From: Pirellulales bacterium
Lineage (GTDB): Bacteria; Planctomycetota; Planctomycetia; Pirellulales; PALSA-1355
DNA length: 49,477 nt
Assembly (NCBI GenBank): GCA_022844125.1
Contig: JALHMI010000014.1
Coordinates: forward strand, 195,298 to 244,774
Reading direction: 5' to 3'
Shown here: positions 1-49,477 of the stretch, one piece after another
Layout: each line of letters starts with the position of its first letter
Numbering within the stretch: the first letter of the stretch is position 1
Program-made: the position numbers and the translations under genes
Notes under the pieces: generated by a model
The model's input: the letters and a program-made list of their open reading frames with translations, nothing else
Database searches by the model: none
What the model was told of the DNA's origin: nothing

Positions 1-7
1 CATCGCA

Positions 8-1402
8 ATGCTGAAACAAGCAGACGTCGTCTCGCAGCGCGAGGCAACGACGCAGCGCGACTCCGCAGTGAGCGTGTTTCCGCTCCCGCTGACTCCCTTC
101 GAGTACTACTACCTGCTCGAAGACCGCTGCGATTATCCGGCGGTGTTCGAGATTCACCTCGAGTGCCGCGGGCGACTCAATCGGGCCGCGTTCGCGAAAG
201 CCTATCATTTGGCTCACGCTCGGCATCCGCTACTCTCGGCACGGTTGGAGAAAGCGGCGAACGGTTGGCCGCAGTGGGTGGCTGGCGAGCGGCCGCCGAT
301 TCGCTGGAAAGCGGACGCGCCCCCGCCGCGCGAGATGTTCGACGGCGTGCCGGTGTCGCCACGACTGGCAGTCAGCGTGAACGAGTCCGGCGAGCGGAGC
401 CGGATCATCTTCAACTTCCATCACGTGGCCGTCGACGGGATGGGCGGCTTCATGTTCATCACCGACCTGATGGTCGCGTATGCGCACTACAGCGGCGGCG
501 AACCGGGCGATCCCTCGCTTCGCACGCTGATGCCGGCGCTGCTGCGCGACCGCAACGAGCACACGCTGTTTCGCCGAGGCTTTTCGCTCTCCGATCTGCC
601 GGGCCTGGCGCGGGTGTCGGTGCCGCTGTTGCTGCAGCGCGTGGCGCGGGTCGAGGCGCGGGGTGCGCAAGCTTCGGACGACACGGTGTCTGGGAGAGTG
701 GCGGCCGAGCCGTGCAAGTTCCTGATTCATACGCTGGACGCGGACGAAACGGCCGAGCTGTCGAGCGTGGCCCAGTCGCAGGAAGTGCGGCTGCATGAGC
801 TACTGTTGCGCGATTACTTCCTGACGCTGGCCGAGTGGAATCGCGAGACGAGCCAGCGGCGGCTGCCGATCCGCGTGCTGGTGCCGGTCAACTTGCGGCG
901 CCGCGAGCACTTGCGGATGCCGGCCGCGAACATCTTCGGCTATACGTTTCTCGCGCGGCGGATTGCCGACTGCGCCGATCCGCGGGCCTTGCTGGCCTCG
1001 ATCGGCCAGGAAATGACTTCAATCAAGAGCACGCGGCGGGCGCAGTACTATGAGGCGGGGCTGCGGCTGTCGTGCATCTGGCCGCGGATGCTCAGGAAGT
1101 CGCTCGAGCGGAAGAACCCGTTCGCCACGGCCGTGTTCACGAACTTGAACGGCGGTTTCGATCGCGTGCCATTGCCGTGGGGCGATGGCGGGCGGGTCGT
1201 GGGCGACATCGTGGTCGAGAACGGCTACGGCGCCGGGCCGATCCGGCCCGACACGCGGCTCTCGCTGGCCGTGCACAACTACGCCGACCGGCTGTCGCTC
1301 TGCCTGCGATACGACGAGCACGTGTTCGCGGCGGACGAGCCGCAGGCTTTCTTGCAGGCGTATCTCGACCAACTCCGCATGACGCGGGCGGCACGGGCCT
1401 GA
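8..1402 (+). CDS. Stand-alone condensation-domain acyltransferase
   Basis: The 464-residue protein carries HHVAVDG at about residues 138-144, which matches the HHxxxDG catalytic motif of the condensation-domain superfamily (NRPS C domains, PapA-type and WS/DGAT-type acyltransferases). In that family the second His and the Asp support transfer of an acyl group to an amine or hydroxyl. No carrier, adenylation or thioesterase domain is attached, and none lies nearby, so a free-standing acyltransferase is more likely than an NRPS module. I see no signal peptide or membrane segment, so it is probably cytoplasmic. The length fits a single C domain. The ATG lies only seven bases inside the window, so a start further upstream cannot be excluded. 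The substrate is unknown. It is followed by the BlaI promoter region. Confidence 0.7.
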   Translation: MLKQADVVSQREATTQRDSAVSVFPLPLTPFEYYYLLEDRCDYPAVFEIHLECRGRLNRAAFAKAYHLAHARHPLLSARLEKAANGWPQWVAGERPPIRWKADAPPPREMFDGVPVSPRLAVSVNESGERSRIIFNFHHVAVDGMGGFMFITDLMVAYAHYSGGEPGDPSLRTLMPALLRDRNEHTLFRRGFSLSDLPGLARVSVPLLLQRVARVEARGAQASDDTVSGRVAAEPCKFLIHTLDADETAELSSVAQSQEVRLHELLLRDYFLTLAEWNRETSQRRLPIRVLVPVNLRRREHLRMPAANIFGYTFLARRIADCADPRALLASIGQEMTSIKSTRRAQYYEAGLRLSCIWPRMLRKSLERKNPFATAVFTNLNGGFDRVPLPWGDGGRVVGDIVVENGYGAGPIRPDTRLSLAVHNYADRLSLCLRYDEHVFAADEPQAFLQAYLDQLRMTRAARA

Positions 1403-1434
1403 GCTGGGCATTTATCGACCGGCGGCAAGCGCTC

Positions 1435-1462
1435 TTGCATTTTACTACATATGTAGTATTAT
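1435..1462 (+). promoter_or_regulatory. blaI promoter with BlaI-type operator in its spacer
   Basis: A TTGCAT -35 (1435-1440) and TATTAT -10 (1457-1462) are separated by 16 bp. A perfect 16-bp palindrome, TACTACATATGTAGTA (1443-1458), fills that spacer. It contains the TACA/TGTA core of BlaI/MecI operators. A repressor bound here would block RNA polymerase directly, so autoregulation of the blaI-M56 pair is expected. GGAGG at 1494-1498 sits nine bases before the blaI ATG. Confidence 0.8.
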
Positions 1463-1507
1463 GAGCGCCGTTGGCTGAAGCTCCCCAATGCACGGAGGTC
1501 TTCATCG

Positions 1508-1900
1508 ATGGCCAAGAAACGCACCACGCCGCGGCTTTCGCCCGGCGAGATGGAAGTGCTGCAAATGCTGTGGCAGCACGGGCCGGTCACGCTCTCGGAA
1601 GCGCAGGCCAAGCTCGGCCGCGAAATCGGCTATACCACGATTCAAACCCGGCTCAATCGGCTGGTGGAAAAGAAGCTGGTTGCCCGCAGTGCCGAGCGGC
1701 CGGCGCAGTACTCGGCCGCGATTGAACCGGCAGAGGTCAGCGCGGGGCATCTCGCTTTGCTCGTGAAGCGCACCGGGGGCGGCAGCGTGGTGCCGCTGGT
1801 GGCGCACCTGGTGCGCGACTGGGCGCTGTCGGCCGAGGAGATCGCCGAGCTCAAGCAGTTGCTGGCGGAAGCGGAACGGCAAAGCAAAAAGAAATCATGA
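1508..1900 (+). CDS. blaI: BlaI/MecI/CopY-family transcriptional repressor
   Basis: This 130-residue protein matches the size and layout of BlaI-family repressors: an N-terminal winged helix (residues about 8-75, starting SPGEMEVLQMLWQHGPVT) and a C-terminal helical dimerisation part ending in a Lys-rich tail. In the family, the dimer binds TACA-N-TGTA operators and is inactivated by proteolysis triggered by the paired M56 membrane protease. Here a perfect operator lies in the promoter, and the M56 gene follows after 12 bases with its own AAAGGAG site, so the two probably form one transcription unit. The ATG at 1508 is chosen because GGAGG lies at the right distance. Planctomycetes often carry many such pairs with no link to beta-lactams, so the signal sensed here is unknown. 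Confidence 0.9.
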   Translation: MAKKRTTPRLSPGEMEVLQMLWQHGPVTLSEAQAKLGREIGYTTIQTRLNRLVEKKLVARSAERPAQYSAAIEPAEVSAGHLALLVKRTGGGSVVPLVAHLVRDWALSAEEIAELKQLLAEAERQSKKKS

Positions 1901-1912
1901 AAGGAGCTCGCG

Positions 1913-4900
1913 ATGCAAGACTATCTGTCGGATGTGACGGCGCGCTGGCTCCTCGTGGAACTGGCCCGCACGACGCTGCTGGTGGCAGTGCTCGGAGTCG
2001 CCGCGTGGCTGGTGCTGCGACTCGCGCGCGTTAATTCGCCGGCGCTGCACCGCGTGTGCTGTGTGATGGTGCTGCTGGCGGGCTGGACTCTGGTCCGCTG
2101 GCCGGTGGATGTGGCCTGGTATGAAGCGCCGCAGCCGCCGGTGGTTGCTGAGGTCGCTGTGGAAGTTGCCGAGGAGCCGGAGAGCTTCACGCCGCCGATC
2201 GATCCGGCGCTCTTGTCGCCGCCGCCGGAGTTTGGGGCGGGAATGGCCGCGCCGGCGATGGCGGCGCCGGAAGTTGATGCCGCGACTGCGGAGCCTCTGC
2301 CCGCGCCTCTGCCGGAGCCGGTGCCCGAGGTCGCACCTCAGCCGGCGTGGCAAATCGCTTGGGAGCAGTTGGGCGTCGCGGTCTGGCTCGTCGGCATCGT
2401 GGCTGTAGTCGGGTGGTGGATCATGGGCTACCTGCGTTTTCTGTGGCAGATGCCGCGTGGCTTGGAAAGTTCGCCCGAGTGGCAGGCGGAGTTCGCGGCT
2501 GCCTGTGCGGGGCAGGGGAGGGCGGGGCGCGTCGAGTTTCGGGTGACCGAAGAGGCGGGGCCGCTGCTCTGCCGGCTGCCGCGGCGCACGGTGCTATTGG
2601 TGCCGCGCGTGATGTGGAGCGCGCTCGATGCTGTCGAGCGCCGGGCGATTCTGCGGCATGAGCTGGAACACCTCACGCGCGGCGACTTGTGGAAGTCGCT
2701 CGCCGTGCGCGTGCTGGCGCTGCCGCACTGGTTCAACCCGGTGGCGTGGCTGGCAGTGCGGAGGTTTGACGATGCGGCAGAATGGGCCTGCGACCGGGCG
2801 GCGATGAACCAGCAGCCGACGGCTTATGCGGCGATGCTGCTCCGGCTGGGAGAACTGGCTGGCACGCGGGCCCGATTTGGTTCGGCGATGAGCAATCGCC
2901 CGCTGACGACCCGGATTCGACGGCTCCTGACTCTCAACGGAACGGAGGATAGTGCGATGAAGAAGGCCTGTTTGATGTCGCTGCTCTTGCTCGTGGTGCC
3001 GCTGGCGCTGGTGCGGGTGAACCTGGTGGCGGAGGAGCCGGAGGCGAAACCGCCGCAAGGAATCGAGTTCTTCGTCGGACACTCAGAGCCGAAAACCCAG
3101 CCAGCCGAAGCGTCAACCGAGCAGCCAGTAGCAAAGGACGAATTGTCTCGCGATGAGCCGAAAGTTCCGGTTTCGCCCGGGGCAGAGGATCGACCTTCCC
3201 CGCCGGAAAGGATGCCGGTTGGAGAGCTTGGCGACAAGAAGCCGGCCGATGATCCGGTGAAGCTCGCGCAGCGGAGGATGGTGGAGTTTGCGAAGAAGAC
3301 TTACGAGGCGAATGACGCAGCGTACAAAGCCGGCACGGTCACGCTGGACCAGGTATTTCACTGGTCGAACTTGTGGCTGAATGCCGAGTTGGCGATCGCC
3401 GAGTCTCGCGAGGAGCAAATTGCTGCCGCACAGAGAAATCTGGCACGGCTGAAGGTCATCGAAGCCAACATTCGGCGCTTGTATGAACAAGGCAGCCGTG
3501 GCGGCGAGCAGAACGCGATGTCGGCGGCGAATTACCATCTGGCCGACGCCGAGCGCCGGCTGGCCGAGATCGAAGGGATGCCGGAGCCGCAGGCGACAGC
3601 GCCGCAACCTGCCGCCAATCGCGCCTTAGTGGACTCGGCCAAACAGGCCTTTGAAGCGACGACCGCGGCCTACAACGCTGGCACAGGCACGCTTGATACC
3701 GTAATCTCTTGGTCCAATCGCTGGCTTGCCGCTGAACTGGAAATCGCCCGCTCTCGTGAGGAGCAACTCGCTGCGGCCCAGGCGCACCTGGAACGGATTG
3801 GAGACCTGCACAACAAGGTGGAGGCCCTGTATCGCACCGGTTCCAACGGCGGCGAAGCAAACGCGATGGCGACGGCCAAGTACTACCTGGCAGATGCGAT
3901 GCGGCGGCTAGAAACCCTCAATAAAGAATCGACGCAACTCGCGGCACAAATGTCACAGTTATCTCCGAAACTATCCACAATCACGCCGCAACCTGATTTG
4001 TCCTCGGCAACTCCGCGGCCAACTCCACGTGGAGAATCACCCGGCAAGGTGAAGATAGGTAGCCGAAGTTTCTATGTTGACGATCCTGAGCTGAATGAGG
4101 TGCTCAAATCGATCTTGCAGAAAGGAACGCCGACGAGCGAAACGCTTGACGCGCTCAAAGCAATTCGCAGGAGAGGGCTTCAAACCGATGGTACCGTCGC
4201 CGAAGTCATCTCAACTGGCCTCGCTCCCGAGTTGGTGCAGCTTCTAGGACACAAAGACGTCGACATTCGTGAACACGCGGAGATGATGCTGTGGACGGTC
4301 TATGGTCCTTCCGACCCGGCGCTTAAGAAGGGTGCCGACCGCGACAATCCGGAAATAGCCAAGCGGGCTCAGCGATTAATGCGCTCGACGGGACGAATTG
4401 CACAATCGGTGAAACGTGCTGATCCGCTGCCACAAACGCCGCCGGTAGTCACGCAACCGCCCAAAACTGGGCCGCCCGCCCCGCCGGCCGTTGGCGGTAC
4501 GTACGAGGATCGGACCTTTCAGCAGTGGGTCGAGATATTCAAGACGGAACTGGAACCCAGCTCTCGCAAGCTCTCGCTCGCTGCTTTGCGGGTGTTCGCC
4601 GTGAATGGTCACGGCAAGGAAGTGGCAGAGCTACTCATCTCGACGCTTGGCCCGATGATGCCGGAGGCTTCACGCGACGACGATTCACCTGATGAACAAG
4701 ACCAACAATTGTTAACGCTTGTTGAGGACGGAGCCGACACGTTGCGGCGTGTTCCTCGACACGAGTTGCTCCCCGTGCTGTCGCAGACCCTCGAAAACGG
4801 AACTACACCAGAACGCCGGTTTGCATTATTTGGCGCTCCCCACATGATAGACGAGTTTCTGCCGGTGTACCTGAGGCTCATGCGCGATTCGGACGAGGCA

Positions 4901-6214
4901 GTCGCGGTTCAAGCAATGGAGAGAGCAAACGAAATCTCCGCAGCCCGCGTCATGGGGGAGTTCAAGGCGGCTTTTGATTTTCCTCGGTCAGAGTCGATGT
5001 GGGCGATTCAGCGACTGCCAGCGCTGATCAAAGTGAACCCCAATCTAAAGCCGCTGTGTAGCGGGCCGGTGCATCTGTTGGGCAGCGAAGACGAGAAACT
5101 TAGGGACGCCGCGTTCCGCTCGCTGCAGGCCATTGGCATGGCGGCGCGGGCCGCACTCAGGGAAGGGAGCAAAACGGCAACAGGCCAGGTGTCGACGACG
5201 ATAGCCGATTTACTTTCCGCGCTACCTGAGGCCGAGCGACTTGGTATCCAAACCTCGCCACCGGCTCCCAGAAGCGCGAACTCGACGCCTACTCTTGCGC
5301 CAGCAACATCGGAAGCTCTTGCGCCAGCAACATCGGAAGCGGCCCGGCCGCCAGCGCGAACGCTCCGGCGCTCGCGAGAATTTCGCGAAGGCATGCCTAC
5401 GCTCATCGAGAAGGTCGAATTGCACTACGACGGCAAGTCCTTCGACCAATGGCGGACGCAGTTGCAAACTGACTTAAGTCCAACGCTGCGCAAGGAAGCG
5501 ATGTACGCGATGGCGGAGTTTGCGGCGCATGGCTATGGCAAGGAAGCGGCGGAGGTGATCTTCGAGACGATGAGTAACTATTCCGTCTGGACGATCGATA
5601 ACTCGGCCGAGGGCCAATTGAAGCAAGCCGCGCTGTTTGCCGCCAAGAGGGTAGCGACGGCCGATCGACTGCCGGCGATTGCTGAAGCACTCACGTCGGG
5701 CAATAAGAATGAACGGCTGTTCGCGCTGCAAATCATTCCGCTGGACGCGGCGAAGGACGAAATCATACCGCTCTTGGTCGCTGCACTGGATGACATGGAC
5801 TCCGCAGTCGTCAGTTTGGCTCGGATGCAACTGGCGATAGTCGATCACGACAATCCTAAACTGATCGCTTCACTGGAGAGTGGATTAGCTTCGAACGACC
5901 CGCAAATCGTGCAAAACGCCGTTCAGATTGTACGTGGCGGCAGCTCGCGACCCTATCCGACGCTGTTGCCTAAAGCCCTTGCCCTGATCGACCATGACAG
6001 TCCTGACATTCGCGATGTTGCTATCCGAACCCTTACTGCGTTGAGCACGGGACCTGAACAGCCGGCGTATGTCGAAGCACTGGAAGAGATCGAGACTGGC
6101 GGCGGACCGCAGGCATTGAATGCGGTGAAAGTTCTGGACGGAAAGATTGGCGAGCAACGGCTACTGCAACGGATGCCGCCGCTTGACTCGCAGCCGATCG
6201 ATCGGCGGAAGTAA
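1913..6214 (+). CDS. BlaR1-like M56 membrane peptidase fused to helical repeats and HEAT-like repeats
   Basis: The protein has 1433 residues, far longer than the roughly 600 of classical BlaR1. The N-terminal part has hydrophobic segments near residues 17-35, 43-60 and 145-170, and a zinc-protease HELEH motif at 249-253 followed by TRGDLW, typical of M56. Another hydrophobic segment near 349-367 (starting MKKACLMSLLLL) would pass the chain across the membrane. Instead of a penicillin-binding sensor there are two similar helical repeats of about 100 residues (about 455-553 and 568-669, each with WSN.WL.AEL and SREEQ) and then a long region with HEAT-like helical pairs to the C-terminus. An exact 8-residue tandem duplication (LAPATSEA) lies at about 1127-1142. 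It follows blaI by 12 bases and has the AAAGGAG ribosome site. Inference: a receptor protease that cleaves or activates cleavage of BlaI, with a protein-binding sensor domain. Confidence 0.8.
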   Translation: MQDYLSDVTARWLLVELARTTLLVAVLGVAAWLVLRLARVNSPALHRVCCVMVLLAGWTLVRWPVDVAWYEAPQPPVVAEVAVEVAEEPESFTPPIDPALLSPPPEFGAGMAAPAMAAPEVDAATAEPLPAPLPEPVPEVAPQPAWQIAWEQLGVAVWLVGIVAVVGWWIMGYLRFLWQMPRGLESSPEWQAEFAAACAGQGRAGRVEFRVTEEAGPLLCRLPRRTVLLVPRVMWSALDAVERRAILRHELEHLTRGDLWKSLAVRVLALPHWFNPVAWLAVRRFDDAAEWACDRAAMNQQPTAYAAMLLRLGELAGTRARFGSAMSNRPLTTRIRRLLTLNGTEDSAMKKACLMSLLLLVVPLALVRVNLVAEEPEAKPPQGIEFFVGHSEPKTQPAEASTEQPVAKDELSRDEPKVPVSPGAEDRPSPPERMPVGELGDKKPADDPVKLAQRRMVEFAKKTYEANDAAYKAGTVTLDQVFHWSNLWLNAELAIAESREEQIAAAQRNLARLKVIEANIRRLYEQGSRGGEQNAMSAANYHLADAERRLAEIEGMPEPQATAPQPAANRALVDSAKQAFEATTAAYNAGTGTLDTVISWSNRWLAAELEIARSREEQLAAAQAHLERIGDLHNKVEALYRTGSNGGEANAMATAKYYLADAMRRLETLNKESTQLAAQMSQLSPKLSTITPQPDLSSATPRPTPRGESPGKVKIGSRSFYVDDPELNEVLKSILQKGTPTSETLDALKAIRRRGLQTDGTVAEVISTGLAPELVQLLGHKDVDIREHAEMMLWTVYGPSDPALKKGADRDNPEIAKRAQRLMRSTGRIAQSVKRADPLPQTPPVVTQPPKTGPPAPPAVGGTYEDRTFQQWVEIFKTELEPSSRKLSLAALRVFAVNGHGKEVAELLISTLGPMMPEASRDDDSPDEQDQQLLTLVEDGADTLRRVPRHELLPVLSQTLENGTTPERRFALFGAPHMIDEFLPVYLRLMRDSDEAVAVQAMERANEISAARVMGEFKAAFDFPRSESMWAIQRLPALIKVNPNLKPLCSGPVHLLGSEDEKLRDAAFRSLQAIGMAARAALREGSKTATGQVSTTIADLLSALPEAERLGIQTSPPAPRSANSTPTLAPATSEALAPATSEAARPPARTLRRSREFREGMPTLIEKVELHYDGKSFDQWRTQLQTDLSPTLRKEAMYAMAEFAAHGYGKEAAEVIFETMSNYSVWTIDNSAEGQLKQAALFAAKRVATADRLPAIAEALTSGNKNERLFALQIIPLDAAKDEIIPLLVAALDDMDSAVVSLARMQLAIVDHDNPKLIASLESGLASNDPQIVQNAVQIVRGGSSRPYPTLLPKALALIDHDSPDIRDVAIRTLTALSTGPEQPAYVEALEEIETGGGPQALNAVKVLDGKIGEQRLLQRMPPLDSQPIDRRK
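5292..5339 (+). repeat. Exact 24-bp tandem duplication inside the M56/HEAT gene
   Basis: Two identical 24-bp units (5292-5315 and 5316-5339), each beginning CTCTTGCGCCAGC, lie head to tail. They keep frame and encode LAPATSEA twice within a Pro/Ala-rich linker between two HEAT-like blocks. This looks like a recent slippage or duplication event. Confidence 0.9.
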
Positions 6215-6259
6215 GCCGCGGCTGTTGAGTCACACGTCGCTTGCGTTGAGAAGGCAGTT

Positions 6260-6281
6260 CCCAGGGAAGGCATTCCCTGGG
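6260..6281 (+). repeat. Hairpin CCCAGGGAA/TTCCCTGGG, dispersed type F
   Basis: A perfect 9-bp inverted repeat with a GGCA loop is followed by CTTTAAG. A related hairpin with the same layout (CCCGGCGAA, four-base loop, TTCGCCGGG, CTTTAC) lies at 9283-9304. Both are shortly downstream of forward genes and both are preceded by GGAAGGCA-like sequence. It could serve as a weak terminator or be a REP-like element. Confidence 0.6.
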
Positions 6282-6340
6282 CTTTAAGTGGGTGTGGAAC
6301 TTTTTAGCGGGGTGCGTGCGGCGGAAACTTTTTCGCCGGG

Positions 6341-6369
6341 TGCCACTGCTGGCCCAGCCCAGCAGTGCT
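6341..6369 (+). repeat. Palindromic repeat, CACTGCTGG type, copy 1
   Basis: CACTGCTGG (6344-6352) and CCAGCAGTG (6359-6367) form a perfect 9-bp stem with a 6-base loop. GGTGCCA precedes the stem. The same stem recurs in the opposite overall orientation at 6473-6495. Confidence 0.75.
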
Positions 6370-6470
6370 CCTGCCTGAGCTTGGCTTGCTCGATCATGGC
6401 CGATATTTGCTGTCTCGTGTGAGATGATGCGAATCGGCAGTTCATACAGCAAGGCAAGATCAGAAGGACA

Positions 6471-6502
<32 letters not shown>

Positions 6503-6533
6503 CATTGAACATGTGCGGCGCAAAATATTTCTC

Positions 6534-6572
6534 TTGCGTTCTCCATGTGTATTGCTACACTAATACACATGG
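6534..6572 (+). promoter_or_regulatory. GntR-operon promoter with palindromic operator at the start codon
   Basis: TTGCGT (6534-6539) and TACACT (6556-6561), 16 bp apart, form a plausible promoter. A palindrome with 11-bp perfect arms (CCATGTGTATT at 6543-6553 and AATACACATGG at 6562-6572, spacer 8) covers the -10 and ends in the ATG at 6569. Transcription would be expected to begin at or just before the ATG, so the mRNA is probably leaderless. The palindrome is the obvious site for autoregulation by the GntR protein. Confidence 0.65.
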
Positions 6573-6973
6573 CCGCCGACTTTCTATTCCAGGTGTTTCC
6601 CAACTCGGGTCTGCCGATTTACCGGCAGCTCATCGACCAGGTGCGGCATCACGTGGCCAGCGGCCGGGTGAAGCCGGGCGATTTCCTCCCCTCGGTCCGC
6701 CAGGTGGCGCTCGAGCTGGAAGTGAACCACATGACCGTCTCCAAAGCGTACTCGCTGCTGGAGCGCGACGGCGTGGTGGAGCTGGTCCGGGGGCAGGGGA
6801 TGCGCGTCGCCCCGCGGCCCGCGGCCAGTGAGAACGGCAGCGTGCGCGAGCGGCAGGAAAAGCTGCTGCCGCTGCTACGGCAGGTCGCAGCTGAGGCCTA
6901 CCAGCTCAATCTTTCGACCGCGCAGGTCAAGTCGCTCATCGATCGGGTCCTCAAGGAGCTCGACCAATCATGA
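6569..6973 (+). CDS. GntR-family regulator, YtrA subfamily
   Basis: The 134-residue protein starts MAADFLFQVFPNSG and has the winged helix of GntR regulators at about residues 15-75 (IYRQLIDQVRHHVASG, then SVRQVALELEVNHMTVSKAY). Only a short helical tail of about 55 residues follows, which is the YtrA layout. YtrA-type proteins repress adjacent ABC transporter genes. The ABC ATPase gene overlaps its end by four bases (ATGA), and the permease overlaps in turn, so this is a three-gene operon. The ATG at 6569 is preferred over an upstream in-frame ATG at 6545, because the latter falls inside the left arm of the operator and upstream of the -10. Confidence 0.88.
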   Translation: MAADFLFQVFPNSGLPIYRQLIDQVRHHVASGRVKPGDFLPSVRQVALELEVNHMTVSKAYSLLERDGVVELVRGQGMRVAPRPAASENGSVRERQEKLLPLLRQVAAEAYQLNLSTAQVKSLIDRVLKELDQS

Positions 6974-7863
6974 ATCCGTTTCCTCCCGAGAATGCCCTCG
7001 AGTTCCGCGCCGTTTCGAAGCTGTATGGCGAGCGGGCGGTGCTCGATCGGCTCGACCTGGCGATTCCCAGCGGCAGTGTCGTGGGCCTGCTCGGCAAAAA
7101 CGGCGCGGGCAAGACCACGCTGCTCCGCTGCGCTTTAGGACTCGCCAAACCGCAGCACGGCACGGTCACGATCCTGGGCGAACCGGCCTGGACGCTGAGC
7201 GCCAGTGCCAAGCAATACCTGGGCTACGTGCCGCAAACGCCGCAGCTCTATCCGTGGATGCGCGTCGCGCATCTGCTCGACTACACCGGCTCGTTCTACC
7301 GGCGCTGGAACGGGGCCCTCGTGCGGCAGCTTGCTGCCGATTGGCGACTTCCACTCAACCAGCGGGCCGGCACACTCTCAGTCGGCGAAGCCCAAAAGCT
7401 GACGCTGGTGATGGCCCTCGGTCACGAGCCGGATTTACTCATCCTCGACGAACCCGTGGCGAGCCTCGACCCTTCGGCCCGCCGCGAGTTCCTCAAGGTC
7501 GTGCTTGAGATCGCCGCCGGCGGCAATCGCACCGTGCTGTTCTCGACACACATCACGTCGGACCTGGAGCGCGTGGCCGATCGGGTGGCGATTTTGCAGA
7601 ACGGCAAGATCAGCTTCTTTGGCGAGCTCGGCGAGCTGAAGGACCAGATCAAGCGGCTGCGGCTCGTCTCGGTGAACACGTTCCCGGAGCGATTCGACAT
7701 GCCGGGCATTCTGACGCAGCGAATTCAGGGCAAGCAGGCCCTGGTCACGACGCGGCTGGTGACGCCCGAGATGCTGGACCGGCTGGAGACGGACTGGCAT
7801 GCGACGGTCGAGGTGGAAGATTTGAACCTGGAAGAGATCTTCCTGGAGCTGCACGATGAGTAA
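6970..7863 (+). CDS. ABC transporter ATP-binding protein
   Basis: A 297-residue ABC ATPase with Walker A GKNGAGKT (residues 42-49), a degenerate signature LSVGEAQK, Walker B LLILDEP followed by VASLD, and the switch histidine in FSTH. The C-terminal 80 residues form the extra domain seen in ABC-2-type ATPases. It should couple ATP hydrolysis to the membrane protein encoded next. It overlaps the GntR gene by four bases and the permease by eight, indicating translational coupling. The substrate is unknown. Relatives of this layout (YtrB-like) are associated with cell-envelope stress, but that is only a family-level analogy. Confidence 0.92.
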   Translation: MNPFPPENALEFRAVSKLYGERAVLDRLDLAIPSGSVVGLLGKNGAGKTTLLRCALGLAKPQHGTVTILGEPAWTLSASAKQYLGYVPQTPQLYPWMRVAHLLDYTGSFYRRWNGALVRQLAADWRLPLNQRAGTLSVGEAQKLTLVMALGHEPDLLILDEPVASLDPSARREFLKVVLEIAAGGNRTVLFSTHITSDLERVADRVAILQNGKISFFGELGELKDQIKRLRLVSVNTFPERFDMPGILTQRIQGKQALVTTRLVTPEMLDRLETDWHATVEVEDLNLEEIFLELHDE

Positions 7864-9238
7864 CCGCTACTGGCAGGTGCTGCGCACGTATCTGGAGCGC
7901 CCGCGGTTTTGGGTGCTGGGGGTTACGTACTTACTGGTGACGTGGTTCTGGTTTTGGTACTACGCTTGGTCAAAACCGGGAGAGCGGCAGGGGCAAGCCG
8001 TTATTTCAGCGATCTACGCGTGTCTAATCTGCTGCTTCCTGGGGCTACACCTCCGCCGGCAGTTCAGCCATCCCGCGGCCCAGGCGATCCCGGGCTATGC
8101 GATGCCGCACCTGGTGGTGGCGGGCGTCCTGAGTTCCGTGTTGTGGCTCGTCGTGCCGCTGCTTGCCTGGTGGACGGATCACTGGTCGGGCGGTGCGGTG
8201 GCGCTGCACGCTTTCGCAGCAATTCTGACGGGTATTGTCGCCTGCTGGCCGCGGGGCGTGCTGCTAATGATGGCGATTCCGGCGCTCGCGATTTGGGCCA
8301 GCCGCCCGGTGAAAGCCAGGCAGTATCCTTACATCGTCGAGCTGTACCTGGGATATCACCCCTACATGGCGGCGGCATTGATCGCAATGGCGATCGCGGC
8401 GCAAGCGGTTGCCGCCTGGTTCCTGTTGCGTTTGCCGCGCAAGGGAATCAGCACGAACGACGAATTCTCGATTGAAACTCCGATCGTTCCCGCCGGCGCG
8501 AGTCCATTGACCGACTGGCTGCTGGAGATGCGCGAGAGCGAGGCCGAGCGGTTAACTCGCTCGCGCTGGCTGCCGCTGGTGCAACGGTGGAGAACGCCGG
8601 TGGCGATTGTGCCATTGCTATTGCCGATGCCGGCGATGTTCGTGGCGGCCGGGGCCGTGTTTGGCTGGTGGGTCGAAGGAGAGGGACATGCTTGGGCGAT
8701 GTTCGCGCTCATACTCTCTTGTGCGATACTGTTGCTCTTGCCGCTCGGTCCCTGGCAGTCGCGCCGCTGGGCAATGCCCCAGGAGATTCTGCGGCCGGTG
8801 GCGCGCGAAAAGTACTATCGGCAGTTCATGGGGGCGATGGCGCTGGACATGATCGTCTGGATGGTAACTGCGTCGCTGTTGATTTTTGCCGTGTCCTTGT
8901 TTAATTGGCACAATATACATGCGGCAAACCGACTGACTGACTTCACGCTCTATCTCGCAATCAGCTTCGCCTTTTTGTGGAGCATGGCGTCGTTCGTTTA
9001 TGGCGTGGGCGTTGCCACGCTGCACTGGCGATTCTGGCTGCCGATCATTGCGGTGACGACGATCGGCTGGTTTCTGGGACTACATTTCGCGATCAGGCTG
9101 ATCAACCTCTACGTAATTGTCAAACACGACCTCGATTCAGGCATGACATTCGTAGTATTTCCAATTGTGACAGGGGCTATTGGCCTAGGACTGACGCTCG
9201 CGACTTACCGCCGCTGGGTGCGCGGCGACGTGGTGTAG
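7856..9238 (+). CDS. ABC transporter membrane protein of the GntR-linked operon
   Basis: The 460-residue protein is strongly hydrophobic with about ten predicted membrane segments in two blocks, separated by a hydrophilic loop around residues 195-240. It begins with a short cytoplasmic stretch (MSNRYWQVLRTYLERPRFW). Position and overlap with the ATPase gene indicate that it is the permease partner. I do not recognise a substrate-specific motif. A hairpin at 9283-9304 lies shortly after its stop codon and may help end the transcript. Confidence 0.8.
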   Translation: MSNRYWQVLRTYLERPRFWVLGVTYLLVTWFWFWYYAWSKPGERQGQAVISAIYACLICCFLGLHLRRQFSHPAAQAIPGYAMPHLVVAGVLSSVLWLVVPLLAWWTDHWSGGAVALHAFAAILTGIVACWPRGVLLMMAIPALAIWASRPVKARQYPYIVELYLGYHPYMAAALIAMAIAAQAVAAWFLLRLPRKGISTNDEFSIETPIVPAGASPLTDWLLEMRESEAERLTRSRWLPLVQRWRTPVAIVPLLLPMPAMFVAAGAVFGWWVEGEGHAWAMFALILSCAILLLLPLGPWQSRRWAMPQEILRPVAREKYYRQFMGAMALDMIVWMVTASLLIFAVSLFNWHNIHAANRLTDFTLYLAISFAFLWSMASFVYGVGVATLHWRFWLPIIAVTTIGWFLGLHFAIRLINLYVIVKHDLDSGMTFVVFPIVTGAIGLGLTLATYRRWVRGDVV

Positions 9239-9282
9239 CGGTTCGTTAAAGGAATAGCGGCGCTGCGTCCTTGGAAGGCATT

Positions 9283-9304
9283 CCCGGCGAAAGTATTCGC
9301 CGGG
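9283..9304 (+). repeat. Hairpin CCCGGCGAA/TTCGCCGGG, dispersed type F
   Basis: A perfect 9-bp stem with an AGTA loop, followed by CTTTAC. It is related in layout and flanks to the hairpin at 6260-6281. There is no long T-tract, so termination is uncertain. Confidence 0.6.
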
Positions 9305-9404
9305 CTTTACGGGGCCGTGCTCTTCGCGTTCGGACGGTTTCGGGGCTAGAATTGCGGAGTCCCGCATTCGCTTCCACCAGTCCATTTAGCCCCGCGCCCA
9401 CGCC

Positions 9405-9902
9405 ATGACCAATTCCAACTCCCGCGTCGCCGTTTATACCGGTTCGTTCGATCCCATCACGCTGGGGCACCTGAACGTCATCGAACGTTCCAGCCGGCTG
9501 GTCGATCGGCTGGTAGTCGGCATCGGCATCAACGTCGAAAAGCAATCGATGTTCACGCCCGAGGAACGCGTGGCGTTGGTTACGAGTGTCGTGGCTCATC
9601 TGCCGAACGTCGAAGTCGGTTCGTTCAGCGGGCTGGCTGTGAAGTTCTGCCGCCAGGCCGGGGCGAGCGTGCTCTTGCGCGGTGTTCGCTCGCTGGGAGA
9701 CATCGAAAGCGAATTCACCATGATCATGGCCAACCGCAAGCTCGACCCAGGCATCGAAACGATACTGCTGATGGCCGACGGTCAGTATTCGCACATCAGT
9801 AGTTCGCTGATCAAGCAGATCGCCTCGATGGCGGGCGACGAAGAACTCGGCCGCTTTGTGCCGCAGCAGGTGGTGACCGCGATTCGCGGGAAACAGAGGT
9901 AG
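9405..9902 (+). CDS. coaD: Phosphopantetheine adenylyltransferase
   Basis: CoaD transfers AMP from ATP to 4'-phosphopantetheine, the penultimate step of coenzyme A synthesis, in the cytoplasm. The 165-residue length is typical. The nucleotidyltransferase motif appears as YTGSFDPITLGHLNVI (residues about 11-26), which includes the TxGH-type site, and the C-terminal ISSSLIK motif is present (about residues 129-135). The start is the ATG at 9405 (MTNSNSRVAVYTGSFD); its first seven residues form a short tail before the first beta strand. The neighbours are functionally unrelated, so it appears to be a single-gene unit. Confidence 0.96.
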   Translation: MTNSNSRVAVYTGSFDPITLGHLNVIERSSRLVDRLVVGIGINVEKQSMFTPEERVALVTSVVAHLPNVEVGSFSGLAVKFCRQAGASVLLRGVRSLGDIESEFTMIMANRKLDPGIETILLMADGQYSHISSSLIKQIASMAGDEELGRFVPQQVVTAIRGKQR

Positions 9903-9976
9903 TTCAATTGATTAACCGCAGAGGGCGCGGAGGGACGCAGGGGGAAGACAGCGGGAAGAGGGAGAACCACAGATGG

Positions 9977-10035
9977 ACCGTGCTGACATTCTCAGAAGTG
10001 CACAGGTGAGCCGCCACGCGGCCACCTGTGGCACC
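9977..10035 (-). repeat. 59-nt dispersed palindromic repeat, copy A
   Basis: Read on the reverse strand it begins GGTGCCACAGGTGGCCGC and ends AATGTCAGCACGGT. It aligns without gaps to 13742-13800 (50 of 59 positions identical by my hand count). CACAGGTG and CACCTGTG form a stem, with GCCGC/GCGGC inside. It lies between the convergent coaD and mcsB genes. Confidence 0.85.
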
Positions 10036-10095
10036 CGACCGTATCACACGCCGAATCGAGTTAACGGCGTAGAGTGGCACCCTGAATAAAGCGAA

Positions 10096-11166
10096 CTAGT
10101 TCGCTTCGTCGCCGTTGCTCTTGTTCAGATGCCGACGCAGGTAGCGAGCGCGCTCGATGTTGCGGTCGGCCGTGTCGAGTTCCACGCCGCGCAGCTTCTG
10201 CAAGTGCGCCGGCTGGGTGTGGATGAAGAGCTCGTTCAGCAGCGGAATCTGCAGGTCTTCGATCAATCCCAGGTTCACGCCCATCCGCACGCTGGAAAGC
10301 AAGTGCATCGTCTCTTCAGAGCTGATCGTCTGGGCGGTGCGGAGAATGCCGTACGCCCGGGCGACTTTGTCGTGCAGGTTTTCGTGGCTTTCGCGAACCA
10401 GGAAGTCGCGGGCCTTGCGTTCGTACTCGATCAGCTTGGGGACGATGTCGCCGACCTGCTTGACCAGGTCGTTCTCTTTCTTGCCGAGCGTGATCTGGTT
10501 CGAGATCTGGTAGAAGTCGCCCATCGCCTGCGAGCCTTCGCCGTACAGGCCGCGGACGGCGAGGCTGATTTTCTGCAGGCTGCGGAAGACTTTGTCGATC
10601 TGCCGCGTGATCACCAGCGCCGGCAGATGCAGCATCACGCTGACGCGGAGCCCGGTGCCGACGTTCGTGGGGCAGGCCGTCAGGAAGCCGAGCTTCGGGT
10701 GGTAGGCGAAGTTCACCTTCTGGGCCAGCAATGAATCGATCTGATCGATCTGCTCCCAGGCGGATTGCAGGTCGAGTCCGCTGTGCATCACCTGGATCCG
10801 CAGATGATCCTCTTCGTTGATCATCAGGCTGACTTGCTCGTTGCGGGCGATGGCCACGCCGCGGGCCCCTTCGCTTTCGGCATGTTCGCGGCTGATGAGC
10901 TGCCGCTCGACCAGGAATTGCCGGTCGATGACTTTCAGGTCGTTGACGTTGACGTATTCCAGCTCGCCCGACTCTTGCACTTCGAGCACGCGATCGCGAA
11001 GCGTGTTTTCGATCTCGGTGCGGTCTTGCTGGGTGGCGCGGCTGATGAAGGGGAACTCGGCCAGGTTGCGGGCCAGGCGAATGCGGCTGGAAATAACGAT
11101 ATCACTCTCGGGACCGCTGCCCCGGAGCCATTCGCCACTCGTGCTGACTAGTTCGTTCAGATCCAC
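10096..11166 (-). CDS. mcsB: Protein arginine kinase McsB
   Basis: McsB phosphorylates arginine residues on proteins; in Firmicutes this marks them for ClpCP degradation. The 356-residue length matches. Phosphagen-kinase-type signatures are visible: SSRIRLARNLAEFPF near residue 26, NEEDHLRIQVM near 115, CPTNVGTGLRVS near 165 and RGLYGEGSQAMGDFYQISNQ near 205. It follows mcsA by 48 bases on the same strand, the usual mcsA-mcsB order. Neither ctsR nor clpC is adjacent, so here the pair is separated from the Firmicutes heat-shock operon. The ATG at 11166 gives the expected N-terminus. Confidence 0.95.
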   Translation of the reverse strand: MDLNELVSTSGEWLRGSGPESDIVISSRIRLARNLAEFPFISRATQQDRTEIENTLRDRVLEVQESGELEYVNVNDLKVIDRQFLVERQLISREHAESEGARGVAIARNEQVSLMINEEDHLRIQVMHSGLDLQSAWEQIDQIDSLLAQKVNFAYHPKLGFLTACPTNVGTGLRVSVMLHLPALVITRQIDKVFRSLQKISLAVRGLYGEGSQAMGDFYQISNQITLGKKENDLVKQVGDIVPKLIEYERKARDFLVRESHENLHDKVARAYGILRTAQTISSEETMHLLSSVRMGVNLGLIEDLQIPLLNELFIHTQPAHLQKLRGVELDTADRNIERARYLRRHLNKSNGDEAN

Positions 11167-11214
11167 CGCTAAGAGTCCCGCCGCCGGAGTGTCCGTCGCC
11201 CTGAGGGAGTTGTG

Positions 11215-11730
11215 CTATTTCTTCTTGTGGGGGGGCGACTCTTCAATTTTACGAATGTCGTCGCGAAGCTTCGACGCCAGTTCGTAATCTTCGTCGTCGA
11301 TCGCCTCTTTCATCTCGCGCCGCAGCCGGATGAGCTGGGTGCGTTTTTCCGTCCCCTCCGGAAAGCGGGCGGACTTCTTGCCGACGTGCTCGGTCTCGCC
11401 GTGGATGTTCACGATCAAGGGGTCGAGCTCGGCCTGGAAACAAACATAATCATAAGGACAGCCGAGGCGACCCTGATTGCGAAATTCGTAAAACGTAATT
11501 CCGCAGACGGGGCATGCCCGCTGATCGAGCTTGGCGAGCTCTTCCGCCGTTTGTCCGACGGCAAGTTGCTGTGCCAGCACTCCGGCCAGGCTGGGGGCGA
11601 CGGCCGGCTCCTCCTCCTGAGTCAGGTACTGCCGGGCGTGCTCTTCGCAGAGGTGCAACTCTTGCGGTTTACCTTTGGTGAGTTCCGTAATGTGGAACGT
11701 CGCCGTTTTGTTGCACTGCTGGCACTTCAT
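11215..11730 (-). CDS. mcsA: McsA-like zinc-finger protein with UVR motif
   Basis: The 171-residue protein has an N-terminal CxxC (MKCQQC), a second LHLCEEH, and a further CPVCG/CPYD pair, giving paired zinc-binding sites. The C-terminus carries a UvrB/UvrC-type helical motif (REMKEAIDDEDYELASKLRD). In Firmicutes McsA activates McsB. It lies immediately upstream of mcsB. I choose the ATG at 11730 with GGGGA eight bases before it, rather than the in-frame TTG at 11742. A TATAAT-containing promoter lies about 90 bases upstream. Confidence 0.9.
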   Translation of the reverse strand: MKCQQCNKTATFHITELTKGKPQELHLCEEHARQYLTQEEEPAVAPSLAGVLAQQLAVGQTAEELAKLDQRACPVCGITFYEFRNQGRLGCPYDYVCFQAELDPLIVNIHGETEHVGKKSARFPEGTEKRTQLIRLRREMKEAIDDEDYELASKLRDDIRKIEESPPHKKK

Positions 11731-12162
11731 CGAGATCCCCAAGATCTGTCTGCGGCGGCCGTGTGCGCCGCACTTAAACAGTCAGCGACCGCACCGAAAA
11801 ATCCGCCGTTCAGATCAATTATATCAAGGGGCGGCGCAAAGCCAGTGGGATTCTAACAGCCGCGCTGGGGGTGTCAAGGCGAGTGCGGCTCTGCGTAGTT
11901 TAAGGACGTTGCAAGAAACGCAACTCCGCGCGTTCGCAGAACTTTTTTCGCGTCGAGCGGCACTTTTCCCCAGCCAGGCGCCGCTCGGATTGTTAGCACT
12001 CCGCCTGCTTGCTACAACAGCCGAAGGAAGTACCCCGCGAGAGCGAAACGTGCCGAGCCGCGCACGGCGGTGCCGGGGCGCCGGCACCGAGCGAACCCAC
12101 GCGGCAGGTGCGTGTCCAATTGCCTGCGGCTGGCGCGGCGCTTCCCTGAGCTAGATTTGCGT
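11731..12162. other. Divergent mcsA/trpE intergenic region
   Basis: About 430 bases separate the reverse-strand mcsA from forward trpE. The left part has the mcsA promoter. The right part is GC-rich without a convincing gene; the in-frame extension of trpE upstream to 12070 lacks family-like sequence. No trp attenuator (leader peptide with Trp codons plus paired hairpins) was recognised. Confidence 0.5.
11818..11846 (-). promoter_or_regulatory. Probable mcsA-mcsB promoter
   Basis: On the reverse strand a perfect TATAAT lies at 11823-11818, preceded 17 bases earlier by a weak -35 (ACTGGC). The expected transcript start near 11811 would give a leader of about 80 bases before the mcsA ATG. No CtsR-type operator was noticed. 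Confidence 0.4.
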
Positions 12163-13665
12163 ATGAAACACTTTCCCGACTTCGACGCTTTCCAGCAACT
12201 CGCCCACGGCGTGGATCTGGTGCCCGTCTATCGCCGGCTGCTCGGCGACACGCTGACGCCGGTCTCGGCGTTCCACAAGATCGACGCCGGCCCGACGGCG
12301 TGCCTGTTCGAAAGCGTGATCGGCGGCGAGAAGGTCGGACGCTACAGCTTCCTGGCGGCCGACCCGTTCCTGCAGCTTGAAGCCCGCGGCCGCGAAGTCA
12401 CGGTCGTCGACAACGCCGGCACGACGACCTTCGCGGCCGAAGACCCGCTCGCGGAACTCAAGAGCCGGGTGGATGCGATCCGCTCGGCCACGCTGCCCGA
12501 GCTGCCGCCGTTCACCTCGGGCGCGGTGGGCTATGCCGGCTACGACGTGATTCGCTACAGCGAGAACCTGCCGAACGCTCCGGAGAACGATCGCGACCTG
12601 CCGGACCTGGCGTTTGCGTTTTACGACCACATGGTCGTGTTCGATCACGTGAACAAGACAAACGTCGTGATCGCGATGGCGCGGCTCGACAAGTTCGACC
12701 GCGACCTGAAGGCGGCCTATGCCGACGCCCAGCGGCGGGTCGATCAGATCGTCGCACAGCTTGAACGCCCCGACGCCACGCTGCCGCCGGCCGACATCGA
12801 GACCGGCGGCGTGCCGGCGATCAAGTACCAGTCGAACTTCACGCAGGCCGACTTTGAGATTGCCGTGCGCAAGTGCGTGGAGTACATCCGCGCCGGCGAC
12901 GTCTTTCAGGTCGTGATCAGCCAAAGGCTCACACTTGACATCCGCTGCGAACCGTTCGAGATCTATCGCACGCTGCGGGTGGTGAATCCCAGCCCGTTCA
13001 TGTTCTATCTGCGGACGCCGAGCGTGACGCTGGTGGGGAGCTCGCCGGAGATCATGGTCCGCGTCGTGGAAGGTAAGGTCACGGTGCGCCCGCTGGCCGG
13101 CACGCGCCGCCGGGGCGCCACCGAAGAAGAGGATCGCCGCCTGGCCGAAGAACTGCTGGCCGATCCGAAAGAGCGGGCCGAACACGTGATGCTGGTGGAC
13201 CTGGGCCGCAACGACGTCGGCCGGGTGGCTCAGTATCGCACGGTCGAGCTGACCGATGTGATGACGATTGAGCGGTATAGCCACGTGATGCACATCACGT
13301 CGAACGTGACGGGGCAACTGGCCGAGGGACGTGATGCGTTCGACGCCCTGCGGGCCTGCCTGCCTGCCGGCACGGTCTCTGGGGCGCCGAAAGTGCGGGC
13401 GATGGAGATCATCGACGAGATCGAACCGCATCGCCGCGGGCCCTATGCCGGCGCGGTGGGGTACGTCGACTTCAATGGCAACATGGATACCTGCATCGCG
13501 CTGCGAACCCTGGTGGTCCAGGGAAACAAGGCTTATGTACAGGCGGGCGCCGGGATCGTCGCCGACAGCCAGCCGAGCGAGGAGTATCAGGAAACGCTCA
13601 ACAAGGCTCGGGGGCTGCTGAAGGCGGTCGAAGTGACCGAGTCGCGTCAACATCGCGGCAAGTAG
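12163..13665 (+). CDS. trpE: Anthranilate synthase component I
   Basis: TrpE converts chorismate with ammonia (from the TrpG glutaminase) to anthranilate, the first step of tryptophan synthesis. The 500-residue length fits. The feedback-site [14 protein letters not shown] motif lies near residue 48. The catalytic half shows [10 protein letters not shown] (about 309), [10 protein letters not shown] (about 346) and the C-terminal [16 protein letters not shown] (about 403) with YAGAVGY. The ATG at 12163 is chosen because upstream in-frame sequence is Arg-rich and unlike the family. No trpG or other trp gene is adjacent, so the glutaminase must be encoded elsewhere. Confidence 0.95.
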
Positions 13666-13994
13666 GCCGCATTCTGCGTTCCTTAGCCCGATGCATGTTG
13701 GATTCGTGGGAACGAAAGGCGTGAATTAAGGCGCTGCTCCGGGTGGCACAGGAGGCCGTGTGGCGGCTCACCTGTGCTCGCTGGGGAATGTCAGCACGGT
13801 TTACCAGACGGGCTCGATATGGGCTCAGAACGCGCCGGTGACTGCTCCGCAGCACCGGTGGCACCCAAGTCCTCTCGATGTTTCAACGCCAAGGTTATGG
13901 CCCGCACACCGCAGGCCGGCCCATTGCGTAAACGGCCGCTGCGCTTCAAAATGCCGGCTTGGCTAGGCGGCATCTCGTTCGGCAGGAGAAACTC
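13666..13994. other. Intergenic region with a 59-nt repeat
   Basis: This 329-base gap between trpE and the small monooxygenase gene holds the dispersed repeat at 13742-13800. Short open frames here lack a good ribosome site and family-like sequence. AGGAGA shortly before 13995 is the ribosome site of the next gene. Confidence 0.5.
13742..13800 (+). repeat. 59-nt dispersed palindromic repeat, copy B
   Basis: It begins GGTGGCACAGGAGGCCGTG and ends AATGTCAGCACGGT, and aligns over its full length to the reverse of 9977-10035. Most differences fall in the stretch between the stem and the conserved 3' end. Confidence 0.85.
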
Positions 13995-14303
13995 ATGATT
14001 TATGTTGTCGCCACCATTCAATTGACCGGTGGGCATCGCGAAGAATTCCTCGCGCTGCAGAAGGATCTGCTGCCGCACGTGCATGCCGAGAAGGGCTGCG
14101 TGGAATACGCTCCCAGCATCGAGGTGCCTTGGGGCGATCCGGCCAAATCGACCGCGAGCGACAGCGTCGTCGTGATGCACGAGCGCTGGGAAACGCTCGA
14201 CGACCTGAAGGCTCACTCGGTCGCTCCGCACATGGCCGCCTTTCGCGAGAAGTCGAAGCACCTGGTGCTGGGCGTGAAGATCGAGGTCTTCAAGTCGGCC
14301 TAG
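13995..14303 (+). CDS. Putative quinol monooxygenase (ABM family)
   Basis: The 102-residue protein matches the antibiotic-biosynthesis-monooxygenase (ABM) fold: a start like MIYVVATIQLTGGHREEF, a conserved GCVEY near residue 35, HERWETLDDLKAHSVAPHM near 59 and a C-terminal beta strand. Such small dimeric ferredoxin-like proteins oxidise quinols or act in small-molecule detoxification; many have no known substrate. The ATG at 13995 follows AGGAGA. It lies 123 bases before eno, and no functional link to eno is evident. Confidence 0.8.
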   Translation: MIYVVATIQLTGGHREEFLALQKDLLPHVHAEKGCVEYAPSIEVPWGDPAKSTASDSVVVMHERWETLDDLKAHSVAPHMAAFREKSKHLVLGVKIEVFKSA

Positions 14304-15710
<1,407 letters not shown>

Positions 15711-15751
15711 CAGCTACGGGCGATTAGTGCTCGCAGCCGCAGGCACAACAT

Positions 15752-15783
15752 AGCCCCCGGCAATTTTTCGCCGGGGGCTTTTT
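15752..15783 (+). terminator. Rho-independent terminator of eno
   Basis: AGCCCCCGGC (15752-15761) pairs perfectly with GCCGGGGGCT (15770-15779), with an 8-base loop and a run of five T at 15779-15783. It lies 41 bases after the eno stop codon. Confidence 0.9.
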
Positions 15784-15865
15784 GTTAGTCAGGATTGGCA
15801 AAGTATGACAAAATTTGACAATGGCCATTGGGGCGCGTATCGTAGTTGTTGTAGGAGGATTACTT

Positions 15866-16138
15866 ATGAGCCAAAACGAAACCATGAACATCGCTTTGCC
15901 GGACGCGATGAAGCAGTTCGTCCGTGAGCAAGTCGAGTCCGGCGGTTACAGCACGGCCAGCGAATACGTCCGCGAGTTGATCCGCGCCGATCAACGTGCC
16001 AAGGCTCGGCAGCGTTTGGATGCATTGCTGCTGGAGGGACTCGAAAGCGGACCGGCGACGCCAATCACAAAGCAGGACTGGGACGACTTGCGCCAACACT
16101 TTGAGGAGCGCCTCAAGAAAAATGGCCGCAAGAAGTGA
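15866..16138 (+). CDS. ParD-like antitoxin
   Basis: The 90-residue protein has an N-terminal ribbon-helix-helix-like part (MNIALPDAMKQFVREQVESG followed by YSTASEYVRELIRADQ), typical of ParD/CopG antitoxins, and a charged C-terminal tail that would wrap the toxin. The ATG at 15866 is preceded by AGGAGG. The toxin gene overlaps its end by four bases (GTGA), the usual arrangement. The RHH part normally also represses the operon promoter. No clear operator palindrome was identified in the short space after the eno terminator. Confidence 0.88.
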   Translation: MSQNETMNIALPDAMKQFVREQVESGGYSTASEYVRELIRADQRAKARQRLDALLLEGLESGPATPITKQDWDDLRQHFEERLKKNGRKK

Positions 16139-16455
16139 ATTCCCTACCTGCTCGCAAAACACCGCAGGCTTGGGCCGACATGTATGAACAGGTCGACTAC
16201 TTTGCCGACCATCAACCGGACCTGGGCAGAAAGTTCATGCAGGAGGTCGAGGCCAATATCGAACTCCTCTCCAAGAGTCCATTTCTCGGTTCCAGTTGCA
16301 TCGGTATGTCTGGCAAGGCTTCCGATTTGCGATACTGGACAATGGCGGCATTTCCGAACCATGTTATCTTTTACCGCACCGAACCAGAGCAGTTGACTGT
16401 GGTGCGAATCCTACACAGCAGCCGCAACTTGGATATCCTGTTCGACGCTAGTTGA
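16135..16455 (+). CDS. ParE-like toxin
   Basis: The 106-residue protein matches the RelE/ParE fold: an N-terminal helix (TPQAWADMYEQVDYFADHQPDLGRKF is the region around residues 9-34), a second helix, then FLGSSC, LRYWTMAAFPNHVIFYR near residues 64-81 and a closing VVRILHSSRNLDILF. ParE toxins usually poison DNA gyrase; RelE relatives cut mRNA. The start is a GTG that overlaps the antitoxin stop, implying coupled translation. A later ATG at 16180 would cut into the first helix. The frame is intact, unlike the second module near 43.4 kb. Confidence 0.87.
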   Translation: MNSLPARKTPQAWADMYEQVDYFADHQPDLGRKFMQEVEANIELLSKSPFLGSSCIGMSGKASDLRYWTMAAFPNHVIFYRTEPEQLTVVRILHSSRNLDILFDAS

Positions 16456-16577
16456 CTTGCAGGTGCTGCGGGCGGGATTGAGATCCTTGCACCCCAACAA
16501 TTAAGAAGTCAGGCGCCTTCGGCTAAGCCCGGCTTGGGTTTTTCCCAATCAGTGTGTCGCCGGAAGAATTCGCTGGG

Positions 16578-16808
16578 TTAGTCCAGTAGTGGCTGGATCA
16601 AGAGCGAAGCGATAAGCACCATCGCTGTGACTGTCAGGACGATACCCATTCCGACGCACGCCCAGAAAGCAACCGGGGCTTCATCACGGGTGACTCTGAA
16701 TCCGAATGTCGGCCATCTGCCGGTCAGGATGGCCTTGCGGACATGCCAGCCCGCGACAAGGGCGCAAGCCGCGAAGAATACGAGCCGCGACAGTAGTAAG
16801 TAGTCCAT
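16578..16808 (-). CDS. Small two-helix membrane protein, unknown
   Basis: The 76-residue protein has two clear hydrophobic segments (LLLSRLVFFAACALVAGW and FWACVGMGIVLTVTAMVLIAS) joined by a basic loop containing RWPTFGFRVTRDEAPVAFW. I do not recognise the family. The ATG at 16808 is preferred; a GTG at 16826 would add six residues. It stands alone on the reverse strand between the toxin-antitoxin pair and a forward membrane-protein pair. Confidence 0.55.
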   Translation of the reverse strand: MDYLLLSRLVFFAACALVAGWHVRKAILTGRWPTFGFRVTRDEAPVAFWACVGMGIVLTVTAMVLIASLLIQPLLD

Positions 16809-16951
16809 TCCAGGATTCCACCACACTAAAAAGTCGTATCTTGCATACTAGTGGGACGTTACCCGGGCCTGGCACGCCGCGAACTTACTCTGCATTCCTG
16901 CTATGATGCGGAAAGGTTCCCCACATCCCGCTTCGCTCACGTCGCTCGCAT

Positions 16952-17341
16952 ATGTCCAGTTTACAGCAGCCGCCGGTCGCTCGGCCGATTACCGATTCTC
17001 CCTGGTTCTGGCTGCTCGTGTTCAGCGCGGCGGGGCTCGTTTGCGTGCTGGTCATCATGCCGCAGTATGCCAAGCGGCAGCGGCGGCTCGAGATGCAGTA
17101 CATGGCCCGGGAGGAGATCCTGCGCCGGCAGGCCGAAGGGGAACCGGCCGCGCGGGAAGCCGGCGAAGAGGGCGCGGCCGCGCCCCCCGCCGTGGGCGAG
17201 TTGATTATCCCGATCTGGCCGCTGGCTTCCGTGTGTGTGGCCGCGATGGGACTGGCCAGCTACATGTTGTGGAAATCGCGTTCCACTGCTGATCAGGCTA
17301 AGCAGGCTGAAGAACCTTCGCATCCGGGAGGTGTGCCGTGA
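16952..17341 (+). CDS. Two-helix membrane protein, unknown
   Basis: The 129-residue protein has a hydrophobic segment near residues 18-36 (WFWLLVFSAAGLVCVLVIM), a long charged, probably helical stretch rich in Arg, Glu and Ala (about 40-85), and a second hydrophobic segment near 87-108. I do not recognise a family. The next gene overlaps its stop codon (GTGA), so the two are probably co-translated and may act together at the membrane. Confidence 0.65.
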   Translation: MSSLQQPPVARPITDSPWFWLLVFSAAGLVCVLVIMPQYAKRQRRLEMQYMAREEILRRQAEGEPAAREAGEEGAAAPPAVGELIIPIWPLASVCVAAMGLASYMLWKSRSTADQAKQAEEPSHPGGVP

Positions 17342-17874
17342 GTATTTTCCTGGAAAGTCCTTGGCCCAGCGTTGTGCTCTGCACGTTCCTGATCCTCTGC
17401 TTTGGCGTGCTCTTCATGCGCACGGGCAGCGTGTGGGTCATCGCCGCGCTGGTGGCCTCGGTGGGATTGATGGCGGGGCTGGTCGTACTGGAACGAACCA
17501 TCGTCACCGATACCGAAGAGGTCGGAGACACGCTGCACGGCATCGCCGAAAATCTCGAGGCGAACGATATGCCGATGGTGCTGGCATCGTTCTCGCCGAA
17601 CTGTCCCGGCGTGCGGCAGGCTGAATCGGTCCTGCGGCGTGTTACGGTGCAATCGGCCGTCGTGGGACGCGACCTCGAAGTGACGATCAATAAGCTCACG
17701 TCGCCGCCCACCGCAACGGCCTACTTCACCGGCCGCATCCAGGCCCGCGATAACGGCGGTACGATTCCCTACGAAAACTACATCCGCAAGTTCAAGGTCC
17801 GGCTGGAACGCCACGGCGACCGCTGGCTGGTGGCCGACTACGAAGACGGCGATTTGCGGAAGAAGATGCAGTAG
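17338..17874 (+). CDS. Membrane-anchored protein with NTF2-like soluble domain
   Basis: The 178-residue protein starts with GTG overlapping the upstream stop codon. It has two adjacent membrane segments (about residues 11-27 and 33-50) and a soluble part of about 120 residues. The latter starts with a helix (VGDTLHGIAENLEANDMPMVLASFS) and has beta strands ending RHGDRWLVADYEDGD, reminiscent of SnoaL/NTF2-like folds. That fold call is an inference from pattern only. The role is unknown. Confidence 0.65.
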   Translation: MSIFLESPWPSVVLCTFLILCFGVLFMRTGSVWVIAALVASVGLMAGLVVLERTIVTDTEEVGDTLHGIAENLEANDMPMVLASFSPNCPGVRQAESVLRRVTVQSAVVGRDLEVTINKLTSPPTATAYFTGRIQARDNGGTIPYENYIRKFKVRLERHGDRWLVADYEDGDLRKKMQ

Positions 17875-17888
17875 TATCGCGCGCGCGC

Positions 17889-18431
17889 TTACGGCGCCGC
17901 CTTCTTTACCATCAGCTGCTCGGTCTTCGGATCGTAAAGGTATTCTTCGCCGGCCGGCAGCTCCGGCAGCTGGACGCCGTTTTCCTTGATGATGATGTTC
18001 ATGTACTCTTCGTGCGTCTGGGGGCCTTTGTTATTGTGCTCGGCCTTGTAGAGCTGCATGGCTTTGGGAATCTGCACTTCGAAAGCGATCCGCTCTCCGG
18101 TGCGGAAGTAAGCCTCCACCGGCGTGGTAACAAAGCCGGGGCCGCCGTAGTTCTGGCCTTTCGCGCCGACGCCAACTCCGGCCGCCGTGCCCTCGACGGC
18201 TGTGCCCGCGGATGCCGCCTCATCGGCGGGCATCGCTTCAGCGGGCGTTTCGGCGGCAGCGGTCGACGGCTCTTCGGCAGCGGGCGCGGCATTCGGATCG
18301 CCTGGCGGGGCAGGGGTAGGCGCCGCTTGCGGCGCGGGTCCGGCTGCAGTTTCCTCAGCCGGCGGCAGGTCGCCGCAGCCCACGATCATCGCCATCGCCG
18401 CAATCAGCAGGGGACCAAACGCGCGGTTCAT
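17889..18431 (-). CDS. Putative lipoprotein, Pro/Ala-rich
   Basis: The 180-residue protein has an N-terminal signal sequence with a lipobox-like MIVGC ending at about residue 19, so it is probably lipid-anchored. A long Ala/Pro/Glu-rich linker follows, then a folded C-terminal part (from about residue 100: FVTTPVEAYFRTGERIAFE onward). The ATG at 18431 is preferred because AGGAG lies nine bases upstream of it, whereas the ATG at 18437 would be only three bases away. The ATG overlaps the surE stop (ATGA), so it is the second gene of a surE operon. The function is unknown. Confidence 0.75.
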   Translation of the reverse strand: MNRAFGPLLIAAMAMIVGCGDLPPAEETAAGPAPQAAPTPAPPGDPNAAPAAEEPSTAAAETPAEAMPADEAASAGTAVEGTAAGVGVGAKGQNYGGPGFVTTPVEAYFRTGERIAFEVQIPKAMQLYKAEHNNKGPQTHEEYMNIIIKENGVQLPELPAGEEYLYDPKTEQLMVKKAAP

Positions 18432-19240
18432 CGCCATGCGCTCCTAGGAAGTTTGCTTCGGGCCTTCGCCACGTCTTGCTTCAAATCGAACTGCCACGAC
18501 TCCATTTCCGCCAGCACGGTCTGCTTCGTCAGGTCAAAATCGAGCGGCGTCAGCGTAACGAATCCCTTCTTCAGCGCCGAGAGATCCGTCTCGTGTTCGC
18601 CCTGATGTTCGACCGGATCGGACAGGGCCCAGAAATAGCTCCGCCCGCGGGGGTCGATTCGCTTTTCGTACTGGTCGCCACTGCCGCGCCACAGACCCAT
18701 GGGCACCACACGCACCTCGGGCTTGACTTGCGAGAGGGCGGCCGTCGGAATGTTCAAATTGTAAAGCTGGGGCTCGCGCCGTTTGGCCAGAATCTGCTCG
18801 ATCGTGCTGCGGGCGATCGCGGCCGCCTTGTCGAACTGGGCCTGCGGGTTGAACTCCAGCGAGACAGCCACGCTTGTCAGCCCGAAGAACGCGCCTTCGA
18901 TCGCCGCGGCCACGGTGCCGGAATAGAGGACGTTGATTCCCGCGTTCAGCCCGCCGTTAATGCCACTCACCACCAGGTCGGGCATCCGCGGGCAGAACTC
19001 GTGAATGCCAATCTTCACGCTGTCGGCAGGGCTCCCTTCGACGGCCCAACCGCGCCGCTGCTGGGATTGAAACAGTTCGTTCGCGATCAGCGGGCTCAAG
19101 TACGTGATCGAATGCCCGACGCCGCTTTGCTCGGTCGCCGGGGCAACGACATACACGTCGCCCAGCTTTTCGAGCTCGCGCTCCATCGCCGCGAGGCCCG
19201 GGGCATAAATGCCATCGTCGTTGGTGAGCAGGATCAGCAC
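18428..19240 (-). CDS. surE: 5'-nucleotidase SurE
   Basis: SurE is a metal-dependent nucleoside 5'-monophosphate (and exopolyphosphate) phosphatase. The 270-residue protein begins MLILLTNDDGIYAPGL, which contains the catalytic metal-binding Asp pair, followed by VAPATEQSGVGHSIT and VVSGINGGLNAG with a second metal-site Asn, all in family order. The length fits. A lipoprotein gene overlaps its stop codon. No pcm or nlpD neighbours are present, unlike in enterobacteria. Confidence 0.95.
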   Translation of the reverse strand: MLILLTNDDGIYAPGLAAMERELEKLGDVYVVAPATEQSGVGHSITYLSPLIANELFQSQQRRGWAVEGSPADSVKIGIHEFCPRMPDLVVSGINGGLNAGINVLYSGTVAAAIEGAFFGLTSVAVSLEFNPQAQFDKAAAIARSTIEQILAKRREPQLYNLNIPTAALSQVKPEVRVVPMGLWRGSGDQYEKRIDPRGRSYFWALSDPVEHQGEHETDLSALKKGFVTLTPLDFDLTKQTVLAEMESWQFDLKQDVAKARSKLPRSAWR

Positions 19241-19338
19241 GTGTGCGTCTTACCCTCTGGGCGAAGCGTTCTCAGGCGAAGCGGCCAGTATACCGGTCGT
19301 ATCCAAGTGGTGGCAAACGACCGCCGTTTGACTGCTGT

Positions 19339-19830
19339 CTACAGATGGTTTGCTCGAAACGCGTTGAGCATCGCGTGGGCCTGGCCCTGATGATGCGCTT
19401 CGTGCCAGCCGACGATGTGCAGCACGGTCAGGAAGGTCCAGCCCTTGGCGGCGAGTTGCGGCGGCACATCGCTCAGTTGCGCGTCGCCGAAACCGGCCAG
19501 CGTGGCCAGCAGCGTCTGCCGACCGCCGTCGAGGACTTCGCGAATCTGCTCGAGCGTTGGAATGCTATCGTCCGCCGTGCTGCCACCCCGATAGCGCGGC
19601 CAGAGATCGCCAAACCGCCCCGGTCGCTCGGCCACGAGGCGCTCGTTGGCAAAGATGTCCTCGGTGACGCCGATGTGCATGAACTGCCAGGCAACATGCG
19701 CGCGACCCGGCGCCAGTCGGAAAGCGAGCGCCGCCTGGGGATCCGGCAGCTTGGCAATTTCGTCGAGCGTGGCCAGCGAGCGGCCCCGGTTGAATTCAAA
19801 GCTCTTGGTCAAAACCTCGATCGTGCTCAT
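19339..19830 (-). CDS. DinB-like four-helix protein
   Basis: The 163-residue protein has the helical pattern of the DinB/YfiT superfamily. The presumed metal-binding histidines are H52 in WQFMHIG and H143/H147 near the end in GWHEAHHQGQ. Family members use a bound metal, sometimes as thiol-dependent S-transferases, but most have no assigned reaction. It stands alone on the reverse strand between surE and the DUF1080 gene. Confidence 0.8.
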   Translation of the reverse strand: MSTIEVLTKSFEFNRGRSLATLDEIAKLPDPQAALAFRLAPGRAHVAWQFMHIGVTEDIFANERLVAERPGRFGDLWPRYRGGSTADDSIPTLEQIREVLDGGRQTLLATLAGFGDAQLSDVPPQLAAKGWTFLTVLHIVGWHEAHHQGQAHAMLNAFRANHL

Positions 19831-19992
19831 GGTCGCGCCCCCGGCGGATGATGGTCTGTTACACGCACTTCGCAGTGCCTTATCTTAGGATTGCATGCAC
19901 CTGGTGACCAGTCGCACTCGACCGGCGACCCTGGCGAGCGAGCGCCTGGGGCGGTATGCTTGCGGGCGACGACTTCCCACCAGGAGCCGACC

Positions 19993-20613
19993 ATGAGATG
20001 TGCCGCCGAGGCGATTGCCGTGCTCGCATGCGTACTATCGCCGGCCATTGTATGCGCCGACGAGTTCGAGCCGCTGTTCGATGGCCGCACGTTCAGCGGT
20101 TGGGAAGGCAACCTCGATTCTTTCCGAATTGAAGACGGGGCGATCGTGGGCGGAACGCTCAAGAAAGCGATCCCACGTAACGAATTCCTGTGCACAAACG
20201 AATCGTTTGGCGACTTCGAGCTGCGGTTGAAGTTCAAAGTGCTTGGCAAGGGAGCTAACGCCGGCGTGCAGATTCGCACGGAGCGGATTCCCAATCATCA
20301 CGAAGTGCGCGGCTATCAGGCCGATCTTGGCGACGGTTACTGGGGTTCGCTGTACGACGAGTCGCGCCGCAACAAAATCCTTGCTGCTGCCGATCCGAAG
20401 TTGATCGCCGCAGTGCTGAAGCCTGACGACTGGAACGACTACACGATTCGCTGCGAAGGCCCGCGCATCCAGCTGTGGATCAACGGCCGGCAGACAATCG
20501 ACTACACCGAGAAGGACGACAAGATCGCTCGCAGTGGCGTGATCGCCGTGCAGATTCATGGCGGACCGCCGAGCGAAGCCTGGTACAAAGACCTTCGCGT
20601 TCAGAAACTCTGA
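19993..20613 (+). CDS. Exported 3-keto-disaccharide hydrolase-family (DUF1080) protein
   Basis: The 206-residue protein begins with a signal peptide (cleavage likely after CADEF or just before it) and continues FEPLFDGRTFSGWEGN, the typical opening of the DUF1080/3-keto-disaccharide hydrolase domain. It has a jelly-roll pattern with FGDFELRLKFKV, NAGVQIRTERI and WNDYTIRCEGPRIQLWING. The family is greatly expanded in planctomycetes. Some members act on 3-keto sugars and others only bind polysaccharide. AGGAG precedes the ATG at 19993. The HAD gene begins eight bases downstream. Confidence 0.9.
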   Translation: MRCAAEAIAVLACVLSPAIVCADEFEPLFDGRTFSGWEGNLDSFRIEDGAIVGGTLKKAIPRNEFLCTNESFGDFELRLKFKVLGKGANAGVQIRTERIPNHHEVRGYQADLGDGYWGSLYDESRRNKILAAADPKLIAAVLKPDDWNDYTIRCEGPRIQLWINGRQTIDYTEKDDKIARSGVIAVQIHGGPPSEAWYKDLRVQKL

Positions 20614-20621
20614 TTCACATA

Positions 20622-21296
20622 ATGACTGTTGCCACCGCTGCTCAATTGCCTCCGATCGCTCGCCGCCCGACCATCGCGCGGCCGAGGTTCTTCTATTTCG
20701 ACCTGGGCAACGTGCTGCTCAAGTTCGATCATCACCTGGCCGCGCGGCAGATGGCCGCAGTGGCAGGCGTGAGCGAGCAGCTCGTGTGGGACACCGTGTT
20801 CGGCACGGATCTCGAACTGCGGTACGAGGCAGGCGAAGTGAACGACGCTGAGTTCTACGAGCTCTTCTGCCGGGCGACCGACTCGCGCCCCGACATGCAG
20901 GCGCTGCTGCTCGCCGGCAGCCAGATCTTTACACCAAACACCTCGATCTATCCGGTGCTGGGCGGAATGATCTCCGCCGGATATCGGCTAGGCATTCTTT
21001 CGAATACCTGCCCCGGCCACTGGTCGTACTGCTACGGCGGACAGTACACGCTGCTCAACAAAGGCTTCGAGGTCTACGCCCTCAGCTACGAGCTCGGGGC
21101 CTGCAAGCCCGCGCCCAAGATCTTTGCAGGCGCCGCGAAGTTGACGGGCTGCCAACCGGAGGAAATCTTCTTTGTCGACGACGTTGCCGGGCATGTCGCG
21201 GGAGCGAAGGCGGCGGGATTCGATGCCGTGCAGTACACCACCACCGCACAGCTTGCGGCCGATCTGCATGAGCGCGGAGTGAGGTTTAACTACTAG
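20622..21296 (+). CDS. HAD-family hydrolase
   Basis: The 224-residue protein has a HAD layout: motif I is FYFDLGNVLLKFD, in which the second Asp position is replaced by Asn (DLGNV), as in many YihX-like HADs. Motif II is LGILSNT, motif III is the Lys in ACKPAPKIF, and motif IV is FFVDDVAGHV. It is probably a small-molecule phosphatase of the YihX type. The ATG at 20622 gives an N-terminal extension of about 20 residues before motif I. It closely follows the DUF1080 gene and may be co-transcribed with it. Confidence 0.85.
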   Translation: MTVATAAQLPPIARRPTIARPRFFYFDLGNVLLKFDHHLAARQMAAVAGVSEQLVWDTVFGTDLELRYEAGEVNDAEFYELFCRATDSRPDMQALLLAGSQIFTPNTSIYPVLGGMISAGYRLGILSNTCPGHWSYCYGGQYTLLNKGFEVYALSYELGACKPAPKIFAGAAKLTGCQPEEIFFVDDVAGHVAGAKAAGFDAVQYTTTAQLAADLHERGVRFNY

Positions 21297-21307
21297 TGGT
21301 TGGGTGG

Positions 21308-21325
21308 CCCTGACAACTGTCAGGG
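21308..21325. repeat. Hairpin CCCTGAC/GTCAGGG between convergent genes
   Basis: A perfect 7-bp stem with AACT loop lies between the stop codons of the HAD gene and the reverse-strand ABC permease. TGCC follows it. No T-run follows in either direction, so it is either a weak bidirectional terminator or a REP-like element. Confidence 0.5.
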
Positions 21326-21372
21326 TGCCTGGTGGCACTAGAGGGTAGGTCGAGGGACGATCACACATCGGA

Positions 21373-22446
21373 CTACACCCAGCGGAACAGCTTCAGGGCG
21401 AGCACGAACGTGACCACCGCCCAGGCTGCGAGCAGGCCGATCTCCGGCAATTGGCTCGCCAGGCTCGCGCCTTCCTGCATCACGGCCCGCAGCGCGTTGT
21501 TGAGTGCCGTGAGCGGGAGCAGCTTGATGAATGGCTGTGCCGCCTGGGGAAAGCGATCCGACGAAAAGAAGATGCCCGAGAGCAGCCACATCGGCAGCAT
21601 CACGAGGTTCATGAGTCCCGAGACGGCCTCGAGCGTCTTGGCCCGGCTGGCCACGAGCAGGCCCAGGCCGGCGAACGTCACCGCGCCGAGCAGGATCAAG
21701 AACGTGACGGCCAGCAAGCTGCCGTAGATCACGACGCCGAACGCCAGCCGCGCAAAGACGAGCAGTACCAAAACCTCGGGCACCAGAAACATCAGACGGC
21801 TGAGCATGACGCCGCCGAGGAAATCCGTTTTTCGCATGGGCGTGGCCAGGAATCGCTTGAGCAGTTTGCGGATCCGCATGTCGACGGTTACGAAGCCCAC
21901 GCCCCACAAACCGCCCCCCATCAAGCTCATGCCCAAGAGGCCTGGCACCAGAAAGTCGATGTAGCGGCCGCCCGGCTCGTTGAACTCTTCGACTTTCACT
22001 TCCGCCACATCTTTGCGCCCTGCGGCGCGCTGCAATGCGTCGTCCACAGCCGCTTCGGCCAGCACGCTCTCTGGCCGCGTCGGATCGAATTGATATTCAT
22101 AAGTGGGCGTCTCGCTGGCGCCGGCTTCCACAACCAGCGCCGTGCGTCCGGTGCGCAAATGCATCCGCGCTTCCTCAGACGAAACCACACGGGCTTCGAA
22201 CCGCTCCTGCTTCGCGAGTGACTCGAGCACAGACTTTGCTTGGGGACTGTCGACGATGTCGACCGCAATGTGCTCCACCGGCTGATTGCGAAATGCAATG
22301 CCCAGGCCGACGACCAGCAGGATCGGAAAGCCGTAGACCCAGAACACGGCCTCGGGCTCGCGATAGAACTCGCGCAGCCGGGCAAGCGTGAGCTCACCGA
22401 GTGCCCAATAGCGCTGCTGACTTACCGCCTGTGGATTGGCTTTCAT
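21373..22446 (-). CDS. ABC-2 type transporter permease
   Basis: The 357-residue protein has the ABC-2 permease layout. It has one N-terminal membrane segment (about residues 36-52, WVYGFPILLVVGLGIAF), a large extracytoplasmic loop (about 55-170), and then about five membrane segments to the C-terminus (with LVPGLLGMSLMGGGLW and SGIFFSSDRFP between). It overlaps the ATPase gene by four bases and follows it. Such pairs export drugs, lipids or polysaccharide; the substrate cannot be inferred here. Confidence 0.88.
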   Translation of the reverse strand: MKANPQAVSQQRYWALGELTLARLREFYREPEAVFWVYGFPILLVVGLGIAFRNQPVEHIAVDIVDSPQAKSVLESLAKQERFEARVVSSEEARMHLRTGRTALVVEAGASETPTYEYQFDPTRPESVLAEAAVDDALQRAAGRKDVAEVKVEEFNEPGGRYIDFLVPGLLGMSLMGGGLWGVGFVTVDMRIRKLLKRFLATPMRKTDFLGGVMLSRLMFLVPEVLVLLVFARLAFGVVIYGSLLAVTFLILLGAVTFAGLGLLVASRAKTLEAVSGLMNLVMLPMWLLSGIFFSSDRFPQAAQPFIKLLPLTALNNALRAVMQEGASLASQLPEIGLLAAWAVVTFVLALKLFRWV

Positions 22447-23393
22447 GCGGGCACGGGCTCGTCATCAAGGTGGCGGCCGGCCAGCTTCACGAAGACGTCT
22501 TCGAGGCTGGCATGCCGGGTGGTCAAGCTGGTCAGTTCGCATTGCCGCTCGCGAAGCATCTCCATCAGCAGCGGCAGCACGATGTGCGGTTCGGCGACCG
22601 ACAAGCTCCAGTGGTCGTCTTCCTGTCGGACTTCGCTCACCGAGGGGAGAGCGGCGAGCGCCGCATCGATCGGCTCCGTGGGTGTGCAGGCCAGCGTGAA
22701 TTCGATGACGTGCTCGCCGCCGAGCGAAGCGATCAGCTCGCGCGGCGTGCCGAGCGCGATCACCTGTCCGTGATCGACGATCGCCACGCGGTCGCAGAGC
22801 CGTTCGGCCTCGTCCATGTAGTGCGTGGTCAGCAGAATTGTGCGGCCGGCCGAGCGCACTTCGCGAATGATCTCCCATAACTGGCGCCGTGAGCTGGGGT
22901 CGAGACCCGTGGTTGGCTCGTCGAGAAACAACAGCTCCGGATTGCCCACGAGCGCACATGCCACGGCCAGCCGCTGCTTCTGGCCGCCGGAGAGCTTGCC
23001 CACGCGAGCGTCGGCTTTCTCTTCGAGCGAAACCTTGGCCAGGCATTCGCGGGGGTCGGGCCCTTCGCGGTAGAAGCTGCGAAACAGTCGCAACGTTTCG
23101 AGCACGGTGAGCTTTTCGGAGAGCCGCGTCTCTTGCAGCGAGATGCCGATCCGCTGGCGGATTTCATTGTCGGCCTTTCCCCAGCGGAGGCCCAGGACTT
23201 CGACCTCGCCCGAGGTGGGTGTGAGCAGCCCTTCGAGGATTTCGATGGTGGTGGTCTTGCCGGCGCCGTTGGGCCCCAGCAGGCCAAAGCATTCGCCGCG
23301 CTCGATTTCCAGGTTCAGGCCGCGCACGGCCTCGACCGGGGGGCGGCCGTCGTAGCGTTTCACCAGGTTCTGACAGCGAATGGCAAGCGTCAT
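22443..23393 (-). CDS. ABC-2 type transporter ATP-binding protein
   Basis: The 316-residue ATPase has Walker A GPNGAGKT (residues 40-47), signature LSGGQKQRLAVA, Walker B LLFLDEP with TTGLDP, and the switch His in LTTHYMDEAERL. The C-terminal domain is of the DrrA/CcmA type. I choose the ATG at 23393 (MTLAIRCQNLVKRYDG). Starts at 23420 or 23594 are possible, but the added residues are unlike the family. The permease gene overlaps its end, so the two form an operon. Confidence 0.92.
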   Translation of the reverse strand: MTLAIRCQNLVKRYDGRPPVEAVRGLNLEIERGECFGLLGPNGAGKTTTIEILEGLLTPTSGEVEVLGLRWGKADNEIRQRIGISLQETRLSEKLTVLETLRLFRSFYREGPDPRECLAKVSLEEKADARVGKLSGGQKQRLAVACALVGNPELLFLDEPTTGLDPSSRRQLWEIIREVRSAGRTILLTTHYMDEAERLCDRVAIVDHGQVIALGTPRELIASLGGEHVIEFTLACTPTEPIDAALAALPSVSEVRQEDDHWSLSVAEPHIVLPLLMEMLRERQCELTSLTTRHASLEDVFVKLAGRHLDDEPVPA

Positions 23394-23548
23394 GGGGGCT
23401 ACATCCGGGCGGCGTTTCATGCAACAATCGGGACGCTCGAAGTGGTCGATGTTTCGGCCCTTCAGGCGAACGAGCGATTCTAACGCCGCGCTCCACCCAT
23501 CGTCGAGCGGCGCGAGCGAGCGGAGTCTGGCAAGAATGCTCTGTTCAT

Positions 23549-23604
23549 AACCCGAAGCGTGAGCGAGGCCGGGCAGTAATTTCGCCTCGCTCACGCTTCG
23601 GGTT
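23549..23604. repeat. Perfect 21-bp-arm palindrome (GCGTGAGCGAGG type)
   Basis: The arms at 23549-23569 and 23584-23604 are perfect inverted copies of 21 bp with a 14-base loop. The left arm contains GCGTGAGCGAGGC. A shorter palindrome with the same core lies at 49318-49371. It lies between the divergent ABC ATPase and glycosidase-like genes, so it is not in a position expected for a terminator. Confidence 0.9.
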
Positions 23605-23660
23605 GCGATAGGCAGCCTCTCACCAGAGTCTGGTCACACTTCGGTTCCCGGGGGCGACAC

Positions 23661-24689
23661 ATGGCGGACCCTCAAGGTTCGCGGTCGAAGCAAATGATGG
23701 CGGACACTTCGAAACGCAAAACCTACTGGCCCCTTCGCAATCTGACCGCGCTGCTTACGAGTTGTATCGCGCTGGCTGTGCTCGTGCTGGCGCTGGCGCC
23801 CGCGGCAACGGAGCTTGCTGTTTCGCCCGAAGCGTTTCCGAGCGAGCTCGTTTCGTTCACCCCGGACGCTCACAATCCGATCTTCTTGGCGGCGGGGAAA
23901 GAGGACTGGGATGCCAAGATTCGCGAGCGCGGCTGGATCATGCGCGACGGCGCTGATTGGAAGCTGTGGTACACCGGCTACGACGGCACGAAGGAGGGGA
24001 TCCGCCTACTCGGCCTCGCCACGTCGCCGGACGGCATTCGCTGGACGCGCTACGCCGGCAACCCGCTGATCAAGGACCTGTGGGTGGAAGACATGATGGT
24101 TGTCCGCCAAGGCGGAACGTACTACATGTTCGCCGAAGGGGCAGGGGACCGCGCCCAGCTCTTGACCTCCACCGACGGCGTTCACTGGGAGCCGCAAGGC
24201 ACGCTCGACGTGCGCTACACGAATGGCAAGCCGCTCACGCCGGGTCCATTCGGCACGCCCACCGCGTGGTGCGAGAACGGCACGTGGTATCTTTTCTATG
24301 AGCGGATGGATCAGGCGATCTGGCTGGCCAGTTCCAAGGACCTGAAAGTCTGGACGAACGTGCAGGATGAGCCGGTTCTGAACCGAGGCCCCGAGGAGCA
24401 CGACGAGCACATGATTGCGCTCAACCAGGTGTTTCGCTACCGCGGGGCCTACTACGCCGTCTATCACGGCACCGGCGGCGAAACGGCCCGCCGCGTGTGG
24501 AACACGAACCTCGCGCGGTCGACGGATCTCATTCACTGGGCGAAGTATCCCGGCAACCCGATTGTTCATGACAAGTCGAGCGGCCAGTTTCATTTCGATG
24601 GCCGCAGGTTGCGACTCTATACGACGCACGATCGGGTCGATTTGTTCTGGCCAAAGGAAGCGAGTTTCGACGAGGCAACTCGCCCGTGA
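23661..24689 (+). CDS. Exported glycosyl-hydrolase-like five-bladed propeller protein
   Basis: The 342-residue protein has a basic N-terminus and a hydrophobic segment (about residues 29-48), so it is exported or anchored. The rest has repeated motifs such as WKLWYTGYDG, GLATSPDGIRWTRY, GTYYMFAEG, LTSTDGVHWEPQG, GTWYLFYER and NLARSTDLIHWAKYP. These are typical of GH43/GH32/GH130-like five-bladed propellers. A sugar-cleaving or phosphorolytic role is possible, but I cannot assign the catalytic acids with confidence. The ribokinase-family gene overlaps its stop codon, suggesting sugar use. An internal ATG at 23694 is an alternative start. Confidence 0.75.
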   Translation: MADPQGSRSKQMMADTSKRKTYWPLRNLTALLTSCIALAVLVLALAPAATELAVSPEAFPSELVSFTPDAHNPIFLAAGKEDWDAKIRERGWIMRDGADWKLWYTGYDGTKEGIRLLGLATSPDGIRWTRYAGNPLIKDLWVEDMMVVRQGGTYYMFAEGAGDRAQLLTSTDGVHWEPQGTLDVRYTNGKPLTPGPFGTPTAWCENGTWYLFYERMDQAIWLASSKDLKVWTNVQDEPVLNRGPEEHDEHMIALNQVFRYRGAYYAVYHGTGGETARRVWNTNLARSTDLIHWAKYPGNPIVHDKSSGQFHFDGRRLRLYTTHDRVDLFWPKEASFDEATRP

Positions 24690-25543
24690 GCACGCCCGTC
24701 ATTTACAATCTGGGTTCGCTGAATCTGGATCGCGTGTTCCGCGTGCCTCACATCGCTTCGCCCGGCGAGACTTTGGCGGCAAGTTCGCTCACGACGTATC
24801 CCGGCGGCAAGGGAGCGAATCAATCTGTCGCGCTCGCCCGCGCAGGAGCACGCGTGGTGCACATTGGACGCATCGGCGCTGATGGCCAGATGCTTCGCGA
24901 GCGGCTGGCGGCCGAAGGCGTGGACGTGCGGCACATCGTCGAACTGCCGGACACGCCGACCGGACAGGCGATCATTCAGGTCGACAACGAGGGGCAGAAC
25001 TCGATCGTGATTCTCGCCGGCGCGAACGGTGAGATCACGCCCGCGGACGTCGAGGCGGCGCTGGCAGACGCTCCGGCTGGCAGTTGGTTACTGACGCAGA
25101 ACGAGACCAGCAGCGTCGGTGAGGCGATGCAGCTCGCGAAGCAGCGAGGACTGAAGATCGCGTTCAATCCCGCGCCGGCCGATGAGCGGGTGCGTAGCTA
25201 TCCCGCGGAACTCGTCGACCTGTGGTGCCTGAACGAAACCGAGCACGGGCGGTTGCACGACTTGGTGCCGCGGAAACTTAGCGCCGATCAGGAAGTGCTC
25301 CTGACGCGCGGGGCTGGGGGCGCCGCACTTTGGCGGGCCGACGGCGAACTGCATTTGCCAGCCGAGCAGGTCGAGGTCGTTGACACCACGGCGGCTGGCG
25401 ATACCTTCTTGGGCTATTACCTCGCCGGTCTCGTCGCGGGGTTATCGGCCGAGGAGCGACTCGCGCGAGCGATCCGCGCCGCGGCAATCTGCGTTACCCG
25501 GCCCGGAGCGATGGATTCGATTCCGGGGACGTCGGAAGTTTAG
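24686..25543 (+). CDS. PfkB-family sugar kinase, ribokinase-like
   Basis: The 285-residue protein shows the PfkB signatures: the N-terminal YPGGKGANQSVALARAGA (about residues 38-55) followed by HIGRIGADG, and the C-terminal DTTAAGDTFLGYYLAGL, which includes the catalytic Asp of the GAGD-type motif (here AAGD). It should phosphorylate a sugar, perhaps ribose, with ATP. The start is a GTG overlapping the upstream stop (GTGA). The pairing with a glycosidase-like gene suggests that the kinase handles a released sugar, but this is inference. Confidence 0.88.
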   Translation: MSTPVIYNLGSLNLDRVFRVPHIASPGETLAASSLTTYPGGKGANQSVALARAGARVVHIGRIGADGQMLRERLAAEGVDVRHIVELPDTPTGQAIIQVDNEGQNSIVILAGANGEITPADVEAALADAPAGSWLLTQNETSSVGEAMQLAKQRGLKIAFNPAPADERVRSYPAELVDLWCLNETEHGRLHDLVPRKLSADQEVLLTRGAGGAALWRADGELHLPAEQVEVVDTTAAGDTFLGYYLAGLVAGLSAEERLARAIRAAAICVTRPGAMDSIPGTSEV

Positions 25544-25566
25544 CCATCTTTCCACTGGCAGGCTGA

Positions 25567-25596
25567 TTGAGCCTGCGCCGTGCCGCACGTTATGAT
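25567..25596 (+). promoter_or_regulatory. Probable promoter of the NHL-propeller gene
   Basis: TTGAGC (25567-25572) and TATGAT (25591-25596) are separated by 18 bp. Transcription would start near 25603, giving a leader of about 55 bases before the ATG at 25658, which is preceded by CAGGAG. Confidence 0.45.
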
Positions 25597-25657
25597 AGAC
25601 CGCACCTGACCGAGATACTTCCCAACTGAAACACCCGCCCCGCCAGGAGCTTCCACC

Positions 25658-26752
25658 ATGCCTGCCGACAATCATGAATCCACGCGGCACGAATCAACCG
25701 CCGCTTCGCGTCGTGCCTTCTTGAAGACTTCGGCCGCGGCCGCGCTCGCCACATCGGCGCTCCCCACGATCCTGCATGCTGAAGACAAGGCCGGCAGCAA
25801 GGCGCCCGTGCTCGGCGAAGGGGCTCACAAGTTCGAAGCGATTCACAATTGGGGTGAACTGCCCAGCCACATCGTGTGGGGCGAGACGCATGGCGTCGCG
25901 GTCGACAAGGCGGGCCACATCTATATCAAGCATCGCAGCGATGCGAAGGAACCGATGGACTCGATCGTCGTGTTCGATCCGGCGGGCAAGTTCGTCCGCT
26001 CGTTCGGCAAGGAGTATCACCATGGCGGGCACGGCATCGACATTCGCGAGGAAGGGGGCGAGGAGTTCCTCTACCTGTGCGACGTCCACAACCGGCAGGT
26101 CGTAAAGGCCAACCTGAAGGGTGAGCAGGTTTGGAAGATGCAGTTCCCGAGCGAGGCCGGCCTGTATCAGGACATCAAGCAGTTCAATCCGACGAACGTG
26201 GCGTTCAATCCCGACGGCGGGTTCTACGTGGCCGACGGCTATGGCTCGAACTACATCCACCAGTACGACAAGGACGCGAAGTGGATTCGCAGTTGGGGCG
26301 GCGGCGGCACCGAAGCGGGCAAAATGCGCACGCCGCACGGTATCTGGCTCGACAATCGCCCCGGCCGCGAACCGTCGCTCGTGGTGGCCGATCGCGCGAA
26401 TGCCCGGCTGCAGTACTTCACGCTCGACGGCAAGTTCCTCTCGATCGTCGAAGGCGTGAGCTTCCCGGCTCACTTCGACATTCGCGGCACCGAGCTGCTG
26501 GTGCCCGATCTGCATGCCCGCGTGACGATCATGGACGCGGACAACAAGGTGATCACGCACCTGGGCTACGATCAGGCCTGGACCGACCAGGTGCTGAACG
26601 GCGGCAAGCTGGTCCTGCGCGGCCAGCCCGAGCGTTTCCAAGCCGGCCGCTTCATCCACCCGCACGACGCCTGCTACGACAAGGATGGAAACATCTTTGT
26701 GGTGGAGTGGGTGCCCACGGGCCGCGTAACGCTGCTGAAGCACGTCTCGTAA
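25658..26752 (+). CDS. Tat-exported NHL-repeat six-bladed propeller protein
   Basis: The 364-residue protein has a Tat signal: SRRAFLK at residues 17-23 followed by a hydrophobic stretch and cleavage near LHAED. The mature part has NHL-like blades, for example THGVAVDKAGHIYI, SIVVFDPAGKFVRSFG, NVAFNPDGGFYVADGYG and IHQYDKDAKWIRSWG, and ends with DGNIFVVEW. The Tat route suggests that it folds or binds a cofactor before export. Related planctomycete proteins are often annotated as peptidylglycine-type or NHL proteins of unknown substrate. It is a single-gene unit. Confidence 0.85.
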   Translation: MPADNHESTRHESTAASRRAFLKTSAAAALATSALPTILHAEDKAGSKAPVLGEGAHKFEAIHNWGELPSHIVWGETHGVAVDKAGHIYIKHRSDAKEPMDSIVVFDPAGKFVRSFGKEYHHGGHGIDIREEGGEEFLYLCDVHNRQVVKANLKGEQVWKMQFPSEAGLYQDIKQFNPTNVAFNPDGGFYVADGYGSNYIHQYDKDAKWIRSWGGGGTEAGKMRTPHGIWLDNRPGREPSLVVADRANARLQYFTLDGKFLSIVEGVSFPAHFDIRGTELLVPDLHARVTIMDADNKVITHLGYDQAWTDQVLNGGKLVLRGQPERFQAGRFIHPHDACYDKDGNIFVVEWVPTGRVTLLKHVS

Positions 26753-26821
26753 GAAGTTCACATAGCGAGGAACGCGATCAAGCGGGGTCGACTATCTCAG
26801 ACGACGGCACGCCTTAGGCGT

Positions 26822-27247
26822 TCACTTACTGCGCTCTGCCTCGCTGAGGTACTTTTCCTGCCAAGGCCGTGCCTTAGGCTGGGACGTAACCAGCAGCTTG
26901 CCATCCTGGATCATGTAGGAGAGGTTGTTCGGCTCCAGAATCTCGCGGAGCGTGACGTCCAGTCGTCCGTTGGTTTTCTTGGTCACGTGCGTGCGCGGAC
27001 TTATGTCGACGTTAATTCGTTTGATTTCCAATCGGTCGAGCTCGATTGAGATGTCGTGATAGTCGCTGAGAAAATTCATCACGTCAACGAGTGGAAAATA
27101 CTGGCACTCGAGACTGGTCGCCTGGCCAAGCTGGTAGCGAATATTTGCCTCGTCGGCAGCGACGTCGGCCCGGGCCACCGTTGCGACCAGCAGGCAGGCC
27201 ATGAACGCCAACGCAAAAAGACCACGATTCGACAGACGATGTGCCAT
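26822..27247 (-). CDS. Exported protein with secretin/TonB-type short N-terminal-like domain
   Basis: The 141-residue protein has a signal peptide (hydrophobic residues about 9-24, then ARADV). Its mature part contains LVDVMNFLSDYHDISIELDR and LDVTLREILEPNNLSYMIQDGKLLVTS, the beta-alpha-beta pattern of STN/N0-type domains found at the start of secretins and TonB receptors. No barrel or secretin core follows, so the domain stands alone. The ATG at 27247 has AGAGAG before it. The fold call is by pattern; the partner is unknown. Confidence 0.65.
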   Translation of the reverse strand: MAHRLSNRGLFALAFMACLLVATVARADVAADEANIRYQLGQATSLECQYFPLVDVMNFLSDYHDISIELDRLEIKRINVDISPRTHVTKKTNGRLDVTLREILEPNNLSYMIQDGKLLVTSQPKARPWQEKYLSEAERSK

Positions 27248-27504
27248 CTCTCTTGCTCTTCTGCAGTGTTCCGAGTTGGGTGAACCAACAGCCCCCAATA
27301 TAGCGGTGAAGGCTTTCTCGAGGGGGCAAGAAAAACGCCTGGAACTGTTGTTACAACGTGTATCGATCGTAACGGCAACCCGCCCGCAGGGCATGTTGTA
27401 CATTTAGGGAAACGCACGCCCGGGTCGCATCGGCCCAGTCACTCTGAGGCGAGGGGCGTGGCCAAACCAATCCACGAATCGGTTCGATACCGGAGGACGT
27501 TGCT

Positions 27505-27831
27505 ATGAAGAAGGCCATGAAGAAGTTTGCACTGTTTGCCGCGCTGATTGCCGCGGCGCCGTTTGCCGTTGGCTGCAGCGACAAGACCAAGGACGCCGCG
27601 AAGGATGCCGGCCAGGAGATCAAGGAAGCTGCCGAAGCCACGGGCGACGCGGCCGTCGAAGCGGGCAAGGATGTCGTGAAGGGTGTTGAAGGCGCCGTCG
27701 AAGGGGCGAAGGAAGCCACGCAGGATGCCGGCGACGCGGTGAAGGCTGCCGCGGACGACGCAGGCGCTGCCGCGAAAGACGCCGCCGAAGATACCAAGGG
27801 TGCAGTCGAAGACGCCAAGAAGGACTTGTAG
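27505..27831 (+). CDS. Small lipoprotein with LEA/apolipoprotein-like helical repeats
   Basis: The 108-residue protein has a short signal sequence with lipobox FAVGC (Cys about residue 24). The rest is almost only Ala, Lys, Asp, Glu and Gly in a repeating pattern (KDAAKDAG, GDAAVEAGKDV, EGAVEGAKEA, KDAAEDTKGA). That pattern favours an amphipathic helix or a disordered chain, as in LEA-type proteins. GGAGG lies eight bases before the ATG. No enzyme motif is present. A periplasmic or envelope-bound protective or spacer role is possible but unproven. Confidence 0.75.
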   Translation: MKKAMKKFALFAALIAAAPFAVGCSDKTKDAAKDAGQEIKEAAEATGDAAVEAGKDVVKGVEGAVEGAKEATQDAGDAVKAAADDAGAAAKDAAEDTKGAVEDAKKDL

Positions 27832-27863
27832 GCTCGACACTCCAACTTGTGAGTCAGACCGCA

Positions 27864-27900
27864 AGGCAGCCGGCGGCGAGCGACATCGCCTGGGCTGCCT
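27864..27900 (+). terminator. Hairpin after the LEA-like lipoprotein gene
   Basis: AGGCAGCC (27864-27871) pairs with GGCTGCCT (27893-27900), with further GGCG/CGCC pairing inside. It lies about 30 bases after the stop codon, but only a short GTTT follows some bases later, so termination is a tentative call. Confidence 0.4.
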
Positions 27901-28024
27901 CGCGGCGTTTAACGGCCCCCTGAGCCGTCAGGTGTCGCGGCGGTTTTGCTTCGCGGCGGGCTGTTGCCAATAATAATAGCTGGCGACCCGGCCCCCCAGC
28001 TTCACATCATGGAGATCTACCCCC

Positions 28025-28534
28025 ATGCGATCCGAACTATTGCTCCTCGCTGTGTCGACCAGCGCCATCGCGCTCGCCTTCGGCCGGCCCGCGCCGGCTG
28101 ACGAGCCGACTTCGACGCCTGCCGCAGCCGCGCAGGCGGACAGCGAACAAGCGCCGATCCAAACGCCCGACACTCAATCCACGAATCCTGGCGGCGAGAA
28201 GTGGCGCTTCCGCCAGCACCAAGGTTTGTGGTGGTACTGGCTGCCGAGCGAGAAGTGGGTTTATTGGCACGAGGGCAAGTGGGTGCCCTACGACGCGGCC
28301 AGTTACGCCGAGCTACGACGCTCGCAGCCCGCGCGGCAGTACAGCTATTTTCGCGGCGGCAATCAGAGCACCAGCGGCTATTCGGAGCTCGGCCAGTGGG
28401 GCCCTGTGCGGTACGACGGCTACGGTCAAAGGCAGTATCCCTATTCGCGACGGAACTCCGGCATTCGACAGCTTGGTCCCGTGCCGGCGATGGGCGGAGT
28501 CCGCTCGCTGCCTGGCTGGGGTGGTGAGCGGTAG
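28025..28534 (+). CDS. Exported Trp/Tyr-rich protein, unknown
   Basis: The 169-residue protein has a signal peptide (about residues 1-25), an Ala/Pro/Gln-rich linker and then an aromatic-rich part, WRFRQHQGLWWYWLPSEKW with VYWHEGKWVPYD (about residues 59-92). That resembles small beta-strand modules in planctomycete secreted proteins. The C-terminal third is Gly/Arg/Tyr/Ser-rich and probably disordered. GGAGA lies nine bases before the ATG. No function can be assigned. Confidence 0.65.
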   Translation: MRSELLLLAVSTSAIALAFGRPAPADEPTSTPAAAAQADSEQAPIQTPDTQSTNPGGEKWRFRQHQGLWWYWLPSEKWVYWHEGKWVPYDAASYAELRRSQPARQYSYFRGGNQSTSGYSELGQWGPVRYDGYGQRQYPYSRRNSGIRQLGPVPAMGGVRSLPGWGGER

Positions 28535-28597
28535 GAAGCGCGCCGTGGAGGGCTTGCAACTTGGGGAGTGCCCATGCCAGCGTAAGTCCCGAATTGC

Positions 28598-28625
28598 TTG
28601 ACCCTTGCATCCGCCGCGTTATGAT
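28598..28625 (+). promoter_or_regulatory. Strong-looking orphan promoter
   Basis: TTGACC (28598-28603) and TATGAT (28620-28625) have a 16-bp spacer. Transcription would start near 28632. The first ATG after it is at 28641. No known gene starts until the kinase at 29080. Confidence 0.55.
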
Positions 28626-28640
28626 CCGAATATTCACCGG

Positions 28641-28874
28641 ATGCCAGCAGCGCCAGTGTCCGATGAAATGAGAACCGCGCCGGTCACCCCACATGGACAG
28701 CAAGATGCACCGTGGCCGGCCGATTTTGCAACATCGCGCAAGAGATCCTATCTGAATCACGAGAGGCCCAACTCGGACGCACCACAAACGCGGCAACGCG
28801 GGGAGAAATTGCGGGGGCGGAAGTTGACTTTCCGCCCAGTTTCGCCCGGGCTAGCCGCGATTTGCAGCGATTAG
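28641..28874 (+). CDS. Doubtful small open frame downstream of the orphan promoter
   Basis: The frame would encode 77 residues beginning MPAAPVSDEMRTAPVTPHG, with an Arg-rich second half. The ATG lies about nine bases after the expected transcript start, so the message would have almost no leader and no ribosome site. Third-position GC is lower than in neighbouring genes by rough reading, and I recognise no family. A non-coding transcript is an equally good explanation. Confidence 0.2.
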   Translation: MPAAPVSDEMRTAPVTPHGQQDAPWPADFATSRKRSYLNHERPNSDAPQTRQRGEKLRGRKLTFRPVSPGLAAICSD

Positions 28875-29033
28875 GCGGCAGTTTTTCAGGGACGGACGAC
28901 AGCCAGAAACACCAGGGTTAGGCAGCGGCGTTTCGCCAACAAACCAATCCATGACCGTCGCACACGCGGCCTTTCAGGGCGCTCGGGAGCAGCCCGGCTC
29001 CGGCGCTCTACCGGCCTGCGAGTTGCGTGATAT

Positions 29034-29039
29034 TATAAT
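29034..29039 (+). promoter_or_regulatory. TATAAT -10 of the kinase gene
   Basis: A perfect TATAAT lies 40 bases before the kinase ATG, which would give a leader of about 35 bases. The -35 region is GC-rich and not convincing. Confidence 0.35.
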
Positions 29040-29079
29040 GAACCGCAGAAAACCGGCCGTTTTTTCTTAACCGGACGCG

Positions 29080-30649
<1,570 letters not shown>

Positions 30650-30678
<29 letters not shown>

Positions 30679-31540
30679 ACGGCTCGGCGCGTTTTCCGTT
30701 GTGTTGGGCAAAGCGACGGCGTTTCGCATTCCGCCAGTAACGAGCTGCGCAGAGGCCCACAAGACCTGTTGCTAGCATGGCCGAAGCGGCTGGCTCAGGA
30801 ACGGCGGCCTGATAATGCATGCGGATGGAATAAGCGTCCAGCATGTGATCATAGATCGCGACCTCGTCCAGAACACCGCTGAATGGCTCGAAACTGAAGC
30901 TGCCATCAGCCATTGGACTGCGCCCAATTTCGAGTGCACTTGAACTGGCAGCAATCGCGCCGGCGCTGGCGAAGACCTGGAAAAGTTCCCCGTTCAGGTA
31001 GAACGTGGGGCCGCCCTGGGCATCCACGACGATCGCAAGATGATACCACTCGCCGGTTGTTACTGCCTCGGCTGTGCGATAGTCTTCGACACCGTAGGCA
31101 GTGAAAATGAGGTGTGAATCCTCGACGCCAACACCATACCCTTGTCCAAATGAACCGCCATAGAAGCGATTGCTGACAATCCGCTGCGTGCCCAAGCTGG
31201 CCGCGGTCTTGAACCACGCTTCGACAGTGAACTGGCTGGTCAAATCCAAGGCCGACCGATAACCCACATCCACAAAGCCGCCATTCAAGCCATCGCCGAT
31301 GAAATTCGCCGCAGTGTTCGGGTACACGAGGGCTCCGGCAGCGCCCGGCGTGACTGAGCTGTAGTACGTCCCGTCAAATCCGCTGAGAGAGCTGTCGATC
31401 GCGCTCACAGCGTCCGGCGCCTCGCCGAGCCGCCAGTAGCCGACGGGTGAATCGCCCAATATCTGGGATGAGTAGCCGTCTGCCAGGGTGACTGGGCTGA
31501 ATCCGAGAGTGAAGATCAGAGCAATCAGAACGCGATTCAC
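30650..31540 (-). CDS. Exported LamG-domain protein with PEP-CTERM-like tail
   Basis: The 296-residue protein has a signal peptide (residues about 1-20) and a LamG/concanavalin-like beta sandwich with YWRLGE near the start, LTSQFTVEAWFKT, GEWYHLAIVVDAQGGPTFYLNGE and FSGVLDEVAIYDHML. The C-terminus has VPEPAASAMLATGLVGLCAARYW as a VPEP-type motif, hydrophobic helix and basic tail, the exosortase sorting signal, here with an unusually long basic extension. The start is a GTG at 31540 with GAGGAG at a good distance; upstream in-frame sequence lacks a signal peptide start. Its 3' end overlaps the kinase gene. Confidence 0.85.
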
Positions 31541-31619
31541 GGTGCAACACTCCTCAAGGTCCCATTGATTCAAAGATCGTCCCGCAAAGCGGTCGAACTG
31601 TTATTACCGATCGGAATAA

Positions 31620-32423
31620 CTACGCATCGATACGTCCAAAGTGCCCCGTCTGGAGAGCAGCTTGCGCACGTTCGACTTCCAGGTAGTAGTCGCGGCGCTC
31701 GAGCAAGCGGGCGGCCTCTTCGTCCAGGATCGCGATCACGTCGCGGTGCAGTTGCAGGGCCGAGGCCGTGATCTGGGCCGTGATCGGTCCTTCGATTGTT
31801 TCGCGGATGGCCTTGGCCTTGCTCGCTCCGGCGGCCAGCAGCAGGCACTGCCGCGACTCGAGAATCGTGCCCACGCCCATCGTGATTGCCAGCCGCGGCA
31901 CTTCGTGCTCGCCGCCGAAGAAGCGGGCATTGTCGCGAATCGTTTCGGCCGTGAGCGTCTTGAGTCGTGTGCGGCTGCCGAGCGAGGAGCCCGGCTCGTT
32001 GAAAGCGATGTGTCCGTCGCTGCCGATGCCGAGTACCTGGAGGTCGATGCCCCCTTCGTCGCTGATCAACCGTTCGTAGTGGGCGCAGTAGGCTTCGAAG
32101 TCGAGAGCGCGGCCATCGGGCACGTGGGTGTCGCGCGGATCGATGTTGATGTGGTCGAACAGGTTTTGCTGCATGAAGTGGCGATAGCTCTGCGGATGCG
32201 TCGCGCTGAGTCCCACATACTCGTCGAGATTGAACGTTACGACGCGCGAGAAATCGAGTCCCTCCTCACGATGCAAGCGAATGAGTTCGGCGTACATCCC
32301 CAGCGGCGTGCCTCCGGTCGCGAGCCCCAGCACGCAGTTGGGGCGCTTGCGAACCAGGATGGCCGCGAACTGGGCGGCCCGGCGGGCGACCCCCTCTTTG
32401 TCTTTCTCGACGATCACGCGCAT
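31620..32423 (-). CDS. nagB: Glucosamine-6-phosphate deaminase
   Basis: NagB converts glucosamine-6-phosphate to fructose-6-phosphate and ammonia. The 267-residue length fits. Landmarks are LGLATGGTPLGMY (about residues 33-45, phosphate site), FNLDEYVGL with the catalytic Asp (about 69-77), and GIGSDGHIAFNEPGSS (about 135-150) with the catalytic Asp-His. It stands alone; nagA or a GlcNAc transporter is not adjacent. It would handle amino sugars from cell wall or chitin-like polymers. Confidence 0.95.
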   Translation of the reverse strand: MRVIVEKDKEGVARRAAQFAAILVRKRPNCVLGLATGGTPLGMYAELIRLHREEGLDFSRVVTFNLDEYVGLSATHPQSYRHFMQQNLFDHINIDPRDTHVPDGRALDFEAYCAHYERLISDEGGIDLQVLGIGSDGHIAFNEPGSSLGSRTRLKTLTAETIRDNARFFGGEHEVPRLAITMGVGTILESRQCLLLAAGASKAKAIRETIEGPITAQITASALQLHRDVIAILDEEAARLLERRDYYLEVERAQAALQTGHFGRIDA

Positions 32424-32682
32424 TGCGACTCAGACTCCGGGTGTGCATCACGACAGGATCCTTCTCCAGCTTACTGCCTGGTGACGACTCGTGCGCCGCG
32501 AGCGGCCTCGGCAGGCAGTGGGCGATTCCTCAGTTTTAATCCATCCCCCCGGCGCGGCCTATAGGCCGGCTTTTGGCCGCAGAATCCCCGGCGTTTCTGG
32601 GGCGGGATCGGTCTAGGGCGGACGCCGCTAGCTCGCTACAATCCGCCGGAATTTTCCGGCCGCCACCGTCGAGACTCCACGC

Positions 32683-35600
32683 ATGCTTTGGATTCGCACA
32701 TTCTGGATGTCGTTGGCCCTGCTGTTGGGGCTGCTGTTTGCGACCACGATCGCACTTGAGCCAGTCGCCGTCGATGCAGCGCTTGAGGACGCACAGCTCA
32801 CCGACGTCGCGTTCGTCACCCGCGAGCTCGGTTGGGCCGTGGGGGACCGCGGCGTGATCTGGCACACGGCCGACGGCGGCAAGACGTGGAACCGCCAGCA
32901 CTCGGGCGTCACCTGCCGGTTGCAAAGCGTCTGCTTCCTCGACGACAAGATCGGCTGGGCCGCAGGCGGCTTTACGCAGCCCTACTCGCACACGACGGTC
33001 GGCGTCGTGCTGCACACGCGCGACGGCGGCCAGAAATGGTCAATCCTACGGGACAAAATCCTGCCGACGATCAACAAGATCGGCTTCTTCGACACGAAGC
33101 GCGGCTGGGCTGTCGGTCACAGCTCACCGCTCTTTCCGACGGGCACCCTGACAACCAGCGACGGAGGCCGCAGTTGGGCCGCGCTGGGCGGCGTGGCCGC
33201 GCGGAATTGGCTGACCGCCGACTTCACGGATCCGAATACCGGCGCGCTGGCCGGCCGCGACAGCTCGCTCGCGCTCGCCGGTCGAAACGGCATTCAAAGC
33301 GTGACCGCTGACTATGGTCTCCGCGCGCTGCACCGCCTGGACCTCGCGGCCAACGGCGCCGGTTGGCTCGTGGGCGATGGCGGGCTCGTGCTCAACACGG
33401 TTGACGCCGGCCGCACCTGGTCGACCACCGAAGGCGCGCTCCCCGCCGGCGCCAACACCCAGTTCGATTACGCGGCGCTGGCCAATATTGGACCTCACGT
33501 CTGGATTGCCGGCACGCCGGGCACGCGCGTACTGCACAGTGCCGACGGCGGTCGCACTTGGGAATTAGCCGCTACTGGACAGTCCCTTCCCATTCGCTCG
33601 CTGAGTTTTGTTGACGAACAACACGGCTGGGCTGTCGGCGAACTGGGCACGATCCTGGCCACGCGCGATGGCGGGCGCACCTGGCACAAGCAGCGCACGC
33701 ATGCCAGCCGAGCGGCGATCGCGGGTTTCGTCGCCCGTCCCGAGCAGTTGCCGCTCGAGCTGCTAGCCAAGCTCTCGGCCGACGAAGGTTATCTCGCTGC
33801 GATCGAAGTGCTCAATCGGGAGGAGAGCGAGATTCGCTCACCGCTGGGACGTGAGGCGATCGTGCACGAAGCCGCGTCCGCAGCGGGCGCGAGCACCGGT
33901 CTCACCGCCTGGCAGTTTCCGCTTCGCTCGACGGCACTCAAGCTTTCGGCCGAGCGACTGATCGAAGACTGGAACCGGGTGAACGACGGTCAGGGAATTG
34001 AAAAGCTTGAAGCGCACGTCGTCTCCCGGCTGCGCATGTGGCGACCCAGCATCGTTGTAACGGTTGCCGCTGACGCTCGCGATCCGCTCGCCCTGGCGAT
34101 CAACCAGGTCGTGCTCGGCGCGGTCGAGCAGGCTGGCGATCCAACCCGCTATTCCGAGCAGATCACCGCGGCAGGGCTCGAGCCTTGGAAAGTGCAGAAG
34201 GTCTACGCGGCGCTATCCGGCGGAGTCGGAACGGCCAATATCAACACCGCGCAAGTCACTTCGCGGCTGGCGCGTTCGATTGGTGAGCTGACGGCGCCTG
34301 CCCGGGGGCTCGTCGCGAAGGAGTACACGCCGGTAGCGCCGAATGTCGCGTTCCGGCTACTGGTCGATCACATTCCGCAGGGAGTCGGCGAACGCGACTT
34401 TTTTAGCGGCATCACGATCTCGCCCGGCAGCGATGCACGGCGGATGTATCACGAGGGTTCGCAGAACAACCTGGCCGCGGCCCAGCGCGAGGCGCAGCGT
34501 TTTCGCAACCTGCAGGCGATTCTGGACCTGGCCGACAAGCGCGGCGAAGAAGGTCACTTCCTCGCGAACCTCGGCGATCAGACACGCGATCTGGAGCCCG
34601 ACCGCGCGGCTCAAGTCATGTTCCAGCTGGCCAAGCGCTACTGGGCCAAGGGGCGCGCCGACATGGCCGCGGAATGCTACGAGGTCCTGGTTGAGAAGCA
34701 CGCAACGCATCCGCTGGCCGGGGCTTCCTTGGCCTGGCTCGTTCAGTATTACGCCAGTGGTGAGACCGCCCATCGCTCGCACATCGCCGGAGAGTTCATC
34801 GCCCAGCAGTCGCAAGCCCAAGCACTGGTGCCGGACGCGCAGCGCACGGCGGGCCAGCTTCCCGCGGCAGGTTCCGCCGAGGCCGTGCAACTCGCGGGCG
34901 GTGTCGCGACCGCTTCGAACGTGACGGCCACAGGCGGGTTAATCGCAGGCTCGATGGACGCAGGCGAGCGGACTGCCAAGGCCTGCGGCTATGCCGAGCA
35001 ACTCGAACAAGTTGAACCGGCTCTGGCCTATGAACCGCGCGTGCGATTTCCGCTGGCCGCGGCTCAGAAACAACAAGGCCGCAGCGGCGCGGCCGAGCGA
35101 TTCTTTCAGGCCCTTCGTCATCATCGGGCGCAGGATGCCTGGTGGACGTGCGGGCAAGGCGAACTGTGGCTGCTGAAGCGCGAAGGGGACTCGCCGAAGC
35201 CGCTGTGGAACGTCGTTCCCGCGCCGAACAAGCCGCGGCTCGACGCGCAGCTCAACGAACCTTTTTGGCGCTCGGCCACCGCGGTTGAACTGCACAGTCC
35301 GCAGAACGACGGCGACAACTGGAGCGCCGTGGCGATGCTGGCGTATGACAGCGAGTATCTGTATCTGGGCCTGAGCGTCTCTCGCCACGAAAGTTATCGT
35401 TACCAGAAGTTCGAAAAACCGCGGCCGCGTGACAGCGAGCTTTCAGATCAGGATCGCGTGGAGCTGTTGATCGACGTCGATCGGGACTATGCGACGTATT
35501 ACCAGTTCACAATCGACCACACCGGTCGCACGGCAGAAAGCTGCTGGCACGACGCGACGTGGAATCCCGAGTGGTTCGTGGCTTCCGGTGGAGACGAAAC

Positions 35601-35787
35601 CACCTGGACCGCCGAGGCGGCGATTCCGCTATCGGCACTCGCCACCACTCCGCCCAGCGAAACCACGGCCTGGGCCGTGGGCGTGCAACGCACCGTGCCG
35701 GGCGTGGGCTTTCAAGCGTGGACGCAGCCGGCCAGCCCAGAGGTGATGCCCGAGGGCTTTGGCTACGCGGTGTTCAAGAAGCAGTAG
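32683..35787 (+). CDS. Exported YCF48/BNR propeller, helical repeat and CBM9-like fusion
   Basis: The 1034-residue protein has a signal peptide (about residues 1-27). At about 35-335 there are six or more YCF48/BNR-type blades with the motif GWAVGD..VIWHTADGGKTW repeated (for example GWAAGGF, GWAVGHSS, GWLVGDGGLVLNTVDAGRTW, GWAVGELGTILATRDGGRTW). A large helical middle includes TPR-like pieces (AQVMFQLAKRYWAKGRADMA near 645). The C-terminal 190 residues begin KPRLDAQLNEPFWRSA and contain DSEYLYLGLSV and RVELLIDVDRDY, the pattern of CBM9-like carbohydrate-binding domains. It is probably extracellular or periplasmic. The function is unknown. Confidence 0.8.
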   Translation: MLWIRTFWMSLALLLGLLFATTIALEPVAVDAALEDAQLTDVAFVTRELGWAVGDRGVIWHTADGGKTWNRQHSGVTCRLQSVCFLDDKIGWAAGGFTQPYSHTTVGVVLHTRDGGQKWSILRDKILPTINKIGFFDTKRGWAVGHSSPLFPTGTLTTSDGGRSWAALGGVAARNWLTADFTDPNTGALAGRDSSLALAGRNGIQSVTADYGLRALHRLDLAANGAGWLVGDGGLVLNTVDAGRTWSTTEGALPAGANTQFDYAALANIGPHVWIAGTPGTRVLHSADGGRTWELAATGQSLPIRSLSFVDEQHGWAVGELGTILATRDGGRTWHKQRTHASRAAIAGFVARPEQLPLELLAKLSADEGYLAAIEVLNREESEIRSPLGREAIVHEAASAAGASTGLTAWQFPLRSTALKLSAERLIEDWNRVNDGQGIEKLEAHVVSRLRMWRPSIVVTVAADARDPLALAINQVVLGAVEQAGDPTRYSEQITAAGLEPWKVQKVYAALSGGVGTANINTAQVTSRLARSIGELTAPARGLVAKEYTPVAPNVAFRLLVDHIPQGVGERDFFSGITISPGSDARRMYHEGSQNNLAAAQREAQRFRNLQAILDLADKRGEEGHFLANLGDQTRDLEPDRAAQVMFQLAKRYWAKGRADMAAECYEVLVEKHATHPLAGASLAWLVQYYASGETAHRSHIAGEFIAQQSQAQALVPDAQRTAGQLPAAGSAEAVQLAGGVATASNVTATGGLIAGSMDAGERTAKACGYAEQLEQVEPALAYEPRVRFPLAAAQKQQGRSGAAERFFQALRHHRAQDAWWTCGQGELWLLKREGDSPKPLWNVVPAPNKPRLDAQLNEPFWRSATAVELHSPQNDGDNWSAVAMLAYDSEYLYLGLSVSRHESYRYQKFEKPRPRDSELSDQDRVELLIDVDRDYATYYQFTIDHTGRTAESCWHDATWNPEWFVASGGDETTWTAEAAIPLSALATTPPSETTAWAVGVQRTVPGVGFQAWTQPASPEVMPEGFGYAVFKKQ

Positions 35788-35826
35788 TGCCGAATGCGAA
35801 GTCGGCACTGCTAAGCCACGCGGAGG

Positions 35827-36516
35827 TCAGGGCGCGGCGGCCGGTTCGGCCGTCGACTCGGCTTGCGATTCTTCAGTCTCCGCCGGCGCCGGCGCTTCCC
35901 CGTCGGGCGGTTCTTTCTCGGCCGCGAACTGCTCTTCGAAGAAACCCTGGAACTCGTGGGCCGCTTCTTCGTGCAGGATGGCGACCTTGCGGCCGCCGGC
36001 GAGACCCACGCGGCGCGATTCGAAATCGAACAGCACGCTGGCCCAGTCGCGACCGTCGGTTACGCCCAGGGCGTATTGCCAGACCGGCTCCGAATCTGGC
36101 GGCACGTCCGACCAGTTGTAAGTTGTATCGAGCACCAGCGCCCGGCGAAGATTGCTGATCCCTTTGGCCGGCGCGGCATCGCGCGTCTCCAGCACGAGCC
36201 AGGCTGTTTCATTGAACTCGAGAGCCTTGGCTGCGGGGGCTTCTTCGACAGGCTGTTCTTGCTTTTCAGCCGGCGCGTCCGCGGTCTTTGCGCTTTCGCT
36301 GTCGCTCGGTTCATCCTCGGTCATGGCCTGGCTGGGGTCGGCCTCTCCCAACCGCATCACTTCGACCCTGGGCGCTTTGTCGATCAGGGCCGCCGTCTGC
36401 ACACCCCAGAATTCCTGGGCATATCGCTGATTGGCGTAGTGATAAAACACACTGGCTGTGGCCGCCAGCACGGCCACGGCGAGGATGAGCAGGATCGTGA
36501 TGGTGCCGCGTTGCAT
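35827..36516 (-). CDS. Single-pass membrane protein with acidic tails, unknown
   Basis: The 229-residue protein has one N-terminal membrane helix (about residues 5-24, ITILLILAVAVLAATASVF) and a soluble part. That part has two Glu/Ala/Pro-rich segments (about 65-95 and 195-229) around a folded core (about 100-190, with FNETAWLVLETRDA and WASVLFDFESRRVGLAGGRK). I do not recognise the fold. It faces the YCF48 gene convergently. Confidence 0.65.
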   Translation of the reverse strand: MQRGTITILLILAVAVLAATASVFYHYANQRYAQEFWGVQTAALIDKAPRVEVMRLGEADPSQAMTEDEPSDSESAKTADAPAEKQEQPVEEAPAAKALEFNETAWLVLETRDAAPAKGISNLRRALVLDTTYNWSDVPPDSEPVWQYALGVTDGRDWASVLFDFESRRVGLAGGRKVAILHEEAAHEFQGFFEEQFAAEKEPPDGEAPAPAETEESQAESTAEPAAAP

Positions 36517-36651
36517 GGGGCGTCCTACAGAGCGAGATTTCGCGTAACGCCGGCGGCCGCGAGCGGTCCACTAGCCACGCGCGCGATGGGTAGTATACTT
36601 GAGGCGTTCGACCGCCTTCTGGTCTCGCTATCCTAGGATCTTGTCAGAGCC

Positions 36652-36876
36652 ATGTCCAACGAGTTCGATCCGTACCGCGAAGCCCTGGTCGTCGAGGCGA
36701 CGACCCTCTGGCCCGATGATTATGACGACTGGGAGCCGACGGACCGTCGTCGCATCGAGGAGCAGTTGCACTCCGATCCGGCCAAGGCCAATCAGCTCGA
36801 ATACGTCCGCGTGCACACGGGTTTTGCGCGGCAGATCACCGTCACGCCTGAGGATTTGGAGCGGCTCGGCGCGTAG
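36652..36876 (+). CDS. Small acidic protein, unknown
   Basis: The 74-residue protein begins MSNEFDPYREALVVEATTLW and has an acidic centre (DDYDDWEP) and a helical second half. It appears cytoplasmic. No family is recognised, although codon use and a clean frame support a real gene. It lies 54 bases before aroB on the same strand and may share its transcript. Confidence 0.6.
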   Translation: MSNEFDPYREALVVEATTLWPDDYDDWEPTDRRRIEEQLHSDPAKANQLEYVRVHTGFARQITVTPEDLERLGA

Positions 36877-36930
36877 CGTCAGGGCGCGATGACTGACCAC
36901 CAATTGCGCCCAAAGTAAACGGAACCGCGC

Positions 36931-38013
36931 GTGACCACCGTCCCCGTCAACCTTAGCGAGCGCAGCTACGCGATCGAGATCGGCACCGACAACCTGTCGG
37001 AGCTTGGGGCGCACGTTCGTCGCTGGGCCAAGGCAACGCACGCGGTCATCATCACCGACGAGCACGTCGAACAGCCGCACGCCATGGCCGCGGCCAGCAG
37101 CCTGTCGACCGCCGGTTGTGCCGTCGATCTGCTGGTGATCGAGCCCGGCGAAAGCTCCAAGAACATCGACTCCGCATCGTTCCTGTGGGACAAACTGCTG
37201 GAAGTGGGCGCCGATCGCAAGTCGCTGATCGTCGCCGTGGGGGGCGGAGTGATTGGCGATCTGGCCGGCTTCGTTGCGGCCTCGTTTACCCGGGGCCTGG
37301 CCTTCGTGCAGGTTCCGACGACGCTGCTCGCCCAGGTGGATAGCTCGGTCGGCGGCAAAGTCGGCGTGAACCTGGCCGGCGGCAAGAACATGGTCGGCGC
37401 GTTCTGGCAGCCGGTGGGCGTGCTGATCGATACTTCGGTGCTCGATACGCTGCCCGAACGGGAGTACCGGGCGGGTCTGGCCGAGGTGGTCAAATACGGC
37501 GTGATTCTCGATGCCGACTTTTTTGAGTACCTCGAGAAGCACACGGCGGAGCTGGCCGATCGCGACGCTGAGGTGCTGCAGAAGGTCATCGCCCGCTGCT
37601 GCGAACTCAAAGCCCAGGTGGTGGCAGCCGACGAACGCGAACTGACCGGCCAGCGGGCCGTGCTCAACTACGGCCACACTTTCTGCCATGCGCTGGAAAC
37701 GATCACGGGCTATGGCGAGTATCTGCATGGCGAGGCGGTGAGCATCGGAATGCTCTGCGCTTCGCGGCTCTCCGAGCGGCTGGGCCGCGTGGACCACAAG
37801 TTCACGCAGCGGCAGAAGAAGCTGCTCAAAGCGCTCAAGCTGCCGGTCGAGTTTCCCGAGGTCGACGAGGAGGCCCTGCTGGCTGCCATGTCGCACGACA
37901 AGAAGGTCGAGCATGGCAAGCTGCGGTTCGTGCTGCCAACGCGCATGGGTCATGTCGAACTGGTGGGGGACGTGGCCTCGGCGGACGTGCGTGCGGCCCT
38001 GCACGGAAAGTAG
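36931..38013 (+). CDS. aroB: 3-Dehydroquinate synthase
   Basis: AroB cyclises DAHP to 3-dehydroquinate, the second step of the shikimate pathway, using NAD and zinc. The 360-residue length fits. The NAD-binding region VAVGGGVIGDLAGFVAASFTRG (positions about 104-125) is clear, followed by VPTTLLAQVDSSVGGKVGVN, KNMVGAFWQP, and the zinc ligands in NYGHTFCHALE and LHGEAVSIGM. The start is GTG at 36931. It supplies chorismate for pathways such as the TrpE reaction encoded 24 kb away in this window, but the two are not linked in an operon. Confidence 0.96.
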   Translation: MTTVPVNLSERSYAIEIGTDNLSELGAHVRRWAKATHAVIITDEHVEQPHAMAAASSLSTAGCAVDLLVIEPGESSKNIDSASFLWDKLLEVGADRKSLIVAVGGGVIGDLAGFVAASFTRGLAFVQVPTTLLAQVDSSVGGKVGVNLAGGKNMVGAFWQPVGVLIDTSVLDTLPEREYRAGLAEVVKYGVILDADFFEYLEKHTAELADRDAEVLQKVIARCCELKAQVVAADERELTGQRAVLNYGHTFCHALETITGYGEYLHGEAVSIGMLCASRLSERLGRVDHKFTQRQKKLLKALKLPVEFPEVDEEALLAAMSHDKKVEHGKLRFVLPTRMGHVELVGDVASADVRAALHGK

Positions 38014-38020
38014 TACACTT

Positions 38021-38039
38021 GGGTGGAATAATTCCACCC
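38021..38039. repeat. 19-bp palindrome before dprA
   Basis: GGGTGGAAT and ATTCCACCC flank a single central A at 38030. It lies between the aroB stop codon and the dprA start (38053). It could be an operator, a small hairpin or a REP-like remnant; no T-run follows. Confidence 0.55.
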
Positions 38040-38052
38040 GTCGAATAGACTA

Positions 38053-39180
38053 ATGGCCATGCATGAGCCTCTTTCCAGCGACGATCGACTGGCCGACGCA
38101 CTGCGCCTGGCGCTGATCAGCGGCATCGGGCCGCGACTGCGAAAGTCGCTGCTCGAAGCATTTGGCACGGCGAAGGGTGTGCTCGACGCGCCGCCCAGCG
38201 AGCTGCGTGGGGTGCCCGGAATTGGCGGCGAGCTCACGCGCAGGATCGCCGTCGCTCGCGAAGAGATCGACGTTGCGGCCGAGCTTGAACTCTGTGCGCG
38301 GCACAACATCAAGATCATCACCGACGAAGACGAAGCCTATCCCCGATCGCTCCGTGAGATCCACGACCCGCCGGGCATCCTGTTCGTGCGTGGCACGATC
38401 CTGCCGCAAGACGCACTCTCGATCGCGATCGTTGGCTCGCGGCACGCCACGCAATATGGTCTGGCCCAGGCCGAGCGACTCGCCGGCAGCCTCGCCCGTG
38501 CGGGGCTGACGATCAACAGCGGGCTGGCACGCGGCATCGACGCGGCAGCTCATCGCGGGGCGCTGGCCGCCGGGGGACGAACGATCGCCGTGCTCGGCAG
38601 CGGCGTGCTGAATCTCTACCCGCCAGAACACGTGGAACTCGCCGTCGAGATTGCCAGGCAGGGAGCCGTGATCAGCGAGAACCCGCCCGAGAGCCCGCCG
38701 CTTTCGGGTGCGTTCCCACAGCGGAACCGGATCATCAGCGGGATGTCGCTGGGTGTTGTGGTCGTTGAAGCCTCCACACGTTCAGGCGCACTGATCTCGG
38801 CACGGCACGCGATGGAGCAAGGGCGCGAAGTGTTCGCCGTTCCCGGCCGCGTGGACAACCGCATGGCGCACGGCTGCCACCGGCTGATTCGCGACGGCGC
38901 AAAGCTGGTCGAGACGGCCGATGATGTGCTGGAAGAACTCGGCCCGCTGGTGGCCCCGGCTGAATCGGCCAGCGGGGCTGAAGTGCATCATCCCGCCGAG
39001 CTGCTGCTCAACGAAATGGAACAAGCCGTGCTTGCCGCGATTCAAAGCGACCCGACATCGATCGACACGGTAGTCGCCGCCAGCGGATTGCCGACCGGGC
39101 AGGTGCTGGCCACGATCAGCGTGCTCGAAATGCGGCACCTGGTGCGGCGCGTGAGTGGGAATTTGCTGATCCGCAAGTGA
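38053..39180 (+). CDS. dprA: DNA processing protein DprA/Smf
   Basis: DprA loads RecA on incoming single-stranded DNA during natural transformation. The 375-residue protein has an N-terminal helix-hairpin-helix-like part (LRLALISGIGPRLRKSLLEAF, about residues 17-37). The Rossmann-like core follows with IVGSRHATQYGLAQAERLAG and GLARGIDAAAHRGAL, then NRIISGMSLGVVVVEAS and REVFAVPG. A C-terminal winged-helix-like domain (about 315-375) is present. It follows aroB by 39 bases, with a palindrome between. A second ATG two codons later is equally possible. Confidence 0.94.
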   Translation: MAMHEPLSSDDRLADALRLALISGIGPRLRKSLLEAFGTAKGVLDAPPSELRGVPGIGGELTRRIAVAREEIDVAAELELCARHNIKIITDEDEAYPRSLREIHDPPGILFVRGTILPQDALSIAIVGSRHATQYGLAQAERLAGSLARAGLTINSGLARGIDAAAHRGALAAGGRTIAVLGSGVLNLYPPEHVELAVEIARQGAVISENPPESPPLSGAFPQRNRIISGMSLGVVVVEASTRSGALISARHAMEQGREVFAVPGRVDNRMAHGCHRLIRDGAKLVETADDVLEELGPLVAPAESASGAEVHHPAELLLNEMEQAVLAAIQSDPTSIDTVVAASGLPTGQVLATISVLEMRHLVRRVSGNLLIRK

Positions 39181-39203
39181 GCAACTTGTTCGCCCCGCAG
39201 CGG

Positions 39204-39240
39204 TACACGGGTGAGCCGCTGGCGCGGCCGCCCGTGGCAC
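39204..39240 (-). repeat. Partial third copy of the 59-nt repeat family
   Basis: On the reverse strand it reads GTGCCACGGGCGGCCGC followed by GCGGCTCACCCGTG, matching the stem part of the repeats at 9977 and 13742. The stem has ACGGG/CCCGT where the others have ACAGG/CCTGT, so one base pair has changed on both sides. The 3' AATGTCAGCACGGT part is absent. Confidence 0.65.
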
Positions 39241-39265
39241 ACGAAGATTAGCCTCACTTACGTTG

Positions 39266-40141
39266 TCACTTACGTTCGACGTGCCTCAGCAGCGGCACAC
39301 CGTACTGCAGAAACAATCCCGCCAGGATCAGACCGCCGCCCACGAGCGTCCACGGTGCTGGAACTTCGCTCCAGGCCAGATATACCCAGACCGGCAAGAG
39401 GATCGGCTCCAACAGTCCGATCACGGTGGCTTCCTGCGAGGTGATGCTGCGCAGGCCGCGGGCAAACAATACATACGGCACGGCCATCTGCAGCATTCCA
39501 AAACCGGCCAGAACTGGCAGTTGCGACGCGCTGGGCCAGACGCCCGCGTAAACCACGTAGGGGAAGGCGCAGGCCGCGGTCACCAGCAGGGCCAGCGAGA
39601 CAATCCAGACGCTGTCCAGATGCCTGAGCGAACGAAGCGACATCACGACTCCGGCATAGGTCAGTCCCGAGACCAGGCCGCACAGCACGCCGATCTGGGC
39701 CTGGCCCTGGGCTTCGAACCACAGAATCACGGCCAGGCCGATGCCGCCGACCGTGAGCGGCAGGCGCTGATTGCGCGGGAAGGGTTCGCCCAGCGCGACG
39801 ACGCCCACCAGCAGCACCCACCACGGCGCCGTGCTCTGCAGCCAGATGGCGTTGGCCGCGGTCGAGAGCGTCATTGCCGAGAGGTAGGTGAGGTTCATCA
39901 CGACGAACAGCGCGCACAGCGGAATCAGCTTGGGGTCCCACTGCGGCCGCCGCACGGCCGGTAGAAGCAGCAGTCCCGCGAACAAGGCCCGCCAGAAGGC
40001 GAGCAGAATTCCACGCGACTCAGGCGGCCAACTGGCGAAGGTATCGGCCTTGGCGAACAGCCCGCTCGAGCTCCACATCACCGCGGCGATGAGCACCAGC
40101 AATCTGCCGCGAAGTGGATTGCCAGCCTGCGGTTCGCTCAT
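39266..40141 (-). CDS. EamA-family (DMT) exporter
   Basis: The 291-residue protein has ten hydrophobic segments in two five-helix halves, each with EamA-type features: MWSSSGLFAKADTF at the first half, STAANAIWLQSTAPWW, and in the second half SQEATVIGLLEPILLPVWVYL. This is the 10-TM drug/metabolite exporter layout. The ATG at 40141 (MSEPQAG) overlaps the stop of the upstream zinc-ribbon membrane gene (ATGA), so they are coupled. The substrate is unknown. Confidence 0.9.
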   Translation of the reverse strand: MSEPQAGNPLRGRLLVLIAAVMWSSSGLFAKADTFASWPPESRGILLAFWRALFAGLLLLPAVRRPQWDPKLIPLCALFVVMNLTYLSAMTLSTAANAIWLQSTAPWWVLLVGVVALGEPFPRNQRLPLTVGGIGLAVILWFEAQGQAQIGVLCGLVSGLTYAGVVMSLRSLRHLDSVWIVSLALLVTAACAFPYVVYAGVWPSASQLPVLAGFGMLQMAVPYVLFARGLRSITSQEATVIGLLEPILLPVWVYLAWSEVPAPWTLVGGGLILAGLFLQYGVPLLRHVERK

Positions 40142-40734
40142 GTGAAGGCGATCGCCAGAACCATCACGATCAGCGCGATTCCGACCACGCTGGCCGCCAG
40201 GATCGCCAACCGGAACCAAAACCGCGCTCGACGCGCATCGATCACTTCCTGCTCACGCTGGTGTTCGATGCTCTTTTCACGCTTCAGGCGAAACTCCGCC
40301 CGGCAGTGCGGACACATCACGCGGGCACCGATCATTTCGAGCGGCACATCGAGCACGTGGCCGTTGGGGCAAGGGATGTGCAGCAGCGTTTCGCCCAGCT
40401 CGTCGGAGATCTCGTCGCCGATCCCCTCCATCTCGATGCGCGCCGCGTCCGGGCTTTCGCTGTTGAAGAACTCGTCGTCCAGTCCGCCGACGCTGGCGCT
40501 GTCCGAGCCGAGATTGCCAAACTGCGGTGGCTCGACTTCCAGCTCGGGCACCCGGTCTTCTTCGATCGGCGCCAGATCGAGCGACGAGCCGGAGAGAGAC
40601 GGCGCGGCAGCGGGGCGTTCGATCGTGGGAATGATGAAGGCCACGCCGCACTGCGGACACTGGCACTGCATGCCCATGTGCTGCTCTTCGCCCTGCAGCA
40701 GGTGCCCCTGGGGACAAAGGAATTGAAACGTCAT
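40138..40734 (-). CDS. Zinc-ribbon-like single-pass membrane protein
   Basis: The 198-residue protein has two Cys-containing modules, FLCPQGHLLQG with CQCPQCGVAF at the N-terminus and IPCPNGHVLDVP with VMCPHCRAEF at about 115-145. Each looks like a zinc ribbon. A C-terminal membrane helix follows (about 172-195, LAILAASVVGIALIVMVLAIAF). The N-terminal part should face the cytoplasm. It overlaps the exporter gene by four bases. Such double ribbon plus anchor proteins are common in planctomycetes; the role is unknown. Confidence 0.75.
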   Translation of the reverse strand: MTFQFLCPQGHLLQGEEQHMGMQCQCPQCGVAFIIPTIERPAAAPSLSGSSLDLAPIEEDRVPELEVEPPQFGNLGSDSASVGGLDDEFFNSESPDAARIEMEGIGDEISDELGETLLHIPCPNGHVLDVPLEMIGARVMCPHCRAEFRLKREKSIEHQREQEVIDARRARFWFRLAILAASVVGIALIVMVLAIAFT

Positions 40735-40806
40735 GGTGACACCAGGTCCGCGATGGTACTCGGTCGTTTGGGACGGGCAGGTTCTATCGGTCGAAGGGTC
40801 AGCTTC

Positions 40807-41376
40807 TCACCTTCCAATCGCGCGCCTGTAGCACTCGCTAAACAGTAGCTCCCACTCCACCTGCTGGATGGCCTCGCACCATGGCACGAGCGACTTGTCG
40901 CGGGCCGCCTGCTCGCACAGATCGACAAACGCGAACGGATCCCAGTTCGCCTGCTCGGCCAGAAACTTCGTGCGCTTCTCGGGACCATACTCCTCAACGA
41001 GCCGGCGGGCCTCCCGACACAACGGCTCGAACGCGGGGTGCACGCCCACGCGGCGGAACCAATACTTGGCGTTGCCATAGTCAGGCTCCCGGCGGTGCAT
41101 GATTCCGTGCCAGTAGCTGCCGGTTGTCGAAGGCAGGTCCTGGCTGATCGTATGCGACTCGTCCAGAAAGTTGAACCTCAGCCAGAGGGCAGCAATTGCT
41201 GAGCGGGCCATTTCTATGTCGGCCACGGGCTCGGGGGTCACGAGTTCGCTTGGTGACAGCTCGGCGAGCTGGGCTCGCTGCTTGTGCACGGGATCTCCGG
41301 GGCCCAACGGCGAAGTGGGGGCGATCGATAGAAGTCGAGCCACGGGGGGCGAAAACTGCTGGACTTCGAGTGGCAT
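40807..41376 (-). CDS. Unknown soluble protein
   Basis: The 189-residue protein starts MPLEVQQFSPPVARLL at 41376; an upstream extension to 41478 looks unlike coding sequence. It contains RSAIAALWLRFNFLDESHTISQDL, GSYWHGIMHRREPDYGNAKYWFRRVGVHPAFEPL and a Trp/Glu-rich C-terminus. The HGIMHRREPDYGNAKYWFRR stretch is motif-like and may be a conserved site. There is no signal peptide or membrane helix. I do not recognise the function. Confidence 0.65.
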   Translation of the reverse strand: MPLEVQQFSPPVARLLSIAPTSPLGPGDPVHKQRAQLAELSPSELVTPEPVADIEMARSAIAALWLRFNFLDESHTISQDLPSTTGSYWHGIMHRREPDYGNAKYWFRRVGVHPAFEPLCREARRLVEEYGPEKRTKFLAEQANWDPFAFVDLCEQAARDKSLVPWCEAIQQVEWELLFSECYRRAIGR

Positions 41377-41491
41377 CAGTCGTGACTTTGTGAATTGCGA
41401 GTGCGGATTGGAAACTTGCCCGGCGGACTGGCGTAGGATTTGCCGGTGATATATTCCGGTGAAATGCAAAGCCGCCAAGAGCCGCCGTCCA

Positions 41492-41521
41492 TTGTAAGGT
41501 CTGCAGGGGGACTGCTAAAAT
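41492..41521 (+). promoter_or_regulatory. Probable promoter of the S1-domain gene
   Basis: TTGTAA (41492-41497) and TAAAAT (41516-41521), with an 18-bp spacer, lie upstream of the ATG at 41569. The transcript would start near 41528, giving a leader of about 40 bases. Confidence 0.45.
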
Positions 41522-41568
41522 ACTCCGTTCGTCCAGGAGTAGTTCCGGTTCCTAGTGTTTGAGCATCC

Positions 41569-43302
41569 ATGAGCAGTCCAATCGATCGCGGCGACGCCGC
41601 GCCTTCGTCCCCGGCCGACCCGACCGAACCAAAACAATCGGCCGCCCAACAAATGTCCGGGGTGAGCGGTTCTTCCACGAGCGAGACCGCGCAGGGCGTT
41701 GAGTCAGGCGGTGAAGAGACGCGTCGCAAGGGCCCCTCGATCCGAATCGGCACGCAGCGCTACGGTGTGAAGCCGCCGCTGGCGGTACCGCGCCCGCTGA
41801 ATGCGCCCGCACCCGTCGCCAAGCCGGAGCTGGAACCGAAAGAAGCTCAGCCGAAGTCGCCGCTGCCCCAAGCCGCGGCTGCCGCAGCGACTGACGAAGC
41901 TTCGGCCACGCAGCCTGCTGATGTCGAAACGCCAGCGCCTGCCGCTGAAGCCGCGGACGCTCCGCAGCAAACCGCTCCGCAGCCGGCCGCTGGCGAAGCA
42001 CCGCCGCGCAAGCAGTCCCAGAATCAAGGCGGCGGAATTCCCATGCTGCCCCCCACGCGCGATCGCGTGGCCGTGCCCAGCGTGCGGGCCGGCTTGTCCG
42101 CGGAACTCGAACTCGAGTATCTCGAAGCGCTCGGCGGGCAGTCGATCGACCAGGTCATCACCGAAGAATCCAAAGGCACGCCCAAGGAACTGGAGCAGGA
42201 CTCGCGTCATCGCGGCCGGGTGATCGCCGTGCATCGCGACAACGTGTTCGTCGATCTCGGCAGTCGGCAGCAGGGCGTCGTGGGACTGAAGAACTTTGCC
42301 GAACCGCCGGAAGTCGGCGCGATGCTCGACGTCGCGGTTGCCAGGTTTGACGCGGCGGAAGGGCTCTACGAGCTCACGCTACCCGGCGGTGCCGTTTCAG
42401 TCGGCGACTGGTCGGAAGTCAACGAGGGCATGGTCGTCGAGGCCCGCGTCACCGGTCACAACAAGGGTGGCCTGGAGTGCGAGGTTAGCCAGCTTCGCGG
42501 GTTCATTCCGGCGAGCCAGGTTTCGATGTATCGCGTCGAGGATCTTTCGCAGTTCGTCGGCGAGAAGTTTGCCTGCGTTGTTACCGAGGCGAATCCCGAG
42601 AAGCGGAACCTGGTGCTCAGCCGCCGGGCCGTGCTCGAACGTGAGAAAGCCGCCGCGAAGGAAAGCATGCTGGCGACGCTCGAAGTGGGCAAAACTTTCG
42701 AGGGCACCGTTCGCAGCCTGCAGAATTTCGGCGCATTCGTCGATCTGGGCGGCGTCGACGGCCTGGTGCACATCAGCCAGTTGAGCTGGGACCGGCTCAA
42801 GCACGCGGACGAGGTCCTGCAAATCGGCCAGAAGATCAAGGTCAAGATTCTCAAGATCGATCCGCAGACCGGCAAGATTGGCCTGGGGTTCCGCGACCTG
42901 TCGGAGAATCCCTGGGAGAATGTGGCTCGCGACTTCCCGGCGCGCAGCACGGTGAAGGGCAAGGTCTCGCGCGTCACTGAGTTTGGAGCGTTCGTGCGGC
43001 TGGCTCCGGGCGTCGAGGGGCTCGTGCACATCTCGGAGCTGTCGCACAAGCGCGTGTTCCGAGTGACGGACGTGCTCGCCGAAGGCCAGGAAGTCGACGT
43101 GATGGTGCTCTCGGTCGATGCGGAGCAGCAGCGGATCAGCCTCTCGACCAAGGCGCTCGAAGCGAGAGCCACTCCGGCCAAGCAAGAGGTCGAGGAACCC
43201 GAGCCGGAGACTCCACCCACGCCGCGCAAAGAGCGGAAGGTTCCGCTGAAGGGCGGCACCGGCGGCCCATCGACGGGCGAGAAGTTCGGCTTGAAGTGGT
43301 AG
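41569..43302 (+). CDS. Four-S1-domain RNA-binding protein (ribosomal protein S1-like)
   Basis: The 577-residue protein has a disordered Ala/Pro/Gln-rich N-terminus (about 1-165), then four S1 OB-fold repeats: about 210-275 ([19 protein letters not shown]), 283-350 ([17 protein letters not shown]), 372-445 ([19 protein letters not shown] with GLVHISQLS) and 458-530 ([17 protein letters not shown] with GLVHISELS). A charged tail follows. It should bind RNA, either as S1 helping mRNA loading on ribosomes or as an S1-like accessory protein. Classical S1 has six repeats, so rpsA is not assigned with certainty. It appears monocistronic. Confidence 0.9.
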
Positions 43303-43427
43303 GACGACGGAATGGCGACTCGATGAGCCTCGCCTCACTCCTCCCCGCCCGATGTGCTTCCCTTGGCGGGCGCTGCGGCGGATGAGCCGAGCGACGAAGC
43401 GGAGTAAGGCGGCGCGATTGGCGAGTG

Positions 43428-43734
43428 CTAGCGGCGTCGCATCCAATAGTTGGGTCTACGACGACCGTGCGCTACGGCAACAATAACAACCGCTTCGTCG
43501 ACGAGCCTGAAGACTACGAGGTAGGAAAAGGATGGCAGAAGTGCGCGACGGTACTCGCGATTCGATAACTAAATTCTCAACTCTTGCGAAGCTTCGAGGA
43601 CGCTGCTCAATGGCGCTGAAAGCAGCGGATACTTCATCCAAGAATCGGTCACCCAGTCCCGGTGATTGCTGCGTCAGGTACTCGTACGCCGCGTCAAGCT
43701 CTGCCTTAGCCGCCTCTAGAACCTCCAGCATCAC
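43428..43734 (-). pseudogene. ParE/RelE-like toxin gene with a frameshift
   Basis: From the ATG at 43734 the frame reads MMLEVLEAAKAELDAAYEYL onward, a clear ParE/RelE N-terminal half up to ENLVIES. It then becomes Ser/Arg/Cys-rich and stops at 43456. In the next frame the missing half is intact: EYRRALLPSFSYLVVFRL, then VIVAVAHGRRRPNYW, with a stop at 43428-43430. The full stretch is 307 bases, one more than a multiple of three. The join must lie within about 43555-43570, because the second frame has a stop just before. Removing one base would give a normal protein of about 101 residues. It is either a true mutation or a sequencing error. Confidence 0.85.
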
Positions 43735-44031
43735 GAATTGCCTTTTCGATCAGCCTGCCTCTGCCGCAATGCTGAAATCACTTCGGATGCCGTGTAAACT
43801 GTTGCAGTTCCGAGCTCGTACTCGGCCATGCGACGGTCGAGCTCCTTTATCAGCTCGTCGCTGATTTCAGGTTCCTGCGCGGCCAAACTTTCTTCGAGTG
43901 CCGCGATGACCACGATGCGGTCTTCGGGAGTCAACAACAGCGCTTGCTGCAGGACTAAATCACGATCTGACAGTTCGAGGCCGTCTTCAGCGGCAGGGGA
44001 ATGGTTTCGACTCCTTGCATGAGTTAGCCAT
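43731..44031 (-). pseudogene. Addiction-module antitoxin gene with a probable frameshift
   Basis: The readable frame (LLTPEDRIVVIAALEESLA to the stop at 43731) matches small addiction-module antitoxins that pair with ParE/RelE toxins. The only start inside this frame is TTG at 43937, which falls within the conserved part. Family-like sequence (DGLELSDRDLVLQQAL) continues upstream in the same frame without a start. An ATG at 44031 lies one base out of frame. Deleting one C from the CCCC run at 43996-43999 joins it: MANSCKESKPFP followed by AAEDGLELSDRD. The toxin gene overlaps its end by four bases. The gene is therefore broken, miscalled, or starts at TTG as a 68-residue form. Confidence 0.7.
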
Positions 44032-44055
44032 CCTCACGCTGATTCCGACGCTTGT

Positions 44056-45864
44056 TTACTCCTCCCCGCCGGACGTCCGGCCCTTCGCTGGATCAAACTC
44101 CGAAAGAGCCGGCACCAGCATGGCCGCGGTCGCAAAACCGTAGGTGAAGGCGGTGACCAGAAACACGCTGAGCGTGTACTGCAGGAGGAAGCTGGTAATG
44201 GCCCAGAATGTGGCGATGGGCGCAAGCACCGAGGCGATGCCGATGGCCACCGAAGGATTGCGCGAGCCGAGCGCGGCGTACAGGCCCACGCCGCCGCCGA
44301 GCATAAACGCCAGGAACGGCTGGATCTGCACGTGGAACGAACCGCTGAATGCGATCATCATCCGCATGCAGGTGGCGATGCCAATGAACAGGAAGAACAC
44401 CGTGCCCAGGCTGACGCCGATCGCGGTGCGCGAATTGCCATAGCTCATGCCCGAGTGCAGGCCGAGGACCGCGGCAAAGGCGACCATCACCAAGAGCCCG
44501 CCGACCAGGTATACCAGGTTCTCGGTGCCAACTGCGCCGGCGAACCACAAGTACACACACAGGGCCAACGGCAACAGCACCATCTCCTTGGTGTTGTAGA
44601 GCGCCCCGCCCAGTTTGCCGAACACGAACTCGCGTGCCGAGAGATCCGTCACCAACAACAGATCGAGCGCCTTGATGTCGCGCTCGGTGGTCACCGCCGT
44701 GACTGCCTGAGCGTTGATCAGCACCAGGCTCAGCACGAACAGCGGCACAAGCAGTAGCGCCGCGCTGAGCGTCGAGAGGCCGCTCTCCGAATGCAGCCCG
44801 AGATAAAGTGCCGCGGCTGCCAAACCAACCAACACCAGGTACCCGATACGGATTGCGAGCACTTTGCGGCCGTAGGCCCAGGTGGCCATTTCGCGCCACA
44901 GGATCGGGTTGTCCCACACCTGGCGTGCTCGGCCGCCGGAGGAGTGCACGTCGCGCGCGGTCAACCGGCGCGCCGCGGCCGCCGATTCCTCGGTCATCCC
45001 CCAAATGCTTTCGGCCTCTTCGGCTTCGGCCGTGCGGGGGCGGACTTCGCGCGAGGGATTCCAGATCCGCACCCGCCAGATTGCGATGCCGTTGAGCACG
45101 ACCGTCAGCAGGCCGGCGAGCACGAGAAATGCATTCACCGCATTCCCCACCAAGGGCAGCGCATTCTGAGATGCCACCAGCGGCCGGGTTGCCATGAGCA
45201 CCGACTGCCAGGGGCTGATTGCCGCGGCCCAGGTTTCGGTCGGAACGCCAAACCATTCGGTCCCCAGCACGCCAAGCGACACAGCCTCGCCAAGTGCCAG
45301 CCAAAACACCAGCGCCAGCACCGTCAGTGCCAGGGTCTGAAATGTCTTCTCGCGCCACAGCGCCAACAGCGAACCGATGCTCCCTGCCACGAGCGCCGCC
45401 GCCAAGGTCGCGCCGAACACCCGGGCGATCTGCGCGAACGAGACACCGCCCAGCAGCGTGGTGAGCATGAACAGCGGCAATGCCGCCGCCAACAATACCA
45501 GCACGCCCAGCATGCTGGCCAGCAGCTTACCCAGCACGAGTTCACTGTTACTGAGGTTCGTTAGCAGCAGCAGGACGAGCGTGCGCTTGTCTTTCTCCTG
45601 TGTCACGGCGCTTGCGGCCAGCAGTGCCGAGAAGAACAGCGCCAGCGCCAATTGCAGCGGGCTGAGAATCTGAAACAGCATGGCGCCGAACCGGGCCATG
45701 TCCCCCACGTTGCGAATCACCTGGGTTCCGGCCAGGAGCAGCCACGCCGTGCAAACCAGCACGAGCAGTCCGGCGACGTAGGCAGCGCGAGCAACGTACA
45801 GCCGCGGACGGCGCGGCGTGGTAACAATTTCGCGAGTAAAGACGGGACCGATAAACAAGGGCAA
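44056..45864 (-). CDS. ABC-2-type permease without adjacent ATPase
   Basis: The 602-residue protein has about twelve hydrophobic segments in two blocks separated by a hydrophilic loop (about 265-325, with SIWGMTEESAAAARRLTARD). It begins MPLFIGPVFTREIVTTPRRP and has the AVTQEKDKRTLVLLLLTNLS motif, repeated in the second half as AVTTERDIKALDLLLVTDLS. Both resemble the coupling region of ABC-2 membrane proteins. The internal duplication suggests a fused dimer of permease halves. No ATPase is adjacent, so its partner must be encoded elsewhere. Confidence 0.8.
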   Translation of the reverse strand: MPLFIGPVFTREIVTTPRRPRLYVARAAYVAGLLVLVCTAWLLLAGTQVIRNVGDMARFGAMLFQILSPLQLALALFFSALLAASAVTQEKDKRTLVLLLLTNLSNSELVLGKLLASMLGVLVLLAAALPLFMLTTLLGGVSFAQIARVFGATLAAALVAGSIGSLLALWREKTFQTLALTVLALVFWLALGEAVSLGVLGTEWFGVPTETWAAAISPWQSVLMATRPLVASQNALPLVGNAVNAFLVLAGLLTVVLNGIAIWRVRIWNPSREVRPRTAEAEEAESIWGMTEESAAAARRLTARDVHSSGGRARQVWDNPILWREMATWAYGRKVLAIRIGYLVLVGLAAAALYLGLHSESGLSTLSAALLLVPLFVLSLVLINAQAVTAVTTERDIKALDLLLVTDLSAREFVFGKLGGALYNTKEMVLLPLALCVYLWFAGAVGTENLVYLVGGLLVMVAFAAVLGLHSGMSYGNSRTAIGVSLGTVFFLFIGIATCMRMMIAFSGSFHVQIQPFLAFMLGGGVGLYAALGSRNPSVAIGIASVLAPIATFWAITSFLLQYTLSVFLVTAFTYGFATAAMLVPALSEFDPAKGRTSGGEE

Positions 45865-45938
45865 TCAGTGCCTGGCTGTGACAGGAGAGAATCGGCGATC
45901 TGCCTGGGATAGCCATTCAGTATATCTCGCCCAAGCGA

Positions 45939-45978
45939 GCGGGCCGAGCCCCGCGCGGTTCGCGATGGCTCGGCCCGC
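45939..45978. repeat. Perfect 12-bp hairpin upstream of the ABC-2 permease
   Basis: GCGGGCCGAGCC (45939-45950) pairs with GGCTCGGCCCGC (45967-45978), with a 16-base loop. It lies just after the stop codon of the reverse-strand gene at 46008-46427 and before the permease gene, so it may act as a terminator between them, although no T-run follows on that strand. Confidence 0.65.
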
Positions 45979-46007
45979 GGGTGGTTTGCATCCTGCCGCG
46001 CCAGAAA

Positions 46008-46427
46008 TCAGGCGGCTTTCTTGCCCTTGGATTTGCCCTTCGACTCGGTCGTTGCAGGCTCCTCGGCTGATTCCAAGTTGGATAACGCTGCGCGGCGCCG
46101 CTCCGCGGCTTCGGCCCGCAACTTTGCGACATCCTTACGTTGTTGCGCGCTTAAGACCTTTTCGATCGCGGCGTCCCGCTCGTCGACGACGGCCTTCAGT
46201 TCCGCCCGGGCTTTCGCCAGCTTTGGCTCAAACTGTTCCTGAATGGCGTAGATGTCGGACCGCTGTTCGTCGGTCACTACCTTGGCGTAGTGCGCGGGCA
46301 GCCGCGTGGTGCGCTGCTTCTTCGCCTCGGCCTTCTGGGCCGCGACTTGCGTGGCAAATCCGGCTGCCATTGCCAAACCGCACAACAGCATCAAAACCCA
46401 TGCGCGAATCGAAGTTGTCTGCTTCAT
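46008..46427 (-). CDS. Exported helical Lys/Ala-rich protein, unknown
   Basis: The 139-residue protein has a signal peptide (about residues 1-30, ending TQVAAQ). A charged helical region follows with YAKVVTDEQRSDIYAIQEQF and LKAVVDERDAAIEKVLSAQQ, which recalls LTxxQ/Spy-type periplasmic helical proteins: VVTDEQ and VLSAQQ both fit the pattern. The C-terminus is Lys/Gly-rich (SKGKSKGKK). GGGAG precedes the ATG. A periplasmic chaperone-like or metal-response role is possible, but this is inference. Confidence 0.7.
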   Translation of the reverse strand: MKQTTSIRAWVLMLLCGLAMAAGFATQVAAQKAEAKKQRTTRLPAHYAKVVTDEQRSDIYAIQEQFEPKLAKARAELKAVVDERDAAIEKVLSAQQRKDVAKLRAEAAERRRAALSNLESAEEPATTESKGKSKGKKAA

Positions 46428-46866
46428 TTCACATCTCCCGATAAATCGCTACGTTGACTGATCGATGCACCCCCATAGGCTGGGTCAATGGAAATAATAA
46501 ACGAACGTACACCCTCAACGCAAAGAAAAAAAATTGGCCTCGCGACAGCGAGCGGTGGGGCCGAAAATCGACGGCCAGAAAGGCCAGTCGCTAACTGGAG
46601 ATTGCGCGCGTAAAAAAGGTCATGGCAAGTCGATCCGTCGTCTTGCCATGACCTTTATCCTGAAGCGGGGCAGTTCGCGCGTGCCCCGCCCTCCCGACGG
46701 GCTTCATTAGGTGTATCGACCGCGGATCTCGGCTCACTTGAACCGATTCTGTCGCGTGCAGCGGGTGCCGAGAATTTTGCTGGCAGGCCGGCGGCGCAAA
46801 GCAAATGGGGGCGAGTCCCCGAAAGAACTCGACCCCATGCTGTGCTGAAACGTTCCACTGAAGGGA
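46428..46866. other. Intergenic region with a reverse-strand terminator
   Basis: About 440 bases lie between two reverse-strand genes. They contain the terminator at 46612-46656 and, upstream of the 46427 start, AT-rich sequence with a possible promoter (TTGACC on the reverse strand near 46480). I see no convincing gene. Confidence 0.5.
46612..46656 (-). terminator. Rho-independent terminator for the Cys-rich protein gene
   Basis: On the reverse strand AAAGGTCATGGCAAG and CTTGCCATGACCTTT form a perfect 15-bp stem with a 12-base loop, followed by TTT to give a run of six T. It lies about 210 bases after the stop codon of the gene at 46867-47289, leaving a long 3' untranslated stretch. Confidence 0.85.
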
Positions 46867-47289
46867 CTACTTGTTGCAGGTCACGCAGGCTCCGTCGCCG
46901 GAGTCGCACGTCGTGCAAGCCCCGCCGGTCCCGCAGTCGCCGACCGAGGCACAACAACGCTTCCGATGGCAACCGTGAGGGTCGCCCCAGTGGCTGTACC
47001 AGCCGATCAGCTTCCAGTCCATGCAGGGCCCGCGCCAACAAGGGTCGCAGGGGTGCGGATTGACGCCGAAGCAGGTTTGGCAGAAGCCCCCCTCGATCTG
47101 CGCGTTGCCGCCGACCTGGGGTGCATCGCCAAACCGCATTCCGGGCGCGACGCCTCCGGAGTAGGGCTCATTCACGGCGCCGTACAGCGCGCCGCTCCCG
47201 AAATTGTAGACCTGGTATACGTCGTCGGCCGAGGCGACGGCAACCATGCCGACAGCCAAGGCGATGACTGCGAACAGCCATTTGCTCAT
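46867..47289 (-). CDS. Exported cysteine-rich protein, unknown
   Basis: The 140-residue protein has a signal peptide (about 1-21, MSKWLFAVIALAVGMVAVAS, cut near ADDVY). The second half has 13 cysteines in about 70 residues, in CxxC-like spacings (FCQTCF, PCDPCWRGPC, RCCASVGDC, ACTTCDSGDGACVTC). AAGGAG lies at the right distance before the ATG at 47289. The arrangement suggests metal binding or a disulphide-rich extracellular module. It ends in a strong terminator and appears monocistronic. I do not recognise a family. Confidence 0.75.
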   Translation of the reverse strand: MSKWLFAVIALAVGMVAVASADDVYQVYNFGSGALYGAVNEPYSGGVAPGMRFGDAPQVGGNAQIEGGFCQTCFGVNPHPCDPCWRGPCMDWKLIGWYSHWGDPHGCHRKRCCASVGDCGTGGACTTCDSGDGACVTCNK

Positions 47290-47554
47290 CGTGAGCTCCT
47301 TATGGGGGTGCAGAAAAAGGGTGCTCTCCGGGTGTCTCCAAGGTGAAACATTCCCCACGAATCCAAGAGTGCAAATTCTCCGGGAATCGCAGCGTTGCAA
47401 TGGGCCGCAACGCGAACGTGGCCGACTCACGCTATCCCATCGCGGCTCAACGACTTAGCATTTACAATGAAGCGTTTGCGAGCAGCGGCAAACTTTTTTC
47501 GCCCGCTCGCCGGCGACTTGCCGGCCTGTAACGTCGCTGCCGATTCCGTAAACC

Positions 47555-48457
47555 TTGCATGGGTCGCAGGCTCACTTGAATATCGCGCAAGCGCTCGTGC
47601 TGCTCGCTTTTCCGCTCGCACTCGCGGGACTGTGGACGTTGCGCTGGCCAACAATCCGCGGTACGACGCTTGTCGCTCCCTGGGTCTGGGCCAGCATCTC
47701 GCTGGCTACGCTCGCTGCGGTCGAACTTGCCCTGACGGCGATCGGCGACCCGGCACCCACCTGGGCACCCGCCGCCCGGTATGCCGCGGCGATGAGCACG
47801 TTCACGCCGATCATGGCGCTGCTCGGCGCCAAGCGTCCGCAGGATCGCGGCTGGCAATGGATCGTGCTTACGCTGTGGTTGATCCTTTGCCAGCCCGCCG
47901 GCGAGTGGCTGCTGTTTGGCGGTGTGGCTGAAATTCACCCGGCGCGGTTCTGGTTCCAGATGATTCTGGTCGTGGCCGGCGCGACGAATGGCCTCGGCAC
48001 GCGTAACTGGCTGGCCAGCGCTCTGTTTTGCGCAGGTCAGATCCTACTGCTGTTGCCGTTTCACTCGGTCGATCCACCACTTGCCGCCAGCAGCGCCGCT
48101 TTTTGGGGACTGGCGGGCGTCTTTCTCAGTGCGGTGAGCATCACCGCCACGGGTGCCTCGCAGCGTGAATCTCACGGTTCGCTCGACCGCGTGTGGCTTG
48201 ACTTTCGCGACGAGTTTGGCGTCGTCTGGGCGCTGCGCATCGTGGAGCGTGGGAATGCATCGGCCAAGATGTACGACTGGCCGGTGCAGCTCACGTGGCA
48301 GGGTTTCCGCGAGCGCGAGTCAGCGCAGACCGAAGTACCGCCACTGGTCGAAGAGAGCTTCCGCACACTGCTGCGGAGGTTTGTCTCGGCCGAGTGGATT
48401 GATGAGCGACTGGCAAGTGAAAGCCCGATCGCTAGCGGCCAAACTTCAGCTCGGTGA
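47555..48457 (+). CDS. Multi-pass membrane protein, unknown
   Basis: The 300-residue protein has about seven hydrophobic segments in the first 205 residues and a soluble C-terminal part (about 210-300, with [34 protein letters not shown] split over two strands). The soluble part may fold separately. The start is uncertain: TTG at 47555 or 47576, since no in-frame ATG precedes the first membrane segment. The frame runs 26 bases into the convergent PEP-hydrolase gene. No family is recognised. Confidence 0.6.
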
Positions 48458-49268
48458 ACTCTCGCACCCGGTTCTCGATCGCAGGCTCAACCGGCAGGCG
48501 CTCCATCGAGCTCGCACCGTAAAAGCCGACGACGCCCTGGGTATTGTCGAGGATGTACTGAGCGTCGGCCGGTTCGGCGATCGGTCCGCCGTGACACAGC
48601 ACCAGAATGTCCTTGTTGATCCGCTTCGCCGCGTCGTGCATCTGCTGGATCAGCTTCGCCGAGGCTTCGAGCGTCATCGCCGTTGTCGCGCCGATCGTGC
48701 CCTTCGTGGTCAGCCCCATGTGCGGGATCAGGATGTCCGCGCCGGCGTGGGCCATCGCCTTGGCTTCATCGATGTTGAACGCATAGGGGGTCGTGAGCAG
48801 ATTCATCTCGCGCGCCGTGCGGATCATGTCGACTTCGGGACCGAAGCCCATCTCGGTCTCTTCCAGGTTCTGGCGAAAATTGCCATCGATCAGGCCGACC
48901 GTCGGAAAGTTCTGCACGCCCGAGAAGCCGGCATTCGCCACGTCTCGCAAGAAGAGCTCCATCACGCGGAACGGATCGGTGCCGCAGACGCCGGCCAGCA
49001 CCGGCGTGTGCTTGACCACCGGAAGCACTTCGCGGGCCATGTCCATCACGATCGCGTTGGCATCGCCATAGGGCATCATGCCTGAAAGCGACCCGCGGCC
49101 GCCCATCCGGAAGCGGCCGGAGTTGTAGATGACCAGGAGATCGATCCCGCCCGCCTCGGACATTTTGGCGCTCAGGCCGGTGCCGGCGCCGCCACCGATG
49201 ATCGGTTTGCCGTCGGCAACCTTCTTGCGGAGTCGAGCGAGAATGTCTTCGCGTTTGAAAAGCGACAT
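48432..49268 (-). CDS. Phosphoenolpyruvate hydrolase-family TIM-barrel protein
   Basis: The 278-residue protein matches the PEP_hydrolase/TIM-barrel signal-transduction family. It has [26 protein letters not shown] near residue 20, [13 protein letters not shown] (about 51-63), [12 protein letters not shown] near 93, [16 protein letters not shown] near 115 and [12 protein letters not shown] near 186. The family includes distant relatives of isocitrate-lyase-like barrels that hydrolyse PEP or related acids, but most members are unassigned. The ATG at 49268 gives [10 protein letters not shown]. It overlaps the convergent membrane gene by 26 bases. Confidence 0.85.
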
Positions 49269-49317
49269 GATGAAACTACTTTCCTGCTCTCGAACCTGCA
49301 ACTACCTCGCAACCCGA

Positions 49318-49371
49318 CGCGTGAGCGAGGCGAGATGCTCTATCGCTCGACACTCTATCCTCGCTCACGCG
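49318..49371. repeat. 13-bp-arm palindrome (GCGTGAGCGAGG type), copy 2
   Basis: CGCGTGAGCGAGG (49318-49330) pairs perfectly with CCTCGCTCACGCG (49359-49371), with a 28-base spacer. The arms share GCGTGAGCGAGG with the palindrome at 23549-23604. It lies upstream of the reverse-strand PEP-hydrolase gene. Confidence 0.8.
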
Positions 49372-49477
49372 CTTTGAAGTTGCGCCAGCGTGCTAGCAGT
49401 GGGTAAAAAACGAGACTCCGGCGATGTGAACGCGAATAATTCTGGAGCTGGTTAGGCCCGTTACGCGTTATTGCATC

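Follow-up and report, generated by a model that had tools for sequence, protein, structure and literature searches.

On the minus strand of the window (the whole stretch of 49,477 nucleotides that was analyzed, positions 195298-244774 of contig C14 in a 6.44 Mb genome of 27 contigs) lies a two-gene operon, which profile matches in both genes identify as a toxin-antitoxin system, in agreement with the original prediction, and more precisely as one of type II. The upstream gene encodes an antitoxin of the PF09720/TIGR02574 family (Unstab_antitox) and the downstream gene a ParE/RelE-fold toxin (PF05016), which is split between two frames (Table 1). The TGA of the antitoxin and the GTG of the toxin overlap as GTGA, and in most of the toxin-bearing relatives the toxin start also lies within the antitoxin stop. 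The PF05016 halves begin in this overlap, so that a toxin gene directly adjoins the antitoxin gene downstream.

Table 1. Positions of the toxin-antitoxin operon and neighboring features within the window
Feature	Position	Strand	Remarks
S1-domain protein gene	41569-43302	+	One flank of the operon
34-nt imperfect direct repeat (79%), left copy	43337-43370		Flanks the toxin-antitoxin pair
Toxin as a whole	43428-43734	-	PF05016 (ParE/RelE-fold); split over two frames
Toxin, C-terminal half	43428-43556	-	Other frame; 42 codons and TAG; PF05016 56-88, relatives' profile 57-100
92-residue ORF in the sequence as it stands	43456-43734	-	N-terminal toxin half followed by out-of-frame residues (ORF translation)
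Toxin, N-terminal half	43558-43734	-	Starts at the GTG overlapping the antitoxin TGA; PF05016 3-48, relatives' profile 2-59
Antitoxin	43731-43973	-	PF09720/TIGR02574; 80 codons and stop, first codon CTG (Pfam, TIGR02574, 12-relative alignment, start survey)
Shorter antitoxin ORF from TTG	43731-43937	-	Without the first 12 residues of the family; Pfam domain 2-54 of 54
ATG proposed upstream	44029-44031	-	Start of a 14-codon ORF that lies outside the N-terminus of the family; not taken as the antitoxin start
ABC-2 permease gene	44056-45864	-	Other flank of the operon
34-nt imperfect direct repeat (79%), right copy	44058-44091		Inside the ABC permease gene, at its 3' end

The G+C content of the locus was 55-58%, compared with 61-67% in the flanks. 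In three family relatives (G001, G002 and G003), the S1 and ABC-permease genes that flank the operon here were found on separate contigs, and in G001 and G002 the S1 gene was followed by other genes. The operon is probably an acquired chromosomal type II toxin-antitoxin system. No promoter was found in a sigma-70 scan over 43300-44200. We rejected the 34-nt repeat as the end of a mobile element or a dispersed repeat, since no further good copy turned up when the genome of the same organism was searched with the left flank (best match besides itself, E 0.066) and the right copy codes for the last residues of the permease; translated manually from the minus strand, the left copy would code for a similar tail ending in TSGGEE.

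Some additional features of the surroundings were observed. In the S1-domain protein, Pro, Ala and Glu are abundant throughout a long N-terminal region, and the best matches to this protein in the three family relatives show 63-65% identity. After the S1-protein gene of G001 (L027:3882-4583, plus strand), a small ORF without a Pfam match precedes a PIN-domain gene (PF01850, E 2.9e-8); the two are perhaps a VapBC-like pair, and the region after the S1-protein gene is perhaps a favored place for the insertion of toxin-antitoxin pairs. A second pair with both frames whole is present in the window itself (15851-16455, plus strand), with a ParD-family antitoxin (TIGR02606, E 1e-19) and a PF05016 toxin (E 1.7e-10).

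Reading frames of the two genes

The antitoxin passed the curated cut-offs of both family profiles: PF09720 was matched over positions 2-54 of 54 with 44.9 bits (E 1.2e-11, cut-off 23.3; query three codons longer than 43731-43973) and TIGR02574 with 35.6 bits (E 6.6e-9, cut-off 31.9). The shorter ORF from TTG matched PF09720 with an E value of 5.6e-12. Both the size and the N-terminal motif of the protein resembled those of its relatives, and its frame is open from beyond the N-terminus of the family through to the stop. For the antitoxin profile, no solved structure was found at E 0.01. The position of the family start is occupied not by a canonical start codon but by CTG (43971-43973), and neither ATG, GTG nor TTG occurs from -10 to +7 of this position.

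In an alignment with 12 hand-picked relatives, from which L023 (the same site as L074, without canonical start), L020 (starting at TTG, with its frame disrupted downstream) and more distant loci were excluded, each first Met corresponded to the residue coded here by CTG or to the one before it. We also searched with the antitoxin profile in two overlapping genome sets, one from the order (396 genomes) and one from the class (397 genomes), scoring being confined to the top candidates of each genome. Every match listed with 70 bits or more was kept, which gave 35 loci including this one (L079); these are the best-scoring matches and not a random sample, and counts made from them ignore relatedness. 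L055 and L104 apparently represent a single locus from two collections, and only L104 was counted. ATG (29 loci) or GTG (3 loci) was found within -8 to +1 codons of the family start in 32 of the 35. The start was the codon equivalent to CTG or the one before it in 29 of the 34 other relatives, and it lay five codons upstream of that position in L097-L099; in L147, the first 14 antitoxin positions were unmatched. Only this locus and L074 lacked a canonical start, L074 being a second case of the same kind: its antitoxin (ending at 1749, plus strand) reads AGG ATT at the place where its same-genus relative L069 has ATG ATT, and no recognizable toxin was found beside it.

Of the 35 loci, 20 have a GGAG or GAGG motif within 20 nt upstream of the start; such a motif is absent here, where the nearest AAGGAG (44011-44016) lies 37 nt before the CTG. 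This absence lends weak support to a damaged antitoxin start, the pattern among the loci being too uneven for proof. As judged from its sequence, the antitoxin gene has a whole frame and no canonical start codon. Bacteria can use CTG as a start codon, so that some expression of the antitoxin is possible; in this gene, translation from CTG is probably weak or nil.

The original prediction had placed a single-base insertion in each gene, with deletion of one base linking the true antitoxin start, an ATG at 44031, to the conserved frame. The arithmetic is right in that this ATG exists and lies in a different frame, closed by a stop after 14 codons, but as an antitoxin start it would stand outside the family N-terminus. 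The leader joined on from it had no match in the 12 aligned relatives, the canonical starts of 32 of the 35 loci cluster near the CTG position, and the conserved antitoxin frame needs no change to be open along the full length of the family. On the N-termini of the relatives we therefore rejected a frameshift in the antitoxin, and insertions in both genes are very improbable. Similarly, the antitoxin ORF with a TTG start that had been pointed out does exist but begins 12 codons inside the family N-terminus. A missing start codon had been read as a frameshift, an annotation trap that is corrected here.

The predicted frame change in the toxin, with the C-terminal half in the other frame, was borne out by matches of the two halves to neighboring parts of one profile. 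In the Pfam search, PF05016 positions 3-48 were matched by the frame 43456-43734 (E 4.7e-4) and positions 56-88 by the frame 43431-43568 (E 1.1e-3), both on the minus strand; the halves scored 21.1 and 19.9 bits, each below the cut-off of 23, and no single frame covered the whole domain above it. When a profile made from nine intact relatives (102 positions) was used, the N-terminal half scored 50.3 bits and the C-terminal half 60.0 bits, and homology extended along the whole domain (positions 2-59 and 57-100); a chance match of both halves is excluded by these sequence comparisons. Identity to the toxin of L014 was 62% for the N-terminal and 54% for the C-terminal half. The halves kept 24 of the 26 positions that are invariant in eight relatives, the two altered ones being Leu to Val and Leu to Met. 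The only lesion in the toxin as sequenced falls in the variable linker that joins the halves, and the toxin shows no sign of further decay. That the event is recent, as had been proposed, is plausible in view of the 24 conserved positions, in a comparison whose listed genomes include none of the same genus.

The nearest solved structure by sequence, found with the relatives' toxin profile, was Toxin ParE2 (8c26, E 1.4e-6). Gene order and overlap are the same as in the intact pairs of Blastopirellula marina DSM 3645 (L052) and a Planctomicrobium MAG (L050), whose toxins share 56% and 53% identity, respectively, with the C-terminal half found here. In both of these pairs, however, the toxin is continuous and the antitoxin starts from ATG.

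Lesions in related loci

The toxins beside the 35 antitoxins were whole in 17 loci, full-length but cut once in 8, truncated in 1 (L073) and not found in 9. It should be noted that L108, which has a TGA near toxin position 4 and a GTG at position 5, was counted as whole; otherwise there would be 16 whole and 9 cut toxins. The eight cuts lie at different places and comprise four frame changes (L076, L077, L104 and the present locus) and four in-frame stops (TAA in L081 and L111, TGA in L102 and TAG in L113). Since in-frame stops are not indels, indel error alone cannot explain the picture in the family, although it could explain this locus.

Such a sequencing or assembly error in the toxin, with a functional operon whose antitoxin is made from CTG, is rather unlikely. 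A single indel in a draft assembly, the preserved GTGA overlap and the 24 retained invariant positions would all be consistent with it. However, none of 40 other ORFs chosen from the window looked split (29 with a Pfam match, some of them short, and 11 without), the site of the frame change is not a long homopolymer, comparable lesions, among them in-frame stops with each of the three stop codons, are present in relatives, and the antitoxin start is odd as well. To a lesser degree, the absence of internal stops from the 10 PF05016 matches listed in the same genome also argues against an error, one of these matches covering only positions 34-88 and a split toxin of the present kind falling below the cut-off of that search.

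The frame changes in three other members, of which those of L076 and L104 are near the same linker, might instead suggest that a full toxin is produced by programmed ribosomal frameshifting. We rejected this explanation, which is extremely improbable: a shared slippery sequence was not seen, the frame shifts by +1 at this locus as against -1 (or +2) in L076, L077 and L104 (determined by hand), the sites differ among the four loci, other relatives have plain stops, and the toxin is in one continuous frame in 17 of the 35 loci.

The toxin was cut, truncated or missing in 18 of the 35 loci, and the antitoxin match was whole in one frame in 16 of these. The exceptions were L109, with a TAG inside the antitoxin match, and L147, whose antitoxin is unmatched at its start. 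More distant antitoxins with internal stops were also found among the matches listed (for example, G052:C567 and G440:C15). Because the antitoxin search favors loci with a good antitoxin, a reciprocal search was carried out with the toxin profile over the 397 genomes of the class. Thirty loci were classified, which are the best-scoring of many more listed matches and not a random sample, and the counts again ignore relatedness. The toxin was whole in 24 of them and interrupted in 6 (L120, L137, L139, L142, L143 and L145); the antitoxin matched most of the profile within a single frame in 28, was split in 1 (L137) and was partially matched in 1 (L144, only from position 28, with the frame open). 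L129, which is among the 24 with a whole toxin, is identical with L108 of the first set, and L120, L139 and L142 are identical with L081, L111 and L102, respectively. Pooled, the two sets comprise 51 separate loci, of which 14 occur in both; in 11 of the 51, a full-length toxin is interrupted.

L137 showed the only antitoxin break among the 30 toxin-anchored loci. Its antitoxin extends over two frames (L137:1296-1824, plus strand), and its toxin is intact as far as profile position 93 of 102, the frame change beyond that position resting on a piece of 8.8 bits. This locus is a possible exception to the rule that the toxin dies first, with what may be an almost complete toxin next to a damaged antitoxin. 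The toxin profile is longer than the antitoxin profile (102 and 83 positions, respectively), so part of the difference between six interrupted toxins and one interrupted antitoxin reflects target size; the difference is suggestive and not significant on its own.

Proposed history of the pair

Taken together, we consider it likely (probability about 0.7) that the operon is in an early stage of decay that began with the toxin. Decay had also been named in the original prediction as a possible cause and is the likeliest one, sequencing error at this one site being rather unlikely. Decay is favored by lesions that recur in relatives, an unusual antitoxin start, a reduced G+C content and a neighborhood that differs in relatives. 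In the ancestral pair, as may be assumed from other ParE/RelE-fold pairs, the antitoxin would have been translated first, the toxin would have been coupled to it translationally through the overlapping GTGA, and the antitoxin would have bound and neutralized the toxin. If the sequence is right, the frame change in the variable linker would prevent synthesis of a full toxin, and with a dead toxin the antitoxin would no longer be needed. Its frame is still open, and with CTG as the start it may now be translated weakly or not at all. Loss of the toxin first and of the antitoxin later is the expected order, because the reverse order should poison the cell.

Degraded toxin-antitoxin loci and orphan antitoxins are known from bacteria, as described in a report on Klebsiella (PMC7192599) and in another report (PMC7354431). 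With the degraded loci of Klebsiella (PMC7192599), the present locus shares an antitoxin that stays behind, unpaired from a working toxin, whereas the toxin remnant here is still full length. The same two reports and the 16 whole antitoxin matches among the 18 loci with a defective or missing toxin would fit with selection for the antitoxin after toxin loss, either as an orphan antidote (anti-addiction) or as a regulator. This is improbable for the present locus: the missing canonical start points in the opposite way, and the antitoxin-anchored set favors antitoxins that are still recognizable. We regard as equally doubtful a more general scenario in which this antitoxin family has, in Planctomycetes, repeatedly been uncoupled from its toxin by independent single lesions and persists as a free-standing antidote to related toxins of mobile elements, the antitoxin of the present locus being made from CTG.

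Thus, the locus is most likely an ordinary decaying type II toxin-antitoxin system, in which the toxin most likely went first. No title on the TIGR02574/PF09720 antitoxin family in Planctomycetes was seen in the literature searches. What is new is the member itself and the small count of lesions, degraded toxin-antitoxin pairs and orphan antitoxins having already been well described. As one more decaying pair, the single locus carries little weight. The survey, on the other hand, represents a small natural experiment, in which single lesions of several kinds strike the toxin and, with L137 as a possible exception, the antitoxin frame usually outlasts it, as the logic of addiction predicts.
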